Source: Actinomycetaceae bacterium
GTDB taxonomy: Bacteria > Actinomycetota > Actinomycetes > Actinomycetales > Actinomycetaceae
NCBI GenBank assembly: GCA_030532405.1
Contig: JAUNLF010000004.1
Coordinates: forward strand, 1-62,341
Direction: 5' to 3'
DNA: 62,341 nucleotides
Shown here piece after piece: positions 1-62,341 of this stretch. Under the pieces are notes generated by a model, which ran no database searches, was not told the origin of the DNA, and worked only from the letters and a program-made list of their open reading frames with translations. The translations under genes were made by a program, and so were the position numbers. The stretch's first letter is position 1; each line of letters begins with the position of its first letter.

Positions 1-462
1 GCACAACCATTAGCATCCACCTGAGCACCAGCAGGCGTACCCGCACACTGATCCTTCGCATCCGGAACACCATCAGTATCACCATCAGGCTGAGCACCGA
101 TAGTAGCAGTCGTGCTGCCAGTATCAGGCGTAGGCGTTACCGGCTTACCGTCCGTACCAGTTTCCGGGGTCTTACCCGTAACAGTGATGGTCACATCCTG
201 ATCAGTTACTTCCTCAGTCGGAGTACCCGAGATAACACAAGCAGTGCCAGCCTCGTTCAACCCCACCGTCAGGCCTGCAGGCAGACCCTCAGCAGTACAC
301 TCCAGCTCAGTGAAACCACCATTGTTAGTAACCGGAACCTCAATCGGAGTAATCTCCTCGTTCACCGTACCGGTAATCGGATCAGGATCCTCAATAGTCG
401 GCACTACCGCACAACCATTAGCATCCACCTGAGCACCAGCAGGCGTACCCGCACACTGATCC
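1..462 (-). repeat. Two copies of a coding repeat in the surface protein
   Basis: Bases 1-54 and 409-462 are identical. They lie 408 bp apart, which is 136 codons in frame, and encode an 18-residue segment containing DQCAGTPAGAQVDANGC. Between them is one He_PIG/Ig-like domain and an Asp-rich linker. The window therefore cuts through a long tandem repeat whose copy number is unknown. Confidence 0.85.
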
Positions 463-2846
463 TCACCAGGCTGCGGGTTAGCCGGATCCTTCGGATCCGT
501 CACACCATCACCATCAGAGTCGCCCGCCGTGACCGTGACCTTCGCAGTCACCTTCACAGGATCCGTAACATCCTTGAACGTCACCACAACAGGGACATCA
601 TAGTCGGTAGCAACAACGTCCGCGCCAGGAGCAACCGAAATCTTACCCGTAGTAGCATCAATCGTTGCCCACGCCGGAGCACCCTCGCCAAGGGCGAAAG
701 TGGTCTCCGCAGGTAGCTCTACGTCGTTGCCATCATTGTCAGCAATAACTGCAAGAACGTCAGCAGTCTTGCCACGCTCCACAGTCGCAGCGTCGTAGCT
801 AACATTCGGAGGCGTCAACACGAACTCCGCCGTAGCAGACAGCGTGATGTTCTTACCGTCAGAAACAGCCTTCGGACCAGTGGACGGCATCGAACGCGAA
901 CCCATACCAGCCGTGTAAGACTCAATCGACGCCTTCATCTCAACAGGAACGCTAAGCTTCCCCACATACTGGGTATCAACCGGCCAAGTTACGACACCAG
1001 TAGCGGCATCAAGGCCCAATTGCAGGGCGGCCGCAGCATCTGGATCAGCAAACGTAAACGTGGCGCCTTCAGGCTTCACCTCAGTAAAGCCTGTGTTCGG
1101 GTTGTCGAAGATAGGAGGCGAAGTCTGAAGCTTAGCCTTCACAACATCTTCCTGCGGCTCGTACACGTAGTAACCAGGAATAGCCAGGAACGAATCCGCA
1201 AGAAGATTCACACCTGACACATCCGTGCCACCATAAACGGCCGAAACGAACGTCGTAGCAGTCCCAATATCGGGAACCGTCAGATCACACGAAGCCAGCT
1301 CACCGGCGTCCGTTCGCCAGGAACCATCGGTAGCAGTTTGGAAAGTACAAGACGCACCTTCGACAGGCACCATGGTGACATCTTTATCAGTCTTGAACCA
1401 CTGGATAGTGTATTCCGTGAACGGGGCAAGACCGGTCGTCTCACTCTTAGCTACGTCCGAGGCAACAGCAATATTATTCGAGTTGTCGTAGTTCGTAACG
1501 TCGTGTTCCGGATTTGGCGAAAGGAATGCGAACGAAACATTGCCTAGGTTGTGGCTGGCAAGCATAGTTGGGGAACCGTCACCAAGGTTTCCCTCATTGG
1601 GTTTGGAGAACACGTTGTTATTAAACGCATTGCGCCACAGATCCTGCTTGCCATTAATAATGGGGAACACGTACATGTAGTCCGTGTTAAAGTGGCGTCG
1701 ATTAAACCCGGCAAGAGTGTTCCACAACAGAACGTCGTCATGCCTGTGTTCGCCGGTTAGTTCGCCCCAGGTTTTACCTGCTGGAACGCCACCGTCGTTA
1801 TACGCAGTACGGCCCCATAGACCTTGGAACGGAATGTAGTATTGACTATCCGCCGTTACCGGAGCCACAACAGTCTCCGCGATGTGCGAACCCACACCAT
1901 GCTCAGCCTGGTACTCGGTGAATAGGCGGATCTGCTCCTGCCGCATCATCTCCACAGTGTAGCCCTTGTTGGCTTCTTTCCAAGTATCTAGTTCGCGGGT
2001 GACCTCATCATTAAGATATGAGGCGACCATCTTGATTTCAGTGGCCGCGCGGTCGCCCCTATTGGGATTGTAGTCGTACTTATACGCCAGCGAACCCCCA
2101 GGATCGTCAACCTGCCACCAGACTTGGCCGCGGGCAGTACCGTAGATACCACCGTCATTCCAGATCCCGTCTGACGAGGGAGCGTGAGTCCATTCAGCTT
2201 CCGGCTTTGCTAACCAATCGAATTGGTATGGGCGTTCCTGGAATACGACCTGCCCACCAACAATACGGTTGATACCAGCAGTGAAATCCCAGGACTCGTT
2301 TACACGCTTGGTCCTCGTATGGAACGAGGCGCCAAAGATATCACCGGTCTTCACAACAGTGAATTTTTCTGGATCCGGATTTTCGGCCCACACGCGGACC
2401 TTAAAATTGGCGTCACCGGCAAGTATGTACTCGTGTTTTACGCCGAGACCGTCTACCACTGGCTCCGACAGATCGAAATAGAAATTACCCTCAGGGTCTG
2501 AAAGGGTGTAGTAAATCGGAGAGACGACACCCTTACCATTCATCCACTGCAGGAAAATTTTATTACCCGGAAGGGCCTTGTCACCTGCTTTTGTGTTAAG
2601 AATGTGGATCTCTTGGTCGTAATCAATCCACGCCTTACCCTCGTAGCCCTGCTTCTGATTATGCGTGCCGGGTTTATGGATTGCCGTAGCTTCACTAGTT
2701 CCAGGGGCGTCCTCGGCAACAGCGTCCGAGCCAGACACCACAGCAGCAGCTGTAATACCTGTGACACCCAAGGCAATTGCGGCAAGTGCCGACGTAAACT
2801 TACGCCACCCCAGCTTGCCTTTCTCGCCTATGCTTACGCTTCTCAA
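1..2846 (-). CDS. Secreted thrombospondin-3/Ig-like repeat surface protein (partial)
   Basis: An open frame runs on the minus strand from a TTG codon at 2846 to the left edge, so at least 948 codons are present and the C-terminus is missing. The TTG is preceded by GGAAGGA (2860-2854) at a 7-base spacing. The N-terminus has a basic stretch, a hydrophobic segment and an AVA-ED cleavage site near residue 45, which reads as a signal peptide. The following ~550 residues are unrecognised, rich in Trp, Tyr and Asn. The distal part holds Ig-like domains, an Asp-rich calcium-type motif (DSDGDGVTD) and a thrombospondin-3-like motif ending in DANGC, which starts to repeat at the window edge. This architecture is typical of wall-anchored adhesins, but any LPxTG anchor would lie outside the window. 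The function is therefore inferred. Confidence 0.85.
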   Translation of the reverse strand, partial: MRSVSIGEKGKLGWRKFTSALAAIALGVTGITAAAVVSGSDAVAEDAPGTSEATAIHKPGTHNQKQGYEGKAWIDYDQEIHILNTKAGDKALPGNKIFLQWMNGKGVVSPIYYTLSDPEGNFYFDLSEPVVDGLGVKHEYILAGDANFKVRVWAENPDPEKFTVVKTGDIFGASFHTRTKRVNESWDFTAGINRIVGGQVVFQERPYQFDWLAKPEAEWTHAPSSDGIWNDGGIYGTARGQVWWQVDDPGGSLAYKYDYNPNRGDRAATEIKMVASYLNDEVTRELDTWKEANKGYTVEMMRQEQIRLFTEYQAEHGVGSHIAETVVAPVTADSQYYIPFQGLWGRTAYNDGGVPAGKTWGELTGEHRHDDVLLWNTLAGFNRRHFNTDYMYVFPIINGKQDLWRNAFNNNVFSKPNEGNLGDGSPTMLASHNLGNVSFAFLSPNPEHDVTNYDNSNNIAVASDVAKSETTGLAPFTEYTIQWFKTDKDVTMVPVEGASCTFQTATDGSWRTDAGELASCDLTVPDIGTATTFVSAVYGGTDVSGVNLLADSFLAIPGYYVYEPQEDVVKAKLQTSPPIFDNPNTGFTEVKPEGATFTFADPDAAAALQLGLDAATGVVTWPVDTQYVGKLSVPVEMKASIESYTAGMGSRSMPSTGPKAVSDGKNITLSATAEFVLTPPNVSYDAATVERGKTADVLAVIADNDGNDVELPAETTFALGEGAPAWATIDATTGKISVAPGADVVATDYDVPVVVTFKDVTDPVKVTAKVTVTAGDSDGDGVTDPKDPANPQPGEDQCAGTPAGAQVDANGCAVVPTIEDPDPITGTVNEEITPIEVPVTNNGGFTELECTAEGLPAGLTVGLNEAGTACVISGTPTEEVTDQDVTITVTGKTPETGTDGKPVTPTPDTGSTTATIGAQPDGDTDGVPDAKDQCAGTPAGAQVDANGC

Positions 2847-3365
2847 CGTAGAATCCTTCCATTTTCAGGACTTAACAATTGAACTTCGCACCCTCGTGAA
2901 CCGAACTGCGTCAAACCCTGAAGGCACAGACGTTGCCCAGTCGCTAAAGTGCATTCTCGTGTAACAACACCAGCGTCGCTCCCAGAACCGGAATCCTTAG
3001 ACCCCTTTTCTGCGCCACACTATGTTGCAGGATGTAATCCCACCCAGGGTGAGATAGTGCAGGTTCAAGTTAACCCAGAACCGCGGGGGATTCAAGCCAA
3101 AACGGGATGAAAGTCCCACCAATTCTTAAAAACACCTGAAAGACCCCCGTTAAGACGCCAAAAGTAGCGTCTCACGTAACGATTGTCACAAGCCTAAAGT
3201 CCCACCAATTAGGACCGAGCCGTGTTTCGAAAATACGTAGAAACAGCTTAAATCGGCGAAACAGCAACGGAAACTCAAGGACAGTTGCAATGCGAGCGTT
3301 AACCAAAAGCGCGGGGTGAACCATCCACTCCCCGGGAAGGCTCACCCCGCGCATTCAGCTAGGTC
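2847..3365. other. Intergenic region upstream of the surface protein gene
   Basis: No convincing gene is seen. The 15-base sequence aaagtcccaccaatt occurs directly repeated at 3110-3124 and 3196-3210. A nested dyad lies at 3018-3059, with arms CACTAT/ATAGTG around CACCC-A-GGGTG, and could be an operator for the surface protein gene. The nrdE terminator occupies the right end. No promoter hexamers could be assigned with confidence. Confidence 0.4.
3309..3352 (-). terminator. Probable intrinsic terminator of nrdHIE
   Basis: An 11-bp perfect inverted repeat (GCGCGGGGTGA / TCACCCCGCGC) with a 22-base loop lies just after the nrdE stop codon. Read on the minus strand the stem is followed by TTTTGGTT, a short U-rich run. 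The position fits the end of the nrd operon. Confidence 0.6.
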
Positions 3366-5522
3366 TTACAGCATGCAGGACACGCAGCCCTCGACCTCCG
3401 TACCCTGAAGTGCCATTTGACGAATACGCATGTAGTACATCGTCTTAATACCCTTACGCCACGCGTAAATGTACGACTTATTAAGGTCACGCGTAGAGAC
3501 CGTATCAGGGTAGAACAGGGTCAACGATAGGCCCTGATCGACGTGCTTCGTAGCTTCGGCATACGTGTCAATAATCTTCTCCGGGCCAACCTCATACGCA
3601 TCCTGGTAGTACTCCAAGTTGTCGTTAGTCATATAAGGCGCCGGGTAGTACACGCGGCCAATCTTGCCTTCCTTACGGATCTCAATCTTGGAGGCAATCG
3701 GGTGAATCGACGACGTCGAGTTGTTGATATAACTGATCGAACCCGTCGGCGGAATCGCCTGCAAGTTCTGGTGGTACATACCAAACTCGCGCACATTCGC
3801 CGCAAGCTCACGCCAATCATCAGGCGTCGGCAAGTACACGTCGGAGTTCTCAAACAGGCCGCGGACCTTATCCGTCTTCGGCACCCACTCGCCCTCAATG
3901 TACTTCTTGAAATACTCACCCGAGTAGTACTGCGAATCCTCAAAGCCCACAAACGACTCACCGCGCTCACGCGCAATCTTGTTCGACGCCTTAATCGCCT
4001 GGTAGACAACCGCGTAGAAGTACATGTTCGTGAAGTCCAGGCCCTCTTCAGAGCCGTAGAAAATCTCCTCACGAGCCAAGTAACCATGCAGGTTCATCTG
4101 GCCAAGACCAATCGCGTGCGACATGTCGTTACCACGCGCAATCGACGGAGCTGCCGCGATGTTCGTCAAATCCGAAACAGCGGTGAGGCCACGGATCGCC
4201 GTCTCCACGGTCAGCTCGAAGTTCGGCGAATCCATCGCCTTCGCAATATTTAGCGAACCGAGATTACACGCAATGTCTTTACCCACGTGCTTGAACGTTA
4301 GATCCTCGTTGTACTCCGACGGCTCCGACACCTGCAGAATCTCCGAGCACAAGTTCGACATCGTAATGCGACCCTTAATCGGGTTCGCACGGTTCACCGT
4401 ATCCTCAAACATGATGTACGGGTAGCCCGACTCAAACTGGATCTCCGCAATCGTCTGGAAGAAACGACGCGCGTTGATCTTCTTCTTACGGATCTTCGGA
4501 TTCTCCACCATCTCGTGGTACTTCTCCGTCACCGAAATCTCCGTAAACGGCACGCCGTAAACACGCTCAACGTCGTACGGGCTAAACAAGTACATGTCCT
4601 GATTGCGCTTAGCCAGCTCAAACGTAATATCCGGGATCACAACGCCAAGCGACAGCGACTTAATACGGATCTTCTCATCCGCATTCTCACGCTTCGTGTC
4701 GAGGAACTGCATGATGTCCGGGTGATGCGCGTGCAAGTAAACCGCGCCAGCACCCTGGCGAGCACCCAGCTGATTCGCGTAAGAGAACGAATCCTCCAGA
4801 AGCTTCATTACAGGAATCACGCCCGAAGACTGGTTCTCAATCTTCTTAATCGGCGCACCCGCCTCACGCAGGTTCGTGAGCGAGAGTGCCACACCGCCGC
4901 CGCGCTTCGAAAGCTGCAGCGCCGAGTTAATGCCGCGAGCAATCGACTCCATATTGTCTTCAATACGAAGCAAGAAACACGACACGAGCTCGCCGCGAGC
5001 CTTCTTACCCGCATTCAGGAACGTCGGAGTTGCCGGCTGGAAACGACCCGAAAGAATCTCATCCACCATGTGCTCGGCCACGCCCTCATCCCCACGCGCC
5101 AAATACAACGCAACCATCACAACGCGGTCTTCAAAACGCTCCAAGTAACGCTTACCATCAAACGTCTTCAACGTGTACGACGTGTAGTACTTATAAGCAC
5201 CCAGGAACGTTTCAAAACGGAACTTCTTCGCATACGCACGCTCATAAAGCGACTTAATGAACTCGAAACTGTACTGATCCAGAACTTCCTTCTCGTAATA
5301 CCCCTCATCAACGAGGTAATCCAGCTTCTCCTTCAACGTATGGAAAAACACCGTGTTCTGATTCACGTGCTGCAAGAAATACTGGCGAGCCGCCTTCTTA
5401 TCAGCCTCAAACTGGATCTTCCCGTCCCTGTCATACAGATTCAACTGCGCATTCAAGGCATGGTAGTCCAAATCCGGCGAAAGCGACGTCTCCAAACCCG
5501 TATCCGTTAGATTCTCTGCCAA
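3366..5522 (-). CDS. nrdE: Class Ib ribonucleoside-diphosphate reductase, large subunit
   Basis: 718 aa. Catalytic alpha subunit of the class Ib ribonucleotide reductase, which reduces NDPs to dNDPs using a radical made in NrdF. There is no N-terminal ATP-cone, as expected for NrdE. Visible signatures are the active-site Cys in [25 protein letters not shown], the [19 protein letters not shown] segment and the C-terminal redox tail CVSCML, which NrdH would re-reduce. It is the last gene of nrdH-nrdI-nrdE and overlaps the end of nrdI by 16 bp, suggesting translational coupling. No nrdF is found nearby, so the small subunit must be encoded elsewhere. Regulation is probably through the NrdR boxes upstream of nrdH. 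Confidence 0.97.
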
Positions 5523-5938
5523 AATTCCTTCAGTCCTTCTTGTACTTTAGAGACATCCTCAGCCGTTCCAAGGAGCTCAAACCTATACATGTGCGGCACC
5601 CTCACCTTGGCGGCCACAATATCGCCCGCCAAACAATATGCCTTCCCGAAATTCGTGTTACCCGACGAAATCACGCCACGACACTTCTCCCGGTTCTCTT
5701 TCACGTTCAAAAACTTAATAACCTGCTTCGGCACCGCACCCTTTACATTGCCGCCACCGTACGTCGGCGTAACCAACACATACGGCTCATCCACATACAA
5801 AAACTCATCACGCGGCAACAACGGAATCCGACTACTACGAAACCCCAACTTCTCCACAAACCGCTTCGTATTACCCGTCGCCGACGAAAAATAAACCACG
5901 TACACGTCGCTACTCTTCGTACTCACTTCGGCAGACAT
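5507..5938 (-). CDS. nrdI: NrdI flavodoxin-like ribonucleotide reductase activator
   Basis: 143 aa, the usual size. NrdI is a flavodoxin-like protein that supplies the oxidant for assembling the dimanganese-tyrosyl radical cofactor of NrdF. The phosphate-binding loop [10 protein letters not shown] is seen near the N-terminus, with TYGGG and the [12 protein letters not shown] flavin-loop segment later. The start is preceded by GAAAGG. It overlaps nrdE by 16 bp and is separated from nrdH by an unusually long 208-bp gap. Confidence 0.95.
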
Positions 5939-6146
5939 CGCAATCCTTTCGCGGGTTTTGATTCGTTTACTAGCGGGAGCTAGGCGCGGGGGTTTGACGT
6001 GGGGTTTGACACTCGCGTTAAAGCGCGTGGGGTTTGGTGCGCGGTTTTGGCGCGTTTTGGCGTGGGGTTTGACGCGGGGGTTGGTGCGGCAAATGGTCTT
6101 TACACACTTAACCCGGTCACCCTGCCGGGCGACCGGGGTGGTGGTT
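5939..6146. other. Repetitive 208-bp gap between nrdH and nrdI
   Basis: The + strand is G/T-rich and contains several copies of a GGGGTTTGac/GGGGTTTGg motif (about 5988-6085), so the nrd transcript would carry a C/A-rich, G-poor stretch of repeated CAAACCCC. A weak hairpin is possible at 6112-6137. No open reading frame is supported. Such a gap inside nrdHI is unusual and could affect processing or termination between the genes. Confidence 0.5.
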
Positions 6147-6395
6147 TTAACCGTTAACGACAGCTGCAGCTTCCTTAGCCAGCTTCTTAATCAAATCGGG
6201 ACGGTAACCCGACCAGTGCTGGTCACCAGCCATAACAACCGGAGCCTGCACGTAGCCCAGAGACTTCACGTACTCCAAAGCCTCCATGTCGACAGTCATG
6301 TCGATGACTTCGTAATCGAGGTCCTGCTTGTTCAGCGCGCGCTTCGTCGCGTCACACTGAACGCACATGGGCTTGCTGTAGACGGTGATGCTCAT
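6147..6395 (-). CDS. nrdH: NrdH glutaredoxin-like redoxin
   Basis: 82 aa. Small redoxin that passes electrons from thioredoxin reductase to NrdE. The CVQC active site lies at residues 11-14, and the family motif WSGYRPD is present near residue 61 in the form typical of NrdH. The start has AGGAGA 6 bases upstream. It is the first gene of the nrd cluster and follows the NrdR box pair. The trxB reductase that could recycle it is encoded at 56193-57143. Confidence 0.96.
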
Positions 6396-6474
6396 GGCGC
6401 TCTCCTAAAACTTCAATCAATCAGACCAGCCACACGACGGGGAATCCGATTCGTGTAACTACACTGTTGTGATT

Positions 6475-6523
6475 GTACTAGATGTTTTGATCTTTTGTGC
6501 TCCCTAAACACTACACCTAGTGG
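6475..6523. promoter_or_regulatory. Pair of NrdR boxes upstream of nrdH
   Basis: ACACTACACCTAGTGG at 6508-6523 is a near-palindrome that closely fits the NrdR-box pattern. A second, weaker copy, gtACTAGATGTttTGa, lies at 6475-6490. The two are 33 bp apart, about three helical turns, the arrangement NrdR uses on reductase promoters. They are 80-130 bp upstream of the nrdH start. Confidence 0.75.
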
Positions 6524-6579
6524 TTGATCTTCGTCACGACCACAACATGCCGTGTTTCGCCCAGTCTTCTCACGCGTTC

Positions 6580-6735
6580 TGTGGACAGGTTTCTAAGCGC
6601 CTGTGGACAACTTTTTGCACGCAAAAGCGGGGATTCTCGCGGGCTATCGGGCCTTCCTTGGGTGGCTTCGCACGCCCCGCTCAGGTGTGGATAATGTGGA
6701 CTAAGTTATGCACAGCCTGTGGAGCTTGTGGATAA
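6580..6735. promoter_or_regulatory. Cluster of DnaA-box sequences upstream of nrdHIE
   Basis: Two perfect DnaA boxes in reverse orientation (TGTGGATAA) lie at 6686-6694 and 6727-6735. One-mismatch boxes occur at 6602-6610 (TGTGGACAA) and 6706-6714 (TTATGCACA), and TGTGGACAG at 6580-6588. Five boxes within 156 bp, about 38 kb from oriC and just upstream of the NrdR sites, suggest DnaA binding. A short palindrome at 6765-6778 may be the end of the sdaA transcript. Confidence 0.65.
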
Positions 6736-6787
6736 GTTGCCTGAAAAATTGGCAACGAAATTTTCACGCCCCGGCGTGTCGCACGCG

Positions 6788-8464
6788 TTAACACTCGACA
6801 ACGTTGACGGCCAGGCCGCCCGCGGAAGTTTCCTTATATTTAGACATCATGTCTTGACCCGTCTGCCACATAGTTTCAATCGCGGCATCCAGGGGAACGG
6901 TGTGCCGGCCATCGCCCCACATCGCCATACGGGCCGCATTAATCGCCTTAACAGCCGCAATCGCATTGCGTTCAATGCACGGGATCTGCACCAAGCCGGC
7001 AATGGGGTCACAAGTGAGGCCAAGAGAGTGCTCCATGGCGATCTCCGCCGCGTTCTCCACCTGCATAGCCGTACCACCAAACGCCTCACACAAACCCGCG
7101 GCCGCCATCGCAGACGCGGAACCAACCTCGCCCTGGCATCCGACCTCCGCACCCGCAATCGACGCATTCGTCTTAATCAGAGACCCAATAGCAGTAGCCG
7201 CAAGCAAAAAATCGCGAGAACGACCAACCGGGTCTTCGCGGCCCTCCGGCGTGAACTTCAACAAATACCCCAACACCGCGGGCACAACCCCAGCCGCCCC
7301 ATTCGTAGGCGCCGTAACCACGCGATGCCCCGCCGCGTTCTCCTCATTCACCGCGAGCGCAAACAGGTTCACCCAGTCCATCGCCCTCATCGGATCATCC
7401 TCAGTGCCAGCCCAAATCGAACCTTTCGCAGGACCCGAGCTGCGCCCTCCGAGCCATTCAAACAACGCGGCCGCACGGCGAGCCACCTTCAAACTGCCCG
7501 GCAACACGCCCGTTGCACGGCAACCCGCGTCGATACACTCGCCCATAGTCGTGCGGATCAAATCCAGGTAGGCGTCAACTTCGGCGCGAGGGCGAACCGC
7601 CTCCTCGTTAGCACGCACAACATCCGAAATGCGCACACCATTCACCTGACAAATACGCAACAAGGCGGCCGCGGTGGGGAACGGGTGCGGCGCAGGCTGG
7701 CTGTGAACATCCGCCGCATCCGGACTAGCAAGCGCGCGAACCCGAGGATTTTGCGGGTCGTCAGACAGATCCTCCATTACAAAACCGCCGCCCACCGAAT
7801 AGTAGGTACGCCGGTGCTGCCGCGCCCCACTATGCGCCGTCAAAGTCACCGCATTCACGTGGTAAGGCAACACCGTGAACGGCGTAAACTTCACGTCCGC
7901 GACCTGCGCCTGCGTCCAGTCACCGAGCAGGTTCAGGCAACCGGTCTGCTGGACGCGATCCAGAATCGAACTCACCACGTCCGCCGGCACCGTATCCGGC
8001 TCGTAACCCTCCAGACCCAGCATCACCGCCCGATCCGTCGAGTGCCCCCGCCCCGTCGCACCCAGCGACCCAAACAGCTCAACCTCCAGCCGATCAGGCG
8101 TGAAATCAGCCTGGCGCAACTCCTGCGCGAAAGCCAAACCCGCCCTCATCGGCCCCACAGTATGCGACGACGACGGCCCAATCCCAATACGAAACATGTC
8201 AAACACCGACAACGGGCGGGCCGACTCGGCCGCATCAACATGACCCGCAATCATCCCCGCCGGAGACGGGCCATCCACATGCGCCGGCCCCTCCGGAGCG
8301 GAGGTTGCGGCGGTAGTGGGCATCTTCAACGCCGGGCCCGCGGGGGCTTGCGGGACGGTGACAACAGGCGGCACTGCAACCGGCGCAAACGCACTTCGAT
8401 CAGCGGACGCAACCGGAGTCGGCGTGGCGTCACCAGCGGCAGGGGTAGACTCTACGAAGGTCAT
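6788..8464 (-). CDS. sdaA: L-serine dehydratase (iron-sulfur type)
   Basis: 558 aa. Deaminates L-serine to pyruvate and ammonia using a [4Fe-4S] cluster. The core starts near residue 84 with SVFDMFRIGIGPSSSHT, the substrate-loop signature, and the cluster-binding region reads CDPIAGLVQIPCIERN. The protein ends in a Cys (residue 558); in characterised type 2 enzymes the C-terminal Cys reaches the cluster. About 83 Ala/Pro/Thr-rich residues precede the core, making it ~100 residues longer than usual. That start is supported by AGGAG 5 bases before the ATG. It is divergent from the nucleosidase gene with only 63 bp between the start codons. Confidence 0.95.
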   Translation of the reverse strand: MTFVESTPAAGDATPTPVASADRSAFAPVAVPPVVTVPQAPAGPALKMPTTAATSAPEGPAHVDGPSPAGMIAGHVDAAESARPLSVFDMFRIGIGPSSSHTVGPMRAGLAFAQELRQADFTPDRLEVELFGSLGATGRGHSTDRAVMLGLEGYEPDTVPADVVSSILDRVQQTGCLNLLGDWTQAQVADVKFTPFTVLPYHVNAVTLTAHSGARQHRRTYYSVGGGFVMEDLSDDPQNPRVRALASPDAADVHSQPAPHPFPTAAALLRICQVNGVRISDVVRANEEAVRPRAEVDAYLDLIRTTMGECIDAGCRATGVLPGSLKVARRAAALFEWLGGRSSGPAKGSIWAGTEDDPMRAMDWVNLFALAVNEENAAGHRVVTAPTNGAAGVVPAVLGYLLKFTPEGREDPVGRSRDFLLAATAIGSLIKTNASIAGAEVGCQGEVGSASAMAAAGLCEAFGGTAMQVENAAEIAMEHSLGLTCDPIAGLVQIPCIERNAIAAVKAINAARMAMWGDGRHTVPLDAAIETMWQTGQDMMSKYKETSAGGLAVNVVEC

Positions 8465-8527
8465 GGGAACTCCTTGAGATCCTCAACTATGATCTTTACG
8501 TCACGGGCGTCGATTGAAGGCCAACAC

Positions 8528-9388
8528 ATGGACATATTACGCACATTACAGGTGGAAACTCACGGGGAAACTATCGTCATCGCCACCGCTATGGAAATGG
8601 AAGCCGCACCCTTCGTGGCCGAACTTTCCGACGCGACCGAAACCGAATTCTGTGGCCAAACCTGGCGAGTCGGCACGTGGCACGGCCGCCGCGTCTGCAT
8701 CATCACCACCGGCATCGGCCTCGTCAACGCCGCCAGCGCCGCCACCCGCGCACACCTACTCTTCGGCGACAAACTGCTCGCCTATATTTGCGCCGGAACC
8801 ACAGGCGGCCTCAGCGCCGACGTCGCCGTCACCGACGCAATCATCGGCACCCAATTCGTATACTCACGCGCGGACGCCACCGCATTCGGCTACGCGCCCG
8901 GCCAAGTCCCCGGCCTACCCGCAGTTTTCAAAGCCGGCAGCAGGCTCACCTCCATCGCGGACAGCCTCCCCTCCAGCGTCGATTTCATTCCCGAGGGCGA
9001 GGACGCGAGCAACTCAGAGGGCGTAGGCGCGGGCACCGAGGCTGAAGGGGCCGCGGGCACCGGGGCTGAAGGGGATGCGGGCGCTGGGTCTGGCAAGGCT
9101 GCGCCCACTCCGATTGCGATCCGCGTGGGGCAAGTGTCGTCCTCGGACGCATTCGTAACCTCCGAAACCGTGGAACGCACGCGCGAACTATTCCCACTGG
9201 CCCTGGGAGCCGACATGGAATCCGCCGCCGCCGCGCAAGTATGCGCAATGGCCGGAGTCGAGTTCATCTCCGTACGCGGCGTCTCCGACCTTTGCGGGCC
9301 AACCGCGGGCCAAGACTTCCACGTCGACGGCTCCGTCGCCGCCCGCGTATCCGCAACCGTCGTCGAACACGTCCTCGCGAAACTATAA
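8528..9388 (+). CDS. mtnN: MTA/SAH-type nucleosidase (phosphorylase superfamily)
   Basis: 286 aa. PNP/UDP phosphorylase-superfamily nucleosidase; the likely reaction is hydrolysis of 5'-methylthioadenosine or S-adenosylhomocysteine to adenine. Signatures are the N-terminal IATAMEMEAAPF, the TTGIGLVNAA loop and the C-terminal LGADMESAAAAQVC followed by SVRGVSDL, carrying the ribose-binding Glu and catalytic Asp. The start is the ATG with GAAGG 7 bases upstream; the frame is open much further upstream but only as a shadow of sdaA. Residues ~155-192 are a Gly/Ala/Glu low-complexity insertion. Futalosine hydrolase is an alternative within the same family, so the substrate is not certain. Confidence 0.8.
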   Translation: MDILRTLQVETHGETIVIATAMEMEAAPFVAELSDATETEFCGQTWRVGTWHGRRVCIITTGIGLVNAASAATRAHLLFGDKLLAYICAGTTGGLSADVAVTDAIIGTQFVYSRADATAFGYAPGQVPGLPAVFKAGSRLTSIADSLPSSVDFIPEGEDASNSEGVGAGTEAEGAAGTGAEGDAGAGSGKAAPTPIAIRVGQVSSSDAFVTSETVERTRELFPLALGADMESAAAAQVCAMAGVEFISVRGVSDLCGPTAGQDFHVDGSVAARVSATVVEHVLAKL

Positions 9389-9495
9389 ACACCCATTTAC
9401 GCGGGTGAGGGCGGGCGCGGTGCCTGTAATACGATACGAGCCGCGCCAACTACGAACGGTAAGTGGTGTGCCCCCGCGGGGAGGTAACCTAAACG

Positions 9496-9531
9496 CGCTC
9501 AGGGCGGGAGCGGTACCGGCGGCCCTGAGCG
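9496..9531. terminator. Hairpin between convergent genes
   Basis: A 9-bp perfect inverted repeat (CGCTCAGGG / CCCTGAGCG) lies between the convergent nucleosidase and ADP-ribosylglycohydrolase-like genes. There is no clear U-run on either strand, so a terminator role rests on position alone. Confidence 0.35.
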
Positions 9532-9541
9532 TGAGCGCGTC

Positions 9542-10732
9542 CTATTTAGCTTGCGCGAGGCCGGAATACACGCATCCGGTGGCCAGGTCGCGCAGGCCAT
9601 CTTGACGAAGGCCGGGCCAACCCCAGATGCTACGGGTCCACTCGGGCGGTATTGCGGTCGGCCCGCACGCCCCACCCAGCAGGGCACCCACCAGCGCGGC
9701 CACAGTGTCCGTGTCACCACCGGAACGCACGGCGCCCTCCACGCCCACGCGCACGGGGTTCAACGAAGGGTTGCGCTCCAACTCCCAGCGGGCGGCATCC
9801 ACCGCGGCGAGCACTCGATCCAACGCCGACACCGCATCCAGGCCCGCGCCCGTTCCCGCCGCGAAACCCGCCGAAGCGCCCGCCCCGCCCGGCACCTCGC
9901 CCGCCGAGCCAGCCCCGCGCGGCGGCCTCACAGAACTCAACACGCTCGCCACAGCACCCGCGTCCACGTCTTCCCAAGAGTCCCCAAAAAGGTCCAACCG
10001 CGCATCCGAAATCGTACGCACCGCATCTGCCGCAGCACGATCCCAATCCACACACTCGCGCCAGTTACGCCCCCTCACAGCGGCCTCAATCGTCCCGCGC
10101 AACAACAACGCGTACGCCACATCCGCCGCAGCCACCTGAGGACTCGCCGACAACAAACTCGTGACCCCCAGAGCCGCCCTCGTACACGATTCAACATCCG
10201 ACACCGCCCACAGCGCCACGGGAACCATCAACGGCAACAACTCATTACCCGGAACACGCGCGGACAAGCGGCGACTTTGATGCCGAGCACGCGCCGCCGC
10301 CCGCATCGCACCCGCCTTCGGCGACCCCGACCCGCACCCCGCCGCAATCAACCCCGCACGCAAATGCGACGGCGCCAACGACGGGTCCAAAGTCCACTGC
10401 AAAACACCTTGAACCTCAAGCGGCACCTGCACCGGATTCGACCTGTACCACGCGATAATTCGGGTCGCCAAAACATCCAACGACCCCCGACTATCCAGCC
10501 GGGCATGCGCCGCGACCTCCGCAACACAAACCGCTAACTGGACGTCAACACCCCACTCGGCCGCCAAAAAATCCGGCTGCCTACCCGACATTTCCAACAC
10601 ATCACTGTCAGAGGGCGGGGCTTGCAACTCCCACGGCACACCCAAAGCAGACCCCGCCGCAAACCCCGTAAACGCGGCAACACCCGCAATAGCGAAGTCC
10701 GAATGGGCGCGCTCTACGCGAACTAATTCCAC
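9542..10732 (-). CDS. ADP-ribosylglycohydrolase-like protein, altered metal site
   Basis: 396 aa. Resembles the DraG/ADP-ribosylglycohydrolase fold: an N-terminal GSALGVPWE segment in place of the usual GDALG, and a C-terminal RSGGDTDT motif near residue 340, the second metal-binding element of the family. The first metal motif, normally TDDT, is not seen; the matching position reads EWGVDVQLA. A Gly/Ala/Pro-rich insertion lies before the C-terminal motif. The start overlaps the end of the upstream luciferase-like gene by 10 bp, so the two are probably coupled. Activity may be lost or changed, and the substrate is unknown. Confidence 0.7.
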   Translation of the reverse strand: MELVRVERAHSDFAIAGVAAFTGFAAGSALGVPWELQAPPSDSDVLEMSGRQPDFLAAEWGVDVQLAVCVAEVAAHARLDSRGSLDVLATRIIAWYRSNPVQVPLEVQGVLQWTLDPSLAPSHLRAGLIAAGCGSGSPKAGAMRAAARARHQSRRLSARVPGNELLPLMVPVALWAVSDVESCTRAALGVTSLLSASPQVAAADVAYALLLRGTIEAAVRGRNWRECVDWDRAAADAVRTISDARLDLFGDSWEDVDAGAVASVLSSVRPPRGAGSAGEVPGGAGASAGFAAGTGAGLDAVSALDRVLAAVDAARWELERNPSLNPVRVGVEGAVRSGGDTDTVAALVGALLGGACGPTAIPPEWTRSIWGWPGLRQDGLRDLATGCVYSGLAQAK

Positions 10733-11769
10733 GCGTCAGCAAGCAGCGCGTAAGAACGACGACGAAGCTCCGGATCCCACGCGTACGTAGTAACAATCAG
10801 CTCATCAATACTGTTCTCGGCGACGAACCGATCCATACGCTCCGCAACCTCATCCGGAGTACCCACCATGTTTGTCGCGTCCGTCTTCTCGATCGGCACA
10901 TCCTCCACAAGGCTCGAATCAGGCTTCGACAACGGATGATTAGAACCGCGCGACAGCAACAGTTTCCACTTACGGAACGACGTGAACAACAAGTTCGCCT
11001 CCTCGCGCGTAGGCGCCACGAGGACGTTCACACCCGCCATCACAAGCGGCTTCTCAACCTGCGCCGTCGGAGCATTCTCATCAAAATTCGCGCGATACGT
11101 GAGCGCCGCATTACGCAAAAACTTCGGCGCAAAGTGGGACGCGAAACTATACGGCAAACCAAGCGACGCAGCCACCTGCGCGCCACCCAGCGACGACCCG
11201 AGCATCCACAACGGCACGCGCGTACCCTCACCGGGAATCGCCCTCACACGGCTACGCAACATTTCAGGGCGAGCCGTCATGCCTAACGCCGCGACCTCCG
11301 CACCCGACAAGCCCGGATGCTCCATCGGATTCGGCGCAAGATAATGCGACAGTGCCGTCACGTCAGCGGCGAAATCATTCAACTCCGCATTACCACGACG
11401 CAACGCGGACGCCGTCACCGGATCCGTTCCCGGCGCGCGGCCAAGCCCCAAATCAAAACGGTCACCGTAAATCGTTGCCAGCGTCCCGTAATACTCCGCA
11501 ACCATTAGCGGCGCGTGATTCGGCAACATCACACCACCGGCACCCAGGCGGATCGTCGACGTGTGCTCCGCCGCCCTCGCGAGCAGCAACGCGGTCGCCG
11601 AAGACATGAACATCTCCGAACCGTGATGCTCCGCCATCCAATAACGCAAATAACCCTTCTCTTCAGCTAGCTGCGCCAGCCGGACCGAGTCATCCAACGC
11701 CTGCTTACGTCCCAACCCCTCCGAAACTGGCGAGAGGTCCAATATAGAAAGTGGTACACGGTTCGTCAT
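10723..11769 (-). CDS. LLM-class (luciferase-like) flavin oxidoreductase
   Basis: 348 aa. Bacterial-luciferase-like monooxygenase of the single-component group. Visible features are the N-terminal LSILDLSPV strand, RYWMAEHH, the RLGAGGVMLPNHAP segment and RFDLGLGRAPGTD, all typical of the FMN-binding TIM barrel. A strong AGGAGG precedes the ATG. It starts 30 bp after the second sugar permease, so it may be co-transcribed with the sugar importer. The substrate cannot be told from sequence. Confidence 0.88.
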   Translation of the reverse strand: MTNRVPLSILDLSPVSEGLGRKQALDDSVRLAQLAEEKGYLRYWMAEHHGSEMFMSSATALLLARAAEHTSTIRLGAGGVMLPNHAPLMVAEYYGTLATIYGDRFDLGLGRAPGTDPVTASALRRGNAELNDFAADVTALSHYLAPNPMEHPGLSGAEVAALGMTARPEMLRSRVRAIPGEGTRVPLWMLGSSLGGAQVAASLGLPYSFASHFAPKFLRNAALTYRANFDENAPTAQVEKPLVMAGVNVLVAPTREEANLLFTSFRKWKLLLSRGSNHPLSKPDSSLVEDVPIEKTDATNMVGTPDEVAERMDRFVAENSIDELIVTTYAWDPELRRRSYALLADAWN

Positions 11770-11799
11770 TTTGCTGATCCTCCTGGTAAAAAGGCTACC

Positions 11800-12609
11800 C
11801 TAGCCCTTCACTGCACCGTCGGTCATTCCGGACATGAAATGGCGTTGGAGGACGAAATACATAACCACCATCGGCAACGCCACCAACACTGCGCCAGCCG
11901 CCATCAGCGTCGTACCCTGCGTGTACTGGCCCTGGAAGAACGCCAAACCAAGCGGCGCCGTACGCATCCGACCCGACGGCGACATTACGAGCGGAATCAA
12001 GAAATCGTTCCACGTCCACATAAACGTGAGCACCACCTGCGTTATCACCGCGGGCACACCAATCGGCAACAACACCGACACGAGTATGCGAACATTACCC
12101 GCCCCATCCAGCCGCGCCGCCTCAATCACAGACGGGTCCACGCCGCGGAAAAACGCCCTCATCCAAAATGTTCCAAACGCGAGCGACTGCGCAATCTGCG
12201 GCAACGCAATCGCCCAAATCGTGTCAATCAAACCAACACTACGAAGATCAAAAAACAGGGGCAGTACGATCGCTTCGGACGGCACCATAATGCCGAGCAA
12301 GAATACGAAGAATAGGATTTTTTCGCCAGGAGGGCGGAGCACTCCCAGGACGTAGCCCGACGCCAACGAGAGAATCAACGCAACGGTCACAACCACCACG
12401 GCGACCTTCACGGAGTTTTGCATGTACACCGAGAAGTGGCCCTGCTCCCACGCTTTAACGTAGTTCTCGAAGTGGAAGAAACCCTCGCCACCAATCTTCT
12501 CCGGCTGCAACGACAGCACAACCACGCGCAAAATCGGAAGCAACGCGAACGCCGCAAACAGGGTCAAAATAACGTAGTTAAACAGCTGCTCAGAGCGCGA
12601 CGGCCTCAT
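11800..12609 (-). CDS. Sugar ABC transporter permease (MalG type)
   Basis: 269 aa, the usual size for this subunit. Inner-membrane permease of a CUT1 carbohydrate importer, with six predicted membrane helices. The cytoplasmic EAA loop that contacts the ATPase reads EAARLDGAGNVRILVSVLLP. The ATG overlaps the stop of the partner permease (ATGA). No ATP-binding subunit is encoded in this locus, so a shared MsmK-type ATPase is likely. Confidence 0.93.
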   Translation of the reverse strand: MRPSRSEQLFNYVILTLFAAFALLPILRVVVLSLQPEKIGGEGFFHFENYVKAWEQGHFSVYMQNSVKVAVVVVTVALILSLASGYVLGVLRPPGEKILFFVFLLGIMVPSEAIVLPLFFDLRSVGLIDTIWAIALPQIAQSLAFGTFWMRAFFRGVDPSVIEAARLDGAGNVRILVSVLLPIGVPAVITQVVLTFMWTWNDFLIPLVMSPSGRMRTAPLGLAFFQGQYTQGTTLMAAGAVLVALPMVVMYFVLQRHFMSGMTDGAVKG

Positions 12610-13739
12610 TGTTCACGCTCCCCCACCAAATTCACCACAAGGTTGATCACAAAAATGACGACCGTGAGCACAACCGCGAGCGACGACGCCGTCCCCACCT
12701 GGCCAATACGGAACGCCTGATTGTAAACCTCATACGCCGGCACAGTCGTAGACGACCCGGGGCCACCCGAAGTTGTCATATACACCAAGTCAAAAGTTTT
12801 CAGCGCCGCAATAATCGTGAGCGTCAACGACACCACAACCTCCGCGCGCACCGACGGCACAGTAATCGCGAAGAACTGGCGGACGCGACCCGCACCATCC
12901 AGCATCGCGGCCTCATAAAGCTCCTTAGGGATCCGCGCCATACCGGACATTAAAAGGACGGTCACAAGGCCCAGGCTCACCCACGTGCCCACAAAACCGA
13001 CAGCCGGAAGGGCAAACGTGAAGTCACCCAGCCACGGCCTCGCCCACGAATCCAAACCCACAAACCGCAAAAACTGGTTCAACGGCCCATCAGGCGCGTA
13101 AATGCCACGCCACGCGATCGCCAACACAACCATCGCGATCACCTGCGGCAAAAACACGACCGTGCGGAAAAAGCCCAAGCCCCTCACGCGCGACCTGGTC
13201 AACAATGATGCGAGCACCAAACCCACACCCAGCGGAATCACCGCGTAAAACACGATCAGGATAAGCGCGTGCAAAAACGCGCCACGCAACACCGGATCCG
13301 AAAACGTCGTCGCATAGTTCTCCAACCCGACAAACGTTGAATACCCCAGGCCATCCCACTCATACAGCGACAACGTAAACACGCGCACCAACGGGTACAA
13401 CATGAACGCCGCGTAAACCGCGAACGGCACCGCCATCAACGCAATCGACGCCAAAATTCGACTGCCTTGCGTCGAATTCCTATCAAACCGGCCCGTGCGC
13501 CGCTTCCGGCCTGCAACCCCCGCGCCGCCGCCATCCCGCGCGCGGCCGGTGCGCGGGCGGCCGGTTTGCTGGATGTCCGTGCGCGGGCTGTCCGTGTGCG
13601 GGCGGCCGGTTTGCTGGCTGTCCGTGCGCGGGCGGGCGTCCGCTGCCCGCGTTTTGGGGCGTTGCTCGGCGGGGCTGCCCTGGACCGAACTGTCTTCAGC
13701 TCGGCCCGGGTAGCCCCGCCTGTTAGAAACGCTAGACAT
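12606..13739 (-). CDS. Sugar ABC transporter permease (MalF type) with N-terminal repeat extension
   Basis: 377 aa. MalF-type permease; the membrane part starts near residue 95 and contains the EAA loop YEAAMLDGAGRVRQFFAITVP. The first ~90 residues are an Arg/Gln/Thr/Asp-rich hydrophilic stretch partly made of a duplicated 15-residue unit, which is absent from ordinary family members. The Shine-Dalgarno before the ATG is weak, so an internal start nearer the first helix cannot be ruled out. It lies between the binding-protein gene and the MalG-type permease. Confidence 0.9.
   Translation of the reverse strand: MSSVSNRRGYPGRAEDSSVQGSPAEQRPKTRAADARPRTDSQQTGRPHTDSPRTDIQQTGRPRTGRARDGGGAGVAGRKRRTGRFDRNSTQGSRILASIALMAVPFAVYAAFMLYPLVRVFTLSLYEWDGLGYSTFVGLENYATTFSDPVLRGAFLHALILIVFYAVIPLGVGLVLASLLTRSRVRGLGFFRTVVFLPQVIAMVVLAIAWRGIYAPDGPLNQFLRFVGLDSWARPWLGDFTFALPAVGFVGTWVSLGLVTVLLMSGMARIPKELYEAAMLDGAGRVRQFFAITVPSVRAEVVVSLTLTIIAALKTFDLVYMTTSGGPGSSTTVPAYEVYNQAFRIGQVGTASSLAVVLTVVIFVINLVVNLVGEREQ
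13553..13640 (-). repeat. 45-bp tandem repeat within the permease N-terminus
   Basis: Two nearly identical 45-bp units (13553-13597 and 13598-13640) begin with gcgggcggccggtttgctgg and encode two copies of a 15-residue unit containing QQTGRP. Shorter ctgtccgtg motifs recur within them. The length is a multiple of three, so the reading frame is kept. Confidence 0.8.
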
Positions 13740-13750
13740 TAACTTTCGAG

Positions 13751-15115
13751 CTAGTTAACGAAATCCGCGTAGTCCGCTTCCAAACCTTCGACGAACTGTT
13801 CGGGCGTGATGTTGCCAGCCATGAGCTCCTGCAACGAGTCACCCAGCGTCTTATCGAACGTTGGTGTCGCGTAGTCCAAGAAAGGCAGAATCTCGCCGTC
13901 CTCAGCGACCTCGGTGAACACGGTCAAAACATCAGCTACTACGCCCTGCGCTTCATCCTTATACTGCGCAGCACCGTTCACGGGAACGTTTCCGGTTTCC
14001 GCCAAAATCTTCATGGCCTCATCCGAAGTTACGAAGTCAATGTAGGCTGCCGCAACGTTCGGATCCTTCGCCGAGGACGTAATCGAGAACGGCAACCCCG
14101 GGCCACCAGTTGTGGCGGGAACACCGTTGACTTCCCCGGCCGGCGGAGCGATAAAGCGAACATCATCGCCCATCGCATCACCAAGGTCGGCGGCCTGCCA
14201 CGACCCGGCGATCAGGTAGACGCCCTCCCCCTGCGCGAAATCCTGCCACGCAGTGTCATAGTCAACACCGTTGAAACCATCGTTAAAGTAGCCCGCGGTA
14301 GCCCAATCCTGTAGCTGCTTAGCCGCCGCAATATTCTGTTCGGTCTGCCACGACGAACCCGCGTTACCAAACGCAAGGTTACGCACGTCCTCAGCCGCAA
14401 CATGCGCGCCCTGAACCGCACCAAACACGTGGAATGCCGGCCACTTCTCAACGTTACCCAGCATCAGCGGAGTCTGACCCGCATCCTTAATCGTCTTCAG
14501 TTGCGCGTCAAGATCCTCCCACGTTTGCGGAAGTTCCAGACCCAATTCTTCAAGGCGGGAGGGCGAGTAGTAAATGCCGACAACCTCACCGACCTGCGGC
14601 ACACCGTAAAGGTTGCCCTCACCAAACACCTTGGCGTCCTCCGAATACGAAGAATACGACAGGATATTTTCGCTAAAGCGATCGTTCCAACCGTACGCGT
14701 CAGCCCACTCATCCAACGGGATAATCATGCGGGCCGAAACGAACTGGCCCATCATCGAACGCGCATTGTTCGCCTCCACAACGTCGGGAGCATCATCGCC
14801 AGAAAGCGCCAGGCGCAACGTTGTCTGCAGGTCTTCAAAAGACTGCGAGTTACGCTCAATCGTAATATTCGGGTACTTCTCCATGAACGCCTTATTCAAA
14901 CGTTCCATCTGCTCGTTTTGGCCGCCGCGAACCTCCTGGTCCCAAACAACCAGGGTCTGCTCTTCAACACCGGAAATATCGGTGATGACCTCGCCCGCTT
15001 CGGTGTTCCTATCAGGAGCGCTGTCCGATTCCGAGGGGCCCGGAGCGCACGCCCCCAAGGCCAGGGCCGCGCTTGCCAAAACAGCTACGCCTGCAAAATA
15101 CTTGCTTGACTTCAT
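13751..15115 (-). CDS. Sugar ABC transporter solute-binding lipoprotein
   Basis: 454 aa. Extracellular binding protein of family 1, tethered by a lipid. The signal peptide ends in the lipobox LALGAC, so Cys becomes the N-terminal lipidated residue. Motifs include VVWDQEVRGG and, later, NGVPATTGGPGLPFSIT. I chose the ATG at 15115, which has AAAGG 7 bases upstream, over a GTG 15 bases earlier that nearly abuts the kinase stop. It lies between the PfkB kinase and the two permeases. Confidence 0.93.
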   Translation of the reverse strand: MKSSKYFAGVAVLASAALALGACAPGPSESDSAPDRNTEAGEVITDISGVEEQTLVVWDQEVRGGQNEQMERLNKAFMEKYPNITIERNSQSFEDLQTTLRLALSGDDAPDVVEANNARSMMGQFVSARMIIPLDEWADAYGWNDRFSENILSYSSYSEDAKVFGEGNLYGVPQVGEVVGIYYSPSRLEELGLELPQTWEDLDAQLKTIKDAGQTPLMLGNVEKWPAFHVFGAVQGAHVAAEDVRNLAFGNAGSSWQTEQNIAAAKQLQDWATAGYFNDGFNGVDYDTAWQDFAQGEGVYLIAGSWQAADLGDAMGDDVRFIAPPAGEVNGVPATTGGPGLPFSITSSAKDPNVAAAYIDFVTSDEAMKILAETGNVPVNGAAQYKDEAQGVVADVLTVFTEVAEDGEILPFLDYATPTFDKTLGDSLQELMAGNITPEQFVEGLEADYADFVN

Positions 15116-15126
15116 TCTTGAGCCTT

Positions 15127-16116
15127 TCACAAGGGAATATCAAAGTTGTGAGCCGTCAGCAGTTGCTCGACTGCCCCCAAATCGTAAGAGTTTGGGACGT
15201 CCATCACTTTCAACAGTATAGGTAACTCACCTATAGTCGGCGTGGCACCGGCGCCCCCCGGCTTCGTTAGCGACAATCCCGCGACAATTAGGCCCAGCGA
15301 AATCGCGGCTTTCGGGTCCGCCCCCATCGCGACACCCGCAGCGAGGCCCGCACTAAACGAGTCACCCGCGCCCGTCGGATCCACAACCTTAACCGGCATG
15401 GCCGGCAGCGTCGTGTGCTTATCGTCCTTCATGATGGCAACCCCGCGAGCGCCCCGCGTCAAAACAAACGTGGCATCCGTGTCGACAAACTCTGAGATTG
15501 TGGACATCGCCTGACGTAGGTCGTATGTGCGGGCGTAGTGCAGAAACTCCGTCTCGTTGGGTACGAAATAGTCACAGTGTTCCAGCGGCTCCAAGTCCTC
15601 AATCCGCCACGCACCCGTGTCATCCCAACCGACGTCACCAATAACCTTCGTGCCTCGGCTACGCCAGGACTTAACTACGTCCTCATTCGCGGCAATAGCC
15701 TTCAAATCCGCAACCAGCACCGCGGGTGTGAAGTCGGCGGGTAGTGTGCCGCCCTCGTCGGATCCATGCGTGACCATCGCACGATCGTCGTTCCACGACA
15801 TTGAAACGGTGATGGATTGATGCGGCACTGGCGTTGCGTACGTTGTTTTTACATTATTTTCCGCGAGGACGTCCCTCACGATCTGTCCGGCGCGGTCGGT
15901 GCCGAGTTTGGTGACGAGCTCGCAGGGCACTCCGAGCCGCGCGATTGCGGTCGCCTGGTTCGCGGCGCCGCCTGCCGTGACGGTCGAGTCGCCGACCCAC
16001 ATTTCTTCACCTAAACGGGGCGCGCCGGGCAGGCCGGCCATGACCACATCCATAAACGTTGGGCCGCAAACTACGATTTCAGGTATTTCGGGTGCCTTTT
16101 TTGAGTCGCTGTCCAT
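15127..16116 (-). CDS. PfkB-family carbohydrate kinase
   Basis: 329 aa. Ribokinase/PfkB-fold sugar kinase. The N-terminal glycine-rich signature is seen as TAGGAANQATAIARLG, and the C-terminal signature DPTGAGDSFSAGLAAG contains the catalytic Asp. It is the first gene of the locus pfkB - binding protein - permeases - LLM - ADP-ribosylglycohydrolase-like, and it is divergent from the GH4 glycosidase. The sugar cannot be assigned from sequence; context suggests it phosphorylates a sugar brought in by the ABC importer or released by the glycosidase. Confidence 0.88.
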   Translation of the reverse strand: MDSDSKKAPEIPEIVVCGPTFMDVVMAGLPGAPRLGEEMWVGDSTVTAGGAANQATAIARLGVPCELVTKLGTDRAGQIVRDVLAENNVKTTYATPVPHQSITVSMSWNDDRAMVTHGSDEGGTLPADFTPAVLVADLKAIAANEDVVKSWRSRGTKVIGDVGWDDTGAWRIEDLEPLEHCDYFVPNETEFLHYARTYDLRQAMSTISEFVDTDATFVLTRGARGVAIMKDDKHTTLPAMPVKVVDPTGAGDSFSAGLAAGVAMGADPKAAISLGLIVAGLSLTKPGGAGATPTIGELPILLKVMDVPNSYDLGAVEQLLTAHNFDIPL

Positions 16117-16272
16117 GCTTCAGTATGGCCACGGATTTCATTTTTTATCCACCCGCGGGCGGCGGCCGGTCCACAGTTTCGCGCCTGCCCTTTGGTGTGT
16201 CCCACGTAGCATCTAAGCTAGAGCATGGTTGATAGCACTTGGTTTAATCGCCCAGTAGAAGGGGTATCAAGC

Positions 16273-17637
16273 ATGAAGCTCACAATCGCAGGTGGCGGAG
16301 GCTTCCGAGTACCACAGGTTCTGGACGTTTTGTCTCGCCACGATTCTGTATTCCAAATCACCGATGTCACCTTGTATGACGTGTCCACAATGCGAATGGG
16401 CGTTATTGAAAATGTGATTCACGGCCTTTATTCTGACCGGCCGGACCTGCCGAACATTACGACGACCACCGACTTGGGGGAGGCTGTTGAGGGCGCGGAT
16501 TTCGTGTTCTCGGCGATGCGTGTTGGCGGTACGGATGGGCGTGTGAGGGATGAGCGCGTCGCCCTCGAGAATCGAATTATTGGGCAGGAAACGATTGGGC
16601 CTGGCGGGCAGGCGTACGCGTTGCGGACGCTTCCGGAGGCGATGAGGCTTGCGGAGGCTGTGCGCGATCGGGCGCCGGGCGCGTGGGTTATTAATTTTAC
16701 GAATCCGGCGGGCATTATTACGCAGGCGATGAGGACGGTGCTGGGTCGGCGCGTGATTGGCATTTGTGACACGCCGATCGGGTTGATGCGCAAGGCGTGC
16801 GCGGCGATTGATGTGGATCCGGCGGATGTCGACTTTGATTATGTCGGGTTGAACCATTTGGGCTGGTTGCGGTCGCTGGAGGTTGACGGCGAGGACCGGT
16901 TGCCGCAGATTATCGCGTCGGATGATCTTTTGGATCGTATTGAGGAGGCGCGGATTCTTGGTTTTGATTGGGTTCGCGCGCTCGGGATGCTGCCGAATGA
17001 GTACTTGTTCTACTACTATTACGGCCGTGAATCCGTGGCGAGGATTGTGGAGTCGAAGCAGACGCGCGGCGAGTTTTTGCGTGACCAGCAGGCCCGATTC
17101 TACGAGGACGCGGCGCGCAGCCCCGAGGACGCGGCGAGGCTGTGGGAGGAGGCTCACGGTGAGCGTGAGGCGACCTACATGGCGGAGTCTCGCGCGGAGG
17201 AGGATCGTGCTGGGCGCCGCACCGAAGACCTTGGCGGTGGATACCAGGAGGTCGCGTTCAGCATCATGAAGGCGATCGTGCGCGGCGAACCGGCGACGAT
17301 GATTTTGAATGTTGCGAATGAGGACGGGCCGGACGGCTTGTTGGTGCCGGGCTTATCCGCGGAGGCTGTTGTTGAGGTGCCGTGCACTGTGGACGGTTCC
17401 GGTGTGCATCCGCATAAGGTCGCACCGCTGACGGGGCCGGAGTTCGGCCTGGTCTCCACGGTGAAGGCCGCGGAGGAACGCCTTTTGGACGCGTACTTTA
17501 ACGCTGACGCGGATGCTGCGTGGCAGGCCATGGCGGCCCACCCGCTGGTGGATTCGATTAGTGTCGCCCGCGACATCCTCAACGGCTACCTCGCTGACGA
17601 AAGCCTTCAACAAGTCCTCGGAACCAACGAGGCGTAA
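16273..17637 (+). CDS. GH4 family glycosidase (6-phospho-beta-glucosidase-like)
   Basis: 454 aa. Glycoside hydrolase family 4, which cleaves by an NAD+ and Mn2+-dependent redox mechanism. The Rossmann motif IAGGGGFRVPQV is at the N-terminus; FTNPAGIITQA, GICDTPIG and the metal-site segment GLNHLGWL are present. I chose the ATG at 16273, with AAGGGG 8 bases upstream, because the ATG at 16225 has no ribosome site and adds 16 residues before the conserved fold. It is divergent from the pfkB/ABC operon. Most bacterial GH4 partners are phosphotransferase systems, so pairing with an ABC importer and a kinase is notable. Confidence 0.9.
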   Translation: MKLTIAGGGGFRVPQVLDVLSRHDSVFQITDVTLYDVSTMRMGVIENVIHGLYSDRPDLPNITTTTDLGEAVEGADFVFSAMRVGGTDGRVRDERVALENRIIGQETIGPGGQAYALRTLPEAMRLAEAVRDRAPGAWVINFTNPAGIITQAMRTVLGRRVIGICDTPIGLMRKACAAIDVDPADVDFDYVGLNHLGWLRSLEVDGEDRLPQIIASDDLLDRIEEARILGFDWVRALGMLPNEYLFYYYYGRESVARIVESKQTRGEFLRDQQARFYEDAARSPEDAARLWEEAHGEREATYMAESRAEEDRAGRRTEDLGGGYQEVAFSIMKAIVRGEPATMILNVANEDGPDGLLVPGLSAEAVVEVPCTVDGSGVHPHKVAPLTGPEFGLVSTVKAAEERLLDAYFNADADAAWQAMAAHPLVDSISVARDILNGYLADESLQQVLGTNEA

Positions 17638-17644
17638 CACGTTC

Positions 17645-17670
17645 GAGCCCCCGCTCTCGCGCGGGGGCTC
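17645..17670 (+). terminator. Strong hairpin after the GH4 gene
   Basis: A 10-bp perfect stem (GAGCCCCCGC / GCGGGGGCTC) with a 6-base loop starts 8 bp after the stop codon. No T-run follows, only a C/T-rich stretch, but position and stability point to a transcription end. Confidence 0.7.
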
Positions 17671-17960
17671 TCACGCACTCGCGTTCTCTCTCTTTGGGAC
17701 TCTCACTCTCTTTAGGACTCTCCCACGACCACTCACGCTCACGCGCTCTCGCAACCCCCCACACTCTCTCTCTTGGGACTCTCTCGCGACCGCTCTCTCC
17801 CGCGACCACTCACGTCCCCTCTCTGGGGAATTCCCTCCCACTCCCGCCCGCGCTCTCACGCACTGTCTCTCGCAACCCCCCACACTCTCTCTTGGGAACT
17901 CCCTCGCGACCGCCCACATCCCTTGTTTGGGGAACTCTCCCGCCCACGTCTCCTTTCTGG
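17671..17960. repeat. Polypyrimidine repeat region
   Basis: The + strand is almost entirely C and T in long runs. A unit of about 33 bp beginning ctctcgcaaccccccacac and ending near ttgggac occurs at about 17746-17779 and again at about 17868-17899. Shorter motifs such as ttgggactctc and cgcgaccactcac also recur. It separates the convergent GH4 and beta-CASP genes. Open frames through it are low-complexity and I do not call any of them. Confidence 0.75.
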
Positions 17961-17963
17961 GGG

Positions 17964-19496
17964 TTAGTGGTTTTGGGGTGTTGGGGAGAGGCGGACTTTT
18001 TCGCCGAATTCGGGGACGGCGGCGTTCCAGCCGAGGTCGTCGTGGATGCGGTTTTGGAGGGCTTGGCTGGCTCGAACTTCGCCGTGGGTGAGGAATACGG
18101 CGTGGGGTTGGCTGCCTTCGGGTTGGGTTTGGGCGACCCATTTGAGGAGTTCGGATTGTCCGGCGTGGACGGAGAATTCGCGGTCTTGGACGATGCTTGC
18201 TCGGACGGGTACGTACCAGCCGTGCATTTTGAGGTTTTTGGCTCCGTCGATGAGTTTGCGTCCGCGTGTGCCTTCGGCTTGGAAGCCGGTGATGATGACG
18301 GTGTTGTCGGGGTCGGGGAGCATGCGTTCTAGGTGGTGGAGGACTCGGCCGCCCTCCATCATTCCTGACGATGTGACGATGATGCAGGTGTGTTTGAAGT
18401 AGTTGATGCGTTTGGAGTCTTCTGGCGTGCGGGCTTCGACGAGTTGGGGGATGCCCATGAAGTCGTCGACGTCGATGTCGTGGCGGAGTTCTTGTTCGGA
18501 CCGGTTTTGGTAGACGTCGAGGGCTTTGAGGCCCATGGGTGAGTCGACGAATACGGGGAGGGATGGGATGCGGCCTTCGCGGATCATGGTGACGATTTGG
18601 TGCATGACGGCTTCGGTGCGGTCGATTGCGAAGGTGGGGATGAGGATTTTGCCGCCGCGTTTGGCGGTGTCGCGGATGGCTTTCGCCATGGGTTCGTGGG
18701 GCGGGTTGGAGGTTTCGTGTTCGCGGTCGCCGTAGGTGGATTCCATGATGACCCAGTCAGCGTGCGGTGGGGCTTCGCGGGGGATGAGTAGTGGGGGTTT
18801 GTCGCGACCGAGGTCACCTGAGAACAGGATTGTTGTTCCCGCGATGTTTAGGTGGATGGAGGCCGAGCCGAGGATGTGGCCGGCGCGCACCCAGCGGGCG
18901 GTGAACCCGTCGAGGTTGACGTCCTCGTCGTATTCGACTGGTTCAAAAAATGAAAGTGCCGCTTCCACGTCTTTTGGCGTGAAGAGCGGCAGTGGGTTTT
19001 CGTGTTTCGAGTAGCCTCCGCGTTGCGCTGATTTTGCGTCTTGCATTTGGAGCTGGCCTGCATCGCGGAGGACTATCGCGGCGAGGTCTATCGTGCCGGG
19101 CGTGGCCCAGACTCGTCCTCGGAAACCTTGTTTGACAAGTGCTGGTAGGTATCCGACGTGGTCTGCGTGCGCGTGAGTGATGAGGATGTCGGTGATTTCT
19201 CGGGCGGGTGGGACGAATGTTGCCCAGTTTTGTCGCCGCCATTTTTTCTCGCCTTGAAACATTCCCGCATCTATGAGGACGTACCGGCTATTCTCTTTTC
19301 TTTCCCTGCTTTCGCTTATTTGGCTGGCTTCCTCGCCTGCGCTTTCACTCCCCGCCTCATTGCTGGCCTGGCTTATTTGGCTGTTGGTTGGCCGGTTTTC
19401 GATGGTTAGGAGGTATTTGGATCCGGTGACTGTTCCTGATGCGCCTAGGAAGGTGCAGGTAACGACGGGCTTGACACTCTCGGTGTGCGATGTCAT
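17964..19496 (-). CDS. Beta-CASP metallo-beta-lactamase-fold ribonuclease
   Basis: 510 aa. The family processes or degrades RNA. The metal-binding motif HAHADHVG, the GDLGRD motif and the beta-CASP motifs STYGDREH, RGGKILIPTFAIDRTE and SSGMMEGGRVLHHL are all present, with a late FLTHGE. The order matches CPSF73/Ysh1-like bacterial proteins rather than RNase J. An Asn/Ser/Glu-rich insertion at residues ~35-70 interrupts the first sheet. I chose the ATG at 19496 because the fold begins soon after it; a GTG at 19565 would add 23 unmatched residues. It is convergent with the GH4 gene. Confidence 0.9.
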   Translation of the reverse strand: MTSHTESVKPVVTCTFLGASGTVTGSKYLLTIENRPTNSQISQASNEAGSESAGEEASQISESRERKENSRYVLIDAGMFQGEKKWRRQNWATFVPPAREITDILITHAHADHVGYLPALVKQGFRGRVWATPGTIDLAAIVLRDAGQLQMQDAKSAQRGGYSKHENPLPLFTPKDVEAALSFFEPVEYDEDVNLDGFTARWVRAGHILGSASIHLNIAGTTILFSGDLGRDKPPLLIPREAPPHADWVIMESTYGDREHETSNPPHEPMAKAIRDTAKRGGKILIPTFAIDRTEAVMHQIVTMIREGRIPSLPVFVDSPMGLKALDVYQNRSEQELRHDIDVDDFMGIPQLVEARTPEDSKRINYFKHTCIIVTSSGMMEGGRVLHHLERMLPDPDNTVIITGFQAEGTRGRKLIDGAKNLKMHGWYVPVRASIVQDREFSVHAGQSELLKWVAQTQPEGSQPHAVFLTHGEVRASQALQNRIHDDLGWNAAVPEFGEKVRLSPTPQNH

Positions 19497-19787
19497 GTGG
19501 AGTTCTCGCTCTCGTTGGATCTTCGACGTTGCGACGTGATCTAACTCCAGTATGGCGCACATCACATGATAGCGCCGGTTCTCGGACGGCTAGTCTCAAA
19601 TATTTGCGATTCCTAGCTCACTTACGAACGGTCTTAAAACATGGACTCAAAACACTCGAAACGTGGCGGGCATGAGCACTGAACCATACACATCAATTTT
19701 TAACGAATTACAGACCACGTGCAGGGCACTGCCCACGCACCCACCACGCACTACACATGCCGTACATTGCATTCGGAGGCAAAAACC

Positions 19788-19928
19788 ATGGACGTTCCAA
19801 ATGCCAACACTATTTCCGCAATGCTCGAAGCTGAAGCCATAGCAACTGACACGAATGTACCCGGTTACGACACAGCGAAAGAAGCATTAGAAGCCGCTTT
19901 GAATGACGAGGAGAACGAGACCGAATAG
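19788..19928 (+). CDS. RelB/DinJ-type antitoxin C-terminal fragment
   Basis: 46 aa. The start has a good GGAGGC 7 bases upstream. The sequence (VPNANTISAMLEAEAIA, then GYDTAKEALEAALND) resembles the C-terminal toxin-binding half of RelB/DinJ antitoxins. The ribbon-helix-helix DNA-binding half is missing. No toxin gene follows. The match is by eye and the family assignment is inferred; it may be an active remnant or a decaying gene. Confidence 0.6.
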   Translation: MDVPNANTISAMLEAEAIATDTNVPGYDTAKEALEAALNDEENETE

Positions 19929-19940
19929 GCACGTCAGGTG

Positions 19941-20088
19941 CGGTGCGCGCGAATTGCGTTAGGTTCGGTACCCGCTTGATTGCGTTAGGTGCGGCGCGCG
20001 CGAATTGCGTTAGGTGCGTCCCGCGCTATTACTTTAGGTGCGGTGCGCGCGACTGCGTTAGGTGCGGTGCACGCGACTTGCGATTCGG
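19941..20088. repeat. Six tandem copies of a ~25-bp repeat
   Basis: Units start at 19941, 19966, 19992, 20017, 20041 and 20065, are 24-26 bp long, and have the form cggtgcgcgcgaattgcgttaggt with substitutions. They lie between the two antitoxin fragments. Variable length and the lack of unique spacers rule out a CRISPR array. Confidence 0.8.
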
Positions 20089-20307
20089 CGCTTTCCGCAA
20101 GGGGCAACGATGGGACGTTTCCACAAGGGCGGTTAGCGGGCGTTCTCCACAGAAACTTTTGAGGCATTAAAACGGGTCTTCGCCGTCCGATACCTTCACT
20201 GTTGCAAGTTCAATTTCCAAGTCCATGCGCGGTTTGACCGGCCAATTGCCCTTGCACTGGTTGTGTACGTTCAGTGCACGTGCCGCGCAGCACAAGGTAG
20301 GTACATT

Positions 20308-20583
20308 GTGAAAACAGTAAATTTGAGTATACGTATGGACGCCCAGCTGCGAAGGGAGGCGGAGGACCTCTTTGAGCAACTCGGGATTACCATCTCGGCA
20401 GCCGTCAATATTTTTGTCCGCCAAGCCGTCCGAGACCAAGCAATTCCCTTCCTAATCCACATCGATTACGAAAACCAGGACTACTTCGGAAACCGCCTCA
20501 ATGACCGCTTCTCGAACAACTCTCGGGAGCCGAATTTCAATGACAGAAACCGTCTTAGTCCCATAGAAAGTCTCTTCTACTAG
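20308..20583 (+). CDS. RelB/DinJ-type antitoxin N-terminal domain, orphan
   Basis: 91 aa from a GTG with AAGGTAGG a few bases upstream. The N-terminal 50 residues are a ribbon-helix-helix domain typical of RelB/DinJ (KTVNLSIRMDAQLRREAEDL, then ISAAVNIFVRQAVRDQAIPF). After IPF the sequence departs from the family and is Asn/Asp/Arg-rich. No RelE/YafQ toxin is encoded next to it. It may still bind DNA as a regulator, or be the remains of a toxin-antitoxin pair. Confidence 0.75.
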   Translation: MKTVNLSIRMDAQLRREAEDLFEQLGITISAAVNIFVRQAVRDQAIPFLIHIDYENQDYFGNRLNDRFSNNSREPNFNDRNRLSPIESLFY

Positions 20584-20600
20584 CACGTTGGTGGGGAATC

Positions 20601-20943
20601 GAGAGTCGGGAGAATGCGTGCAGAAAAGAGCAGAAAAGAGAGTGCGAGAACCGCTGCGAGGAAGTTTGAGAGCACGTTGAGAGTTTCGCAGCAGAGAGTC
20701 GGAAGAGTGCGTGCAGAAAAAAGTAGAAAAGAGAGTGCGAGAACCGCTGTGAGGAAGTTTGAGAGTGCGTTGAGAGTTTTGCAGCAGAGAGTCGGGAAAG
20801 TGCGTGCAGAAAAGAGCAGAAAAAAGTAGAGAGAAGAGGGGGCGTTAAGAGTTCGCCAGGAGAGTCCGTGCAGAAAAGAGCAGAAAAGAGAGTGCGAGAA
20901 CCGCTGCGAGGAAGTTTGAGAGCGCGTTGAGAGTTTCGCAGTA
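20601..20943. repeat. Purine-rich 93-bp tandem repeat
   Basis: Copies begin at 20601 and 20694 (93 bp each, about 90% alike). A third from 20787 is disrupted, and a fourth, shorter copy spans about 20859-20943. The unit contains gagagtcgg, cgtgcagaaaagagcagaaa and gaaccgctgcgaggaagttt. Because 93 is a multiple of 3, frames stay open on both strands, but no ribosome site supports a gene. It lies directly downstream of tRNA-Leu. Confidence 0.85.
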
Positions 20944-20982
20944 AAGGCGAGTAGGAAACGCCATAAAAGATTGCACCAGCTG

Positions 20983-21067
20983 TGCGCGAGGGGGGAGTCG
21001 AACCCCCATGCCCGCAGTGGGCACACGGACCTGAACCGTGCGCGTCTACCAATTCCGCCACCCGCGC
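20983..21067 (-). tRNA. tRNA-Leu (CAG)
   Basis: An 85-nt cloverleaf: acceptor GCGCGGG with CTCGCGC, D-arm GGCGGAATTGGTAGACGC, anticodon stem CACGG/CCGTG around the loop TTCAGGT, a long variable arm (TGCCC...GGGCA) typical of class II tRNAs, and a T-arm with GGTTCGACTCC. The anticodon is CAG. CCA is not encoded. Confidence 0.97.
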
Positions 21068-21300
21068 AAGTGCGTTGAAACTATACCCGGATTTTTATCG
21101 CCAAAGCAAATTCACCCCGCGTTGGAGATCGCGATAAACTGACGGACATAGTAGCGTTGGCAACGAAACATACAAACCAGCCTTAACAGTCAGGCCTAAA
21201 CAGTCGCGTCGCCAACGAGACACAAACAGTATCGTAGGCACCAAAACATATAAACTGTTGCGTTCAACATATATAGGGTTGCCTTAAACGGGGGTGAAAC
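21068..21300. other. Promoter-bearing gap before fhaA, with degenerate repeats
   Basis: No gene is seen. Loosely repeated elements of about 26-28 bp occur between 21150 and 21275 (ggcaacgaaacatacaaac, gccaacgagacacaaacag, ggcaccaaaacatataaac). The fhaA promoter probably lies in the AT-rich part near 21265-21280, but hexamers cannot be fixed by eye. Confidence 0.4.
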
Positions 21301-22005
21301 ATGAGATTCCTCGACCGATTCGAAAGCGCGGTCGAACGAGGAGTTCAAGGCGCATTCTCGCGAGTATTCCGATCAGCTTTGAAGCCCGTCGACGTCACAT
21401 CCGCCGTGCGACGCGCCATGGAAGACCACATCCAAGAATACTCACGCGACCGAGCCGTAGCCCCCAACCGGTACACAGTCCGAGTAGCGCCCTCAGACAT
21501 GAAAAACCTACAAGAAATGGGCCTCGACATCCTCTCCAGCGAAGTCGAAAAATCCGCGCGCGACCACGCCGAAGAAAACAACTTCGCACTCGTCGGCCCC
21601 ATCTCCGTCCAATTCCAAGCCGGAGACGAAGAACTAACCGGCCAAGTCGAAATCCAAGTCGAAACTGAACGCGGAGCAGTAGCCCCCGCAACCAGCAGCG
21701 TCGCCTCCGAAACCAACCCCATAATCGACGTCGAGGGCGAACGATGGTTACTCACCGAACCCGTAACCATCCTCGGACGCGGAGCAGACGCAGACATCAC
21801 AATCTCCGACTCCGGAGTCTCACGCAGACACCTAGAACTACGCAAAACCCCCGACGGAGTCATCGCCTCCGACCTCGGATCCACAAACGGCCTATACGTA
21901 GAAGGACACAAAGTCGACGCCGCAACCCTCGTCGACGGCAACCAACTCGTAATCGGCCGCACCCGAATCCTATTCTGGACCTCCACGGCACAGGAGCAGT
22001 ACTGA
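21301..22005 (+). CDS. fhaA: FhaA, DUF3662 and FHA domain protein
   Basis: 234 aa. The N-terminal DUF3662 domain (residues ~1-115) starts RFLDRFESAVERGVQGAFSRVF, followed by a charged linker and a C-terminal FHA domain with ILGRGADADI, SRRHLEL and DLGSTNGLY. FHA domains bind phosphothreonine on partners of PknB. In mycobacteria FhaA binds the pseudokinase region of MurJ; here that region is missing from the MurJ partner (57287-59059). Shorter than mycobacterial FhaA, with a short linker. First gene of a seven-gene run. Confidence 0.95.
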   Translation: MRFLDRFESAVERGVQGAFSRVFRSALKPVDVTSAVRRAMEDHIQEYSRDRAVAPNRYTVRVAPSDMKNLQEMGLDILSSEVEKSARDHAEENNFALVGPISVQFQAGDEELTGQVEIQVETERGAVAPATSSVASETNPIIDVEGERWLLTEPVTILGRGADADITISDSGVSRRHLELRKTPDGVIASDLGSTNGLYVEGHKVDAATLVDGNQLVIGRTRILFWTSTAQEQY

Positions 22006-22010
22006 CAGCC

Positions 22011-22502
22011 ATGGCATCAGATCTAGCGTTCACAATCCTCAGACTCGCCTACCTAATCCTCCTCTGGGTAGTAGCGCTAGGAGCCGTCGCCGTCCTCCGC
22101 CAAGACATCTTCGGAACCGTCGTCACACCCCGCGGCAAAGGCCGCAAACAAGTCGACAAACACCGCGCCGAAACCCGCCGCAAACACCGCCGCGGCACAC
22201 CCGACCCACAAACACCCACCAAACTACTAATCACCGGCGGCCCCCTAGTCGGCACCTCCATGAAACTCGGCACCGCCGACATCATCATCGGACGCTCCCC
22301 CGCCTCAACACTCGTCCTCGACGACGAATACGCATCCTCCCGACACGCACGCCTACACCGCGACAACCAAGGCTGGTGGATCGAAGACCTCGGCTCCACA
22401 AACGGCACCTTCGTCGACGACGAACGAATCGCCAACCCCCGCCTCCTCACCTTCGGCATCAACGTACGCATCGGCCAAACAACCCTGGAACTGGTGAGCT
22501 AA
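22011..22502 (+). CDS. fhaB: FhaB, membrane-anchored FHA domain protein
   Basis: 163 aa. One N-terminal membrane helix (residues ~5-28), a basic segment, then a FHA domain with IIIGRSPAS, SSRHARLH and EDLGSTNGTFV. It is a phosphothreonine-binding partner of the division and wall-synthesis machinery. The ATG is 5 bp after the fhaA stop, and its TAA overlaps the ATG of pstP by one base. Confidence 0.94.
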   Translation: MASDLAFTILRLAYLILLWVVALGAVAVLRQDIFGTVVTPRGKGRKQVDKHRAETRRKHRRGTPDPQTPTKLLITGGPLVGTSMKLGTADIIIGRSPASTLVLDDEYASSRHARLHRDNQGWWIEDLGSTNGTFVDDERIANPRLLTFGINVRIGQTTLELVS

Positions 22503-23857
22503 TGCCAGTCGAATTCAGATTCGCCGCACGCTCCGACGTCGGACTCGTACGCAAAAACAACCAAGACTCCGGCTACGCAGGCCCCCACCTCCTCGTCCTC
22601 GCCGACGGCATGGGCGGCCCCGCCGGAGGCGACATCGCCTCCTCCGTCGCCGTCGCACACCTCGCCCCCCTCGACGCAGACGACCACCCCGCAGACCGCA
22701 TGCTCGGCCTCCTCCGCCAATCCCTCACCAGCGCACACGAAGAACTCACCGAACGCTCCCAACTCGACCCCGAACTACACGGCCTAGGAACAACCTGCAT
22801 CGCCCTCATGCGATCAGGATCAAAACTCGCAATGGTCCACATCGGCGACTCACGCGCCTACCTACTACGCGAAGGCACACTAACCCAAGTCACCACCGAC
22901 CACTCCTTCGTCCAATACCTCATCCAAACCGGACAAATCACACCCGAAGAAGCACACAACCACCCCCAACGAAGCGTCGTCCTACGCATCCTCGGCGACT
23001 CCGACTCCGACGTCGTCCCCGACGAGTCCATCCGCGAAGCCGTAGAAGGCGACCGGTGGCTACTATGCTCCGACGGACTCTCCGGCGTAGTCTCACCAGA
23101 CACCATCATCGAAACCCTTGCCTCCATCGAAGACCCCGGCGAATGCGCCGAACAACTCATCGAACTAGCCCTACGCGCCGGCGGCCCCGACAACATCACC
23201 TGCGTCATCGCAGACGTCGTCCCCTCCGGCTCCATCGAACCACAATCACCCCAAATCGTCGGCGCCGCAGCCATCGACCGCAAACGCCCCTCCCGAGGAG
23301 GCACCAGCGCAGCCGCCCGCGCCGCCCAACTCTCCCCCAAAGAAACCGAAACCGAAGACGAAGAAGACCTCCCACCCGACCGCCGCTCCTGGATCGGAGC
23401 CTTCATCGGCCTAGTCATAATCGCCCTCATCGGACTCGGAATCTGGGGAGGCTACACCTGGTCACAAACCCAGTACTACGCGCAACTCAAAGATGACCAA
23501 GTTGTCATCTACCAAGGCATTCCCCAAGCCGTAGGCCCCTGGAGCCTGTCCCACCCCATCGAAGTCACACCCGTCAAAGCCTCCGAACTTCGACCCGTCG
23601 AACGCACCCGCCTACAAGAACCCGTACGCCGCTCCTCCCGCGAAGAAATCGACGAATACATCGCAACCCTCCTCCGGGACCGCGAACCCGAAACCACCGA
23701 ACAAACACAGTCCAAGAACCCCGAAGAAACGACCCCCGAAACAACAAAGCCCGAAACAACGAAGCCAGACGAAGCCACTAAGCCAGACACCAACGCCGAC
23801 GGGCCAGGCCATACGGGCGCGGAAGGCACCTCCACACAATCCGCAGGAGGGCGCTAA
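22502..23857 (+). CDS. pstP: PP2C-family Ser/Thr protein phosphatase
   Basis: 451 aa. Metal-dependent phosphatase that reverses PknA/PknB phosphorylation. The catalytic domain (residues ~1-240) carries the metal motif ADGMGGPAGGD, HIGDSRAYL and the late GGPDNITCV. One membrane helix follows at ~297-318, and the extracellular tail ends in repeated PETTKPETTKPDEATK units, longer and more Thr/Pro-rich than usual. It overlaps its neighbours on both sides by one base (TAATG). Confidence 0.95.
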   Translation: MPVEFRFAARSDVGLVRKNNQDSGYAGPHLLVLADGMGGPAGGDIASSVAVAHLAPLDADDHPADRMLGLLRQSLTSAHEELTERSQLDPELHGLGTTCIALMRSGSKLAMVHIGDSRAYLLREGTLTQVTTDHSFVQYLIQTGQITPEEAHNHPQRSVVLRILGDSDSDVVPDESIREAVEGDRWLLCSDGLSGVVSPDTIIETLASIEDPGECAEQLIELALRAGGPDNITCVIADVVPSGSIEPQSPQIVGAAAIDRKRPSRGGTSAAARAAQLSPKETETEDEEDLPPDRRSWIGAFIGLVIIALIGLGIWGGYTWSQTQYYAQLKDDQVVIYQGIPQAVGPWSLSHPIEVTPVKASELRPVERTRLQEPVRRSSREEIDEYIATLLRDREPETTEQTQSKNPEETTPETTKPETTKPDEATKPDTNADGPGHTGAEGTSTQSAGGR

Positions 23858-25260
23858 TGGCGACCGTGACCATCTCACCACCCCGGTCCCGGCCTATCGT
23901 TGAGCTCCTACTACTAGTACTCGCCATAGCCGCAGGCCTGGGCGGATACATCCTCACCTCCCTAAACCGGACCGACACGCTACCGGGCAACATCGGCATG
24001 CACGCAGCCATCCTGGTCGTATTCGCAATCATCGCGGACCTCGGCGTACGCAAACTCGCACCCCACGCCGACCCCGTCATCCTTCCCATGGCCGTCGCCC
24101 TTACCGGCATCGGCCTAGCGATGATCAACCGACTCGACATGTCGTACCACGAACTCAACAAATCCCTCGCCGCCGAAGCCCAATACCCGATCGTCGGCAT
24201 GAAACAACTAATCTTCGTCGCCGTCGGCTTAGTCGCCGCAGCCATCGTCCTCATCGCAATCCGCGACCACCGCATACTGCGCCGCTACACGTTCACAGCG
24301 ATGATCATCTCGCTAATCCTCCTCCTGCTACCCCTCGTGCCCGGCCTAGGCCAAGAACACTTCGGCGCCCGCATCTGGATCTACATCGGCCCCTTCTCGG
24401 TACAACCCGCCGAATTCGTGAAAATCACGCTCGCCGTCTTCTTTGCCGGATACCTCGTACAAAACCGCGACAACCTCGCAATCGGCGGCCCCAAAATCCT
24501 CGGCCTGCGCCTACCGCGCGGACGCGACCTGGGCCCCATCCTCGTAACGTGGGCAGTCGCGGTCGCAATCCTCATCTTCCAACGCGACCTCGGCACATCC
24601 CTACTATTCTTCGGCCTGTTCGTAGCCATGATCTACGTGGCCACCGCGCGCGTATCGTGGCTAGTCATCGGCGCGGTAACCTTCATCCCCGCCGCCCTAC
24701 TCGCCATCAAACAATTCCCCCACGTTGGCAACCGCATCAACGTGTGGCTACACGCCTACAACAACGACGTCTACGATGCGGTGGGCGGCTCACACCAAGT
24801 AGTCCAAGGCCAGTTCGGCATGGCATCCGGCGGCCTATTCGGCACCGGCTGGGGACGCGGCTACCCCCAGCTCGTACCCTTCGCGCAATCAGACTTCATC
24901 CTGTCCTCCCTCGCCGAAGAACTAGGCCTCACCGGCCTCATGGCCATCCTGCTCATGTACCTGATCCTCATCGAACGCGGACTACGCGCCGCAATCGGCG
25001 TGCGCGACGGCTTCGGCAAACTTCTAGCCGTCGGCATTAGCTTCTCAATCGCCCTCCAACTATTCGTAGTTCTAGGCGGAATCACAAGGCTTATACCGTT
25101 GACCGGATTGACAGCACCGTTCCTCGCGCAAGGCGGATCATCCATGGTGGCCTCATGGATAGCGATAGCCCTGCTGCTACGGATCTCAGACGCCGCGAGG
25201 CGCCCTCCAACACCCATTGAACTGCCGGCCAAAACCAGCGAACGGGGGGCGAGCGCATGA
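23857..25260 (+). CDS. rodA: RodA/FtsW-family peptidoglycan glycosyltransferase
   Basis: 467 aa with about 12 membrane helices. SEDS-family polymerase of lipid II that acts with a class B penicillin-binding protein. Family segments include QPAEFVKI, QRDLGTSLLFF and the late SDFILSSLAEELG and AQGGSSMVASW. It is followed, with a 4-bp overlap, by pbpA, the expected transpeptidase partner. Confidence 0.95.
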   Translation: MATVTISPPRSRPIVELLLLVLAIAAGLGGYILTSLNRTDTLPGNIGMHAAILVVFAIIADLGVRKLAPHADPVILPMAVALTGIGLAMINRLDMSYHELNKSLAAEAQYPIVGMKQLIFVAVGLVAAAIVLIAIRDHRILRRYTFTAMIISLILLLLPLVPGLGQEHFGARIWIYIGPFSVQPAEFVKITLAVFFAGYLVQNRDNLAIGGPKILGLRLPRGRDLGPILVTWAVAVAILIFQRDLGTSLLFFGLFVAMIYVATARVSWLVIGAVTFIPAALLAIKQFPHVGNRINVWLHAYNNDVYDAVGGSHQVVQGQFGMASGGLFGTGWGRGYPQLVPFAQSDFILSSLAEELGLTGLMAILLMYLILIERGLRAAIGVRDGFGKLLAVGISFSIALQLFVVLGGITRLIPLTGLTAPFLAQGGSSMVASWIAIALLLRISDAARRPPTPIELPAKTSERGASA

Positions 25261-26708
25261 ATAGCCAAATTCGAAAGCTATACCTCGTCGTGTTCCTGAT
25301 GGTCCTATCACTCACGATGGCCGCAACATACATCCAATTCGTGGCAGCACCGGAACTCAACGCGGACGCGCGAAACTCCCGCACAATCCTGCACGCCGCC
25401 GAACGCGACCGCGGGCCAATCATCGTTGACGGAGTTGCCATCGCAGAGTCCGTCAAAATCGAAGGCTCACGCCGCTTCGAACGCTCCTACCCCGGCGGCG
25501 ACCTCTACGCGCACACCACCGGATGGTTTTCCTCCACCCTAGGATCTTCGACAGGCCTCGAATCAGCCGCCGATGCCATCCTCGAGGGCGATGCGCCCTC
25601 CCTGTTCACACAACGGGTTCAAAACCTACTGACCGGGCAAGAACGCCGCGGCGGCGGCATCGACCTCACCATCGACGCACCAATGCAAGAAGCCGCGGCC
25701 TCCGCACTGGGCGGCCGCAAAGGTGCCGTCGTTGCGCTCGAAGCCAAGACCGGTGCGATTAAGGCGCTGTACTCCTCGCCAAGCTTCTCGCCCGACAAGC
25801 TCGCCACAACAGATTCCGGGGCCGCCCTTGAATACTACAAAACGCTAGAAGACGACCCCGCAAAACCGCTCTACAACCGCGCAATCGGCGGCGACCGGTA
25901 CCCGCCCGGGTCGGCCTTCAAGATCGTCACGGCCGCCGCGATGCTCGAATCCGGCGAATACACGCCCGACACGAACATCGACGGCCCGGCAACATACACT
26001 CTGCCGGGCACCGCAACCGAACTGCCGAACATCACGGGCCTACCCTGCGGCGACGGAAACCCGACCCTGTCAGAAGCCTTCGCGCGCTCCTGCAACACGT
26101 CATTCGCAATCGGAGGCGTCGAAGTCGGCGCCGACGCCCTACAAGAAAAAGCATCCGCATTCGGCTTTGGCGAAAAACTCAACATCCCCATGTACGTGAC
26201 GCCCTCGCAATTCCCCGAATCAATCAACGAGGCCCAAACAGGCCTCGTCTCCATCGGCCAAAGCGACCTGCAAGTCACCCCCATGCAAATGGCCATGATC
26301 GGCGCAGCCGTCGCCAACGACGGCACAATCATGAAGCCATACATCATCGACTCCGTACTGAACTCCGACCTCGAAGTACAAGACACCACCGAACCAGAAG
26401 TCTTCTCCGAAGCACTCACCCCACAAGTCGCCAGCCAGCTACGCTCCATGATGGTTTCCGTCGTAGAAACACGCTACGGCACCGGCGGATCCATGTTCAT
26501 CGACGGCCAAACCGTCGCCGCAAAAACCGGCACCGCCGAAGCCGGCGACCACAACATCGCATGGTCCATCGCGTTCATCGCAAACGACAACCCCATCGTC
26601 GTAGCCGTCGCAGTCGAGGGCGACGAACTAACCCCCTCCCCCGGCGGCGGATCCGACGCCGGCCCCGTCGTCCGAGCCGTCCTCCAAGCCAGCGGAGGCG
26701 CCAAATGA
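25257..26708 (+). CDS. pbpA: Class B penicillin-binding protein PbpA
   Basis: 483 aa. Membrane-anchored transpeptidase that crosslinks peptidoglycan. One N-terminal helix, a dimerisation region, then the catalytic domain: SxxK as GSAFK near residue 219, SxN as SCN, and KTGTAE near the C-terminus. It is coupled to rodA upstream and to pknA downstream (ATGA overlaps). Confidence 0.95.
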   Translation: MNSQIRKLYLVVFLMVLSLTMAATYIQFVAAPELNADARNSRTILHAAERDRGPIIVDGVAIAESVKIEGSRRFERSYPGGDLYAHTTGWFSSTLGSSTGLESAADAILEGDAPSLFTQRVQNLLTGQERRGGGIDLTIDAPMQEAAASALGGRKGAVVALEAKTGAIKALYSSPSFSPDKLATTDSGAALEYYKTLEDDPAKPLYNRAIGGDRYPPGSAFKIVTAAAMLESGEYTPDTNIDGPATYTLPGTATELPNITGLPCGDGNPTLSEAFARSCNTSFAIGGVEVGADALQEKASAFGFGEKLNIPMYVTPSQFPESINEAQTGLVSIGQSDLQVTPMQMAMIGAAVANDGTIMKPYIIDSVLNSDLEVQDTTEPEVFSEALTPQVASQLRSMMVSVVETRYGTGGSMFIDGQTVAAKTGTAEAGDHNIAWSIAFIANDNPIVVAVAVEGDELTPSPGGGSDAGPVVRAVLQASGGAK

Positions 26709-28132
26709 GCAGCTACTCCGGCAAAATCCTCGACGGCCGCTACAAACTACTACGCCAAGTCGCCACCGGCGGCATGGGCGAAGTGTGGACCGCACGCGAC
26801 TTCGAATCAGGCCGCCACATCGCCGTCAAAATCCTCAAACCCGAACTAGCCGGCCAAGACACCTTCCTGCAACGCCTCCGCATGGAAGCGCGCAACGCCA
26901 TGCAAATCGAGCACCCCGGCCTCGCCGCCGTCCTCGACCACGGCGAAGAAGACGGACTCGGCTGGATCGTCATGGAATACGTCGAAGGCCTCCCCTTCAA
27001 CGAGTACCTGCGCGACGGCAACCGCATCGCACCCGACCAGCTAATCCCCGTACTAATCCAAACCGCGTACGCCCTCCAAGCCGCACACGCACGCGAAGTC
27101 GTCCACCGCGACATCAAACCTTCCAACCTCATAATCACCCCCGAGGGCGTCGTCAAACTCACCGACTTCGGCATCTCCGTCACGCCGAACCAGGCCACCA
27201 TGACCGAGGCCGGAATGGTAATGGGCACCGCTCAATACCTACCGCCCGAACAAGCCATGGGCGAACCCGCAACCCACTCCGGCGACCTGTACGCCCTCGG
27301 CGTCATCGCCTACGAAGCCCTCGCCGGCAGGAGGCCGTTCACCGGGAAAACCCAAGTCGACGTAGCCTTCGCGCACGTCAACGAACCCGTCCCACCCCTA
27401 CCCGACGACGTGCCCGCCGACCTCGCGCGCATCGTAACCAGCCTTCTACGCAAAAAACCATCAGACCGACCCCGCGACGGCGCCACCCTCGCGCGCGAAC
27501 TCGCCACCGTAGCCCGCAACCTCGGCCTTGACACCGCCCCCAAACCACTTTCACTACCCGACACCACCGACTGGGACACCCCCGCCGAAACCCGCGCCGT
27601 CCCCGCAACAGAACCCGTAGCGGACGAGCCGGAAGCCGAAGGGGCCGACCAACAGGTAGCCCGTTCGGCAGATCAGGAAGCGCATGCGCAGCCTGCGCGC
27701 ACCGCCCCGCAACCGTCCGCGGACGAGCCGGTGACCGATGAACCAGTAACGGACGAACCGGAAACACAGGCCGAGTCGGATGAGTCCGTCGCAGAAGCAC
27801 AAGCCGCGCCGGAAGCGCCGGTGACACCGGTGGAACCGCAACCCTCTGACGGATTATCCCAGTCGGCGCCACCCAGGAGGCGGCCGGTGCCGACCAGTGT
27901 CGCCACTTACCGGCATTCCCAACAAGACCCGGGAGCGCCGTCAATAAGCGAGTTGGCAGTTGTCGGAGTTGTCGCCCTCATTCTGACATTAATTATTTTC
28001 TGGCTGGCACAAAGCCCAGCGAATGCAACAAGTTCATATCAAGACGTTGTTCAAACCTCGATTCCAGGTAACCTGGCGGGTATCACATCTATGGAGGTTC
28101 CAGCATGGTTGACAACCAACCCCACCGCCTAG
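26705..28132 (+). CDS. pknA: Ser/Thr protein kinase PknA
   Basis: 475 aa. The cytoplasmic kinase domain (residues ~1-270) has the glycine loop VATGGMGEVW, AVKILK, the catalytic HRDIKPSNL, DFG and PPEQAMGE. A long acidic Glu/Pro/Thr/Asp linker follows, then one membrane helix near residues 417-437 and a short extracellular tail without PASTA domains, typical of PknA. It overlaps pbpA by 4 bp and pknB by 28 bp. Confidence 0.93.
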   Translation: MSSYSGKILDGRYKLLRQVATGGMGEVWTARDFESGRHIAVKILKPELAGQDTFLQRLRMEARNAMQIEHPGLAAVLDHGEEDGLGWIVMEYVEGLPFNEYLRDGNRIAPDQLIPVLIQTAYALQAAHAREVVHRDIKPSNLIITPEGVVKLTDFGISVTPNQATMTEAGMVMGTAQYLPPEQAMGEPATHSGDLYALGVIAYEALAGRRPFTGKTQVDVAFAHVNEPVPPLPDDVPADLARIVTSLLRKKPSDRPRDGATLARELATVARNLGLDTAPKPLSLPDTTDWDTPAETRAVPATEPVADEPEAEGADQQVARSADQEAHAQPARTAPQPSADEPVTDEPVTDEPETQAESDESVAEAQAAPEAPVTPVEPQPSDGLSQSAPPRRRPVPTSVATYRHSQQDPGAPSISELAVVGVVALILTLIIFWLAQSPANATSSYQDVVQTSIPGNLAGITSMEVPAWLTTNPTA

Positions 28133-29919
28133 GCGGCCGCTACGAAGTGCGGTCCATGATAGGCCGCGGTGGAATGGCACAGGTGCACCTTGGCTTTGAC
28201 ACGCGACTATCCCGCATCGTCGCGATCAAAATGCTCCGCACAGACCTGGCTCGCGACTCCATTTTCCAAACCCGCTTCCGCCGTGAAGCGCAAGCCGCCG
28301 CATCACTGAACCACCCAAACATCGTCGCCGTCTACGACACGGGCGAAGAAGAAGTCACCACACCCGACGGCTCCGTCGTCTCCGTGCCCTACATCGTCAT
28401 GGAATACGTAGAGGGCCACACCGTGCGCGACCTGCTCGACGGCGGCTCCCCCGTCCCCATCGATGAGGCCGTAGAGATCACCACCGGCGTACTGTCCGCC
28501 TTGGAATACTCGCACGCACACGGCCTCGTACACCGCGATATCAAGCCCGGCAACATCATGCTGACGAACACGGGCAAGATCAAGGTCATGGACTTCGGCA
28601 TCGCCCGCGCGCTCACCGACTCGCAGGCAACCATGACGCAAACCAACGCGGTCGTAGGCACCGCGCAGTACCTGTCACCCGAACAAGCGCGCGGCGAAGC
28701 CGTCGATGCGCGTTCCGACATTTACTCCACGGGTTGCGTACTGTTCGAACTACTCACCGGCCAACCCCCGTTCAAGGGCGACTCCGCCGTAGCTGTCGCC
28801 TACCAACACGTGTCCGAGCTGCCGCCTGCGCCCTCCGCAATCACAAACGACGTTCCCGACTCAATCGACCGCGTCGTTTTGAAATCGCTCGCAAAAGACA
28901 AGCAGGACCGCTACACGTCCGCCGAAGCGATGCGCCTCGACCTGCACAGGGCCGCAACCGGCGCGCTAGTCATGGCACCCGAAACCGACTCCTGGCAAGC
29001 GCCCGCCACACAAGTGCTACCGCGCGGCACGCAACAAATGCCCGCCACGCCCCCACCGCCGCGAGCGCCCCAATACCAAACCGACACCATGATGCACACC
29101 GCCGTCGGGGAGGACGAGCCCAAGAAAAACACGGGCCGAACCGTCGCCACGGTGCTGCTAGTCCTAGTCGCTGTCGCCGCGGTCGCACTAATGGCCTGGT
29201 GGTACGTTTCCAAAAACGCTGAACCCGACATCGAACGGGTCCCCGTCCCCACAATCGTTGGCGCCTCACAGCAAGAGGCAATCGCGATGCTAACCGAGGC
29301 CGGACTTGAGTTCGCCATCGGCGACTCCCAAACCAGTTCCGAAGTGCCCGCCGACCACGTGATCTCCGCCGACCCCGAACCCGGAACACTCGTCGATGTT
29401 GGCTCACAGGTCACCGTCATCTTGTCGTCCGGCCCCGCAACCGTAACGGTTCCCGACGTCAGCGGCCTCACGCAAGAACAGGCGCGATCCCAACTGAAGA
29501 ACGTGAACCTTGAAGTTTCAGAAGTGCGCACCGTCGACGATCCTTCCGAAGACAAGGACCGCGTAATTAAGACCGATCCGGAGGCCGGAGCAGAACTCAG
29601 CGAAGGCGACTCCGTAATCCTGTTCATCGCTTCTGGCAATGTTGCTGTATCGCCCGACCTGATCGGGCAAGACCGCGACACCGTGCTGGAAGCCCTGCAA
29701 GGACTCGGTCTAAACACCAACGTTGAAACTGAAGAAAGCGACGAAGTGCCCGCCGGTACGGTGCTGCGCTTGTCCTCCACGGGTAACGTGCCCAAGGGGA
29801 CGACAATCACCGTCACAGTCGCAGAAGAACCGGCCACCGAAGCTACGCAACCGCCGACCGAAGCCCCCACGGAGGCGCCAACTGAAGCCCCCGAGGAGGA
29901 GCGAGGTAACGAACCCTAG
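28105..29919 (+). CDS. pknB: Ser/Thr protein kinase PknB with PASTA domains
   Basis: 604 aa. The kinase domain has GRGGMAQVH, AIKML, HRDIKPGNI, DFGIA and an activation loop with several Thr. A membrane helix lies at ~346-366 and three PASTA domains follow outside the cell, which sense muropeptides or lipid II. The tail is a PTEAPTEAP repeat. GGAGG 7 bases upstream supports the ATG even though it lies inside pknA. Three PASTA domains is one fewer than in mycobacterial PknB. Confidence 0.95.
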   Translation: MVDNQPHRLGGRYEVRSMIGRGGMAQVHLGFDTRLSRIVAIKMLRTDLARDSIFQTRFRREAQAAASLNHPNIVAVYDTGEEEVTTPDGSVVSVPYIVMEYVEGHTVRDLLDGGSPVPIDEAVEITTGVLSALEYSHAHGLVHRDIKPGNIMLTNTGKIKVMDFGIARALTDSQATMTQTNAVVGTAQYLSPEQARGEAVDARSDIYSTGCVLFELLTGQPPFKGDSAVAVAYQHVSELPPAPSAITNDVPDSIDRVVLKSLAKDKQDRYTSAEAMRLDLHRAATGALVMAPETDSWQAPATQVLPRGTQQMPATPPPPRAPQYQTDTMMHTAVGEDEPKKNTGRTVATVLLVLVAVAAVALMAWWYVSKNAEPDIERVPVPTIVGASQQEAIAMLTEAGLEFAIGDSQTSSEVPADHVISADPEPGTLVDVGSQVTVILSSGPATVTVPDVSGLTQEQARSQLKNVNLEVSEVRTVDDPSEDKDRVIKTDPEAGAELSEGDSVILFIASGNVAVSPDLIGQDRDTVLEALQGLGLNTNVETEESDEVPAGTVLRLSSTGNVPKGTTITVTVAEEPATEATQPPTEAPTEAPTEAPEEERGNEP

Positions 29920-29925
29920 TAGTTC

Positions 29926-30102
29926 CTAACCGCCCGTGGTTGAAGGCGTGTCGATCGTGTTATCAACAAGGTCGAACGTGTCCTGCACCCACGGGAAAGC
30001 GTACTCGAGCAGAAGGTAAGTAATCCCCGCGATCAGTAGGATCGCCCAGATTACTTTGAGCCATTTCGGTCCCGGAAGGTGGCGGAAAATCCATCCGTAC
30101 AT
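29926..30102 (-). CDS. Small membrane protein next to sortase E
   Basis: 58 aa. Reads MYGWIFRHLPGPKWLK, then one membrane helix (WAILLIAGITYLLLEYAFPW) and a short outer tail. This small family is common beside class E sortase and DUF881 genes in Actinobacteria; its role is unknown. The ATG overlaps the sortase stop by one base (TAATG), so it is translationally coupled. Its stop lies only 6 bp from the convergent pknB stop. Confidence 0.85.
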   Translation of the reverse strand: MYGWIFRHLPGPKWLKVIWAILLIAGITYLLLEYAFPWVQDTFDLVDNTIDTPSTTGG

Positions 30103-30890
30103 TAGTTGCCTCCTTCGGAACTAAGCTCGGGCGGCAAACCCTCATCACGCGGCGTCCAGTGCGAGAACTCCAAGTGCACAATGTAGCGGTGCGAGTTACC
30201 AAACTGGCCGCCCGTCGCCGTACTACACGTAGTCATCGTTAAGAAACGCTTCTCCGGCTGAATACCCAAAGGCTCACCGGGAACAGGGTTAATAACCTCC
30301 GTCTGCGTGGGAAGCACAATCTCTTTTTGAACAACCTTGTAAACCAAGAACGCGTTCGACGTCTCCATGACAACCGGCGTGCCGGATTCCAAAGTGTCAA
30401 CGTGGCGGAAGTTATTCCCATAAGAACGCCTGTGCGCCGCAACCGCGAAGTTACCAACCTCGCCCGGCCACTGCGAAGTCGAATAATGACCCCCGTACGC
30501 CAAATCCAGCAACTCCTGGCCAGTACCGTGAACAATCGGAACCTTCATGTTGTCCCACACGGGCACATGCAAAATACCCATCGTGTCACCGTACTGCACA
30601 GGCTCAAACGCAGGCGGATCATCCGTACGCGGAGCAGGCGGAGTCTCCACCTCTACCACCTCGGGCAGCTGCTCCTCGAACTGAGTGATAGCCAGTTCAC
30701 GCTCGCCCTCGACCTCCCACGTCGTCCAATACAACTGCCAAAAAATGAAAAGGCCAATAACGAGGGCGGCGGTAATCATTAACTCGCCTAAAACCCCCAC
30801 AAACTGTATGAACAAACTCGGTTTGCGGCGCCGATTCTGCACGTGACGCATCTGCATCCGACTTGGCGGTGGTGGCGGCGGGTTAGTCAT
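30102..30890 (-). CDS. Class E sortase
   Basis: 262 aa from the ATG at 30890. Cysteine transpeptidase that anchors or links surface proteins. One N-terminal helix follows a proline- and arginine-rich head; the catalytic His lies in AVAAHRRSYG and the Cys in TMTTCSTATG, with the Arg in NSHRYIVH. An upstream GTG at 30902 and an ATG at 30899 are other possible starts; the chosen ATG has GAAGGG 11 bases before it. It overlaps the DUF881 stop and is coupled to the 58-aa gene. Confidence 0.9.
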   Translation of the reverse strand: MTNPPPPPPSRMQMRHVQNRRRKPSLFIQFVGVLGELMITAALVIGLFIFWQLYWTTWEVEGERELAITQFEEQLPEVVEVETPPAPRTDDPPAFEPVQYGDTMGILHVPVWDNMKVPIVHGTGQELLDLAYGGHYSTSQWPGEVGNFAVAAHRRSYGNNFRHVDTLESGTPVVMETSNAFLVYKVVQKEIVLPTQTEVINPVPGEPLGIQPEKRFLTMTTCSTATGGQFGNSHRYIVHLEFSHWTPRDEGLPPELSSEGGN

Positions 30891-31650
30891 CCGGGTCATC
30901 ACCCTTCACTTTCACGTAACTAAAATCAGGTTTCTGCGCCGCAGCCTTCACAAGGATCTGCGATTCCTCTTTAACTTTAAACCCTAAGCCGTAACGTGCA
31001 ACATAACCCTGAATGATCTCAATCAAAGGATCCTCATTCAAAGACTTCAACATGTCCTTCGACGGGCCAATAGCCGCGATTTCATAGGGCGGAGAGTACA
31101 GGTGGCCATCAATATTAATCACATTACCCACACACGAAACCTGCGTAGTTGCAAGCACCTGGTGGCCCTGCACGCTCACAACCTCAGCACCCCCCTGCCA
31201 CAGCGCATTAAACACAGCCTCAATATCCTGCTGATGAATCACCAAATCATCCGCAGTCACGCCCCTTGGCAACGGCTCCGGCACCGGCGCATCCGTCAAC
31301 GTCACCACCACACCCGGACCCACAATATCCGTACGAAGCGGAAGCTCCGCCTCCACAATCGGCTTACCCGGAACAGCCTCCACAAGCTCATCAATCTGCT
31401 GCGACAAATCAGCATTCTGATCACGCAACGAAGACACAACGCCCTCTTTACGCGTAACAAGCCCCGTCAAATCCGACTCGTAACGCGAACCCTCCGGCGG
31501 ACGCAAAGTCGCAGACATCGCAAACAACAAACCCGCAACAAGCAACACAAAAAACCGAGTGAAAAAATGCCAAACCCTACGAGCCGTCGACTCATCCGAC
31601 CCATTGCGAGGACGCCCATGCCGACCGCCCTCAGACGTCATCTTGTCCAC
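30883..31650 (-). CDS. DUF881 membrane protein
   Basis: 255 aa. Short basic N-terminus, one membrane helix (residues ~28-46), a predicted coiled coil, then the DUF881 domain with GPGVVVTLTDAP, LVIHQQDIEAVFNALWQGGAE and a C-terminal YGLGFKVKEE. DUF881 genes sit beside crgA and sortase genes across Actinobacteria; the function is not established. The start is a GTG with AGGAGG 4 bases upstream; an ATG three codons in is possible. Confidence 0.9.
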   Translation of the reverse strand: MDKMTSEGGRHGRPRNGSDESTARRVWHFFTRFFVLLVAGLLFAMSATLRPPEGSRYESDLTGLVTRKEGVVSSLRDQNADLSQQIDELVEAVPGKPIVEAELPLRTDIVGPGVVVTLTDAPVPEPLPRGVTADDLVIHQQDIEAVFNALWQGGAEVVSVQGHQVLATTQVSCVGNVINIDGHLYSPPYEIAAIGPSKDMLKSLNEDPLIEIIQGYVARYGLGFKVKEESQILVKAAAQKPDFSYVKVKGDDPDD

Positions 31651-31774
31651 ACGGCCTCCTCTTAGCGATTTTAAGCAGTCATTTGGTACGCTAACTTAGA
31701 AGTATTTTAGTTGCTAGTCGTTCCCTTTGTGCCACACAACAACGGAACAAAGCCTAATTGAAAGAGGGGCACTC

Positions 31775-32038
31775 GTGCCTGAATCAAAGAAGCGCAAGAA
31801 GAAGGGTCAGTCCCACGAGGACAACCTCGAAATCAAGTCCTGGACCGAAGGCATCCCCATGTCGCCGTCCTGGTGGGCACCAACATTCGTCGCCCTGCTA
31901 ATAATCGGACTGATCTGGATGGTCGTGCTATACATGACCAACGGCCGCTACCCCATCCCCGGCATCGGCAACGGAAACATCATTATCGGCCTGGCCTTCA
32001 TGATGGCCGGCTTCCTCATGACCCTACGGTGGCGGTAA
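31775..32038 (+). CDS. crgA: Cell division protein CrgA
   Basis: 87 aa, the normal size. A Lys-rich cytoplasmic head (PESKKRKKKGQ) is followed by two membrane helices with the family segment SPSWWAPTFV and a C-terminal GFLMTLRWR. CrgA recruits and steadies divisome and wall-synthesis proteins. I chose the GTG at 31775, with AGAGGGG 6 bases upstream. It is divergent from the DUF881/sortase genes. Confidence 0.95.
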   Translation: MPESKKRKKKGQSHEDNLEIKSWTEGIPMSPSWWAPTFVALLIIGLIWMVVLYMTNGRYPIPGIGNGNIIIGLAFMMAGFLMTLRWR

Positions 32039-32085
32039 AGCGCGCGCCTCACCGGCTACCAAAGCCTATTTCACCGCGGCTTGCT

Positions 32086-32190
32086 AGGGTTTTGTGATCC
32101 GCGGCCGCGTTAAGGCTCTTAGACCCGCTACCGCGCTAAGGTTTTGCGATCTGCAGCCGCTTTAGGACTTTGCGGTTTGCAACCGCCCTA
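32086..32190. repeat. Four ~26-bp degenerate tandem repeats
   Basis: Units at 32086-32112, 32113-32138, 32139-32163 and 32164-32190 share agg-tttgcgat-ccgc-gccgc-tta with many changes. They lie between crgA and the bidirectional terminator. The (t)taagg edge recalls the ~25-bp array at 19941-20088. Confidence 0.55.
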
Positions 32191-32229
32191 AAACTTATCG
32201 GCTTGAGCCGGTATCCACACAAATCAATA

Positions 32230-32261
32230 TTTTTGGGCCACCCGTTTGGGTGGCCCAAAAA
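32230..32261. terminator. Bidirectional terminator between crgA and rhomboid gene
   Basis: A 14-bp stem (TTTTTGGGCCACCC with GGGTGGCCCAAAAA) and 4-base loop lies between convergent genes. The A/T ends give a U-run on either strand. A perfect DnaA box, TTATCCACA, follows at 32263-32271. Confidence 0.9.
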
Positions 32262-32311
32262 GTTATCCACAGGGATATGCACACTCTGGGGAAAGTTACA
32301 CGGTTGTAGTT

Positions 32312-33172
32312 CTACCCGATCGCGAGGCTGTAAAGCCCGTAATTCAAGGCAAACAACACCACAAAGATCGCAATCGACGCCAGCGCGGAAGTTTTCCCCT
32401 GCTGCGAAGCTGTCTTGCCGCGCTTAGGCCGCGACAGTTTCACCAAGATCAACGTGACAATCCCGCCCGTGATCAGGCCACCTAAATGCGCCTGCCACGA
32501 AACCCCGGACACCAAAAACCCGTACGCCAGGTTTATAACCAGCAGGATCGTGATCGCGCGAGTGTCCGCACCAGCCGTCTTTTGCAACACGAACACGGCG
32601 GCAAACAACCCGAACAATGCGCCCGAAGCGCCCACCGTAGCCGTAAGCAACGCCGTCCGGTCAATCAACGACCAGATCAGCACAAATAGCGACCCACCAA
32701 TCGCGGAACTCGCATACAAAACCAGGTACCGCCAAGCGCCAAGCGCCCTCTCAACCGGCGTGCCAACAATATAAAGGGTCAGCATGTTAAGCCCCAGGTG
32801 CACAATTCCACCGTGTACGAGGGCGACACTGAGCAGGCGCCAAGGCTCCGCCGCACTCACTATCGGTGCGTACAACAAAGTGCCCTGGATCGGCCTATAC
32901 AACATCGCGGCCGCCGACACGATAACCGTGATGATCAGCAGCCACGTCGTTACACTCTGCCCCCGCAGCGACTGCGGGCGGCGAATACGAGCACGCGTTG
33001 ACTCGTTAGCGCACTCCGGGCAGATAGTCCCGACCTCGGTATGTATCGTGCAATCAGAACACGTCCCACGCCCGCACCGCTTACACGTCGATACAACGCG
33101 ATTTTGCGGGTGACGCGGACACGGAATCACCGGGTCGGAACTACGCTGCCCAAAGCGAGGTGCGTCTTCCAT
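32312..33172 (-). CDS. Rhomboid intramembrane serine protease with N-terminal zinc finger
   Basis: 286 aa. The N-terminal B-box-like domain has Cys and His pairs (CPRHP, CKRCGRGTCSDC, CPECA) likely to bind zinc. The rhomboid core follows with HGGIVHLGLNM, the catalytic Ser in GASGALFG near residue 180 and the His in QAHLGG near residue 227, in six to seven helices. It starts one base after the cyclophilin stop, so the two are probably co-transcribed. Confidence 0.93.
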   Translation of the reverse strand: MEDAPRFGQRSSDPVIPCPRHPQNRVVSTCKRCGRGTCSDCTIHTEVGTICPECANESTRARIRRPQSLRGQSVTTWLLIITVIVSAAAMLYRPIQGTLLYAPIVSAAEPWRLLSVALVHGGIVHLGLNMLTLYIVGTPVERALGAWRYLVLYASSAIGGSLFVLIWSLIDRTALLTATVGASGALFGLFAAVFVLQKTAGADTRAITILLVINLAYGFLVSGVSWQAHLGGLITGGIVTLILVKLSRPKRGKTASQQGKTSALASIAIFVVLFALNYGLYSLAIG

Positions 33173-33694
33173 TTACTCTTCGATATCGATCGACTCGATA
33201 ACCACATCTTCCACCGGACGGTCATTCGGACCCGTCGCGACAGTAGCAATCGCGTCAACAACGGCCTTAGACTCCTCGTCGATGACCTTGCCAAAAATCG
33301 TGTGCTTACCGTACAGCCACTGAGTCGGCGCCACCGTGATAAAGAACTGTGAACCGTTCGTACCCTTACCCATACGCTTACCAGCATTCGCCATCGCGAG
33401 GACGTAAGGCTCGTTAAAGTTCAGCTCCGGATGAATCTCATCATCAAAGTTGTAGCCCGGACCACCAATACCCATGCCCAGCGGGTCACCACCCTGAATC
33501 ATGAAACCGGGAATCACACGGTGGAAGATCACGCCATCATACAGCGGATCAGTCGTCTTCTCGCCCGTCGCCGGGTGCGTCCACTCACGCTTACCCTGCG
33601 CAAGTTCCGTAAAGTTCTTGACAGTAATCGGCGCGTGGTTCGGATATAGCTCTAGGGCAATATCGCCCTTATTAGTATGAATCGTTGCTTTCAT
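33173..33694 (-). CDS. ppiA: Cyclophilin-type peptidyl-prolyl cis-trans isomerase
   Basis: 173 aa, cytoplasmic. Catalyses proline isomerisation. Signatures are FHRVIPGFMIQGGDP, MANAGKRMGKGTNGSQFFIT and HTIFGKV. No signal peptide. The rhomboid protease gene follows directly. Confidence 0.94.
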   Translation of the reverse strand: MKATIHTNKGDIALELYPNHAPITVKNFTELAQGKREWTHPATGEKTTDPLYDGVIFHRVIPGFMIQGGDPLGMGIGGPGYNFDDEIHPELNFNEPYVLAMANAGKRMGKGTNGSQFFITVAPTQWLYGKHTIFGKVIDEESKAVVDAIATVATGPNDRPVEDVVIESIDIEE

Positions 33695-33867
33695 AGCGCC
33701 AATTGTTCCAGATTTGAGGGCGGATGTCTTGCCCAGCCCACTCTTTCAGCCAACTTTTCGCTTGTTACTATGCATTAAACAGGTATAAAGGGCACAATAG
33801 TTAACAGGGTTCTACTACTTTTCATCCGGTAGTAGACATTTTTTAATCAATCAATCTGGAGGAAAAT

Positions 33868-34557
33868 ATGGGGAACCTAAACCCTAAGAAGTTCCAGCGT
33901 GAAGCAGACGCAGCCGCGGACGCTGCAGTTCGCCACGGTGAAGAGTGGGTAGCGAAAGCACAGCAACTCGTCGAAGAGGGCGCCGACTGGGTAGCCCCCC
34001 GCGCACAGAAACTGTGGGACGAAACCGTCAAGACCGCCGCCCCCGTTATCGAAGATGCCGCTGACAAGGTTCGCCCGTACCTCGACGAAGCAGAAGAACG
34101 AGGACGCGTCTACCTCAAGGACGCTCAAGTAAAGGCAGAGGACTACGCCAAACGAGGCGAATCCGCAGCCAAGGCAGCACAAAAGGCCGCCTCCAAGAAG
34201 GGCAGCCTTGCTGAACGCGCACAGCGCGCCGGTGAAGCCACCCGCAAGGAACTAACCAAACCGCAAAAATCCAAGGGCGCAACCTTCGGCAAAGTCGTCG
34301 GCTGGACGCTCCTCGGCAGCGCGGCAGCCGGCGTTGGCTACCTACTATGGCGCCGCTCCCAACCGATCGAGGACCCCTGGGCCGAAGAGTACTGGGCCGA
34401 CCTCGACACCGACTTCGACTTCCCCGAAACCCCCGCAGAACCCGTCGACGAAGCGGAAACAGCAGGCGAAGTTGACCTCGACAACGTCGAACCTCGCGTA
34501 AACCCCAAGTTCGACGAAGAAACCGTCGAAGTCATCGAGGAACAAGAAGACAAGTAA
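33868..34557 (+). CDS. Helical membrane protein of unknown function
   Basis: 229 aa. GGAGG lies 6 bases before the ATG. Residues ~1-125 are Ala/Lys/Glu-rich with regular spacing and look like long amphipathic helices of the apolipoprotein type. One membrane helix follows (GWTLLGSAAAGVGYLLW) and the tail is very acidic with DPWAEEYWADLD. Similar proteins are found near gyrA in Actinobacteria. No catalytic motif is visible. Confidence 0.85.
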   Translation: MGNLNPKKFQREADAAADAAVRHGEEWVAKAQQLVEEGADWVAPRAQKLWDETVKTAAPVIEDAADKVRPYLDEAEERGRVYLKDAQVKAEDYAKRGESAAKAAQKAASKKGSLAERAQRAGEATRKELTKPQKSKGATFGKVVGWTLLGSAAAGVGYLLWRRSQPIEDPWAEEYWADLDTDFDFPETPAEPVDEAETAGEVDLDNVEPRVNPKFDEETVEVIEEQEDK

Positions 34558-34576
34558 CCTCAACAACAAGCTAGTA

Positions 34577-34606
34577 AAGGGCCGCGACGCTATTGTCGCG
34601 GCCCTT
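34577..34606 (+). terminator. Terminator of the helical membrane protein gene
   Basis: A 12-bp perfect stem (AAGGGCCGCGAC / GTCGCGGCCCTT) with a 6-base loop lies 19 bp after the stop codon. It is followed by tacgcg, so the U-run is short. Confidence 0.8.
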
Positions 34607-34690
34607 ACGCGTAACCAAGAACAAACCCACGCGCCTGCAACCACGGGCAGCACCAGCACCAAAACCCGCGCCAAGCACGCCCTCAAACAT

Positions 34691-34715
34691 GAAAAAACCC
34701 GCGGAAACCCGCGGG
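34691..34715 (-). terminator. Terminator of the tRNA-Ala transcript
   Basis: On the minus strand a stem CCCGCGG / CCGCGGG with a 4-base loop is followed by TTTTTTC, a textbook intrinsic terminator 8 bp after tRNA-Ala. Confidence 0.85.
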
Positions 34716-34723
34716 CCAATCTG

Positions 34724-34796
34724 TGGAGCTAAGGGGACTCGAACCCCTAACCCCCTGCTTGCAAAGCAGGTGCGCTACCAATTGCGCCATAGCCCC
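34724..34796 (-). tRNA. tRNA-Ala (TGC)
   Basis: A 73-nt cloverleaf: acceptor GGGGCTA with TAGCTCC, D-arm GGCGCAATTGGTAGCGC, anticodon arm CTGCT TTGCAAG around TGC, T-arm with GGTTCGAGTCC. CCA is not encoded. Confidence 0.97.
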
Positions 34797-34805
34797 AATA
34801 TTTCG

Positions 34806-34952
34806 TCAGTCCATCGCTTTCGACGGATCCGACTGGATCGACTGCCAAAGATCCTTATCATCCGACAAGTCCCGACTGATCTGGTAAGTAACCAGGCCAA
34901 CCGTTCCTACGATCCCACCCATAACGAGGTTTCGTAAGCCTTCGCGAATCAT
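34806..34952 (-). CDS. 48-residue protein between tRNA-Ile and tRNA-Ala
   Basis: 48 aa from an ATG with a strong GGAGG 5 bases upstream. The N-terminal half is hydrophobic (LVMGGIVGTVGLVTYQI), enough for one membrane helix, and the C-terminal half is acidic and ends SKAMD. It fills almost the whole 194-bp space between the two tRNAs, so it would be read from the same transcript. I do not recognise the family. Confidence 0.65.
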   Translation of the reverse strand: MIREGLRNLVMGGIVGTVGLVTYQISRDLSDDKDLWQSIQSDPSKAMD

Positions 34953-34990
34953 TCGGACCTCCGATCCTTTGGCACACCTTACGGTGTGAG

Positions 34991-35064
34991 TGGGCCTAGC
35001 TGGACTCGAACCAGCGACCTCTTCCTTATCAGGGAAGCGCTCTAACCGACTGAGCTATAGGCCC
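34991..35064 (-). tRNA. tRNA-Ile (GAT)
   Basis: A 74-nt cloverleaf: acceptor GGGCCTA with TAGGCCC, D-arm AGCTCAGTCGGTTAGAGC, anticodon loop CTGATAA giving GAT, T-arm with GGTTCGAGTCC. CCA is not encoded. Confidence 0.97.
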
Positions 35065-35152
35065 GTGCCGTTCGCACCAGTCAAGATTATCTAACTGCAC
35101 CGAGTAATGCCAAACCAGTATCAGTGATAATCCTAACTTTTATGCAAGTTCC

Positions 35153-35563
35153 TTACTCATCCATCAACGTCACGCGAATACCGCCCACCAAGGCAGTAAT
35201 CAAGTTGTACACAAGGGCGCCAAGCGTAGCCAGCGCCGTCAGAATCACAATATTAACCACACCGGCAAGCGTGGCCATCGAAATCACCTGCGGCAACCGC
35301 GCATAGTCGAGCAACCCAACAAACGACTCCGCACCAATACTGACCAAAAACTGCTCAATATCAGAGAACACGTGCATGCCATCAAGCATCAACCAAATCA
35401 CGATCGTTGCAACAACACCCGCAATAGCAAACGCAACCGACAGCAAGAAGCTCACCTTCATAACCGTCCACGGGTCGACGCGCGCCACCGCCAGCATCAC
35501 CTGGTGCGGAGTATCCTCATTCCACTCCTGGTCTACAACGTCGGTTCTTTGGGAGTCACTCAT
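35153..35563 (-). CDS. DUF3566 membrane protein
   Basis: 136 aa. A short acidic head, then two membrane helices ([20 protein letters not shown] and a C-terminal one) with [14 protein letters not shown] at the domain start. DUF3566 genes almost always follow gyrA in Actinobacteria; the function is unknown. The ATG overlaps the gyrA stop by 4 bp. Confidence 0.93.
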
Positions 35564-38181
35564 TCGTCGTTCTCCTGATCATCAGCCGTGGAAGCACTTG
35601 CCGCGCCATCCTCCGATTCGCCAGCAACGTCCTCATCCTTAGAGTCTACAGAGTCGTCCTCATTTTCAAGTTGCGACTCGAGGTTACGAGCAACAGCAAT
35701 AATGCGGTCACCCTCGGCCGGCCGCGCGAACGTCACGCCCTGCGTAGTGCGACCCGTACGCGGAATCTCGCTGACCGCGCTGCGCACAATGTTGCCGCTT
35801 TCCATGATGACCAGGACTTCGTCCTCCTCATACACTTCAAGCGCCCCAACCAGCTTGCCGCGCTCATCCACCAAGTTCGCAACCTTCACGCCCAGGCCGC
35901 CGCGCCCGCGCGTGGGGTACGTTTCAATGTCTGAACGCTTCGCGAATCCGCCCTCCGTTATGACAAGGAGGTCGCAACCCGGTTCCACAACTTCCATTGT
36001 TAGCAGGCTGTCTCCACTGCGGAACCTCATTCCGCGCACGCCCGACGTGGCGCGGCCCATGGGCCGCACCGACTCGTCGTTCGCTTCGAACTTCAGCGCC
36101 TGACCGCCCTGCGACACGAGGATCAAATGGTCGTCAGCATTCACAAGCTTGGCGGAGACAAGCTCATCCATCTCGCCGTCGACCTCACGCAAGTTGATCG
36201 CAATCAGGCCGCCAGAACGCGGAGAATTGTAATCCTCAAGATTCGTCTTCTTAACCAGACCCGACTTCGTCGCCAACACCAAGTAGTCAGCCTGATCGTA
36301 ATCACGGATAGCGAGGACGCCGCTGATCTCCTCCTCCGGCTGGAACGCCAGCAGGTTCGCGACGTGCTGGCCACGCGAATCACGGCCGCCCTCCGGAATC
36401 TCATACGCCTTCGCACGGTAAACACGGCCAAGGTTCGTAAAGAACAACAACCAGTGGTGCGTCGTCGTCACAAAGAAGTGGGACACCACATCGTTTTCAC
36501 GCAACTTCGCGCCGCGAATACCGCGACCACCGCGATGCTGCGAACGGTACGAATCCACGCGCGTGCGCTTCGCGTAACCATCGCGCGTAATCGTGACCAC
36601 AACGTCCTCTTCCGGAATCAGATCCTCCGTGGACATTTCGCCTGCAAACGGCACAATCCGCGTGCGACGATCATCACCGAAACGCTCGACAATCTCGTCA
36701 AGCTCTTCCGCAATAATCTGACGCTGACGGGCAGGCTTTTCCAAAATGTCCCGCAAGTCCGCAACGCGAAGCGACAGCTCCTTGTGCTCATCCAGAATCT
36801 TCTGACGCTCCAAAGCTGCCAGGCGGCGAAGCTGCAATGCCAAAATCGCGTCGGCCTGAACCTCGTCAATCTGCAACAAGTCCATGAGGCCGGTCCTGGC
36901 ATCATCCACCGTCGGCGACCTGCGGATCAAAGCGATGACCTCATCGAGCGCGTCCAGCGCCTTCAGGTAGCCATCCAAAATGTGCAGGCGCTCCAGGGCC
37001 TTCTCTAGGCGGAACTGGGTGCGACGCTGAATAACGTCCATCTGGTGCTTCGCCCAGTAGAATACGAAGCCGTCCAGCGAAAGCGTGCGCGGCACACCGT
37101 CGACCAGGGCCAGCATGTTTGCCGGGAACGAGTCCTGCAACTGAGTGCGCTTGTACAGGTTGTTCAGAACTACCTTTGCAACCGCGTCACGCTTCAGCAC
37201 AATCACGAGGCGCATGCCCGAGCGGCCCGAAGTCTCGTCGCGAATATCCGAGATTCCCTGAACTACGCCGTCCTTTGCAAGCTGTGCGATCTTCGTGGCG
37301 AGGTTGTCCGGGTTGACTTGGTAGGGCAGTTCGGTGACAACCAAGCACGTGCGGTTATGAATCTCTTCAACATTAACTTCCGCGCGCTGCACGATGGAGC
37401 CGTGACCCGTGCGGTAAACCTCTTCTATACCCGACTTACCCAGGATTGTGGCGCCCGTCGGGAAGTCCGGGCCCTTCACGATTCCGAGCAGGGCTTCAAG
37501 TAGCTCTTCGCGAGATGCATCCGGGTTATCCAGGTGCCACTTCACGCCCTCGGCCACTTCACGCAGGTTATGCGGCGGGATGCGCGTTGCCATGCCGACC
37601 GCAATGCCTTCCGAACCGTTTACAAGCAGGTTCGGGAAGCGCGCTGGCAGGACGGACGGCTCCTGGTTACGACCGTCGTAGTTGTCAACAAAGTCAACTG
37701 TGTTTTCGTCGATGTCGCGGACCATTTCCATGGCCAGCGGGTCCATCTTACATTCGGTGTAACGCGGAGCAGCGGGGCCCAAGTTACCCGGCGACCCGAA
37801 GTTACCCTGACCAGCGACCAGCGGGTAACGCATCGACCACGGCTGCACTAGGCGTGCCAGCGCGTCGTACACCGCGGAGTCGCCGTGCGGGTGGTAGTGC
37901 GAAAGCACGTCGCCAACCACGCGCATCGACTTGTAGAAACCAGCGTTTGGTCGGTAGCCACCGTCGTACATCGCGTACAGGATGCGCCTGTGAACGGGCT
38001 TTAGACCGTCCCTTACTTCCGGCAGCGCACGGCCCACGATTACGGACATCGCGTAATCGAGGTAAGACCGTTGCATCTCCACTTCGATGTCAACGTGGTC
38101 AATTCTTTGCGCCACCGGTTCAGTAGCCTGACCAGCCGCGTCTACCCCGGTTGCTTCGGGAGTCAGATTCTCATCACTCAC
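35560..38181 (-). CDS. gyrA: DNA gyrase subunit A
   Basis: 873 aa. Cuts and rejoins DNA to introduce negative supercoils with GyrB. The catalytic Tyr lies in [10 protein letters not shown], where a Pro replaces the Met common in this motif. The quinolone region reads [15 protein letters not shown], with the Ser and Asp of sensitive enzymes. The GyrA box [10 protein letters not shown] lies in the C-terminal domain, which ends in an acidic tail. The start is GTG with AAGGAAA upstream. It follows gyrB by 73 bp. Confidence 0.98.
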
Positions 38182-38254
38182 GTTTGATTCTTTTCCTTAA
38201 AGTCTTTAGACCGTCTGAACACAACCGCGTTCTTCGGATCTTTATCGGGGTTGG

Positions 38255-40285
38255 TTAGAAGTCCAAGAAGCGCACGTCTTGCGCGTTACGTTGAATGAAC
38301 GCGCGCCTTGACTCGACGTCGTCACCCATCAGCACCGAGAACACTTCATCAGCCGACGCTGCTTCCGCCACGTCGATCTTCTTGAGGATTCGCTGCTCTG
38401 GATCCATCGTGGTGTCCCACAGCTCTTCCGCGTTCATCTCGCCAAGACCCTTGTAGCGCTGCACGCCACCAGACTTCGGTAGGCGACGGCCCGCGGCCTT
38501 ACCCGCAGCCAGGCGCTCATCCCTTTCACGGTCGGAGTACACAAACTCGTGCGTCGCATTCGTCCACTTCAACCGGTACAGCGGCGGCTGCGCCAGGTAT
38601 ACGTGCCCGCCCTCAACAAGTGGACGCATGTAACGGAACAAAAGCGTCAGCAGCAGTGTCGTGATGTGCTGTCCATCGACATCCGCATCGGCCATGAGGA
38701 CGATCTTGCCGTAACGCAGTTTCGAAATGTCGAACTCTTCACCGATTCCGGTACCGAATGCGGCGATCAGGTCGCGGATCTCGTTGTTATCCAACGCGCG
38801 GTTTGCGCGCGCCTTTTCCACGTTCAAAATCTTGCCGCGAAGGGGCAGGATTGCCTGGTGTTCAGGATCTCGACCGGTGACAGCCGAGCCGCCAGCCGAG
38901 TCGCCCTCAACAATGAAAATTTCACAATCCTCCGCAACGCGTGACGAACAGTCGCGTAGTTTGCCCGGCATTGAGGCCGACTCTAGGACACCCTTTCGCC
39001 GGGTTGCCTCGCGAGCCTTACGCGCTGCCAGGCGGGCTTCCTGAGCCGACATCGCCTTTATAACGATTGCCTTCGCGTCGGTCGGGTGCGCGTCAAGCCA
39101 GTCACCCAACTGCGAGTAAACCTGCTGTTGCACGAACGTGCGAGCCTCGGCGTTACCAAGCTTCGTCTTCGTTTGGCCCTCGAACTGCGGCTCGGTGAGT
39201 TTGACCGAGATGACAGCGGTGAGGCCTTCGCGAATGTCATCGCCGGACAGGTTCTCCTGCTTCTCCTTGATGATGCCCTTGTCGCGAGCGTACTTGTTCA
39301 CAACCGAGGTCAGTGCAGCGCGGAACCCCTCCTCGTGCATACCGCCCTCGGTCGTGTTGATCGTGTTCGCGTACGTGTAGATCGCGTTTGAATAAGCGCG
39401 CGTCCACTGCATCGCGATTTCCAGCGACATCGAACCTTCGGCGTTTTCGTTTTCAAAATCGATGATCTCGATATTGATCGGTTCAGCCTTCTTGGTCTGG
39501 TTGATGAACTGGACGTAGTCGCGCAGACCGTCCTCGTACATGTAAGAGACCTGACGGAAACCCTTTATGGGATCGTCACTGCTGCCCATCTCGTCGCCAG
39601 TTATTTCGTCACCCTCATCGGTGACTCCCTGACGTTCATCGGTCAACGTGATGCGCAGACCCTTGTTGAGGAACGCCATTTGCTGGAAACGCTGACGAAG
39701 CGTCTCGAAGGAGAACTCCACGGAGTCAAAGATTTCGGGGTCCGGGTAGAAGGTTTGCGACGTGCCGGTCAGCTCGGTTTCTTCACCGCGCGTCAACTCC
39801 GTCAACGGGTGGCCCCCGTTACCAAAGGACTGCCGCCACACGTAGCCCTGACGGCGAACCTCGGTCTCAACGCGCTTAGACAGTGCGTTTACAACCGAGA
39901 TACCAACACCGTGCAGCCCGCCCGAAACGGCGTACCCGCCGCCGCCAAACTTACCGCCGGCGTGCAGGATAGTCATGACGACCTCAACCGTGGAACGGCC
40001 CTCGGTCGGGTGCATATCAACCGGAATACCGCGACCGTTATCAACAACAGTTAGACCACCGTCGTCGCGAATGGTGATCTCAATATGATCGCAGTACCCC
40101 GCTAAGGCTTCATCAACCGCGTTGTCTACGACCTCGTATACGAGGTGGTGCAGACCGCGCTCACCGGTCGAACCGATGTACATGCCAGGTCGCTTACGAA
40201 CGGCTTCGAGGCCCTCCAAAACGGTGATATTTGATGCTTCGTAGTCACCGTTTGTATGAGTCTCGCGTGCTTCGTGGTCAGCCAA
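38255..40285 (-). CDS. gyrB: DNA gyrase subunit B
   Basis: 676 aa. The ATPase subunit of gyrase. The GHKL fold shows [22 protein letters not shown] and [19 protein letters not shown]; the Toprim domain shows EGDSAGGSA and DADVDGQHI, and [10 protein letters not shown] is near the C-terminus. The start is TTG with a GGGG-rich ribosome site. About 420 bp separates it from dciA. Confidence 0.98.
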
Positions 40286-40703
40286 ACTGGCCCCCCTTAT
40301 AGAACAAATGAAGATGCGCGCCGGAACTAAATCCCCAGTACTTTTTGCGGGGCCTCCAGGCCGGTCGGAAACCGGGTTTTAATGTGCCCGTTTCCGCGAA
40401 ATCGCGCAGATATTTACTTGTACAAAACCTCTATAATCTTACCACTTTTCGCGGTTTCCACAGATTCCGAGCCTGCCTGCTGGGGATGTCAATTGAGTAA
40501 TTTCACAAACGCCCAAATCATCGCAGATTCCCCATCCACATCGGTGGGTAAACCTGTGGATAACTCGTTCAGTAAGACACACTTCTCACTGTGTTAAGCA
40601 GCTTGTAACTCTAGCTACTTTAAATACGTCAGGTCTTAGCGAAAGGTTTGTCATAGGCCGCTCGCCGCCCTTACGCCATCCGACAAAGCCCGCCCGATGC
40701 TGG
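40286..40703. promoter_or_regulatory. gyrB upstream region with a DnaA box
   Basis: No gene is seen. A perfect DnaA box in reverse orientation, TGTGGATAA, lies at 40555-40563, with a weaker CCATCCACA at 40532-40540. The gyrB promoter probably lies in the AT-rich stretch at 40415-40450, but the hexamers are not clear. Confidence 0.5.
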
Positions 40704-41345
40704 TCAGCCGTAGGTGTCTCTGGGGCCGCGGCCCGGGATGTGAAGCGGACCTTTTCGCCACGAGGGCGCTTCCGGCCCGCGGATAATCACTTGCTTAACA
40801 GCGTTCGTGCCCAGGGTCTCGCGAATGTTGCGCTCCAGGGTCGGCAGCAAAATCTTCATCTGGTTAGCCCAGGCAGTAGACGATGCGCGCACGACAAGGA
40901 CGTTGTCGTTAAAAGTTTCGACTTCGCAATGCTCGGCGACCAGCGTGCCAACGATCTCGGGCCAGCGCACCGCGATACTTGCGGCGCTGAGCGTGCTGGA
41001 CCATCCGAGCTTGTTTGTAATCCGGCCGACCACAACCTGTAGTGGCTGCGGATCGTACCTGGACGGACCCGTGCCTAGTTTGGAAGAAGCAAGCGCAGGG
41101 TTGCCGTGGTAACCGCGGTTGACTGACTTCGGCTCATCAGACTGGGAAGATTCGTTTTGCGTACCATCAGCTTCACGGGCGGCAGACCCATACCCCGGAG
41201 TGCCTGCCCGACCGCGAAACTTGCTTCGCTGTGCCCTGAGCCCCTGTTTGGACTCTGGATAAAACCCTTGTTTCATCGCAATCTGCTGTTGCCTGTGCAG
41301 GGCCGATACGGCGAAAGATGGTTCCTTGTCAGTCAACTTCGTCAA
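40704..41345 (-). CDS. dciA: DciA-like (DUF721) protein
   Basis: 213 aa. The DUF721 domain occupies residues ~95-190 (LGWSSTLSAASIAVRWPEIVGTLVAEH, then LVVRASSTAWANQMKILLPTL). DciA-family proteins help load the replicative helicase in bacteria without DnaC; the actinobacterial copy normally follows recF, as here. The N-terminal ~90 residues are basic and disordered. It overlaps the end of recF by 17 bp. Confidence 0.9.
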   Translation of the reverse strand: MTKLTDKEPSFAVSALHRQQQIAMKQGFYPESKQGLRAQRSKFRGRAGTPGYGSAAREADGTQNESSQSDEPKSVNRGYHGNPALASSKLGTGPSRYDPQPLQVVVGRITNKLGWSSTLSAASIAVRWPEIVGTLVAEHCEVETFNDNVLVVRASSTAWANQMKILLPTLERNIRETLGTNAVKQVIIRGPEAPSWRKGPLHIPGRGPRDTYG

Positions 41346-42585
41346 CCTCTATAGGTACTTCGTCGCGTTCTTCTAAAGCATCCACCGGGCTACAAACAGT
41401 TCCTTCGGTTTCATCCAAGCGAACTAATATTGTGCGCGCATGCAGGCCCTCGGGCAGGTCCGTTCCAACAGCTACTGTTATGAACACCTGCTGCGCTTTC
41501 ATGATCGTATCGAGTACCGCTTTTCGACGCATGCCATCTAACTCTGAAAACACGTCGTCAAGAATCAGGATTGGGGTCTGCGGCTCGTCGCCTTCGAAGC
41601 GCGGCTCCTCAATCAAGGTCTCAAAAGACCCGAGCCTGAGGGCCAGTGCAACCGACCAAGACTCCCCGTGGGATGCGTACCCCTTAACCGGCATCCGGTC
41701 GAGCGTCATGGCAAGTTCGTCGCGATGCGGGCCGATCAGGTTCACACCCCGCGCGATCTCTGAATCAACGACGGCATCCAAGCCCGCCCTCAATGCTTGT
41801 TCATATGCATTTGGATCTTCGAGGGCGAGCCTGGCAACGTCTGGAATGTCAATGCCGTCAACTTCCTGCAGGGAGTGCTCATACGCAATCTGTAAGTCCC
41901 TGGCCTGGTCCGCAACAATGTCGTGAGCGGCTTTCACTGGGCTTTGAAGCATGTCTACCAACTTCAGCCGATAGGCAAGCAGTTGGCGTGACAACGGAAC
42001 GTACTGATCGTTCCAAATAGTCAACCCTGTAAAGTCAACGCTCCGCCCAGAGCGCCTGTCTTTGCCCATCTGTTTAAGCAGGGCTGCCCTTTGCCTGGAG
42101 ACCTTGTCAAAGTCTGACTTTAAAGCGCCGTACACGGGCCACATTTGCTGTGCAATCTCGTCTAGAAAGCGCCTGCGGCCCGCTGGATCGCCTTTGACAA
42201 GGTCCAGGTCCTCCGGGGCGAATACGACTGCTTTGACAATGCCAAGAAGGTCTCTGGGCCTCACCTGGTTACGGTTAAGGCGCGCCCGGTTTGCGCGTCC
42301 TCGAATAATCTCAAGTTCAAGGATGCGGTCTCGGTGTCCGGCGTTTACCTTGGCGCGAATAACCGCGCCCGCCGCTGGTTCTTCTTCGGGCGATGGGAAC
42401 CTGACCAAGGCGGTATCAGCCGCAACGCGGTGGGAAGAAAAGTTCGCTAGGTATGCGATGGCTTCAACTAGATTGGTCTTCCCCTGCCCATTGGGTCCAA
42501 GCAGAACGGTTATGCCGGGTTCAAACTCGATTACTTGGTGTTTATAAGAGCGAAAGTCATCGAGGGCCAAATGCGATACATACAT
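41329..42585 (-). CDS. recF: DNA replication and repair protein RecF
   Basis: 418 aa. SMC-like ATPase that loads RecA at gaps. Walker A is GPNGQGKTN (residues ~30-38), the signature region reads SWSVALALRLGSFE and Walker B LILDDVFSELD. The family start LALDDFRSYKH follows an ATG with a strong GGAGGA. It lies downstream of dnaN in the usual order. Confidence 0.97.
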   Translation of the reverse strand: MYVSHLALDDFRSYKHQVIEFEPGITVLLGPNGQGKTNLVEAIAYLANFSSHRVAADTALVRFPSPEEEPAAGAVIRAKVNAGHRDRILELEIIRGRANRARLNRNQVRPRDLLGIVKAVVFAPEDLDLVKGDPAGRRRFLDEIAQQMWPVYGALKSDFDKVSRQRAALLKQMGKDRRSGRSVDFTGLTIWNDQYVPLSRQLLAYRLKLVDMLQSPVKAAHDIVADQARDLQIAYEHSLQEVDGIDIPDVARLALEDPNAYEQALRAGLDAVVDSEIARGVNLIGPHRDELAMTLDRMPVKGYASHGESWSVALALRLGSFETLIEEPRFEGDEPQTPILILDDVFSELDGMRRKAVLDTIMKAQQVFITVAVGTDLPEGLHARTILVRLDETEGTVCSPVDALEERDEVPIEVDEVD

Positions 42586-42679
42586 ATGGTTCCTCCTCGC
42601 GCACTACGCAAGGCCTTAAAACTCGCGAGTGCGCGGTTGACTAACTTGACAAATACGACTTTAGGCTAGAGAACGCGTA

Positions 42680-43816
42680 CTAGATTCCAAAGCGGATAGG
42701 CATGATCAGGTACCTAAACGACAGGTCCTGGCCTCCGTCTTCTTCCTTCTGCCCGGTAAGTACAGCCGGCTTGGCCGGATCGGTGAAGGAAAACCGCACA
42801 TAATCCGCATCGATAGCGGACAGTCCTGTTTCAAGGAAGCGCGGGTTGAATGCGGTTGTAATATCGCCGCCATCAAGCGCGGTTGCCATAACTTCGGAAG
42901 CCTGCGCATTGTCGTCGGTACCAGCTTCTAAAGTGAGTTGCCCCTCTTCGAACACAAGGCGTACAGACGTGCGCTGTTCAGCCACGAGCGACACGCGCTT
43001 CACAGCCTCAACAATTTCGTGCCCTTCAGTGACCGCTTGAATGTTTGTCTGCTCAGGGAACAGGCGCCTCACCGGCGGGTAGTCACCATCCATCAGCGTT
43101 GAGGTCGTGCGACGGGACCCTGCCGAGAATCCAATCAGCGAGTTAGGTTGGCTGCCAGCATCGGAGTCAAAGGCGATCTCGACTCGCCCTCCGGAAGTCA
43201 TTGACTTCGCAACATCACCCAACGTGCGAGCCTTCACGAGAAGAGCAGCGGAAATGCCGGGCTGGGCGGGCTCCCACTTAAACTCGCGCATCGCCAAACG
43301 ATACCTGTCGGTGCCAAGAAGGGTGATCGTGTCGTCCTCGATCTCCATGCGAATACCCGTGAGCAACGGAATCGTGTCATCCGTGGACGCCGCAATGGAA
43401 ACCTGCTGGATCGCCTGGGCAAAAACCTGAGCGTCGATCGTGCCGCGAACGTCAGGCATCTGGGGTAGCGGCGGGTACTCATCAACCGACATGGTTGCAA
43501 GTGTGAAATGCGCGGTACCGCAAACAAGGCTCATCTTCGGGCCTTCGAGCGTGAACTGCACCGGATTGTTCGGAAGAGACTTCGCAATGGATGCCAGCAG
43601 GCGACCGGAAACCAGTGTTTCACCCGGTACTTCAACGTCAGCTGGAATCTCTGATCGAGTAGAAATTTCGTAATCAAATGAGGAGAGCGTGAGCACTCCA
43701 TCGGCGGCTTCCATACGGATTCCCGCGAGGATCGGTACGGACGGACGCGTGGGAACAGTGCGGGCAGTCCAGTTAACGGCCTCCGATAGGACATCACGGG
43801 TAACAGTGAACTTCAC
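42680..43816 (-). CDS. dnaN: DNA polymerase III sliding clamp (beta subunit)
   Basis: 378 aa. Ring-shaped processivity factor. The family start KFTVTRDVLSEAVNWTARTVP follows a GTG at 43816, which I prefer to an ATG 18 bases upstream that adds MRVRRT and lies before the ribosome site GAGGCGG. The C-terminal YLIMPIRF motif is present. It is separated from dnaA by the origin. Confidence 0.96.
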   Translation of the reverse strand: MKFTVTRDVLSEAVNWTARTVPTRPSVPILAGIRMEAADGVLTLSSFDYEISTRSEIPADVEVPGETLVSGRLLASIAKSLPNNPVQFTLEGPKMSLVCGTAHFTLATMSVDEYPPLPQMPDVRGTIDAQVFAQAIQQVSIAASTDDTIPLLTGIRMEIEDDTITLLGTDRYRLAMREFKWEPAQPGISAALLVKARTLGDVAKSMTSGGRVEIAFDSDAGSQPNSLIGFSAGSRRTTSTLMDGDYPPVRRLFPEQTNIQAVTEGHEIVEAVKRVSLVAEQRTSVRLVFEEGQLTLEAGTDDNAQASEVMATALDGGDITTAFNPRFLETGLSAIDADYVRFSFTDPAKPAVLTGQKEEDGGQDLSFRYLIMPIRFGI

Positions 43817-44213
43817 AGTCCGCCTCACTCTCATTTGATGGATGGTAGCTGTATTACTTTACGTTATTTAGACCGCTGTGGCACATCGCTTGACCAAAGT
43901 TCTTTAACTTGCAAGGTGCCACGCCGGGGCGCGCTCAATCCACCGATGTTTTTCCACTGTGCGCGGGCATAGAAATTGTAATTTATAAATTTCGAAGTAG
44001 TAATAGGGCCTGTGCATTCTGTGGAAACGCGTACTTTTCGTTGATATTTCGCTATTTTCGCTTGTTAGTAAGTTTTGGAAAGCTCTGTGGATTGATCCAA
44101 GTGCTTGTGAACTACAAGAAAACGTGTACTTACATATCCACAATTTTGAGTGTCATTTTTGTTAAAAATACCTAGTTATCCACACTAATCCACAGCTTTC
44201 CTGTGGATATGTC
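43817..44213. other. oriC: oriC: dnaN-dnaA intergenic region
   Basis: DnaA boxes are seen at 44020-44028, 44086-44094, 44134-44142, 44176-44184 (perfect TTATCCACA), 44186-44194 and 44202-44210, several in opposite orientations. An AT-rich tract at 43971-44005 could be the unwinding element. The position between dnaA and dnaN is where Actinobacteria keep the origin. Confidence 0.85.
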
Positions 44214-45677
44214 CTAATTTCCGCGTGCTCGCGCCTTAATTCGGCTTATCAATTCGGTTACGTGATTATAAACTTCGCGTTTCATAGTCATCTGTTCAGA
44301 GATCTTCTTATTCGCGTGCATGACCGTAGTGTGGTCACGTCCTCCGAACGCTTGACCGATCTTCGGAAGTGACAAGTCGGTGAGTTCGCGGCACAGGTAC
44401 ATAGCGATTTGGCGGGCGTCCACAATCAGGCGAGACCTGTCCGCGGAGCACATCTGATCGATGGAAACCCCAAAATAGTCCGAAACCTGACCCATGATGA
44501 GCGCGACGGTGATCTCGGTGTCATCCGGGTCAGAAAGCACGTCTTTAAGCACCATTTCAGCCAAAGGCAGGTCAATCTTTTGGTGAGTTAGGTGCGCGTA
44601 CGCGGTCACGCGAATGAGGGAGCCCTCCAGTTCGCGAATGTTTGACGAGATGCGCGAGGCAATGAACTCAAGGACCGCGGAATCCACGTCCAGGTCTTCA
44701 GCGAGGGCTTTTTTACGCAAGATAGCGATACGCGTCTCGAGGTCCGGCGGCTGAATATCCACCAAAAGGCCCATCTCGAAGCGCGACCGCATGCGCGCGC
44801 CGAGACCTTCCAGCTGCTTGGGCGGAACGTCCGAGGTGATAACTACCTGCTTGTTTGCGTTGTACAGGGTGTTGAAGGTGTGGAAAAACTCTTCAACGGT
44901 TTGCTCTTTACCCTGAATGAACTGGATGTCGTCGATAAGGAGGATGTCAACCTGGCGGTATCTGCGCTGGAACTGTTCGGCGCGGTCGTCGCGAATGGAG
45001 TTAATGAAGTCGTTCGTGAACTCCTCCGAGCTCACGTACTTCACCTTTAGGTGTGGATAAAGTGACAGCGCGTAGTTGCCAATCGCGTGCAGCAAGTGAG
45101 TTTTCCCCAGCCCCGAGCCACCGTAGATAAACAGCGGGTTGTAGGCCTTTGCGGGCAGTTCACCGACGGCGGTTGCGGCCGCGTTTGCGAACCTGTTGGA
45201 CGAGCCGGTCACGAAAGTGTCGAACGTGTACTTCGGATTTAGTCGCGTGCCCGAGAAGTCAATCGACGTTGCGGCAGCTGCGTCCGCGGGCGTCCTCCTG
45301 CCGCCGGGCATGCCGGATCCCGCCAAATTTGAGGGATCTTCCTGTCCAGAAACCGCCCCATTTTCCGTGTCTGAGGGCGTGCTGGGATCCTCCGCGGGTA
45401 GTTCTTCGTCGGTGTCGAGCTCGGGGTTGACGGTGATGGCTATGCGGATGTCGCTGCCGATTTCTTCTGAAAGCGCGTCGCAAATGATCTTGTACGCGTT
45501 CTTTTCAATGTAGTTCTTGGAAAACTCGCTGGGGACAGCCACCAAAATGGTTCCCTCAAGATCGCCCAGAGGGCGAGCTGGGAAAACGAATGCCTTAATG
45601 GCGGGGCCGATATCGTCACGCTTCATGAGCTTAGAAATGGCGGATTCCCAAGCTTCACTGAGTTTCTTACCGTCCAC
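44214..45677 (-). CDS. dnaA: Chromosomal replication initiator DnaA
   Basis: 487 aa. Binds oriC and opens it. Walker A is GGSGLGKTH, Walker B LLIDDIQF, the arginine-finger region is GARMRSRF and the C-terminal DNA-binding helix carries FGGRDHTTVMHA. Domain II is an acidic Ser/Pro linker. I chose the GTG at 45677, with AGGAG 5 bases upstream, because the family fold begins just after (KLSEAWESAI); the frame is open to a TTG at 45722. Confidence 0.97.
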   Translation of the reverse strand: MDGKKLSEAWESAISKLMKRDDIGPAIKAFVFPARPLGDLEGTILVAVPSEFSKNYIEKNAYKIICDALSEEIGSDIRIAITVNPELDTDEELPAEDPSTPSDTENGAVSGQEDPSNLAGSGMPGGRRTPADAAAATSIDFSGTRLNPKYTFDTFVTGSSNRFANAAATAVGELPAKAYNPLFIYGGSGLGKTHLLHAIGNYALSLYPHLKVKYVSSEEFTNDFINSIRDDRAEQFQRRYRQVDILLIDDIQFIQGKEQTVEEFFHTFNTLYNANKQVVITSDVPPKQLEGLGARMRSRFEMGLLVDIQPPDLETRIAILRKKALAEDLDVDSAVLEFIASRISSNIRELEGSLIRVTAYAHLTHQKIDLPLAEMVLKDVLSDPDDTEITVALIMGQVSDYFGVSIDQMCSADRSRLIVDARQIAMYLCRELTDLSLPKIGQAFGGRDHTTVMHANKKISEQMTMKREVYNHVTELISRIKARARGN

Positions 45678-45761
45678 AAGAGCTCCTAAATTCGTGAATT
45701 GGGACACGAAGATTTCATGCAACTTGTCCTAGTCTGTCATCTTTACACCGAATTCGGGAAG

Positions 45762-45929
45762 TTATCCCCAAACTGGGGATAAGTCTGTGGAAACCTTATT
45801 TTTGAATGACAAACATGTAGTTTCGCGAGACTATGGGGGTTAACGCGCGATTGTTAAAAATTTGAATTACAAGTTTTACACAAACACAAGCATGTAGTTC
45901 TCCCCAGACTTATCCACACATGTGTATAA
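45762..45929. promoter_or_regulatory. Second DnaA-box group, between dnaA and rpmH
   Basis: A perfect TTATCCACA is at 45910-45918 and a one-mismatch TGTGTATAA at 45921-45929. TTATCCCCA (45762-45770) and TGGGGATAA (45774-45782) face each other, and TGTGGAAAC lies at 45786-45794. The stretch is AT-rich and also holds the dnaA promoter, so it may act in autoregulation or as the second half of the origin. Confidence 0.7.
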
Positions 45930-45959
45930 AGAATGTGGCGAATGTCGTCCTGAGCGGCA

Positions 45960-45988
45960 TTGACGATGAAATAACAAACCCATAAGCT
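45960..45988 (+). promoter_or_regulatory. Probable rpmH promoter
   Basis: TTGACG at 45960-45965 and TAAGCT at 45983-45988 are spaced 17 bp, close to the housekeeping consensus, about 110 bp upstream of the rpmH start. Confidence 0.6.
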
Positions 45989-46097
45989 GGGTCGTTGTAT
46001 ATGTGCACTTAACGTGCATTTTGCTCGGTTGTAATCGAGCAGACCGAAGATCATAGTGAGAGGGGCCGGGAGGCGCCTCAAGCCCGAGGAGAAAATC

Positions 46098-46235
46098 GTG
46101 CCTAAGCGTACTTACCAGCCGAATAACCGCCGTCGTTCCAGGACGCACGGCTTCCGTCTGCGCATGCGTACCCGCGCCGGCCGCGCGATCATTGCGAACC
46201 GCCGTCGCAAGGGTCGCAAAAAGCTATCTGCCTGA
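46098..46235 (+). CDS. rpmH: Ribosomal protein bL34
   Basis: 45 aa, the full family length. Very basic: [20 protein letters not shown], ending in KGRKKLSA. The start is GTG with GAGGAG 6 bases upstream. It leads the rpmH-rnpA-yidD-yidC-jag-rsmG run, and its TGA directly abuts the rnpA GTG. Confidence 0.97.
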
Positions 46236-46589
46236 GTGTTATCGTCCCAGAACCGCTTAAGGGACCCGCAACTTTTTCGGAAGGCTTTTCGCCTCGGAGC
46301 GCACGCGGGAAACTCAAAGTTAGTTGTACACGCTGTAACCGGCGAGGTTTCCGAAAATGAACGCCTCGTCGGTTTCGTCGTACCTAAGAAGGTATTCCCC
46401 CGGGCTGTAGACAGGAATCGAATCAAACGGCAGCTTCGCCACCATATGCGAGGCCGTGTCGGCAAACTGCCAGCCAGCAGCGTCCTCGTAATCCGGGTAC
46501 TGCCCGGCTCTAAGGGAGCAACATTCGCGGAACTGGGCGACGCCCTCGATAATTGCATTAATAGAGTTTTAGAAAAGGTGCACAAATGA
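46236..46589 (+). CDS. rnpA: Ribonuclease P protein component
   Basis: 117 aa. Protein cofactor of RNase P, which trims the 5' end of tRNAs. The family motif appears as [12 protein letters not shown], with [12 protein letters not shown] before it. The start is a GTG at the rpmH stop. It overlaps yidD by 4 bp. Confidence 0.95.
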
Positions 46590-46873
46590 ACCCCATTTCG
46601 CGGATACTGATTGCACCTGTACGCTTCTATCAGAGGTTCATCTCTCCGGGATTACCGCCAACTTGCAGGTATTACCCGTCCTGTTCGACATACACGGTCC
46701 GAGCGCTGGAAGTTCACGGGCCGGTCAAGGGACTAATACTTGGAATATGGCGATTTCTGCGGTGTAATCCGTGGTCGCTCGGCGGTGTGGATCATGTTCC
46801 TGAAAAAGGTCGATGGAAGCCTGAGCCGTATGTGCGGCCGAAAGATGAGTGGGAAGAAACCACAAACGATTAA
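46586..46873 (+). CDS. yidD: Membrane protein insertion efficiency factor YidD
   Basis: 95 aa. Small membrane-associated factor with the conserved Cys-rich core [19 protein letters not shown] and [11 protein letters not shown]. Located between rnpA and yidC as in most bacteria. Confidence 0.96.
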
Positions 46874-46884
46874 GGAGTCTCCCC

Positions 46885-48234
46885 GTGTGGTTTGACAAAC
46901 TTCTGTACCCCTTCAAGGTGGCAGTTGCCTGGGTGATGGTGCGTCTGCACGACGTATTCGTCTTCTTCGGCATGGAGGATGGATCCGGCCCCGCTTGGGT
47001 AATCTCCATCATTGGCCTTACGATCATCGTTCGTGTCCTGCTCATTCCGCTGTTCTTTAAGCAGATTAAGAGCTCGCGTGGCATGCAGGCGTTGCAGCCT
47101 GAGATGAAGAAGATTCAGGACAAGTACAAGGGTAAGAAGGATCCTGCTTCGCGTCAGAAGATGAGCGAAGAGATGATGGCCCTATACAAGGAGCATGGCA
47201 CTTCACCGTACTCCTCGTGTCTGCCAATCCTGTTCCAAATGCCCGTGTTTTTCGCATTGTTCCGCGTGCTTGCGTCGACCGGCCAGATTGCGGAGGGTAC
47301 TTACGCTTACGAGTCGCTCGGCCCGCTAACGGCTTCGAAGGCCGCTGAGATTGAAGGTTCGACCCTGTTTGGTGCGCCTCTTTCGGCAACGTTTGTGACT
47401 GCGCCGTCCACGCAGGCGAAGATCATCATCATTGTGATGATTGTGGCGATGGTGATTACGCAGTTCATCACGATGCGTCAGCTGACGATGAAGAATATGC
47501 CGGAGTCCGCGAAGGACCCGTCGAACCCGATGATGCGCAGCCAGCAGATGATGATGTACACGATGCCGCTGGTTATGGGCGTTTCGGGCTTTTTCTTCCA
47601 AACCGGTGTGCTTGTTTACTGGTTTACGACGAACCTGTGGACGATGGGCCAGCAGTTCTGGACGATCGCGCGCATGCCTACCCCGGGTTCTGATGCTTAC
47701 CAGAAGCTGATGAATAAGCGTCGTAGTGACTACATTGAGTGGGCACGTCCTGTGTTCGAATCGTTTGACGCGTCTTTTAAGCAGATGAATGAGGGCGATT
47801 CGGCGGCTCGTCAGGGTCTGATCGAATCTACGCTGAATACTTTGAAGAAGCGCGCACCGAAGCAGAAGATTCCGACGAAGTTTGGTTCGGAGGTTTCTGC
47901 AGAGCAGCAGTTGGCGGCTTACCGCGAGCTTGCTTACAACGAGTGGGATGGCATGCCGGATCAGCGTTGGTTGAAGAAGTTTGATCCGACGTCGCGTCGT
48001 ACTACTTCGGAGACGCATGATCGCGTGCAGCCTAAGCGCCTCACTAAGCGTGAACGTCAGGCTCGTGATGCTGCGATTCGTCGCCGTCAGGAGCGCGAAC
48101 GTAAGATTGCGGAGCGCAAGAGCGAGCTGTCTCCTGAGGAACTTGAAAAGCGCCGCGAAGAGCGCCGCGCTCAGCGTCGTAAGGCGGCGCGCAAGAAGAA
48201 GGAAGAAAAGGACAAGCGGGACGGCAACAAGTAA
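46885..48234 (+). CDS. yidC: Membrane protein insertase YidC/Oxa1
   Basis: 449 aa. Inserts and folds membrane proteins. Five to six helices; the family segments GLTIIVRVLLIPLFFKQIKSSR and PVFFALFRVL are present. The C-terminal ~100 residues are a very basic cytoplasmic tail (RKKKEEKDK) that contacts ribosomes. I chose the GTG at 46885, with GGAG 8 bases before it. Confidence 0.96.
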   Translation: MWFDKLLYPFKVAVAWVMVRLHDVFVFFGMEDGSGPAWVISIIGLTIIVRVLLIPLFFKQIKSSRGMQALQPEMKKIQDKYKGKKDPASRQKMSEEMMALYKEHGTSPYSSCLPILFQMPVFFALFRVLASTGQIAEGTYAYESLGPLTASKAAEIEGSTLFGAPLSATFVTAPSTQAKIIIIVMIVAMVITQFITMRQLTMKNMPESAKDPSNPMMRSQQMMMYTMPLVMGVSGFFFQTGVLVYWFTTNLWTMGQQFWTIARMPTPGSDAYQKLMNKRRSDYIEWARPVFESFDASFKQMNEGDSAARQGLIESTLNTLKKRAPKQKIPTKFGSEVSAEQQLAAYRELAYNEWDGMPDQRWLKKFDPTSRRTTSETHDRVQPKRLTKRERQARDAAIRRRQERERKIAERKSELSPEELEKRREERRAQRRKAARKKKEEKDKRDGNK

Positions 48235-48281
48235 TCGGCCCGGTTGTTGCCCGAAGCCTTATCGATCCAGAAAGTGTAGTT

Positions 48282-48815
48282 ATGTCTGAAGAATCGTCAA
48301 ACAAGGAGCGCGTCGCTCAGCTCGTAGAAGAGGGCGACATTGCCGCGGACTACCTTGAAGAGCTGCTAGATATTGCCGATCTTGATGGCGATATTGAGCT
48401 GGATGTTGAGAATGACCGTGCGCTGGTGGAGATCGGTTCGGAGGAGCCGTCTTCGCGCTTGGAGCGCCTGGTTGGTGAGGATGGTAAGACGCTTGACGCC
48501 CTCCAGGAATTGACGCGTCTTGCGGTTCAAAATGAGACGGGTGAGCGTTCGCGTCTCATGCTTGATATCGCTGGTTTCCGTGCGAATCGTCGCCGGGAGC
48601 TCACAGCCATTACCGAAGAGGCAATCACGCGCGTACGTACGACGGGTGAGCCGGTCATGCTTGAGCCGATGAACCCGTTTGAGCGCAAGGTCTGCCACGA
48701 CGTTGTTGCCGATGAGGGCCTTGTATCCGAGTCTGAAGGCGTCGAACCGAACCGTTGCGTCGTCATCCTTCCCGATTCCGGGGATGAGGACGATTCTGAG
48801 GACTCCGAAGAGTAG
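48282..48815 (+). CDS. jag: Jag/KhpB RNA-binding protein
   Basis: 177 aa. A KH domain (DIELDVENDRALVEI and the loop VGEDGKTLDALQELTRL) is followed by an R3H domain (PFERKVCHDVVADE, SEGVEPNRCVVI). Binds single-stranded RNA, often with KhpA. The C-terminus is acidic. It follows yidC by 47 bp and is read into rsmG. Confidence 0.94.
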   Translation: MSEESSNKERVAQLVEEGDIAADYLEELLDIADLDGDIELDVENDRALVEIGSEEPSSRLERLVGEDGKTLDALQELTRLAVQNETGERSRLMLDIAGFRANRRRELTAITEEAITRVRTTGEPVMLEPMNPFERKVCHDVVADEGLVSESEGVEPNRCVVILPDSGDEDDSEDSEE

Positions 48816-48823
48816 GTAAAACC

Positions 48824-49459
48824 ATCACTGAGGAAATCGAAAAGCCCACGGATGCCGTACGCGAACTGTTCGGTGAACAGTTCGAGGAGGTAGAGGTCCT
48901 CGCGCAAATGTTGATTGCCGAGGGCGAGTTGCGCGGGCTTATTGGACCGCGAGAACTGCCGCGACTGTGGTCGCGGCATATCGTGAACTCCGCGGCTGTG
49001 CTTCCTTTTTTGCCTACTGCAGTTCAGGTCATGGATGTGGGTTCGGGCGCTGGATTCCCGGGTTTGGTTATTGCGATAGCCCGCCCGGACCTGGATGTCC
49101 ACTTGGTTGAGCCAATGTCCCGCAGGTGTGAGTGGCTCGCAGATGTGCGCGACGAACTCGACCTCGACAACATTACGATTCACAACGCTCGCGCGGAAGA
49201 ACTTCACGGTTTAGGACAATCCGACATCGTGACTGCGCGCGCTGTTGCCAACCTTAAGAAGTTGACCAAGTTGACTATGCCGCTTGTTTTGCCGGGTGGG
49301 TCAATGCTTGCTTTGAAGGGGCGCAAAGCTAAGGAAGAGGTCGACGCTGCTCGCTCTGTTTTCAAGAAACTCGGGGTTCACCGGGTTGACATTCACGAGG
49401 TTCCTTCAGTCATGGAGGATGAATCCACGCGAGTCGTCCAGCTGCGTAAGAAGCGGTAG
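48824..49459 (+). CDS. rsmG: 16S rRNA m7G methyltransferase RsmG, unusual start
   Basis: About 211 aa. Methylates G527 of 16S rRNA. SAM-binding motif VMDVGSGAGFPGLVIA; also LIGPRELPRLWSRHIVNSA. The first in-frame ATG is at 48908, but the family-conserved residues AVRELFGEQFEEVEVLAQMLIAEG... begin about 28 codons before it, and no in-frame ATG, GTG or TTG lies between the stop at 48797 and 48908. The best start is ATC at 48824, with AGAGTAGG upstream; one base change would make it ATG. If translation starts at 48908 the N-terminal helix is lost. Confidence 0.85.
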   Translation: MTEEIEKPTDAVRELFGEQFEEVEVLAQMLIAEGELRGLIGPRELPRLWSRHIVNSAAVLPFLPTAVQVMDVGSGAGFPGLVIAIARPDLDVHLVEPMSRRCEWLADVRDELDLDNITIHNARAEELHGLGQSDIVTARAVANLKKLTKLTMPLVLPGGSMLALKGRKAKEEVDAARSVFKKLGVHRVDIHEVPSVMEDESTRVVQLRKKR

Positions 49460-49513
49460 TTATCGCCGGGATCGAGGCTGGGATTATACACAGGGTGGCA
49501 GAACCCACTCGCG

Positions 49514-49522
49514 TTATCCACA
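49514..49522 (+). promoter_or_regulatory. Single DnaA box upstream of parA
   Basis: A perfect TTATCCACA lies 70 bp upstream of the parA start in a 132-bp gap. It could link origin firing to the partition genes. Confidence 0.45.
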
Positions 49523-49591
49523 CCTCCGGCAAGCCAGAATGTCTGGTGTCGGTCGTTCCTACTAAACTGGTTGCAGTTGAAAGGAGCCGTA

Positions 49592-50488
49592 GTGTCAACA
49601 GGTTCTACCCCTCTAGCTGATGAGCTTGCGCGAGCTGCACGTGATCGTGCGAGGCTCGAGCAGGTTACTTTTCCAAGGCCCGCGCGTCCCCTAGTTGTAG
49701 CTGTCGCCAACCAAAAAGGTGGCGTTGGGAAAACTACTTCTACGGTTAATCTGTCGGTGGCTTTGGCTAAAGCTGGCCTGTCGGTCATGGTTATCGATGC
49801 GGACCCTCAGGGGAACGCTTCTACAGCTTTGGGGATCGAGCACACGCAAGGGACAGAGTCGACCTACGATGTGCTAACCGGTGAGCTCAGTCTTGAGGAG
49901 TGTCTGCAGCCCTGCGAGGAGGCTGACCACCTCATGGTTTGCCCTGCCACGATCGACCTGTCGGGTGCGGAGCTTGAGTTGTCCTCGCTGACCCAACGTG
50001 AGTTTGTGTTGCGTCGTGCTGTTAAAGACTACTTGGCTGTTCACCGCAATGTTGACGTTATTTTGATTGATTGCCCGCCGAGCTTAGGGCTGTTGACGCT
50101 GAATGCTTTTGTGGCCGCCGATCAGGTCATTGTTCCTATCCAGGCTGAGTACTACGCCCTGGAAGGTCTGTCGATGTTGATTCACACGATCGAGAAGATT
50201 CGTGACTACTTGAATCCCGGCCTGAATATTGGCGCGATTTTGTTGACTATGTTTGATCGCCGTACGAATCTGAGTGCGGAGGTTGCTTCGGAGATTAAGC
50301 GGTACTTCCCTGACATCATGTTGGAGTCGTACATTCCCAGGTCGGTTAAGCTTTCAGAAGCACCGAGTTTTGGCGTGAGTATTTTCTCGCATGACCCGAG
50401 GGGTCAGGCTGCTACTTCTTACAAGGCCGCGGCGTATGAGCTAGCCCAACGGTGGGCGGATTTAGGAGATCAAAATGGCACCGAGTGA
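49592..50488 (+). CDS. parA: Chromosome partitioning ATPase ParA
   Basis: 298 aa. Moves duplicated origins apart with ParB. The deviant Walker A is KGGVGKTTSTVNLS, with DADPQGNAS and DVILIDCPPSLGLLTLN. The start is the GTG at 49592 with AGGAG 5 bases upstream. A ~30-residue N-terminal extension precedes the fold. It overlaps parB by 14 bp. Confidence 0.97.
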   Translation: MSTGSTPLADELARAARDRARLEQVTFPRPARPLVVAVANQKGGVGKTTSTVNLSVALAKAGLSVMVIDADPQGNASTALGIEHTQGTESTYDVLTGELSLEECLQPCEEADHLMVCPATIDLSGAELELSSLTQREFVLRRAVKDYLAVHRNVDVILIDCPPSLGLLTLNAFVAADQVIVPIQAEYYALEGLSMLIHTIEKIRDYLNPGLNIGAILLTMFDRRTNLSAEVASEIKRYFPDIMLESYIPRSVKLSEAPSFGVSIFSHDPRGQAATSYKAAAYELAQRWADLGDQNGTE

Positions 50489-51752
50489 ACGACGTGCTCT
50501 GGGGCGCGGCTTAGGATCACTCATTCCTGATCGCGAACAAAATGTTTCACGTGAAACATCCGAAGTTGAGCGAGGCTCTGCGCGGCCTACCGACGTGTTC
50601 TTTACCGGCGGTGCGGGTACGGACTCTAAAGAGCGTAGGTCGTCTGCGATTGCTGCTGACTTGTTGAAGCCCTCCCCGCGAAGTAAGCGCGGTGCGAGCA
50701 AGAAGACAAGCACGACCGGTTCTAATCGTGCTCAAAGTTCTGCGGGTAGCACTCGGCGACAGAAGGCCAAGGGTACAAGCGACTTTTTTGAAGACATTAT
50801 TGATCCCAAGGCGAATGAGGGCGTGAATGCCTCCGGTTCTGGCGAGGAGGAATCTTCGAAGCTGGTTCCTGTGCCCGGCGCGACGTTCGCTGAGGTTGGT
50901 GTAAATCTTGTTGTTCCCAATCCGAAGCAGCCGCGTGAGATCTTTGATGAGGATGAGCTAGAGGAACTATCGGCGTCTATTCGCGAGATTGGCGTGTTAC
51001 AGCCGATCGTTGTTCGTCCTATTGATGGCTCCGACGAGAAGTATGCGGATATCGTTGCGGACCGCAAGTCGGATGGGATTGATGATCTTCCGGAGTTTGA
51101 GCTCATTATGGGTGAGCGCCGCTTGCGCGCCTCGAAGCTTGCGGGTTTGGAGTTTGTTCCGGCTATTGTTCGCGATACCGACGATGATGATCTTCTTCGC
51201 GACGCACTTTTAGAGAATCTGCACCGTACGCAGCTGAATCCTATTGAAGAAGCTAATGCGTACCAGCAGTTAATGTCTGACTTTGGTTATACCCAGCAGG
51301 AGCTGTCTAGTCGTATAGCAAGGTCTCGCCCGCAGATCGCTAACTCCCTTAGGCTGTTGAAGTTGCCGCCCACGGTGCAGCGCAAGCTTGCTGCCGGTGT
51401 TATTTCGGCTGGGCATGCGCGTGCACTACTCGGCTTGCGGAATGCTGCTCAGATGGAAGCATTGGCTGATCGGATTATTGCCGAGGGTCTGTCTGTGCGC
51501 ACGACCGAAGAGATTGTTGCACTGGGTGACATCACCGAACATGTTGCGTCTAAGAAAGCTGCGAAGCGTGCGCCCGCGGCACCTTCTGAGCGAGCCTCAG
51601 TCGTTATTAATAGGTTGACGGACCTTCTAGATACGCGGGTTACCGTGCACGAAGGTAAACGCAAGGGACGCATTACCATCGAGTATGCCGGTATCGAGGA
51701 CTTAGACAGGATCTCCCAGGTTATTGAGGGTCTGAAAGGTCCCCGCTACTAG
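50475..51752 (+). CDS. parB: Chromosome partitioning protein ParB
   Basis: 425 aa. CTP-dependent clamp that loads at parS. The N-terminal ParA-stimulating segment RRALGRGLGSLIP is followed by a ~130-residue disordered linker, the nuclease-like domain with NPKQPRE and the CTP-box region MGERRLRASKLAG, then the helix-turn-helix with QQELSSRIARSRPQIANSLRLL. Its coding sequence contains a parS site. The long linker is longer than in many ParBs. Confidence 0.97.
   Translation: MAPSERRALGRGLGSLIPDREQNVSRETSEVERGSARPTDVFFTGGAGTDSKERRSSAIAADLLKPSPRSKRGASKKTSTTGSNRAQSSAGSTRRQKAKGTSDFFEDIIDPKANEGVNASGSGEEESSKLVPVPGATFAEVGVNLVVPNPKQPREIFDEDELEELSASIREIGVLQPIVVRPIDGSDEKYADIVADRKSDGIDDLPEFELIMGERRLRASKLAGLEFVPAIVRDTDDDDLLRDALLENLHRTQLNPIEEANAYQQLMSDFGYTQQELSSRIARSRPQIANSLRLLKLPPTVQRKLAAGVISAGHARALLGLRNAAQMEALADRIIAEGLSVRTTEEIVALGDITEHVASKKAAKRAPAAPSERASVVINRLTDLLDTRVTVHEGKRKGRITIEYAGIEDLDRISQVIEGLKGPRY
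50543..50558. promoter_or_regulatory. parS site inside parB
   Basis: Perfect TGTTTCACGTGAAACA, covering codons ~23-28 of parB. It is read as part of the disordered linker, so the protein tolerates the residues it imposes. Confidence 0.95.
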
Positions 51753-51760
51753 GTGCTAAT

Positions 51761-53035
51761 TGTTTCACGTGAAACAATTTCGGCCAGGCTCTCTAACATG
51801 AGAAACGTAGTTGGGCTTCTATGAGCAACTGACTGGGTACGCGTTTGACCCGTGTTCCATCCGGGTCTTCCAATAGTGGGCACTAATGTTTCACGTGAAA
51901 CAATTTTTATGACGACCCGGCTACGCGCTGAGGCAAAGCATGGCGAAAATCGTCGCTGTCGTCCTTGTGTGCTCATGTCGGCGAGTGCAGAGGAAGGCAT
52001 TGTGGCCGATCGTGAATCCATCCTGGACTGATGACGGCGCATATTTAATTCTGGAGTGATCTTCTAGGCACCTATCGGAAATTGTTTCACGTGAAACAAT
52101 TCTTGATGTGCTCGCACAATTCGGAATGTACTTTCTTACCAGGACGAGGTCTAAGCGGGACAGAACCTAGTATGACGAGCTAGATCTGGCTGGTTTGATC
52201 CAGGACGTACCGGTCCCCGGAGAGGAACGTTCTCGGTCAAGACCGATTCCAGCCTGGAAGTACGGTATCCAAACCATTCAGAGCTACGGCGAAGGCTTCT
52301 GAGCTAACCTCCCAAATTGTTTCACGTGAAACAATTATGTTCTCTGTAGCGCGATTTGTGGACGTAGTCTTCCTGCCAGGAAGCGGTGCACGCGTAACGG
52401 AACCAAATCTTAGGCGCTACGTTCGGATGGTTTGCCCCGGAATATACCAGTGCCCGGAGAGGAACGTTCTCTGTCAAAAGTTATTCGAGTTTGGACCCGC
52501 GGCATCCACCTAGATTGGACCTACGGCGAAGGCTTCTGCACTCGTATCTTCAATTGTTTCACGTGAAACAATTCTTCGGACACGCGCAGGACTCATGTTG
52601 GCTGTGGTAGAGGCACCTACTTACACATTCACGCGGTAGAGATGCCGGTGCGCCGAGGAACGCTCCCATGGCACCTCGTGTTGGGCAACAGCGTTTTATG
52701 TGGAGAAGAGAGTTTCAAGATCGAACGTCTAACCCAAACTTCGATGGACTATGTGAACCACCGCGATTGAAGCTCGGCAATTGTTTCACGTGAAACAATT
52801 TTGCTCTATATACCGCGACTTGTGGGCGTAGTCCTACTGCCAGGAACCATGTGCACACGAAATAGAATGCAATCTTAGGCGCTACATTCGGTTGGTTCGC
52901 TCCAGGATGTACCAGTACCTGGAGAGGAATGTTCTCGGACAAAAGTGATCACGGTGTGGAAGTGCGATACCCAACCAATTGAGATCTAATGTGAAGGATT
53001 ACGCGCTTGTGTCATTAATTGTTTCACGTGAAACA
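51761..53035. repeat. parS: Array of seven parS sites with long repeated units
   Basis: Perfect 16-bp palindromes (TGTTTCACGTGAAACA) start at 51761, 51887, 52083, 52318, 52555, 52782 and 53020; all but one are flanked by AATT on at least one side. The intervals are 126, 196, 235, 237, 227 and 238 bp. Units starting at 52083, 52318 and 52782 are diverged copies of one another, sharing GGAGAGGAA(c/t)GTTCTC at offset 136-139 and other blocks. No gene fits inside. This is the centromere-like ParB loading region. Confidence 0.95.
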
Positions 53036-53096
53036 ATTTGGGTATTGCGTAAGTGTGCGCGACCAGAAAAGACGAGTGCACAAGCTTCAGGTAACA

Positions 53097-53212
53097 GAAA
53101 CTCCCCACTAGCTGGACTGATTAACTGAACTGCTCCCCACTAGTAGATAACTGATTTCTCAGTCCAACTAGTGGGGGGAATTCAAATCGGTGGCCGACTA
53201 ATGGGGAGTTTC
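53097..53212. repeat. Nested inverted repeats with four CCCCACTAG-type motifs
   Basis: GAAACTCCCCACTAG at 53097-53111 is mirrored by CTAATGGGGAGTTTC at 53198-53212. Inside, CCCCACTAGCTGGACTGA (53103-53120) pairs with TCAGTCCAACTAGTGGGG (53159-53176) with one mismatch. A further CTCCCCACTAG lies at 53133-53143. It lies between the parS array and the 3' end of ddl, and could fold as a cruciform or end the ddl transcript. Confidence 0.75.
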
Positions 53213-53259
53213 GAAGGATGATTCTCACTAACAGTGGGATTGTGCAGAGTTACACGCGG

Positions 53260-54213
53260 TTACTCCTGGGAAGCAAACTGCGCGATGTTTTCCAAAATCT
53301 CGCGGAAAGAGCTGTGTTCTTCCGCAGCAAGTGGGAACAGCGAAGTATCTGTCATTCCGGGGCTCACGTTGGCGTCGATGAACCAGGCTGTACCCTCATC
53401 GTCGACGATCAGGTCGATCCTGGACAGGTGACGCATACCGAGCGTGTCGTGCATCTTCAGCGCGGCTTCCTTAACGTTCGCCAGAGCCTCATCGGATAGG
53501 CGCGCAGGAACGAAGAACTCGGAGCGACCTGTGTTGTAGCGGGCATCGTAATCGTAACGACCGTCGTCAGTCACAATTTCAACGGGTGGGAGGGCGACCG
53601 GGCCGTCCTCCAGGTCAAGAACAGACACGGCAACCTCGTGGCCGGGGATGAACTCCTCGACCATCACAGTGTCACCGTAAGCAAACGCATCAACCATTGC
53701 GGAACGAAGCTCGTCCTCGGTACCGACCTTTGATAGGCCAAGCGCTGAACCGCCATCGGAAGGCTTTACGATGAGCGGGAAGTAGAAGTCAGCCTCATTG
53801 GAAATAATCGACTGGATGATTGCGGGCGCACCAACCTGGCGGAAAAGCTCCTGCCGCAGCGACAACCACCTCGGAGTAGCCACACCCGCCAGCTTTGCCA
53901 GAGACTTCGCAGTTGGCTTGTTAGACGCCAGCGCACACGAAGATGCGGGTGAACCCACATACGGGTAGGAAATCAGCGAAAGCAGGTCCTGCACGGAACC
54001 ATCCTCACCGACCGAACCGTGGATCAGCGGCCACACCACGTCGGGTTCAAACTCGGCGACAGTAGGCATGAACTGGGCGTTCAAATCGCACACCTCGACG
54101 GTATGACCACCGTGACGAAGAATATTCGCAACGCGACGACCCGACCGAAGCGAAACATCACGCTCGTGGGTGAGTCCACCGGCAACAATCAGGATTTTTA
54201 GCGAGTCAGACAT
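53260..54213 (-). CDS. ddl: D-alanine--D-alanine ligase
   Basis: 317 aa. Makes the D-Ala-D-Ala dipeptide of peptidoglycan. ATP-grasp enzyme with VWPLIHGSVGEDG, YVGSPASSCALASNKPTAK, VKPSDGGSALGLSKV and the late RIDLIVDDEGTAWFIDANVSPGMT. The ATG has AGGAGA upstream. It is the last gene of a minus-strand run that lies head-on to replication, 10 bp after the aminotransferase. Confidence 0.95.
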   Translation of the reverse strand: MSDSLKILIVAGGLTHERDVSLRSGRRVANILRHGGHTVEVCDLNAQFMPTVAEFEPDVVWPLIHGSVGEDGSVQDLLSLISYPYVGSPASSCALASNKPTAKSLAKLAGVATPRWLSLRQELFRQVGAPAIIQSIISNEADFYFPLIVKPSDGGSALGLSKVGTEDELRSAMVDAFAYGDTVMVEEFIPGHEVAVSVLDLEDGPVALPPVEIVTDDGRYDYDARYNTGRSEFFVPARLSDEALANVKEAALKMHDTLGMRHLSRIDLIVDDEGTAWFIDANVSPGMTDTSLFPLAAEEHSSFREILENIAQFASQE

Positions 54214-54223
54214 GGCAATCTCC

Positions 54224-55546
54224 TTAGACCTGGTCCGGGGCAGGAGCTATAACAGCGCCATCTGGCAGCTCCGCCCTCACGTTGGTGCCGAACATTTCAA
54301 CAAGCTCTTGCTCCGCGTGAATAACGCGAGCCAAGCGGCGCACGCCCTCGCGAATCTCTTCTGGCGGCGGATAGCAGAACGACAGGCGAATATGGTCGCC
54401 GCCGCGCCCATCCGCATAGAACGCGGTACCGGAAACGTAGGCGACAAGCCCGGTCACAGCGCGCGGAAGCATCGCCTTCGCATCCAAACCTTCCGGCAGT
54501 GTCAGCCACGTGTAGAAGCCACCATCGGGCTTCGTCCATTCCAATCCGGGTAGTTTTTCTTGGAGGGCGGACTGCATAGCCTCAGAACGCTCGCGATACA
54601 TCTCGCGGTAAATCTTGACCTGGGAATACCAATCGTAGTTAGACAGGTAATCCTCAATCGCCATTTGACCGACCATGGAGGGCGACAAGATCGCGGACTC
54701 CGAAGCCAGCACCAGCTTGTCGCGGATGGCGTGCGGTGCTAACGCCCAGCCAATACGGAAGCCGGGAGCGAACATCTTCGAGAACGACCCGAGGTACACA
54801 ACGCCCTCGGGGTTATAAGACTGCAGTGCCGCAATCGGATCGGAATGGAAGCCAAGCAGACCGTAAGGGTTGTCCTCGACGATCAGGACGTGCTCGCGTT
54901 TACAGATCTCAACAATCCGAGGGCGACGCTCCTCAGACAGTGTCACGCCCGCGGGGTTGTGGAAGTTAGGGATCGTGTACAGGAACTTAATCGTGCGTCC
55001 CTGAGCGCGCACATCCTTAATAGCTTCCTCGAGTGCTTCCGGAATCAGCCCGTCCTCATCCATTTCAACGTGGACGACTTCGCCTTCATAGGCGCGAAAT
55101 GTTCCCAAAGCACCGACATATGAGGGCGCTTCAGCTAAAACGACGTCGCCCTTTTCAAGGAACAACTCCGATACCAGGTCGAGGGCTTGCTGCGAACCCG
55201 TCGTAACTACGACGTCATCGGGATCAGCATTAATACCGTCGTAAGTCATAACTTCGGTGATGCGCTGACGCAACGGTTCCCAGCCCTGGCCAGAACCGTA
55301 CTGCATCGCCTGCGCACCGTGCCGGCTGATAAGCGCGCGAGCGGATTCAGCCAGCTTATCCAGCGGCAAATCCTTAATATTTGGCATACCGCCAGCCAAG
55401 GACACGACCTCGGGGCGAGAAACTACAGCAAACAGGGCGCGGATTTCAGATGAGCGTAAGCCGTGGGCTCGGGCGGCGTATGCACCATGCCAAGGATCTA
55501 GTCGATTTCCTGCATCGGATTTTCGCATACCGCCTGGTTCAGACAC
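54224..55546 (-). CDS. PLP-dependent aminotransferase (class I/II, AAD/MocR-like fold)
   Basis: 440 aa from the GTG at 55546. The PLP-lysine lies in YLGSFSKMFAPGFRIGW, with TGSQQALDLV, NFHNPAGVTLS and EDNPYG typical of the 2-aminoadipate/aromatic aminotransferase group. There is no N-terminal GntR domain, so it is not a full MocR regulator. The frame is open to 55744, but that stretch spans a terminator. The ATG at 55528 is another possible start. Substrate not known. Confidence 0.87.
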   Translation of the reverse strand: MSEPGGMRKSDAGNRLDPWHGAYAARAHGLRSSEIRALFAVVSRPEVVSLAGGMPNIKDLPLDKLAESARALISRHGAQAMQYGSGQGWEPLRQRITEVMTYDGINADPDDVVVTTGSQQALDLVSELFLEKGDVVLAEAPSYVGALGTFRAYEGEVVHVEMDEDGLIPEALEEAIKDVRAQGRTIKFLYTIPNFHNPAGVTLSEERRPRIVEICKREHVLIVEDNPYGLLGFHSDPIAALQSYNPEGVVYLGSFSKMFAPGFRIGWALAPHAIRDKLVLASESAILSPSMVGQMAIEDYLSNYDWYSQVKIYREMYRERSEAMQSALQEKLPGLEWTKPDGGFYTWLTLPEGLDAKAMLPRAVTGLVAYVSGTAFYADGRGGDHIRLSFCYPPPEEIREGVRRLARVIHAEQELVEMFGTNVRAELPDGAVIAPAPDQV

Positions 55547-55663
55547 GTTCTTCACTCTTTCCGTAATGGCTACACGAGCCGGCCGGCCCGCCTCGCTTAG
55601 GAGCTTTCCCTCTGATTGTCCCACTGTAACGCATCGACGCAAAAGAAAAACCTGCGTGTATAC

Positions 55664-55702
55664 AAAACGGACACCGAACAAAACCAGTTCGGTGTCCGTT
55701 TT
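55664..55702. terminator. Terminator between trxA and the aminotransferase
   Basis: A 16-bp perfect stem (AAAACGGACACCGAAC / GTTCGGTGTCCGTTTT) with a 7-base loop. It would end the trxB-trxA transcript on the minus strand, and the terminal Ts suit either direction. Confidence 0.9.
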
Positions 55703-55831
55703 AGTGGAACAATCGTAAGGCTGCCGCCCAGTTAGGACGCACACTCACCAACGGGCAACAGCCAGTCGCCGTCAACCGATGGCATCAGGCCGGTGACCTG
55801 CCGGCCAGGGACGCCCTCGGAAAACGAAATA

Positions 55832-56158
55832 CTAGGCGAGAACGGCCTCAAGTTCGCTCTTAACCTGCGACTTAGGACGACTGCCAATCAGGTTCTTCTC
55901 GACTTCGCCCTGCTTGAAGATCGCCATGGTCGGAATCGAAACAATACCGTAGCGACGCGCGATCGTCGGATTCTGGTCGACGTTCAGCTTCGCAATGGTA
56001 ACGGTCCCAGCCATCTCGCCGGCAAGCTCCTCCAGGATCGGCTCCATCTGGCGACACGGGCCGCACCACGGCGCCCAAAAGTCGACAAGAACGGGCACGT
56101 CAGCGTCGATGACCAACTCTTGGAAAGTATCGTCGGTTACCTCAATAGTGTTCGACAT
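55832..56158 (-). CDS. trxA: Thioredoxin
   Basis: 108 aa. Active site WCGPC with the Cys pair at residues 32 and 35, the cis-Pro segment VSIPTMAIF and the usual fold length. Reduced by the TrxB encoded just upstream. Confidence 0.97.
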   Translation of the reverse strand: MSNTIEVTDDTFQELVIDADVPVLVDFWAPWCGPCRQMEPILEELAGEMAGTVTIAKLNVDQNPTIARRYGIVSIPTMAIFKQGEVEKNLIGSRPKSQVKSELEAVLA

Positions 56159-56192
56159 GGTTTCTCCTAGGTTTGAAGTCTTTGGCTCTACG

Positions 56193-57143
56193 TTAGTTTA
56201 GATCGCCGGGAACCGGCAGACCTTCCAGGTAGTGCTGCGCGTCAAGGGCGGCCTGTGCGCCCGTACCCGCAGCCGTGATCGCCTGGCGGTACACAGAGTC
56301 AACGACGTCACCACACGCGAACACGCCACTCATCGAGGTTGCGGTGCCCGGGTGGTTGACCTTGATGTAGTCACCATCAAGCTCAACCTGGCCCTTCACA
56401 AGCTCGGTGCGCGGGTCGTGCCCAATCGCGATGAACAGGCCGCTTACCTCAAGTTCGCGTTCCTCACCGGTCTTGGTGTCCTGCAAGATGACGCTTTGCA
56501 GCTGGGCGTCGCCCTTGATTTCCTTGACCACGGAGTTCCACTCGAACTCGATCTTCGGATCCTGAGCCGCACGATCGGCCATAACCTTCGAGGCGCGAAG
56601 CTCGTCGCGACGGTGAATGACGTGAACTTTCGAGCCGAAACGGGTCAAGAAGGTTGCTTCTTCCATAGCGGAGTCGCCGCCGCCAACAACAGCGATCGGC
56701 TTGTCGCGGAAGAAGAAGCCGTCACACGTTGCACAGTACGAAACGCCGCGGCCGCCGAATGTGTCTTCGCCTTCCAGGCCGAGTTTGCGGTAGGCCGCAC
56801 CCGTGGCCAGAATGACGGAGCGAGTCTTGTAGGTCTCGCCCTCGACTTCCACGGTCTTTACGTCGCCCGCCAGGTCGAGTTTGGTTACGTCCTCCATGCG
56901 AACGTCAGCACCGAACTTTTCGGCCTGCGCCTGCATCTTCATCATGAGGTCCGGTCCCATGATTGCGTCGGGGAATCCGGGGAAGTTCTCAATTTCAGTC
57001 GTGTTCATTAGCGCGCCACCGGCGGTGAACGAGCCCGCGAAAACGATCGGCTTTAAGCCTGCTCGAGCCGCGTAGATTGCGGCCGTGTACCCTGCCGGGC
57101 CGGAACCAACGATTATCACGTCGTGGATCTTGTTGTCAGACAT
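56193..57143 (-). CDS. trxB: Thioredoxin reductase
   Basis: 316 aa. FAD and NADPH flavoprotein. FAD motif GSGPAGYTAAIYAARAG, redox pair CATCDG, NADPH motif VGGGDSAMEEA and the late GVFACGDVVD. I chose the ATG at 57143 with GGGAG upstream over an in-frame ATG 12 codons earlier. It can also feed NrdH. Confidence 0.97.
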   Translation of the reverse strand: MSDNKIHDVIIVGSGPAGYTAAIYAARAGLKPIVFAGSFTAGGALMNTTEIENFPGFPDAIMGPDLMMKMQAQAEKFGADVRMEDVTKLDLAGDVKTVEVEGETYKTRSVILATGAAYRKLGLEGEDTFGGRGVSYCATCDGFFFRDKPIAVVGGGDSAMEEATFLTRFGSKVHVIHRRDELRASKVMADRAAQDPKIEFEWNSVVKEIKGDAQLQSVILQDTKTGEERELEVSGLFIAIGHDPRTELVKGQVELDGDYIKVNHPGTATSMSGVFACGDVVDSVYRQAITAAGTGAQAALDAQHYLEGLPVPGDLN

Positions 57144-57286
57144 CCTTCTCCCAATCGGTAAGTCGCGCGGATTGCGCATAAAGCTATCAACGGTTAGTAC
57201 AACGGCGAAGTGTCCCGTTTTATTCCCGGGCGCCTTACATCACAGTTTTTGCCCAGAAATTGGGGGATTTTGTGCGTATGAGGGCG

Positions 57287-59059
57287 TTACTGGACGGTGA
57301 GTTCGTCGATCTTCACACGGTTTCGGCCTTCGTCTTCGGTTGGTAGGGACACGAAGTTGAGTGTGACTGTGTTGCCGACTACCGGTTCGGGGGCTGCCAG
57401 TTGGGTTGTGGCTGACATTTGCGATGACGTGATGACGGGTGTGCCGAAGGGGTCGGTGCCGTCGTTAATCCGCAGGTCGACCTGTCCGCCGTCGATTGGG
57501 CCGGAGAAGGTCACTCCGGATACGGCGGTGGATTCTTTGAGGTGAATGATGAGGCGGATCGTGTTGTCTTGCGGTAGTTCTGGTTGTGCGAAGTAGCGTG
57601 ACTGCCAGCGGGTGCCGACATCACCGTCGTACATGAATTCGGCCCACTCTTGGTGGTCGCCGCCGTCTGCGTTGTACGAGATGACTTCGATGGACGCGAT
57701 TTCTGGTGCGGGGCCGGCCGGCGCGGGGGCGGCGTCTTGCGCGGCGTCGGTTGGCTGTTCGGTGGCTTGTTGGGTTTGTTCGGTGTCGCCCAGGAATGCG
57801 GATGGCGCTTGGGGTAGTTTTCCGGTTCCCAACAAGGTTGTGCTTGCAAGTACCGCTGCGACCAGTGCTAATACGGCAAAGAGGGCGATTGTGGGTCGCG
57901 TGGGGTCGATTCGCTCGCCCGCATTCAGGGCATTCACTGTGGAGCGAACCGATTGCATTGAGTTCTGCAAGACCCGCGTGCCTGCGGGTAGCTTCAAGAT
58001 TGGGGAGCCCTTGCGCGTGAACTTAACCTGCTTGGGTTGTAGGGAGTCCACTGCTTCTAGGTTGTCGGTGTCACCGGCATGGCGCACGGGTGCTGGTGGC
58101 GGTGTCGTATTCACCGCATGCCAGCTGGGTTTGCTTGAGGGGCGCCCGCGTTTGGGAGGGGGCGGGAGCTCGACTGACTGTGCTTGTGCTTCGCGGTTTG
58201 CTTCGGCGCGTGATTTGCGAGTTACGCCAGTCTTCGGCTCTTGCTCTGGTTTGGCGCCCGTCTGGCGTTCTGATTGATGCCCCGCATCAGTGTTGGTTTC
58301 GCGTTCTGCTTCGCGCTTTTCGCGAAGGCGTTCCTGCCTTTCAGCAGCCTTAGCGGCAATACGTTCCGCAGTTTGATCCATAAAAGTCCGCGATTTGGAC
58401 ATTAGTTTGCGAGAGCCTTCGGCAACGTGTTTTGCCGCGCTCGCAGCTCCGGCTCCAGCCGCCCCAGCCATACCGGCGATACCAGCGGCACCGGCCACGC
58501 CCGCAGCACCCGCACCTGCGCCGGTAGCAGCTCCGGCCGCGCCCGCAGCTGATGCGGAAGAACCGTCCTCATCATCAGCGGGAGGCGGTGGCGGCACTTC
58601 ACGGTCACTACCCGCAGCGCCGCCAGAGACGCCCGGGAAACGCTCATCTAGGGATGCCAAGAAGTCGCGCGTGTGCTTAGAAGAATCCGAGTCGGCTGAA
58701 CCATGCTCGCCCTCGTCGCCCGAAAAATCACTAGAAGAAAAGTCGGAAGAATCATCCGAAAGATCGGTAGAAGAATCGGCCGCGCCCCGGCCCTTGGAGG
58801 CATCTGTGCGTTCCTTGGAGTCGTTTGCTTCGCGTTCGATGGATTCGCGGATGGCGCGTTCGGCGGCGAGTTCGTCGCGGACTTCTTTACTGTGTCGCTT
58901 GAAGCGGCCGCGGAGCTTGTTGGCGAGCGCTCCGGAGACCATCGCGGAGTTCAATTCCTCGAGAGATTGTTCAAAATCAGGGGTGCTTTCGAAGTCGCCC
59001 GAATCCGACGACTGGGACGATTCCTGGTCGCCGGGCATATCGCGATGATTTTCAGACAT
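57287..59059 (-). CDS. MurJ-partner membrane protein without pseudokinase domain
   Basis: 590 aa. Residues ~1-380 are cytoplasmic, acidic then Ala/Gly-rich then basic, with poly-Pro (VPPPPPADD) and no kinase motifs. One membrane helix lies at ~385-405 and the outer C-terminal domain has the discoidin-like pattern AEFMYDGDVGTRWQSRYF. In other Actinobacteria the gene after murJ, or the C-terminus of MurJ itself, encodes a pseudokinase joined to such a domain and bound by FhaA. Here the pseudokinase is missing. The partner role is inferred from position. Confidence 0.7.
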   Translation of the reverse strand: MSENHRDMPGDQESSQSSDSGDFESTPDFEQSLEELNSAMVSGALANKLRGRFKRHSKEVRDELAAERAIRESIEREANDSKERTDASKGRGAADSSTDLSDDSSDFSSSDFSGDEGEHGSADSDSSKHTRDFLASLDERFPGVSGGAAGSDREVPPPPPADDEDGSSASAAGAAGAATGAGAGAAGVAGAAGIAGMAGAAGAGAASAAKHVAEGSRKLMSKSRTFMDQTAERIAAKAAERQERLREKREAERETNTDAGHQSERQTGAKPEQEPKTGVTRKSRAEANREAQAQSVELPPPPKRGRPSSKPSWHAVNTTPPPAPVRHAGDTDNLEAVDSLQPKQVKFTRKGSPILKLPAGTRVLQNSMQSVRSTVNALNAGERIDPTRPTIALFAVLALVAAVLASTTLLGTGKLPQAPSAFLGDTEQTQQATEQPTDAAQDAAPAPAGPAPEIASIEVISYNADGGDHQEWAEFMYDGDVGTRWQSRYFAQPELPQDNTIRLIIHLKESTAVSGVTFSGPIDGGQVDLRINDGTDPFGTPVITSSQMSATTQLAAPEPVVGNTVTLNFVSLPTEDEGRNRVKIDELTVQ

Positions 59060-59246
59060 TTAGCCCCCTTGTGAATATCAACTGTCAGATTAGTACACTG
59101 CGTGGCTTCGGTGATATTGGCGTGCCGGTTTCGCTCAAGATTACGTGCGCGCAGGGCTGGCCCGCAGGCCCACGCGCACGCCCGTTTGAGCCCGCGTGCG
59201 GTCAGACAGGCCTGCGCAGCCCCCGCGTACCCCCAGGGCCTGCCCC

Positions 59247-60998
59247 TTAGCCTTGCGGATCTTCGGGCCGGTTGCGTTGCACTTCCGCGCCCGGTTGGGG
59301 CGCGAATCGGCGAAGTGGTGGAATCCGCGTGCCCGCCATGCCTAGCGCCCTTGTAAAGTTCGCGCGATCAAACAACGCTAGCAGCGTGACGTAAACGATG
59401 GTGACGACTACTGCGACGATCGCGCCGCGCGCAATCCCGCCGATTACCCGCATTGTCACAGAATCGGCGATGTGGAATGGTCCGATGAAGTGCAGCACTC
59501 CCGCGCCAACCAGCCCCGAAACCACAGCGAGCGCCCCGTATCGAAGCATGTCGCCAATCACGACGCTCGGCTTGGCGCCCGGCAGTCGTTTTTTGACAAG
59601 TGAGGTCGCAATTAGGCCCTGCGCAATCCTAGAGATCGTTTCGGCAACCAGGGCGCCGGCCAGCCACAGTACGGGTGGCAGGAAGAAAATCTTAAGCGTC
59701 CAACCGAGGATTATTTGTCCGATTGTGGGTAGGAGGACGGTGTAGAACACGGGCCGGCCGTCTTCCAACGAGTAGAACACGCGTTGGGAGAACAAGATGA
59801 CGACTGCTCCGGCAAGCCCGGGCAGCATGATGACGAGCGCATCGGCGTAGGCCGCCATGTGTTCCATCGGGTTTGTGGGGCCGAGGATCTGGAAGATCGG
59901 AATCGCGGCGGCCCCCAGGATCGCGGCCAGCCACATGGTCAACAGCAGTGAGGAACGGATGCCCAGCTGGTAGTTGCGCACCATCTCCCTCTGATTGCCG
60001 TCAGCAGCCGCCGACGCGATCCGTGTGAACAAGGCCGTCGCGATCGACACCGAGATGATGGACTGCGGCAACATGTAAACGGTGAAAGTAATACCCATCG
60101 CGGCGGTGGACGCGGCAAAAATACCGCTCTCGGCACTCCATGCGTTAGCCGCAGCCGCAATGTTCGACGTGGACAGGTAGCCGACCTGCCCGACGATCAA
60201 AGTGGCGAACACCCAGCCCGCAATCTTCGAGGCCTTGCCCAGCCCGGTGCCGCGGAAGTGGAAATCCAGACGCAGTTTCACGCCCGCCCTCCGCAATGGA
60301 ATGATCAACAGCAACGCCTGCGCCATAACGCCCAAAGTGGCTGGGCCCGCCATCAAAGCGGTGCGCTGGAAGTCCCACACCGACGGGTCATTAACGTCGG
60401 AGGCCGTGCCGTACACGGCGATGAAAATGATCAGGCCAATGATCGCGATGACGTTGTTCGCAACAGGCATCCACATGTATGGGCCGAAAATGCCGCGTGC
60501 GTTTAGGAACTGTCCCAGTAGCGAATAGATGCCGTAGAAGAAGATCTGCGGCAAACACCAGATTGCGAACACGATTGCAAGCGACTTCCAACCCGGCGAC
60601 ATCAGGCCCGCGGTCAGGTTCACCAGGAGGCCGGCGGCCGCGACCATCGCGATCGTGAGCACGAACAGGATCAAACCCGCGAGGGTCAGCAGCCGGTTCA
60701 CGTATGTGGAGCCCGACTTGGTCTTGAACGCCCTCACGATTTGGGGGACAAGAATCGCATCCAACAAACCGGCCGCCAGCAGGTTGAACACCGCGTTCGG
60801 CAGCGTATTGGCCACGTTAAACGCGTCGTTAGCGCCCGCCGCGCCAAGCGCGGCAAGCAACAGTGCGGTTCGTAAAAATCCGAGGCCGCGCGACAGCGTC
60901 GTCCCAACCGCCATGACCGCGGAGGACTTCAGCAAAGAGCTCTTTTTCGGATCGCCAATCGGCTGCTCATCCGCGCCGGGCGTGGTTTCTTCACTCAT
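59247..60998 (-). CDS. murJ: Lipid II flippase MurJ
   Basis: 583 aa with about 14 membrane helices. Flips lipid II across the membrane. Family segments: LSRGLGFLRTALL, NTLPNAVFNLLAAG and PQIFFYGIYSLLGQFLNARG. I chose the ATG at 60998 with GGAGG 5 bases upstream; the frame is open 60 codons further but only as a shadow of the upstream repeat-rich tail. It overlaps the DUF6049 stop by 8 bp. Confidence 0.94.
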   Translation of the reverse strand: MSEETTPGADEQPIGDPKKSSLLKSSAVMAVGTTLSRGLGFLRTALLLAALGAAGANDAFNVANTLPNAVFNLLAAGLLDAILVPQIVRAFKTKSGSTYVNRLLTLAGLILFVLTIAMVAAAGLLVNLTAGLMSPGWKSLAIVFAIWCLPQIFFYGIYSLLGQFLNARGIFGPYMWMPVANNVIAIIGLIIFIAVYGTASDVNDPSVWDFQRTALMAGPATLGVMAQALLLIIPLRRAGVKLRLDFHFRGTGLGKASKIAGWVFATLIVGQVGYLSTSNIAAAANAWSAESGIFAASTAAMGITFTVYMLPQSIISVSIATALFTRIASAAADGNQREMVRNYQLGIRSSLLLTMWLAAILGAAAIPIFQILGPTNPMEHMAAYADALVIMLPGLAGAVVILFSQRVFYSLEDGRPVFYTVLLPTIGQIILGWTLKIFFLPPVLWLAGALVAETISRIAQGLIATSLVKKRLPGAKPSVVIGDMLRYGALAVVSGLVGAGVLHFIGPFHIADSVTMRVIGGIARGAIVAVVVTIVYVTLLALFDRANFTRALGMAGTRIPPLRRFAPQPGAEVQRNRPEDPQG

Positions 60999-62341
60999 CA
61001 CGACCTCCGTGGGTGTGGGTGGTGTCCGAGGTAGTTTCAGGCACGTCCGCGTCGCTGTCCGCATCCACGTCCGCGCCAGCGCCCGTATCCGCGCCAGTGT
61101 CCGTGTCCGCTCCCATGTGTACGTCAGCGTCCCTGTCCGCACCAGCGTCCGTGCCCGCGTCCGTACCCTTGTCCGCACCCGCGTCGGTGTCGCAGTCGGT
61201 GACGTCGACGCGGCGTCCTCGTTTGATTGTGCGCAGGATGCCCACGATCAGCAGGAGGGCGAGGAGGGCGGCGGCGACGGCCATGCCTTTGCTTTCCCAT
61301 TCGGCGCGTACGCGTACGGTTAGTTGCGTGTTGTCGTCGATGATTAGCCCGTTGGGGCCTTTCACTTTGACCTGGATCGAAACATTACCGGACCCGACGG
61401 CGCGGACGGGAACTTCGACGACGGTTGAACTGTTTGCGGGGATTTGCACTTCGACGGGTTTGTCAACTTGGAGGCGCGGGTCGGATGGCAGCAGTTCCAC
61501 GATGGTGTTTACGGGTTCGCCCAGCGTTGAACTGACGCGTACGGGCAGCCGCGCGGACCGGTCTAGCACGTTGATGGGTGCGGATTGTTCGACTTTTACG
61601 GAAGTGGCAAGTTGTCCGGCTTCTTCAACGACACCGTCGATGAGGGCGGAGCGTAGCTCAGGTTTTTGCCGCAGTGCTAGCGCGGATGCAAGTAGGACTC
61701 GCGAGCGTTGCTGCGCGACGATGCCGGTTGAGTCTTCCAGGGCAGATGTCATTGCGGCTGTGGATTCGATGGCTTCGCGTAGTGTGCGCACTTCGCTGTC
61801 CGTGATCGCACCCGTGGTTGGCACGAGGTCGGGCAGTGGTGTGCGTGGCACGGATTCGTCGGTGTTTGCAATGACGTCCTCGATGCCGAGTGGTTTTACC
61901 CATCGGTCCGAAAGTGCAGATTCGACGCGATCTTTGAGGGCGGGCTCTTCGGGGTTGCGCGCGGTCATGGCGACGAGTGTGCGCCCCATGTTTGGTAATT
62001 GCCGCGTGATGATCGCTGTGGTTGCGCGGAGCATTTGCTGAATGTCGAGTTCCTGATCCGCTCCCGCGGCCGGCATGGACAGCAGCTTGCTGAGCGTGTC
62101 GTGCGCTACCAGGACGTCTACGCCCTCATTTTCGAAAGCTACAGATTCGCCGGTTTCGACGTCGTAACGCGTCCACGTGGATGGGTCGTAGGTGAGGATT
62201 TCGATGGGGCCCAGGCCGGTTCCCCTGGAAATGATGGTTTGGTCGTTCCAGGTTTGTATGGTGGCGAGGTCGAGGCGCTCCGTGTCGGGGATGACGAAGG
62301 AGTCCAGTACTTCGATGCCGGCTTGGCTGGACACGTCTAGG
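60991..62341 (-). CDS. DUF6049-family membrane protein (partial)
   Basis: At least 450 codons; the 5' end is cut by the right edge. Large extracellular region with a C-terminal Ig-like part (VKVKGPNGLIIDDN), one membrane helix (MAVAAALLALLLIVGIL) and a cytoplasmic tail of ~60 residues made of Asp/Ala/Gly/Thr repeats (DAGAD, DTGAD, DADSDAD). Genes of this family precede murJ in Actinobacteria. The function is unknown. The tail is coded by gtccgcg-type repeats. Confidence 0.85.
   Translation of the reverse strand, partial: LDVSSQAGIEVLDSFVIPDTERLDLATIQTWNDQTIISRGTGLGPIEILTYDPSTWTRYDVETGESVAFENEGVDVLVAHDTLSKLLSMPAAGADQELDIQQMLRATTAIITRQLPNMGRTLVAMTARNPEEPALKDRVESALSDRWVKPLGIEDVIANTDESVPRTPLPDLVPTTGAITDSEVRTLREAIESTAAMTSALEDSTGIVAQQRSRVLLASALALRQKPELRSALIDGVVEEAGQLATSVKVEQSAPINVLDRSARLPVRVSSTLGEPVNTIVELLPSDPRLQVDKPVEVQIPANSSTVVEVPVRAVGSGNVSIQVKVKGPNGLIIDDNTQLTVRVRAEWESKGMAVAAALLALLLIVGILRTIKRGRRVDVTDCDTDAGADKGTDAGTDAGADRDADVHMGADTDTGADTGAGADVDADSDADVPETTSDTTHTHGGRDE

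Follow-up and report, generated by a model that had tools for sequence, protein, structure and literature searches.

The window, by which we mean the whole 62,341-nucleotide stretch of Actinomycetaceae bacterium DNA analyzed here, carries an overlapping parA-parB pair that faces a convergent ddl gene, with a dense group of parS sites between parB and ddl (Table 1). The NCBIfam matches of dnaA, yidC, rsmG, parB, ddl, and trxB all exceed the curated cut-offs; for jag and parA the best matches are the expected ones, yet they fall under their cut-offs. The encoded ParB matches the solved Spo0J chain 6sdk (phmmer E = 1.5e-45) as well as other solved ParB chains, and it aligns with the solved Spo0J/ParB chains through the GERR motif, which we take to be CTP-binding, and through the helix-turn-helix region. 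The dnaA gene lies in the same window as the array (44214-45722), and the genes dnaA, yidC, rsmG, parA, and parB follow one another in chromosomal order, this block being the usual one at chromosomal origins. A ParB of the ParB/Spo0J family, as judged from TIGR00180 and the solved homologues, together with canonical 16-bp parS sites near the origin, identifies the system as a chromosomal ParABS (Spo0J/Soj).

Table 1. Coordinates of the par genes, parS sites, and spacers in the window.
Feature	Positions	Strand	Remarks
parA (ParA-family ATPase)	49571..50488	+	NCBIfam matches of ParA/MinD type, led by ParA_partition at 115.7 bits (curated cut-off of 180 not reached)
parB (425 aa)	50475..51752	+	14-base overlap with the end of parA; TIGR00180 parB_part, 179.4 bits (cut-off 58.45)
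parS in the 5' end of parB	50543..50558	+	68 nt past the start codon
parS 1	51761..51776	+	just past the parB stop codon; 22-bp palindrome
parS 2	51887..51902	+	palindrome limited to 16 bp
parS 3	52083..52098	+	22-bp palindrome
spacer A1	52099..52317	+	interval 235 bp; identity 63.5% to A2, 60.3% to A3
parS 4	52318..52333	+	22-bp palindrome
spacer A2	52334..52554	+	interval 237 bp; identity 72.9% to A3
parS 5	52555..52570	+	22-bp palindrome
spacer B	52571..52781	+	interval 227 bp; homology to A1-A3 not detected
parS 6	52782..52797	+	22-bp palindrome
spacer A3	52798..53019	+	interval 238 bp; identity 72.9% to A2
parS 7	53020..53035	+	22-bp palindrome
nested palindromic repeat	53097..53212	.	between the array and ddl; RNA fold z-scores of -7.4 and -9.4, one per strand
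ddl (D-alanine--D-alanine ligase)	53260..54213	-	convergent with parB; NF002378, 258.8 bits (cut-off 243)

The parS core, TGTTTCACGTGAAACA, occurs in eight perfect copies in the window, and nothing else there matches it with up to two mismatches; shuffled versions of the window yielded a mean of 0.21 matches at that threshold, with a maximum of 2. Seven of the copies (51761-53035) lie past parB, which ends at 51752, and short of the 3' end of ddl (53260), at intervals of 126, 196, 235, 237, 227, and 238 bp, of which the last four form a consecutive near-equal run. At six of these seven sites the palindrome is 22 bp long (AATTGTTTCACGTGAAACAATT) rather than 16. The block looks non-coding, since the longest ORF overlapping it reaches only 97 aa and the short ORFs present are spread across the two strands. 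The initial annotation had described eight perfect 16-bp palindromes (seven in the block and one in parB), four consecutive intervals of 227-238 bp, and a non-coding block, and all of this was borne out. Elsewhere in the 2.23-Mb genome we found one more exact parS (C12:163318) and one site with a single mismatch (C12:85570), both within ORFs. All ten genomic sites with 0-1 mismatch, nine of them exact, are thus situated on contig C12 within 113 kb, and eight of them fall within 2.5 kb. The exact site at C12:163318 (L103, position ~1019) is the sole one outside the par locus, and its ORF resembles hemE by eye. Of the 11 genus members, 10 carry a parS inside parB at this +68 position, two of them with one mismatch, indicating that the site has been kept inside coding sequence.

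Homologous parS-plus-spacer units account for three of the six array spacers, and no such homology was detected for the other three. The spacers that start at 52083, 52318, and 52782 share 60-73% identity across ~220 bp with perfect palindromes at each, in agreement with the mutual alignment first reported for these intervals. Spacer B gave no local alignment with A1-A3 on either strand, global forward z-scores of 0.9, 0.9, and 2.6 (the last against the last unit), and no detectable homology to a profile built from the three copies. An inverted copy was also considered for spacer B and is ruled out by the absence of reverse-strand similarity. The even stretch thus combines a unit present in three copies with a single spacer of near-equal length that is either unrelated or has decayed completely; the earlier description of an array of ~235-bp repeated units holds for A1-A3 and fails for the 227-bp spacer B. 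Across A1-A3, the three copies agree at 114 of 223 columns, and survival of 16 out of 16 parS columns at this rate has a probability of ~2e-5 per site. That every parS core is nevertheless perfect points to selection on the cores. Spacer GC content is 0.47-0.53, compared with 0.574 for the window. A coding origin of the units is unsupported, as codon-phase values of 0.49/0.54/0.50 show no bias and there is no long ORF. A conserved motif within the spacers was not significant (17 of 20 columns identical in the best 20-column window, p = 0.077), and a structured-RNA search of 49400-54300 returned no known family up to E = 1.

A 46-bp part of the nested palindromic repeat beside ddl recurs at C12:231696-231741 and also on other contigs of genus members G003 and G005, at 85-94% identity. 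The element is REP- or MITE-like, and as far as can be told it lies outside the centromere.

We screened 151 Actinomycetaceae genomes for parS, 132 of which contain an exact site, and compared 111 of the family: 11 from the genus of the window (10 of the 151, own genome included, plus G005), 40 with at least three exact sites that were thinned by hand against redundancy, and 60 drawn from the 63 remaining genomes with at least two exact sites (G073, G094, and G107 being left out). The other 38 of the 151 have 0 or 1 exact site. Genomes were chosen by their number of sites, though exact-site positions were already known for six of the 40 (G011, G013, G027, G055, G121, and G142) and for 12 of the 60 (G045, G046, G067, G086, G092, G101, G106, G127, G133, G144, G148, and G150), and the compared stretch of G034 and G048 contains no parS. 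At least three sites with up to one mismatch fall within 1.3 kb in 68 of the 111 genomes, and at least three exact sites do so in 40 of the 111, counts that carry the selection of 100 of the 110 relatives for at least two exact sites. The own genome has the most exact sites of all (seven) and ranks joint fourth when one mismatch is allowed; with up to two mismatches, as many as 11 sites lie within 1.3 kb beside parAB in the family. In genus g4, we also noted four genomes (L156 from G121, L200 from G133, L211 from G101, and L195 from G150) with 12-16 parS-like sites in the stretch (up to two mismatches), 10-13 of them inside a parB-ddl gap of 2.9-4.7 kb. Catenulispora and a Catenulisporales MAG (L023, L028, L039, L040, and L042) have 12-20 parS-like sites around parAB at the same threshold, with many steps of ~21-24 or 41-46 bp, corresponding to about two and four turns of the helix.

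An exact parS is present in all 11 genus genomes. Nine of the ten other members have 2-4 sites with up to one mismatch in the parB-ddl gap (2, 4, 4, 2, 3, 2, 3, 0, 3, and 3 in G001-G010); G008 has none there and instead carries a five-site array upstream of parA. The distances differ among species, being 299/292/394 bp in G002, 313/287 in G010, 173/165 in G005, 112/113/109/343 in G008, 432/196 in G003, and 555/325 in G009. The own-genome spacers have no match in the ten other members, and the intergenic spacers compared show clear orthology only between G002 and G010. When the array DNA was compared with the 11 genus genomes outside the locus, the matches listed covered the palindromic element and parS cores together with short adjoining stretches, and no spacer. 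Homologous spacers within an array were not detected in the six other genus members with an array of at least three sites; they occur in G028 and G121, and weakly in G082 (one pair, z 6.4). The spacing, position, and spacer sequence of the arrays are lineage-specific. The initial annotation had regarded relatives without repeated units as contrary evidence, and these six arrays are of that kind, although this tells only partly against its proposal.

Exact spacing is not conserved in the genus; evenness of spacing exceeds random expectation in two genome sets and is weakened by hard-core nulls. We measured evenness as r = |d1-d2|/(d1+d2) for neighbouring intervals, with random placement as the null; both were fixed on the first 51 genomes and reused on the second 60, while a 60-bp hard core and mismatch levels 0-2 were added at the second-set stage. 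In the first 51 genomes (26 arrays, 68 pairs, own genome and homologous spacers included), mean r was 0.251 compared with 0.411 expected, and 17 pairs had r<0.05 compared with 4.3 expected. The genus without the own genome (6 arrays, 9 pairs) gave a mean r of 0.156 versus 0.444 (p = 0.0003). In the second set at up to one mismatch (22 arrays with 48 pairs, among which no neighbouring spacers were homologous), mean r was 0.258 versus 0.409, with 0 of 2000 simulations as low, and r<0.05 in 10 pairs versus 3.2 expected (p = 0.0005); at up to two mismatches (29 arrays, 91 pairs), the corresponding values were 0.263 versus 0.417 and 15 pairs versus 5.7 (p = 0.0005). Exact sites only left a single array in this set, which is uninformative for evenness. 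With a hard core, second-set p values at up to one mismatch were 0.002/0.007 at 40 bp and 0.03/0.03 at 60 bp, and at up to two mismatches <0.0005/0.0035 at 40 bp and 0.0005/0.03 at 60 bp. A hard core of 0.9x the smallest interval of each array gave a mean r of 0.255 versus 0.248 (p = 0.64), and with homologous-spacer arrays removed the arrays were less regular than the null (0.275 versus 0.210, p = 0.995). Very-equal pairs retained a mild excess under this null (16 versus 9.5, p = 0.017; without homologous-spacer arrays, 11 versus 6.9, p = 0.058), which is harsh because its minimum comes from the same data. G010, being orthologous to G002, was left out of the 0.9x-hard-core test and of the last second-set test, and G000 was left out where stated.

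Runs of near-equal intervals without detected homology occur in G008 (112/113/109), G131 (96/96/97, where two spacer pairs reach global z of 2.3 and 3.0), and G090 (127/125). Orthologous spacers, on the other hand, differ in length between G002 and G010 (299 versus 313 and 292 versus 287) and between G027 and G075 (473 versus 291 and 210 versus 197). Helical phasing of the intervals was not significant (best R 0.205, p ~0.03 among 26 periods tried). In genus g10 (e.g., L140 and L178), two parS sites in the parA-parB gap are separated by exactly 123 bp in 8 of 15 genomes and by 118 bp in one, the pair being missing in six; the sequence between them drifts to 66% identity, and no forward frame is open across it in six of seven genomes checked, with an open frame in the 118-bp one. 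A shared promoter could also explain this constant 123-bp distance.

In the parAB regions of the 111 genomes, perfect symmetry often continues beyond the parS core, giving longer palindromes with arms, of up to 19 bp, that are particular to each site (for example, G037 in L149, G098 in L166, and G027 in L168). Arms of at least 6 bp occur at 31 of 296 deduplicated non-coding sites (up to one mismatch), whereas pairing the left flank of one site with the right flank of another gives an expectation of ~0.3. Relative to the assigned stop codons of rsmG, jag, parA, parB, ddl, a mocR-like gene, and trxB, long-armed sites account for 21 of the 82 sites located no more than 100 bp past a stop and for 11 of 216 elsewhere (p = 2e-6), and all 21 follow rsmG, parB, or ddl. 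In a test conceived after the arms had been seen, the 10 nt past the stem on the transcribed strand contain a mean of 4.5 T at these 21 sites compared with 2.8 at short-armed sites in the same places (p = 0.0002). Many parS cores of the relatives are thus embedded in hairpins that resemble terminators and closely follow the ends of genes. The long-armed sites away from known gene ends (11 of 32) have a mean of 1.6 T and no T tail, and a terminator reading does not explain them. In the window itself arm length ranges from 0 to 3 bp, parS 2 lacks an arm, its tail being T-rich (6 of 10), and none of the terminator-like calls overlaps a parS.

CTP-bound ParB clamps load at parS and slide outward, and more sites raise loading. 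We consider it likely that the array is the main chromosomal centromere of this Actinomycetaceae bacterium, unusually compact though ordinary in other respects, and a dense ParB-loading hub that grew by local duplication and whose sites are kept by selection. Given what is known of ParB biology, ParB dimers would close into CTP-bound clamps at each 16-22-bp parS and then slide onto the intervening and flanking DNA; the resulting high density of clamps would bridge DNA, interact with ParA, and bring about SMC loading at what is practically a single place, so that the 1.28-kb array may come close to a single SMC loading point. Array growth in this lineage probably proceeded by local tandem duplication of a parS-plus-spacer unit, after which the spacers would have diverged while selection kept the parS cores perfect; the near-equal spacing would then be at least partly a relic of duplication, which we regard as the probable main cause of the evenness. 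The identical 22-bp repeats ~235 bp apart are putative substrates for unequal exchange, which would fit the lineage-specific units. Against duplication, spacer B is near-equal in length without homology, and most near-even arrays in relatives lack spacer homology; duplication explains these non-homologous near-even spacers only if their similarity has decayed, and a duplication too old for detection would also yield near-equal pairs.

Several other readings bear on the same observations. Selection on the spacing itself, such that a lineage-specific minimum or optimum distance lets each parS load a clamp unblocked or lets bridged loops fold regularly, is possible, if not the reading we favour: adjacent intervals resemble each other more closely than expected under random placement in the genus and in the second set, spacer B nearly equals the A units in length and does not match them in sequence, and near-equal runs lack detected homology in three relatives, but the 0.9x-smallest-interval hard core fully accounts for the mean evenness, orthologous spacers change length, and a clear helical phase is absent. 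The initial suggestion that even spacing could be functional gains from the above-chance evenness in relatives and from the 227-bp non-homologous spacer, and loses from the variation among species (109-113, 165-173, and 287-313 bp) and from the fact that only three of six spacers are one unit. In the accessible text of the respective reports, a single parS is sufficient in C. glutamicum cells (PMC7083940), in P. aeruginosa (PMC4368675), and on long DNA in vitro (PMC10681803), indicating that seven sites are not needed in principle. If one or two sites were used and the remainder were tolerated duplicates, the array would consist mostly of neutral relics, as the sufficiency of one site in the two bacteria would allow; we find this unlikely, since all seven cores are perfect while the copied spacers have diverged by 27-40%.

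An array acting mainly as a transcription block between convergent parB and ddl, where bound ParB or hairpins formed by parS would halt RNA polymerase, appears a shade more doubtful still. The long-armed parS hairpins found family-wide with T-rich tails up to 100 bp after rsmG, parB, or ddl fit such a role, as does the T-rich stretch after parS 2, but in the window the arm extensions measure 0-3 bp, parS 1 has one T in its 10-nt tail, the single terminator-like call overlaps no parS, and seven sites exceed what a terminator needs. We put forward only tentatively, as more speculative than selected spacing by itself, a design rule in which Actinomycetaceae parS sites are held at a lineage-specific near-even distance by selection on ParB clamp loading and gene-end parS sites double as intrinsic terminator hairpins with parS in the stem, one palindrome serving both to load ParB and to exclude RNA polymerase from the centromere. 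Arrays of iterated sites built on homologous units are reminiscent of plasmid centromeres, and from this likeness the initial annotation had judged the array to be more like one. Such a plasmid-type or horizontally acquired centromere is highly improbable, and gene context argues it away: contig C12, on which both dnaA and the gene block of the origin are found, is not a plasmid or other secondary replicon, with parA-parB inside the chromosomally ordered dnaA-yidC-rsmG block, the parA-parB-ddl neighbourhood is conserved across the genus, the 16-mer is the canonical chromosomal parS, and dense chromosomal clusters occur both in Actinomycetaceae and in M. xanthus.

With seven sites in 1.28 kb beside parAB, the locus belongs among the dense chromosomal parS clusters, in which many sites lie within a few kb. 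The nearest precedent we found, in the portion of the report available, is M. xanthus, where 22 putative parS (consensus TGTTCCACGTGGAACG) lie in ~3 kb, ~4 kb upstream of parA, and where ParB binds cluster DNA in vitro (PMC3899335). Both are chromosomal parABS systems with a dense cluster near parAB; compared with what that report describes, the array here is new in lying directly downstream of parB, in having seven sites that are all perfect, and in its partly homologous 235-bp units. C. glutamicum likewise has actinobacterial chromosomal parS, but its ten sites (parS1-10, 9 of 10 intergenic, with ParB-dependent SMC loading) are described as spread over 35 kb (PMC7083940), in contrast to one 1.28-kb array here. 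Artificial 1x-39x parS DNAs similarly place many sites on short DNA, but they are engineered as groups of closely spaced sites; as far as the accessible text goes, condensation force rises with site number, and in a magnetic-tweezers assay 7, 13, and 26 parS condensed short DNA while 1, 2, and 4 did not, a failure that the authors blame on an assay limit (PMC8299390). Most bacteria are described as having parS within 5-40 kb, with the speculation that tight clustering eases SMC collisions (PMC8357415, accessible part). Other Actinomycetaceae share the dense cluster beside parAB, and the own genome differs in having the most exact sites. A search of titles and abstracts, with subscription papers largely outside its scope, returned no description of regular parS spacing, of such arrays for ParB/parS in Actinomyces, or of parS inside terminators; "regularly spaced" in the text seen of PMC4368675 refers to ParB foci rather than to parS.

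Most bacteria have few or spread-out parS sites, which makes it difficult to examine how parS number and spacing affect ParB clamp loading, condensation, and SMC loading, and artificial arrays have been used for this purpose. The natural arrays of the Actinomycetaceae reach the 11 sites in 1.3 kb noted above (up to two mismatches), with intervals from ~25 to 600 bp at one parAB locus, a range that makes parS spacing and number testable with natural variants. The terminator-embedded parS sites of the relatives, if confirmed as such, would link the placement of the centromere to transcription termination.
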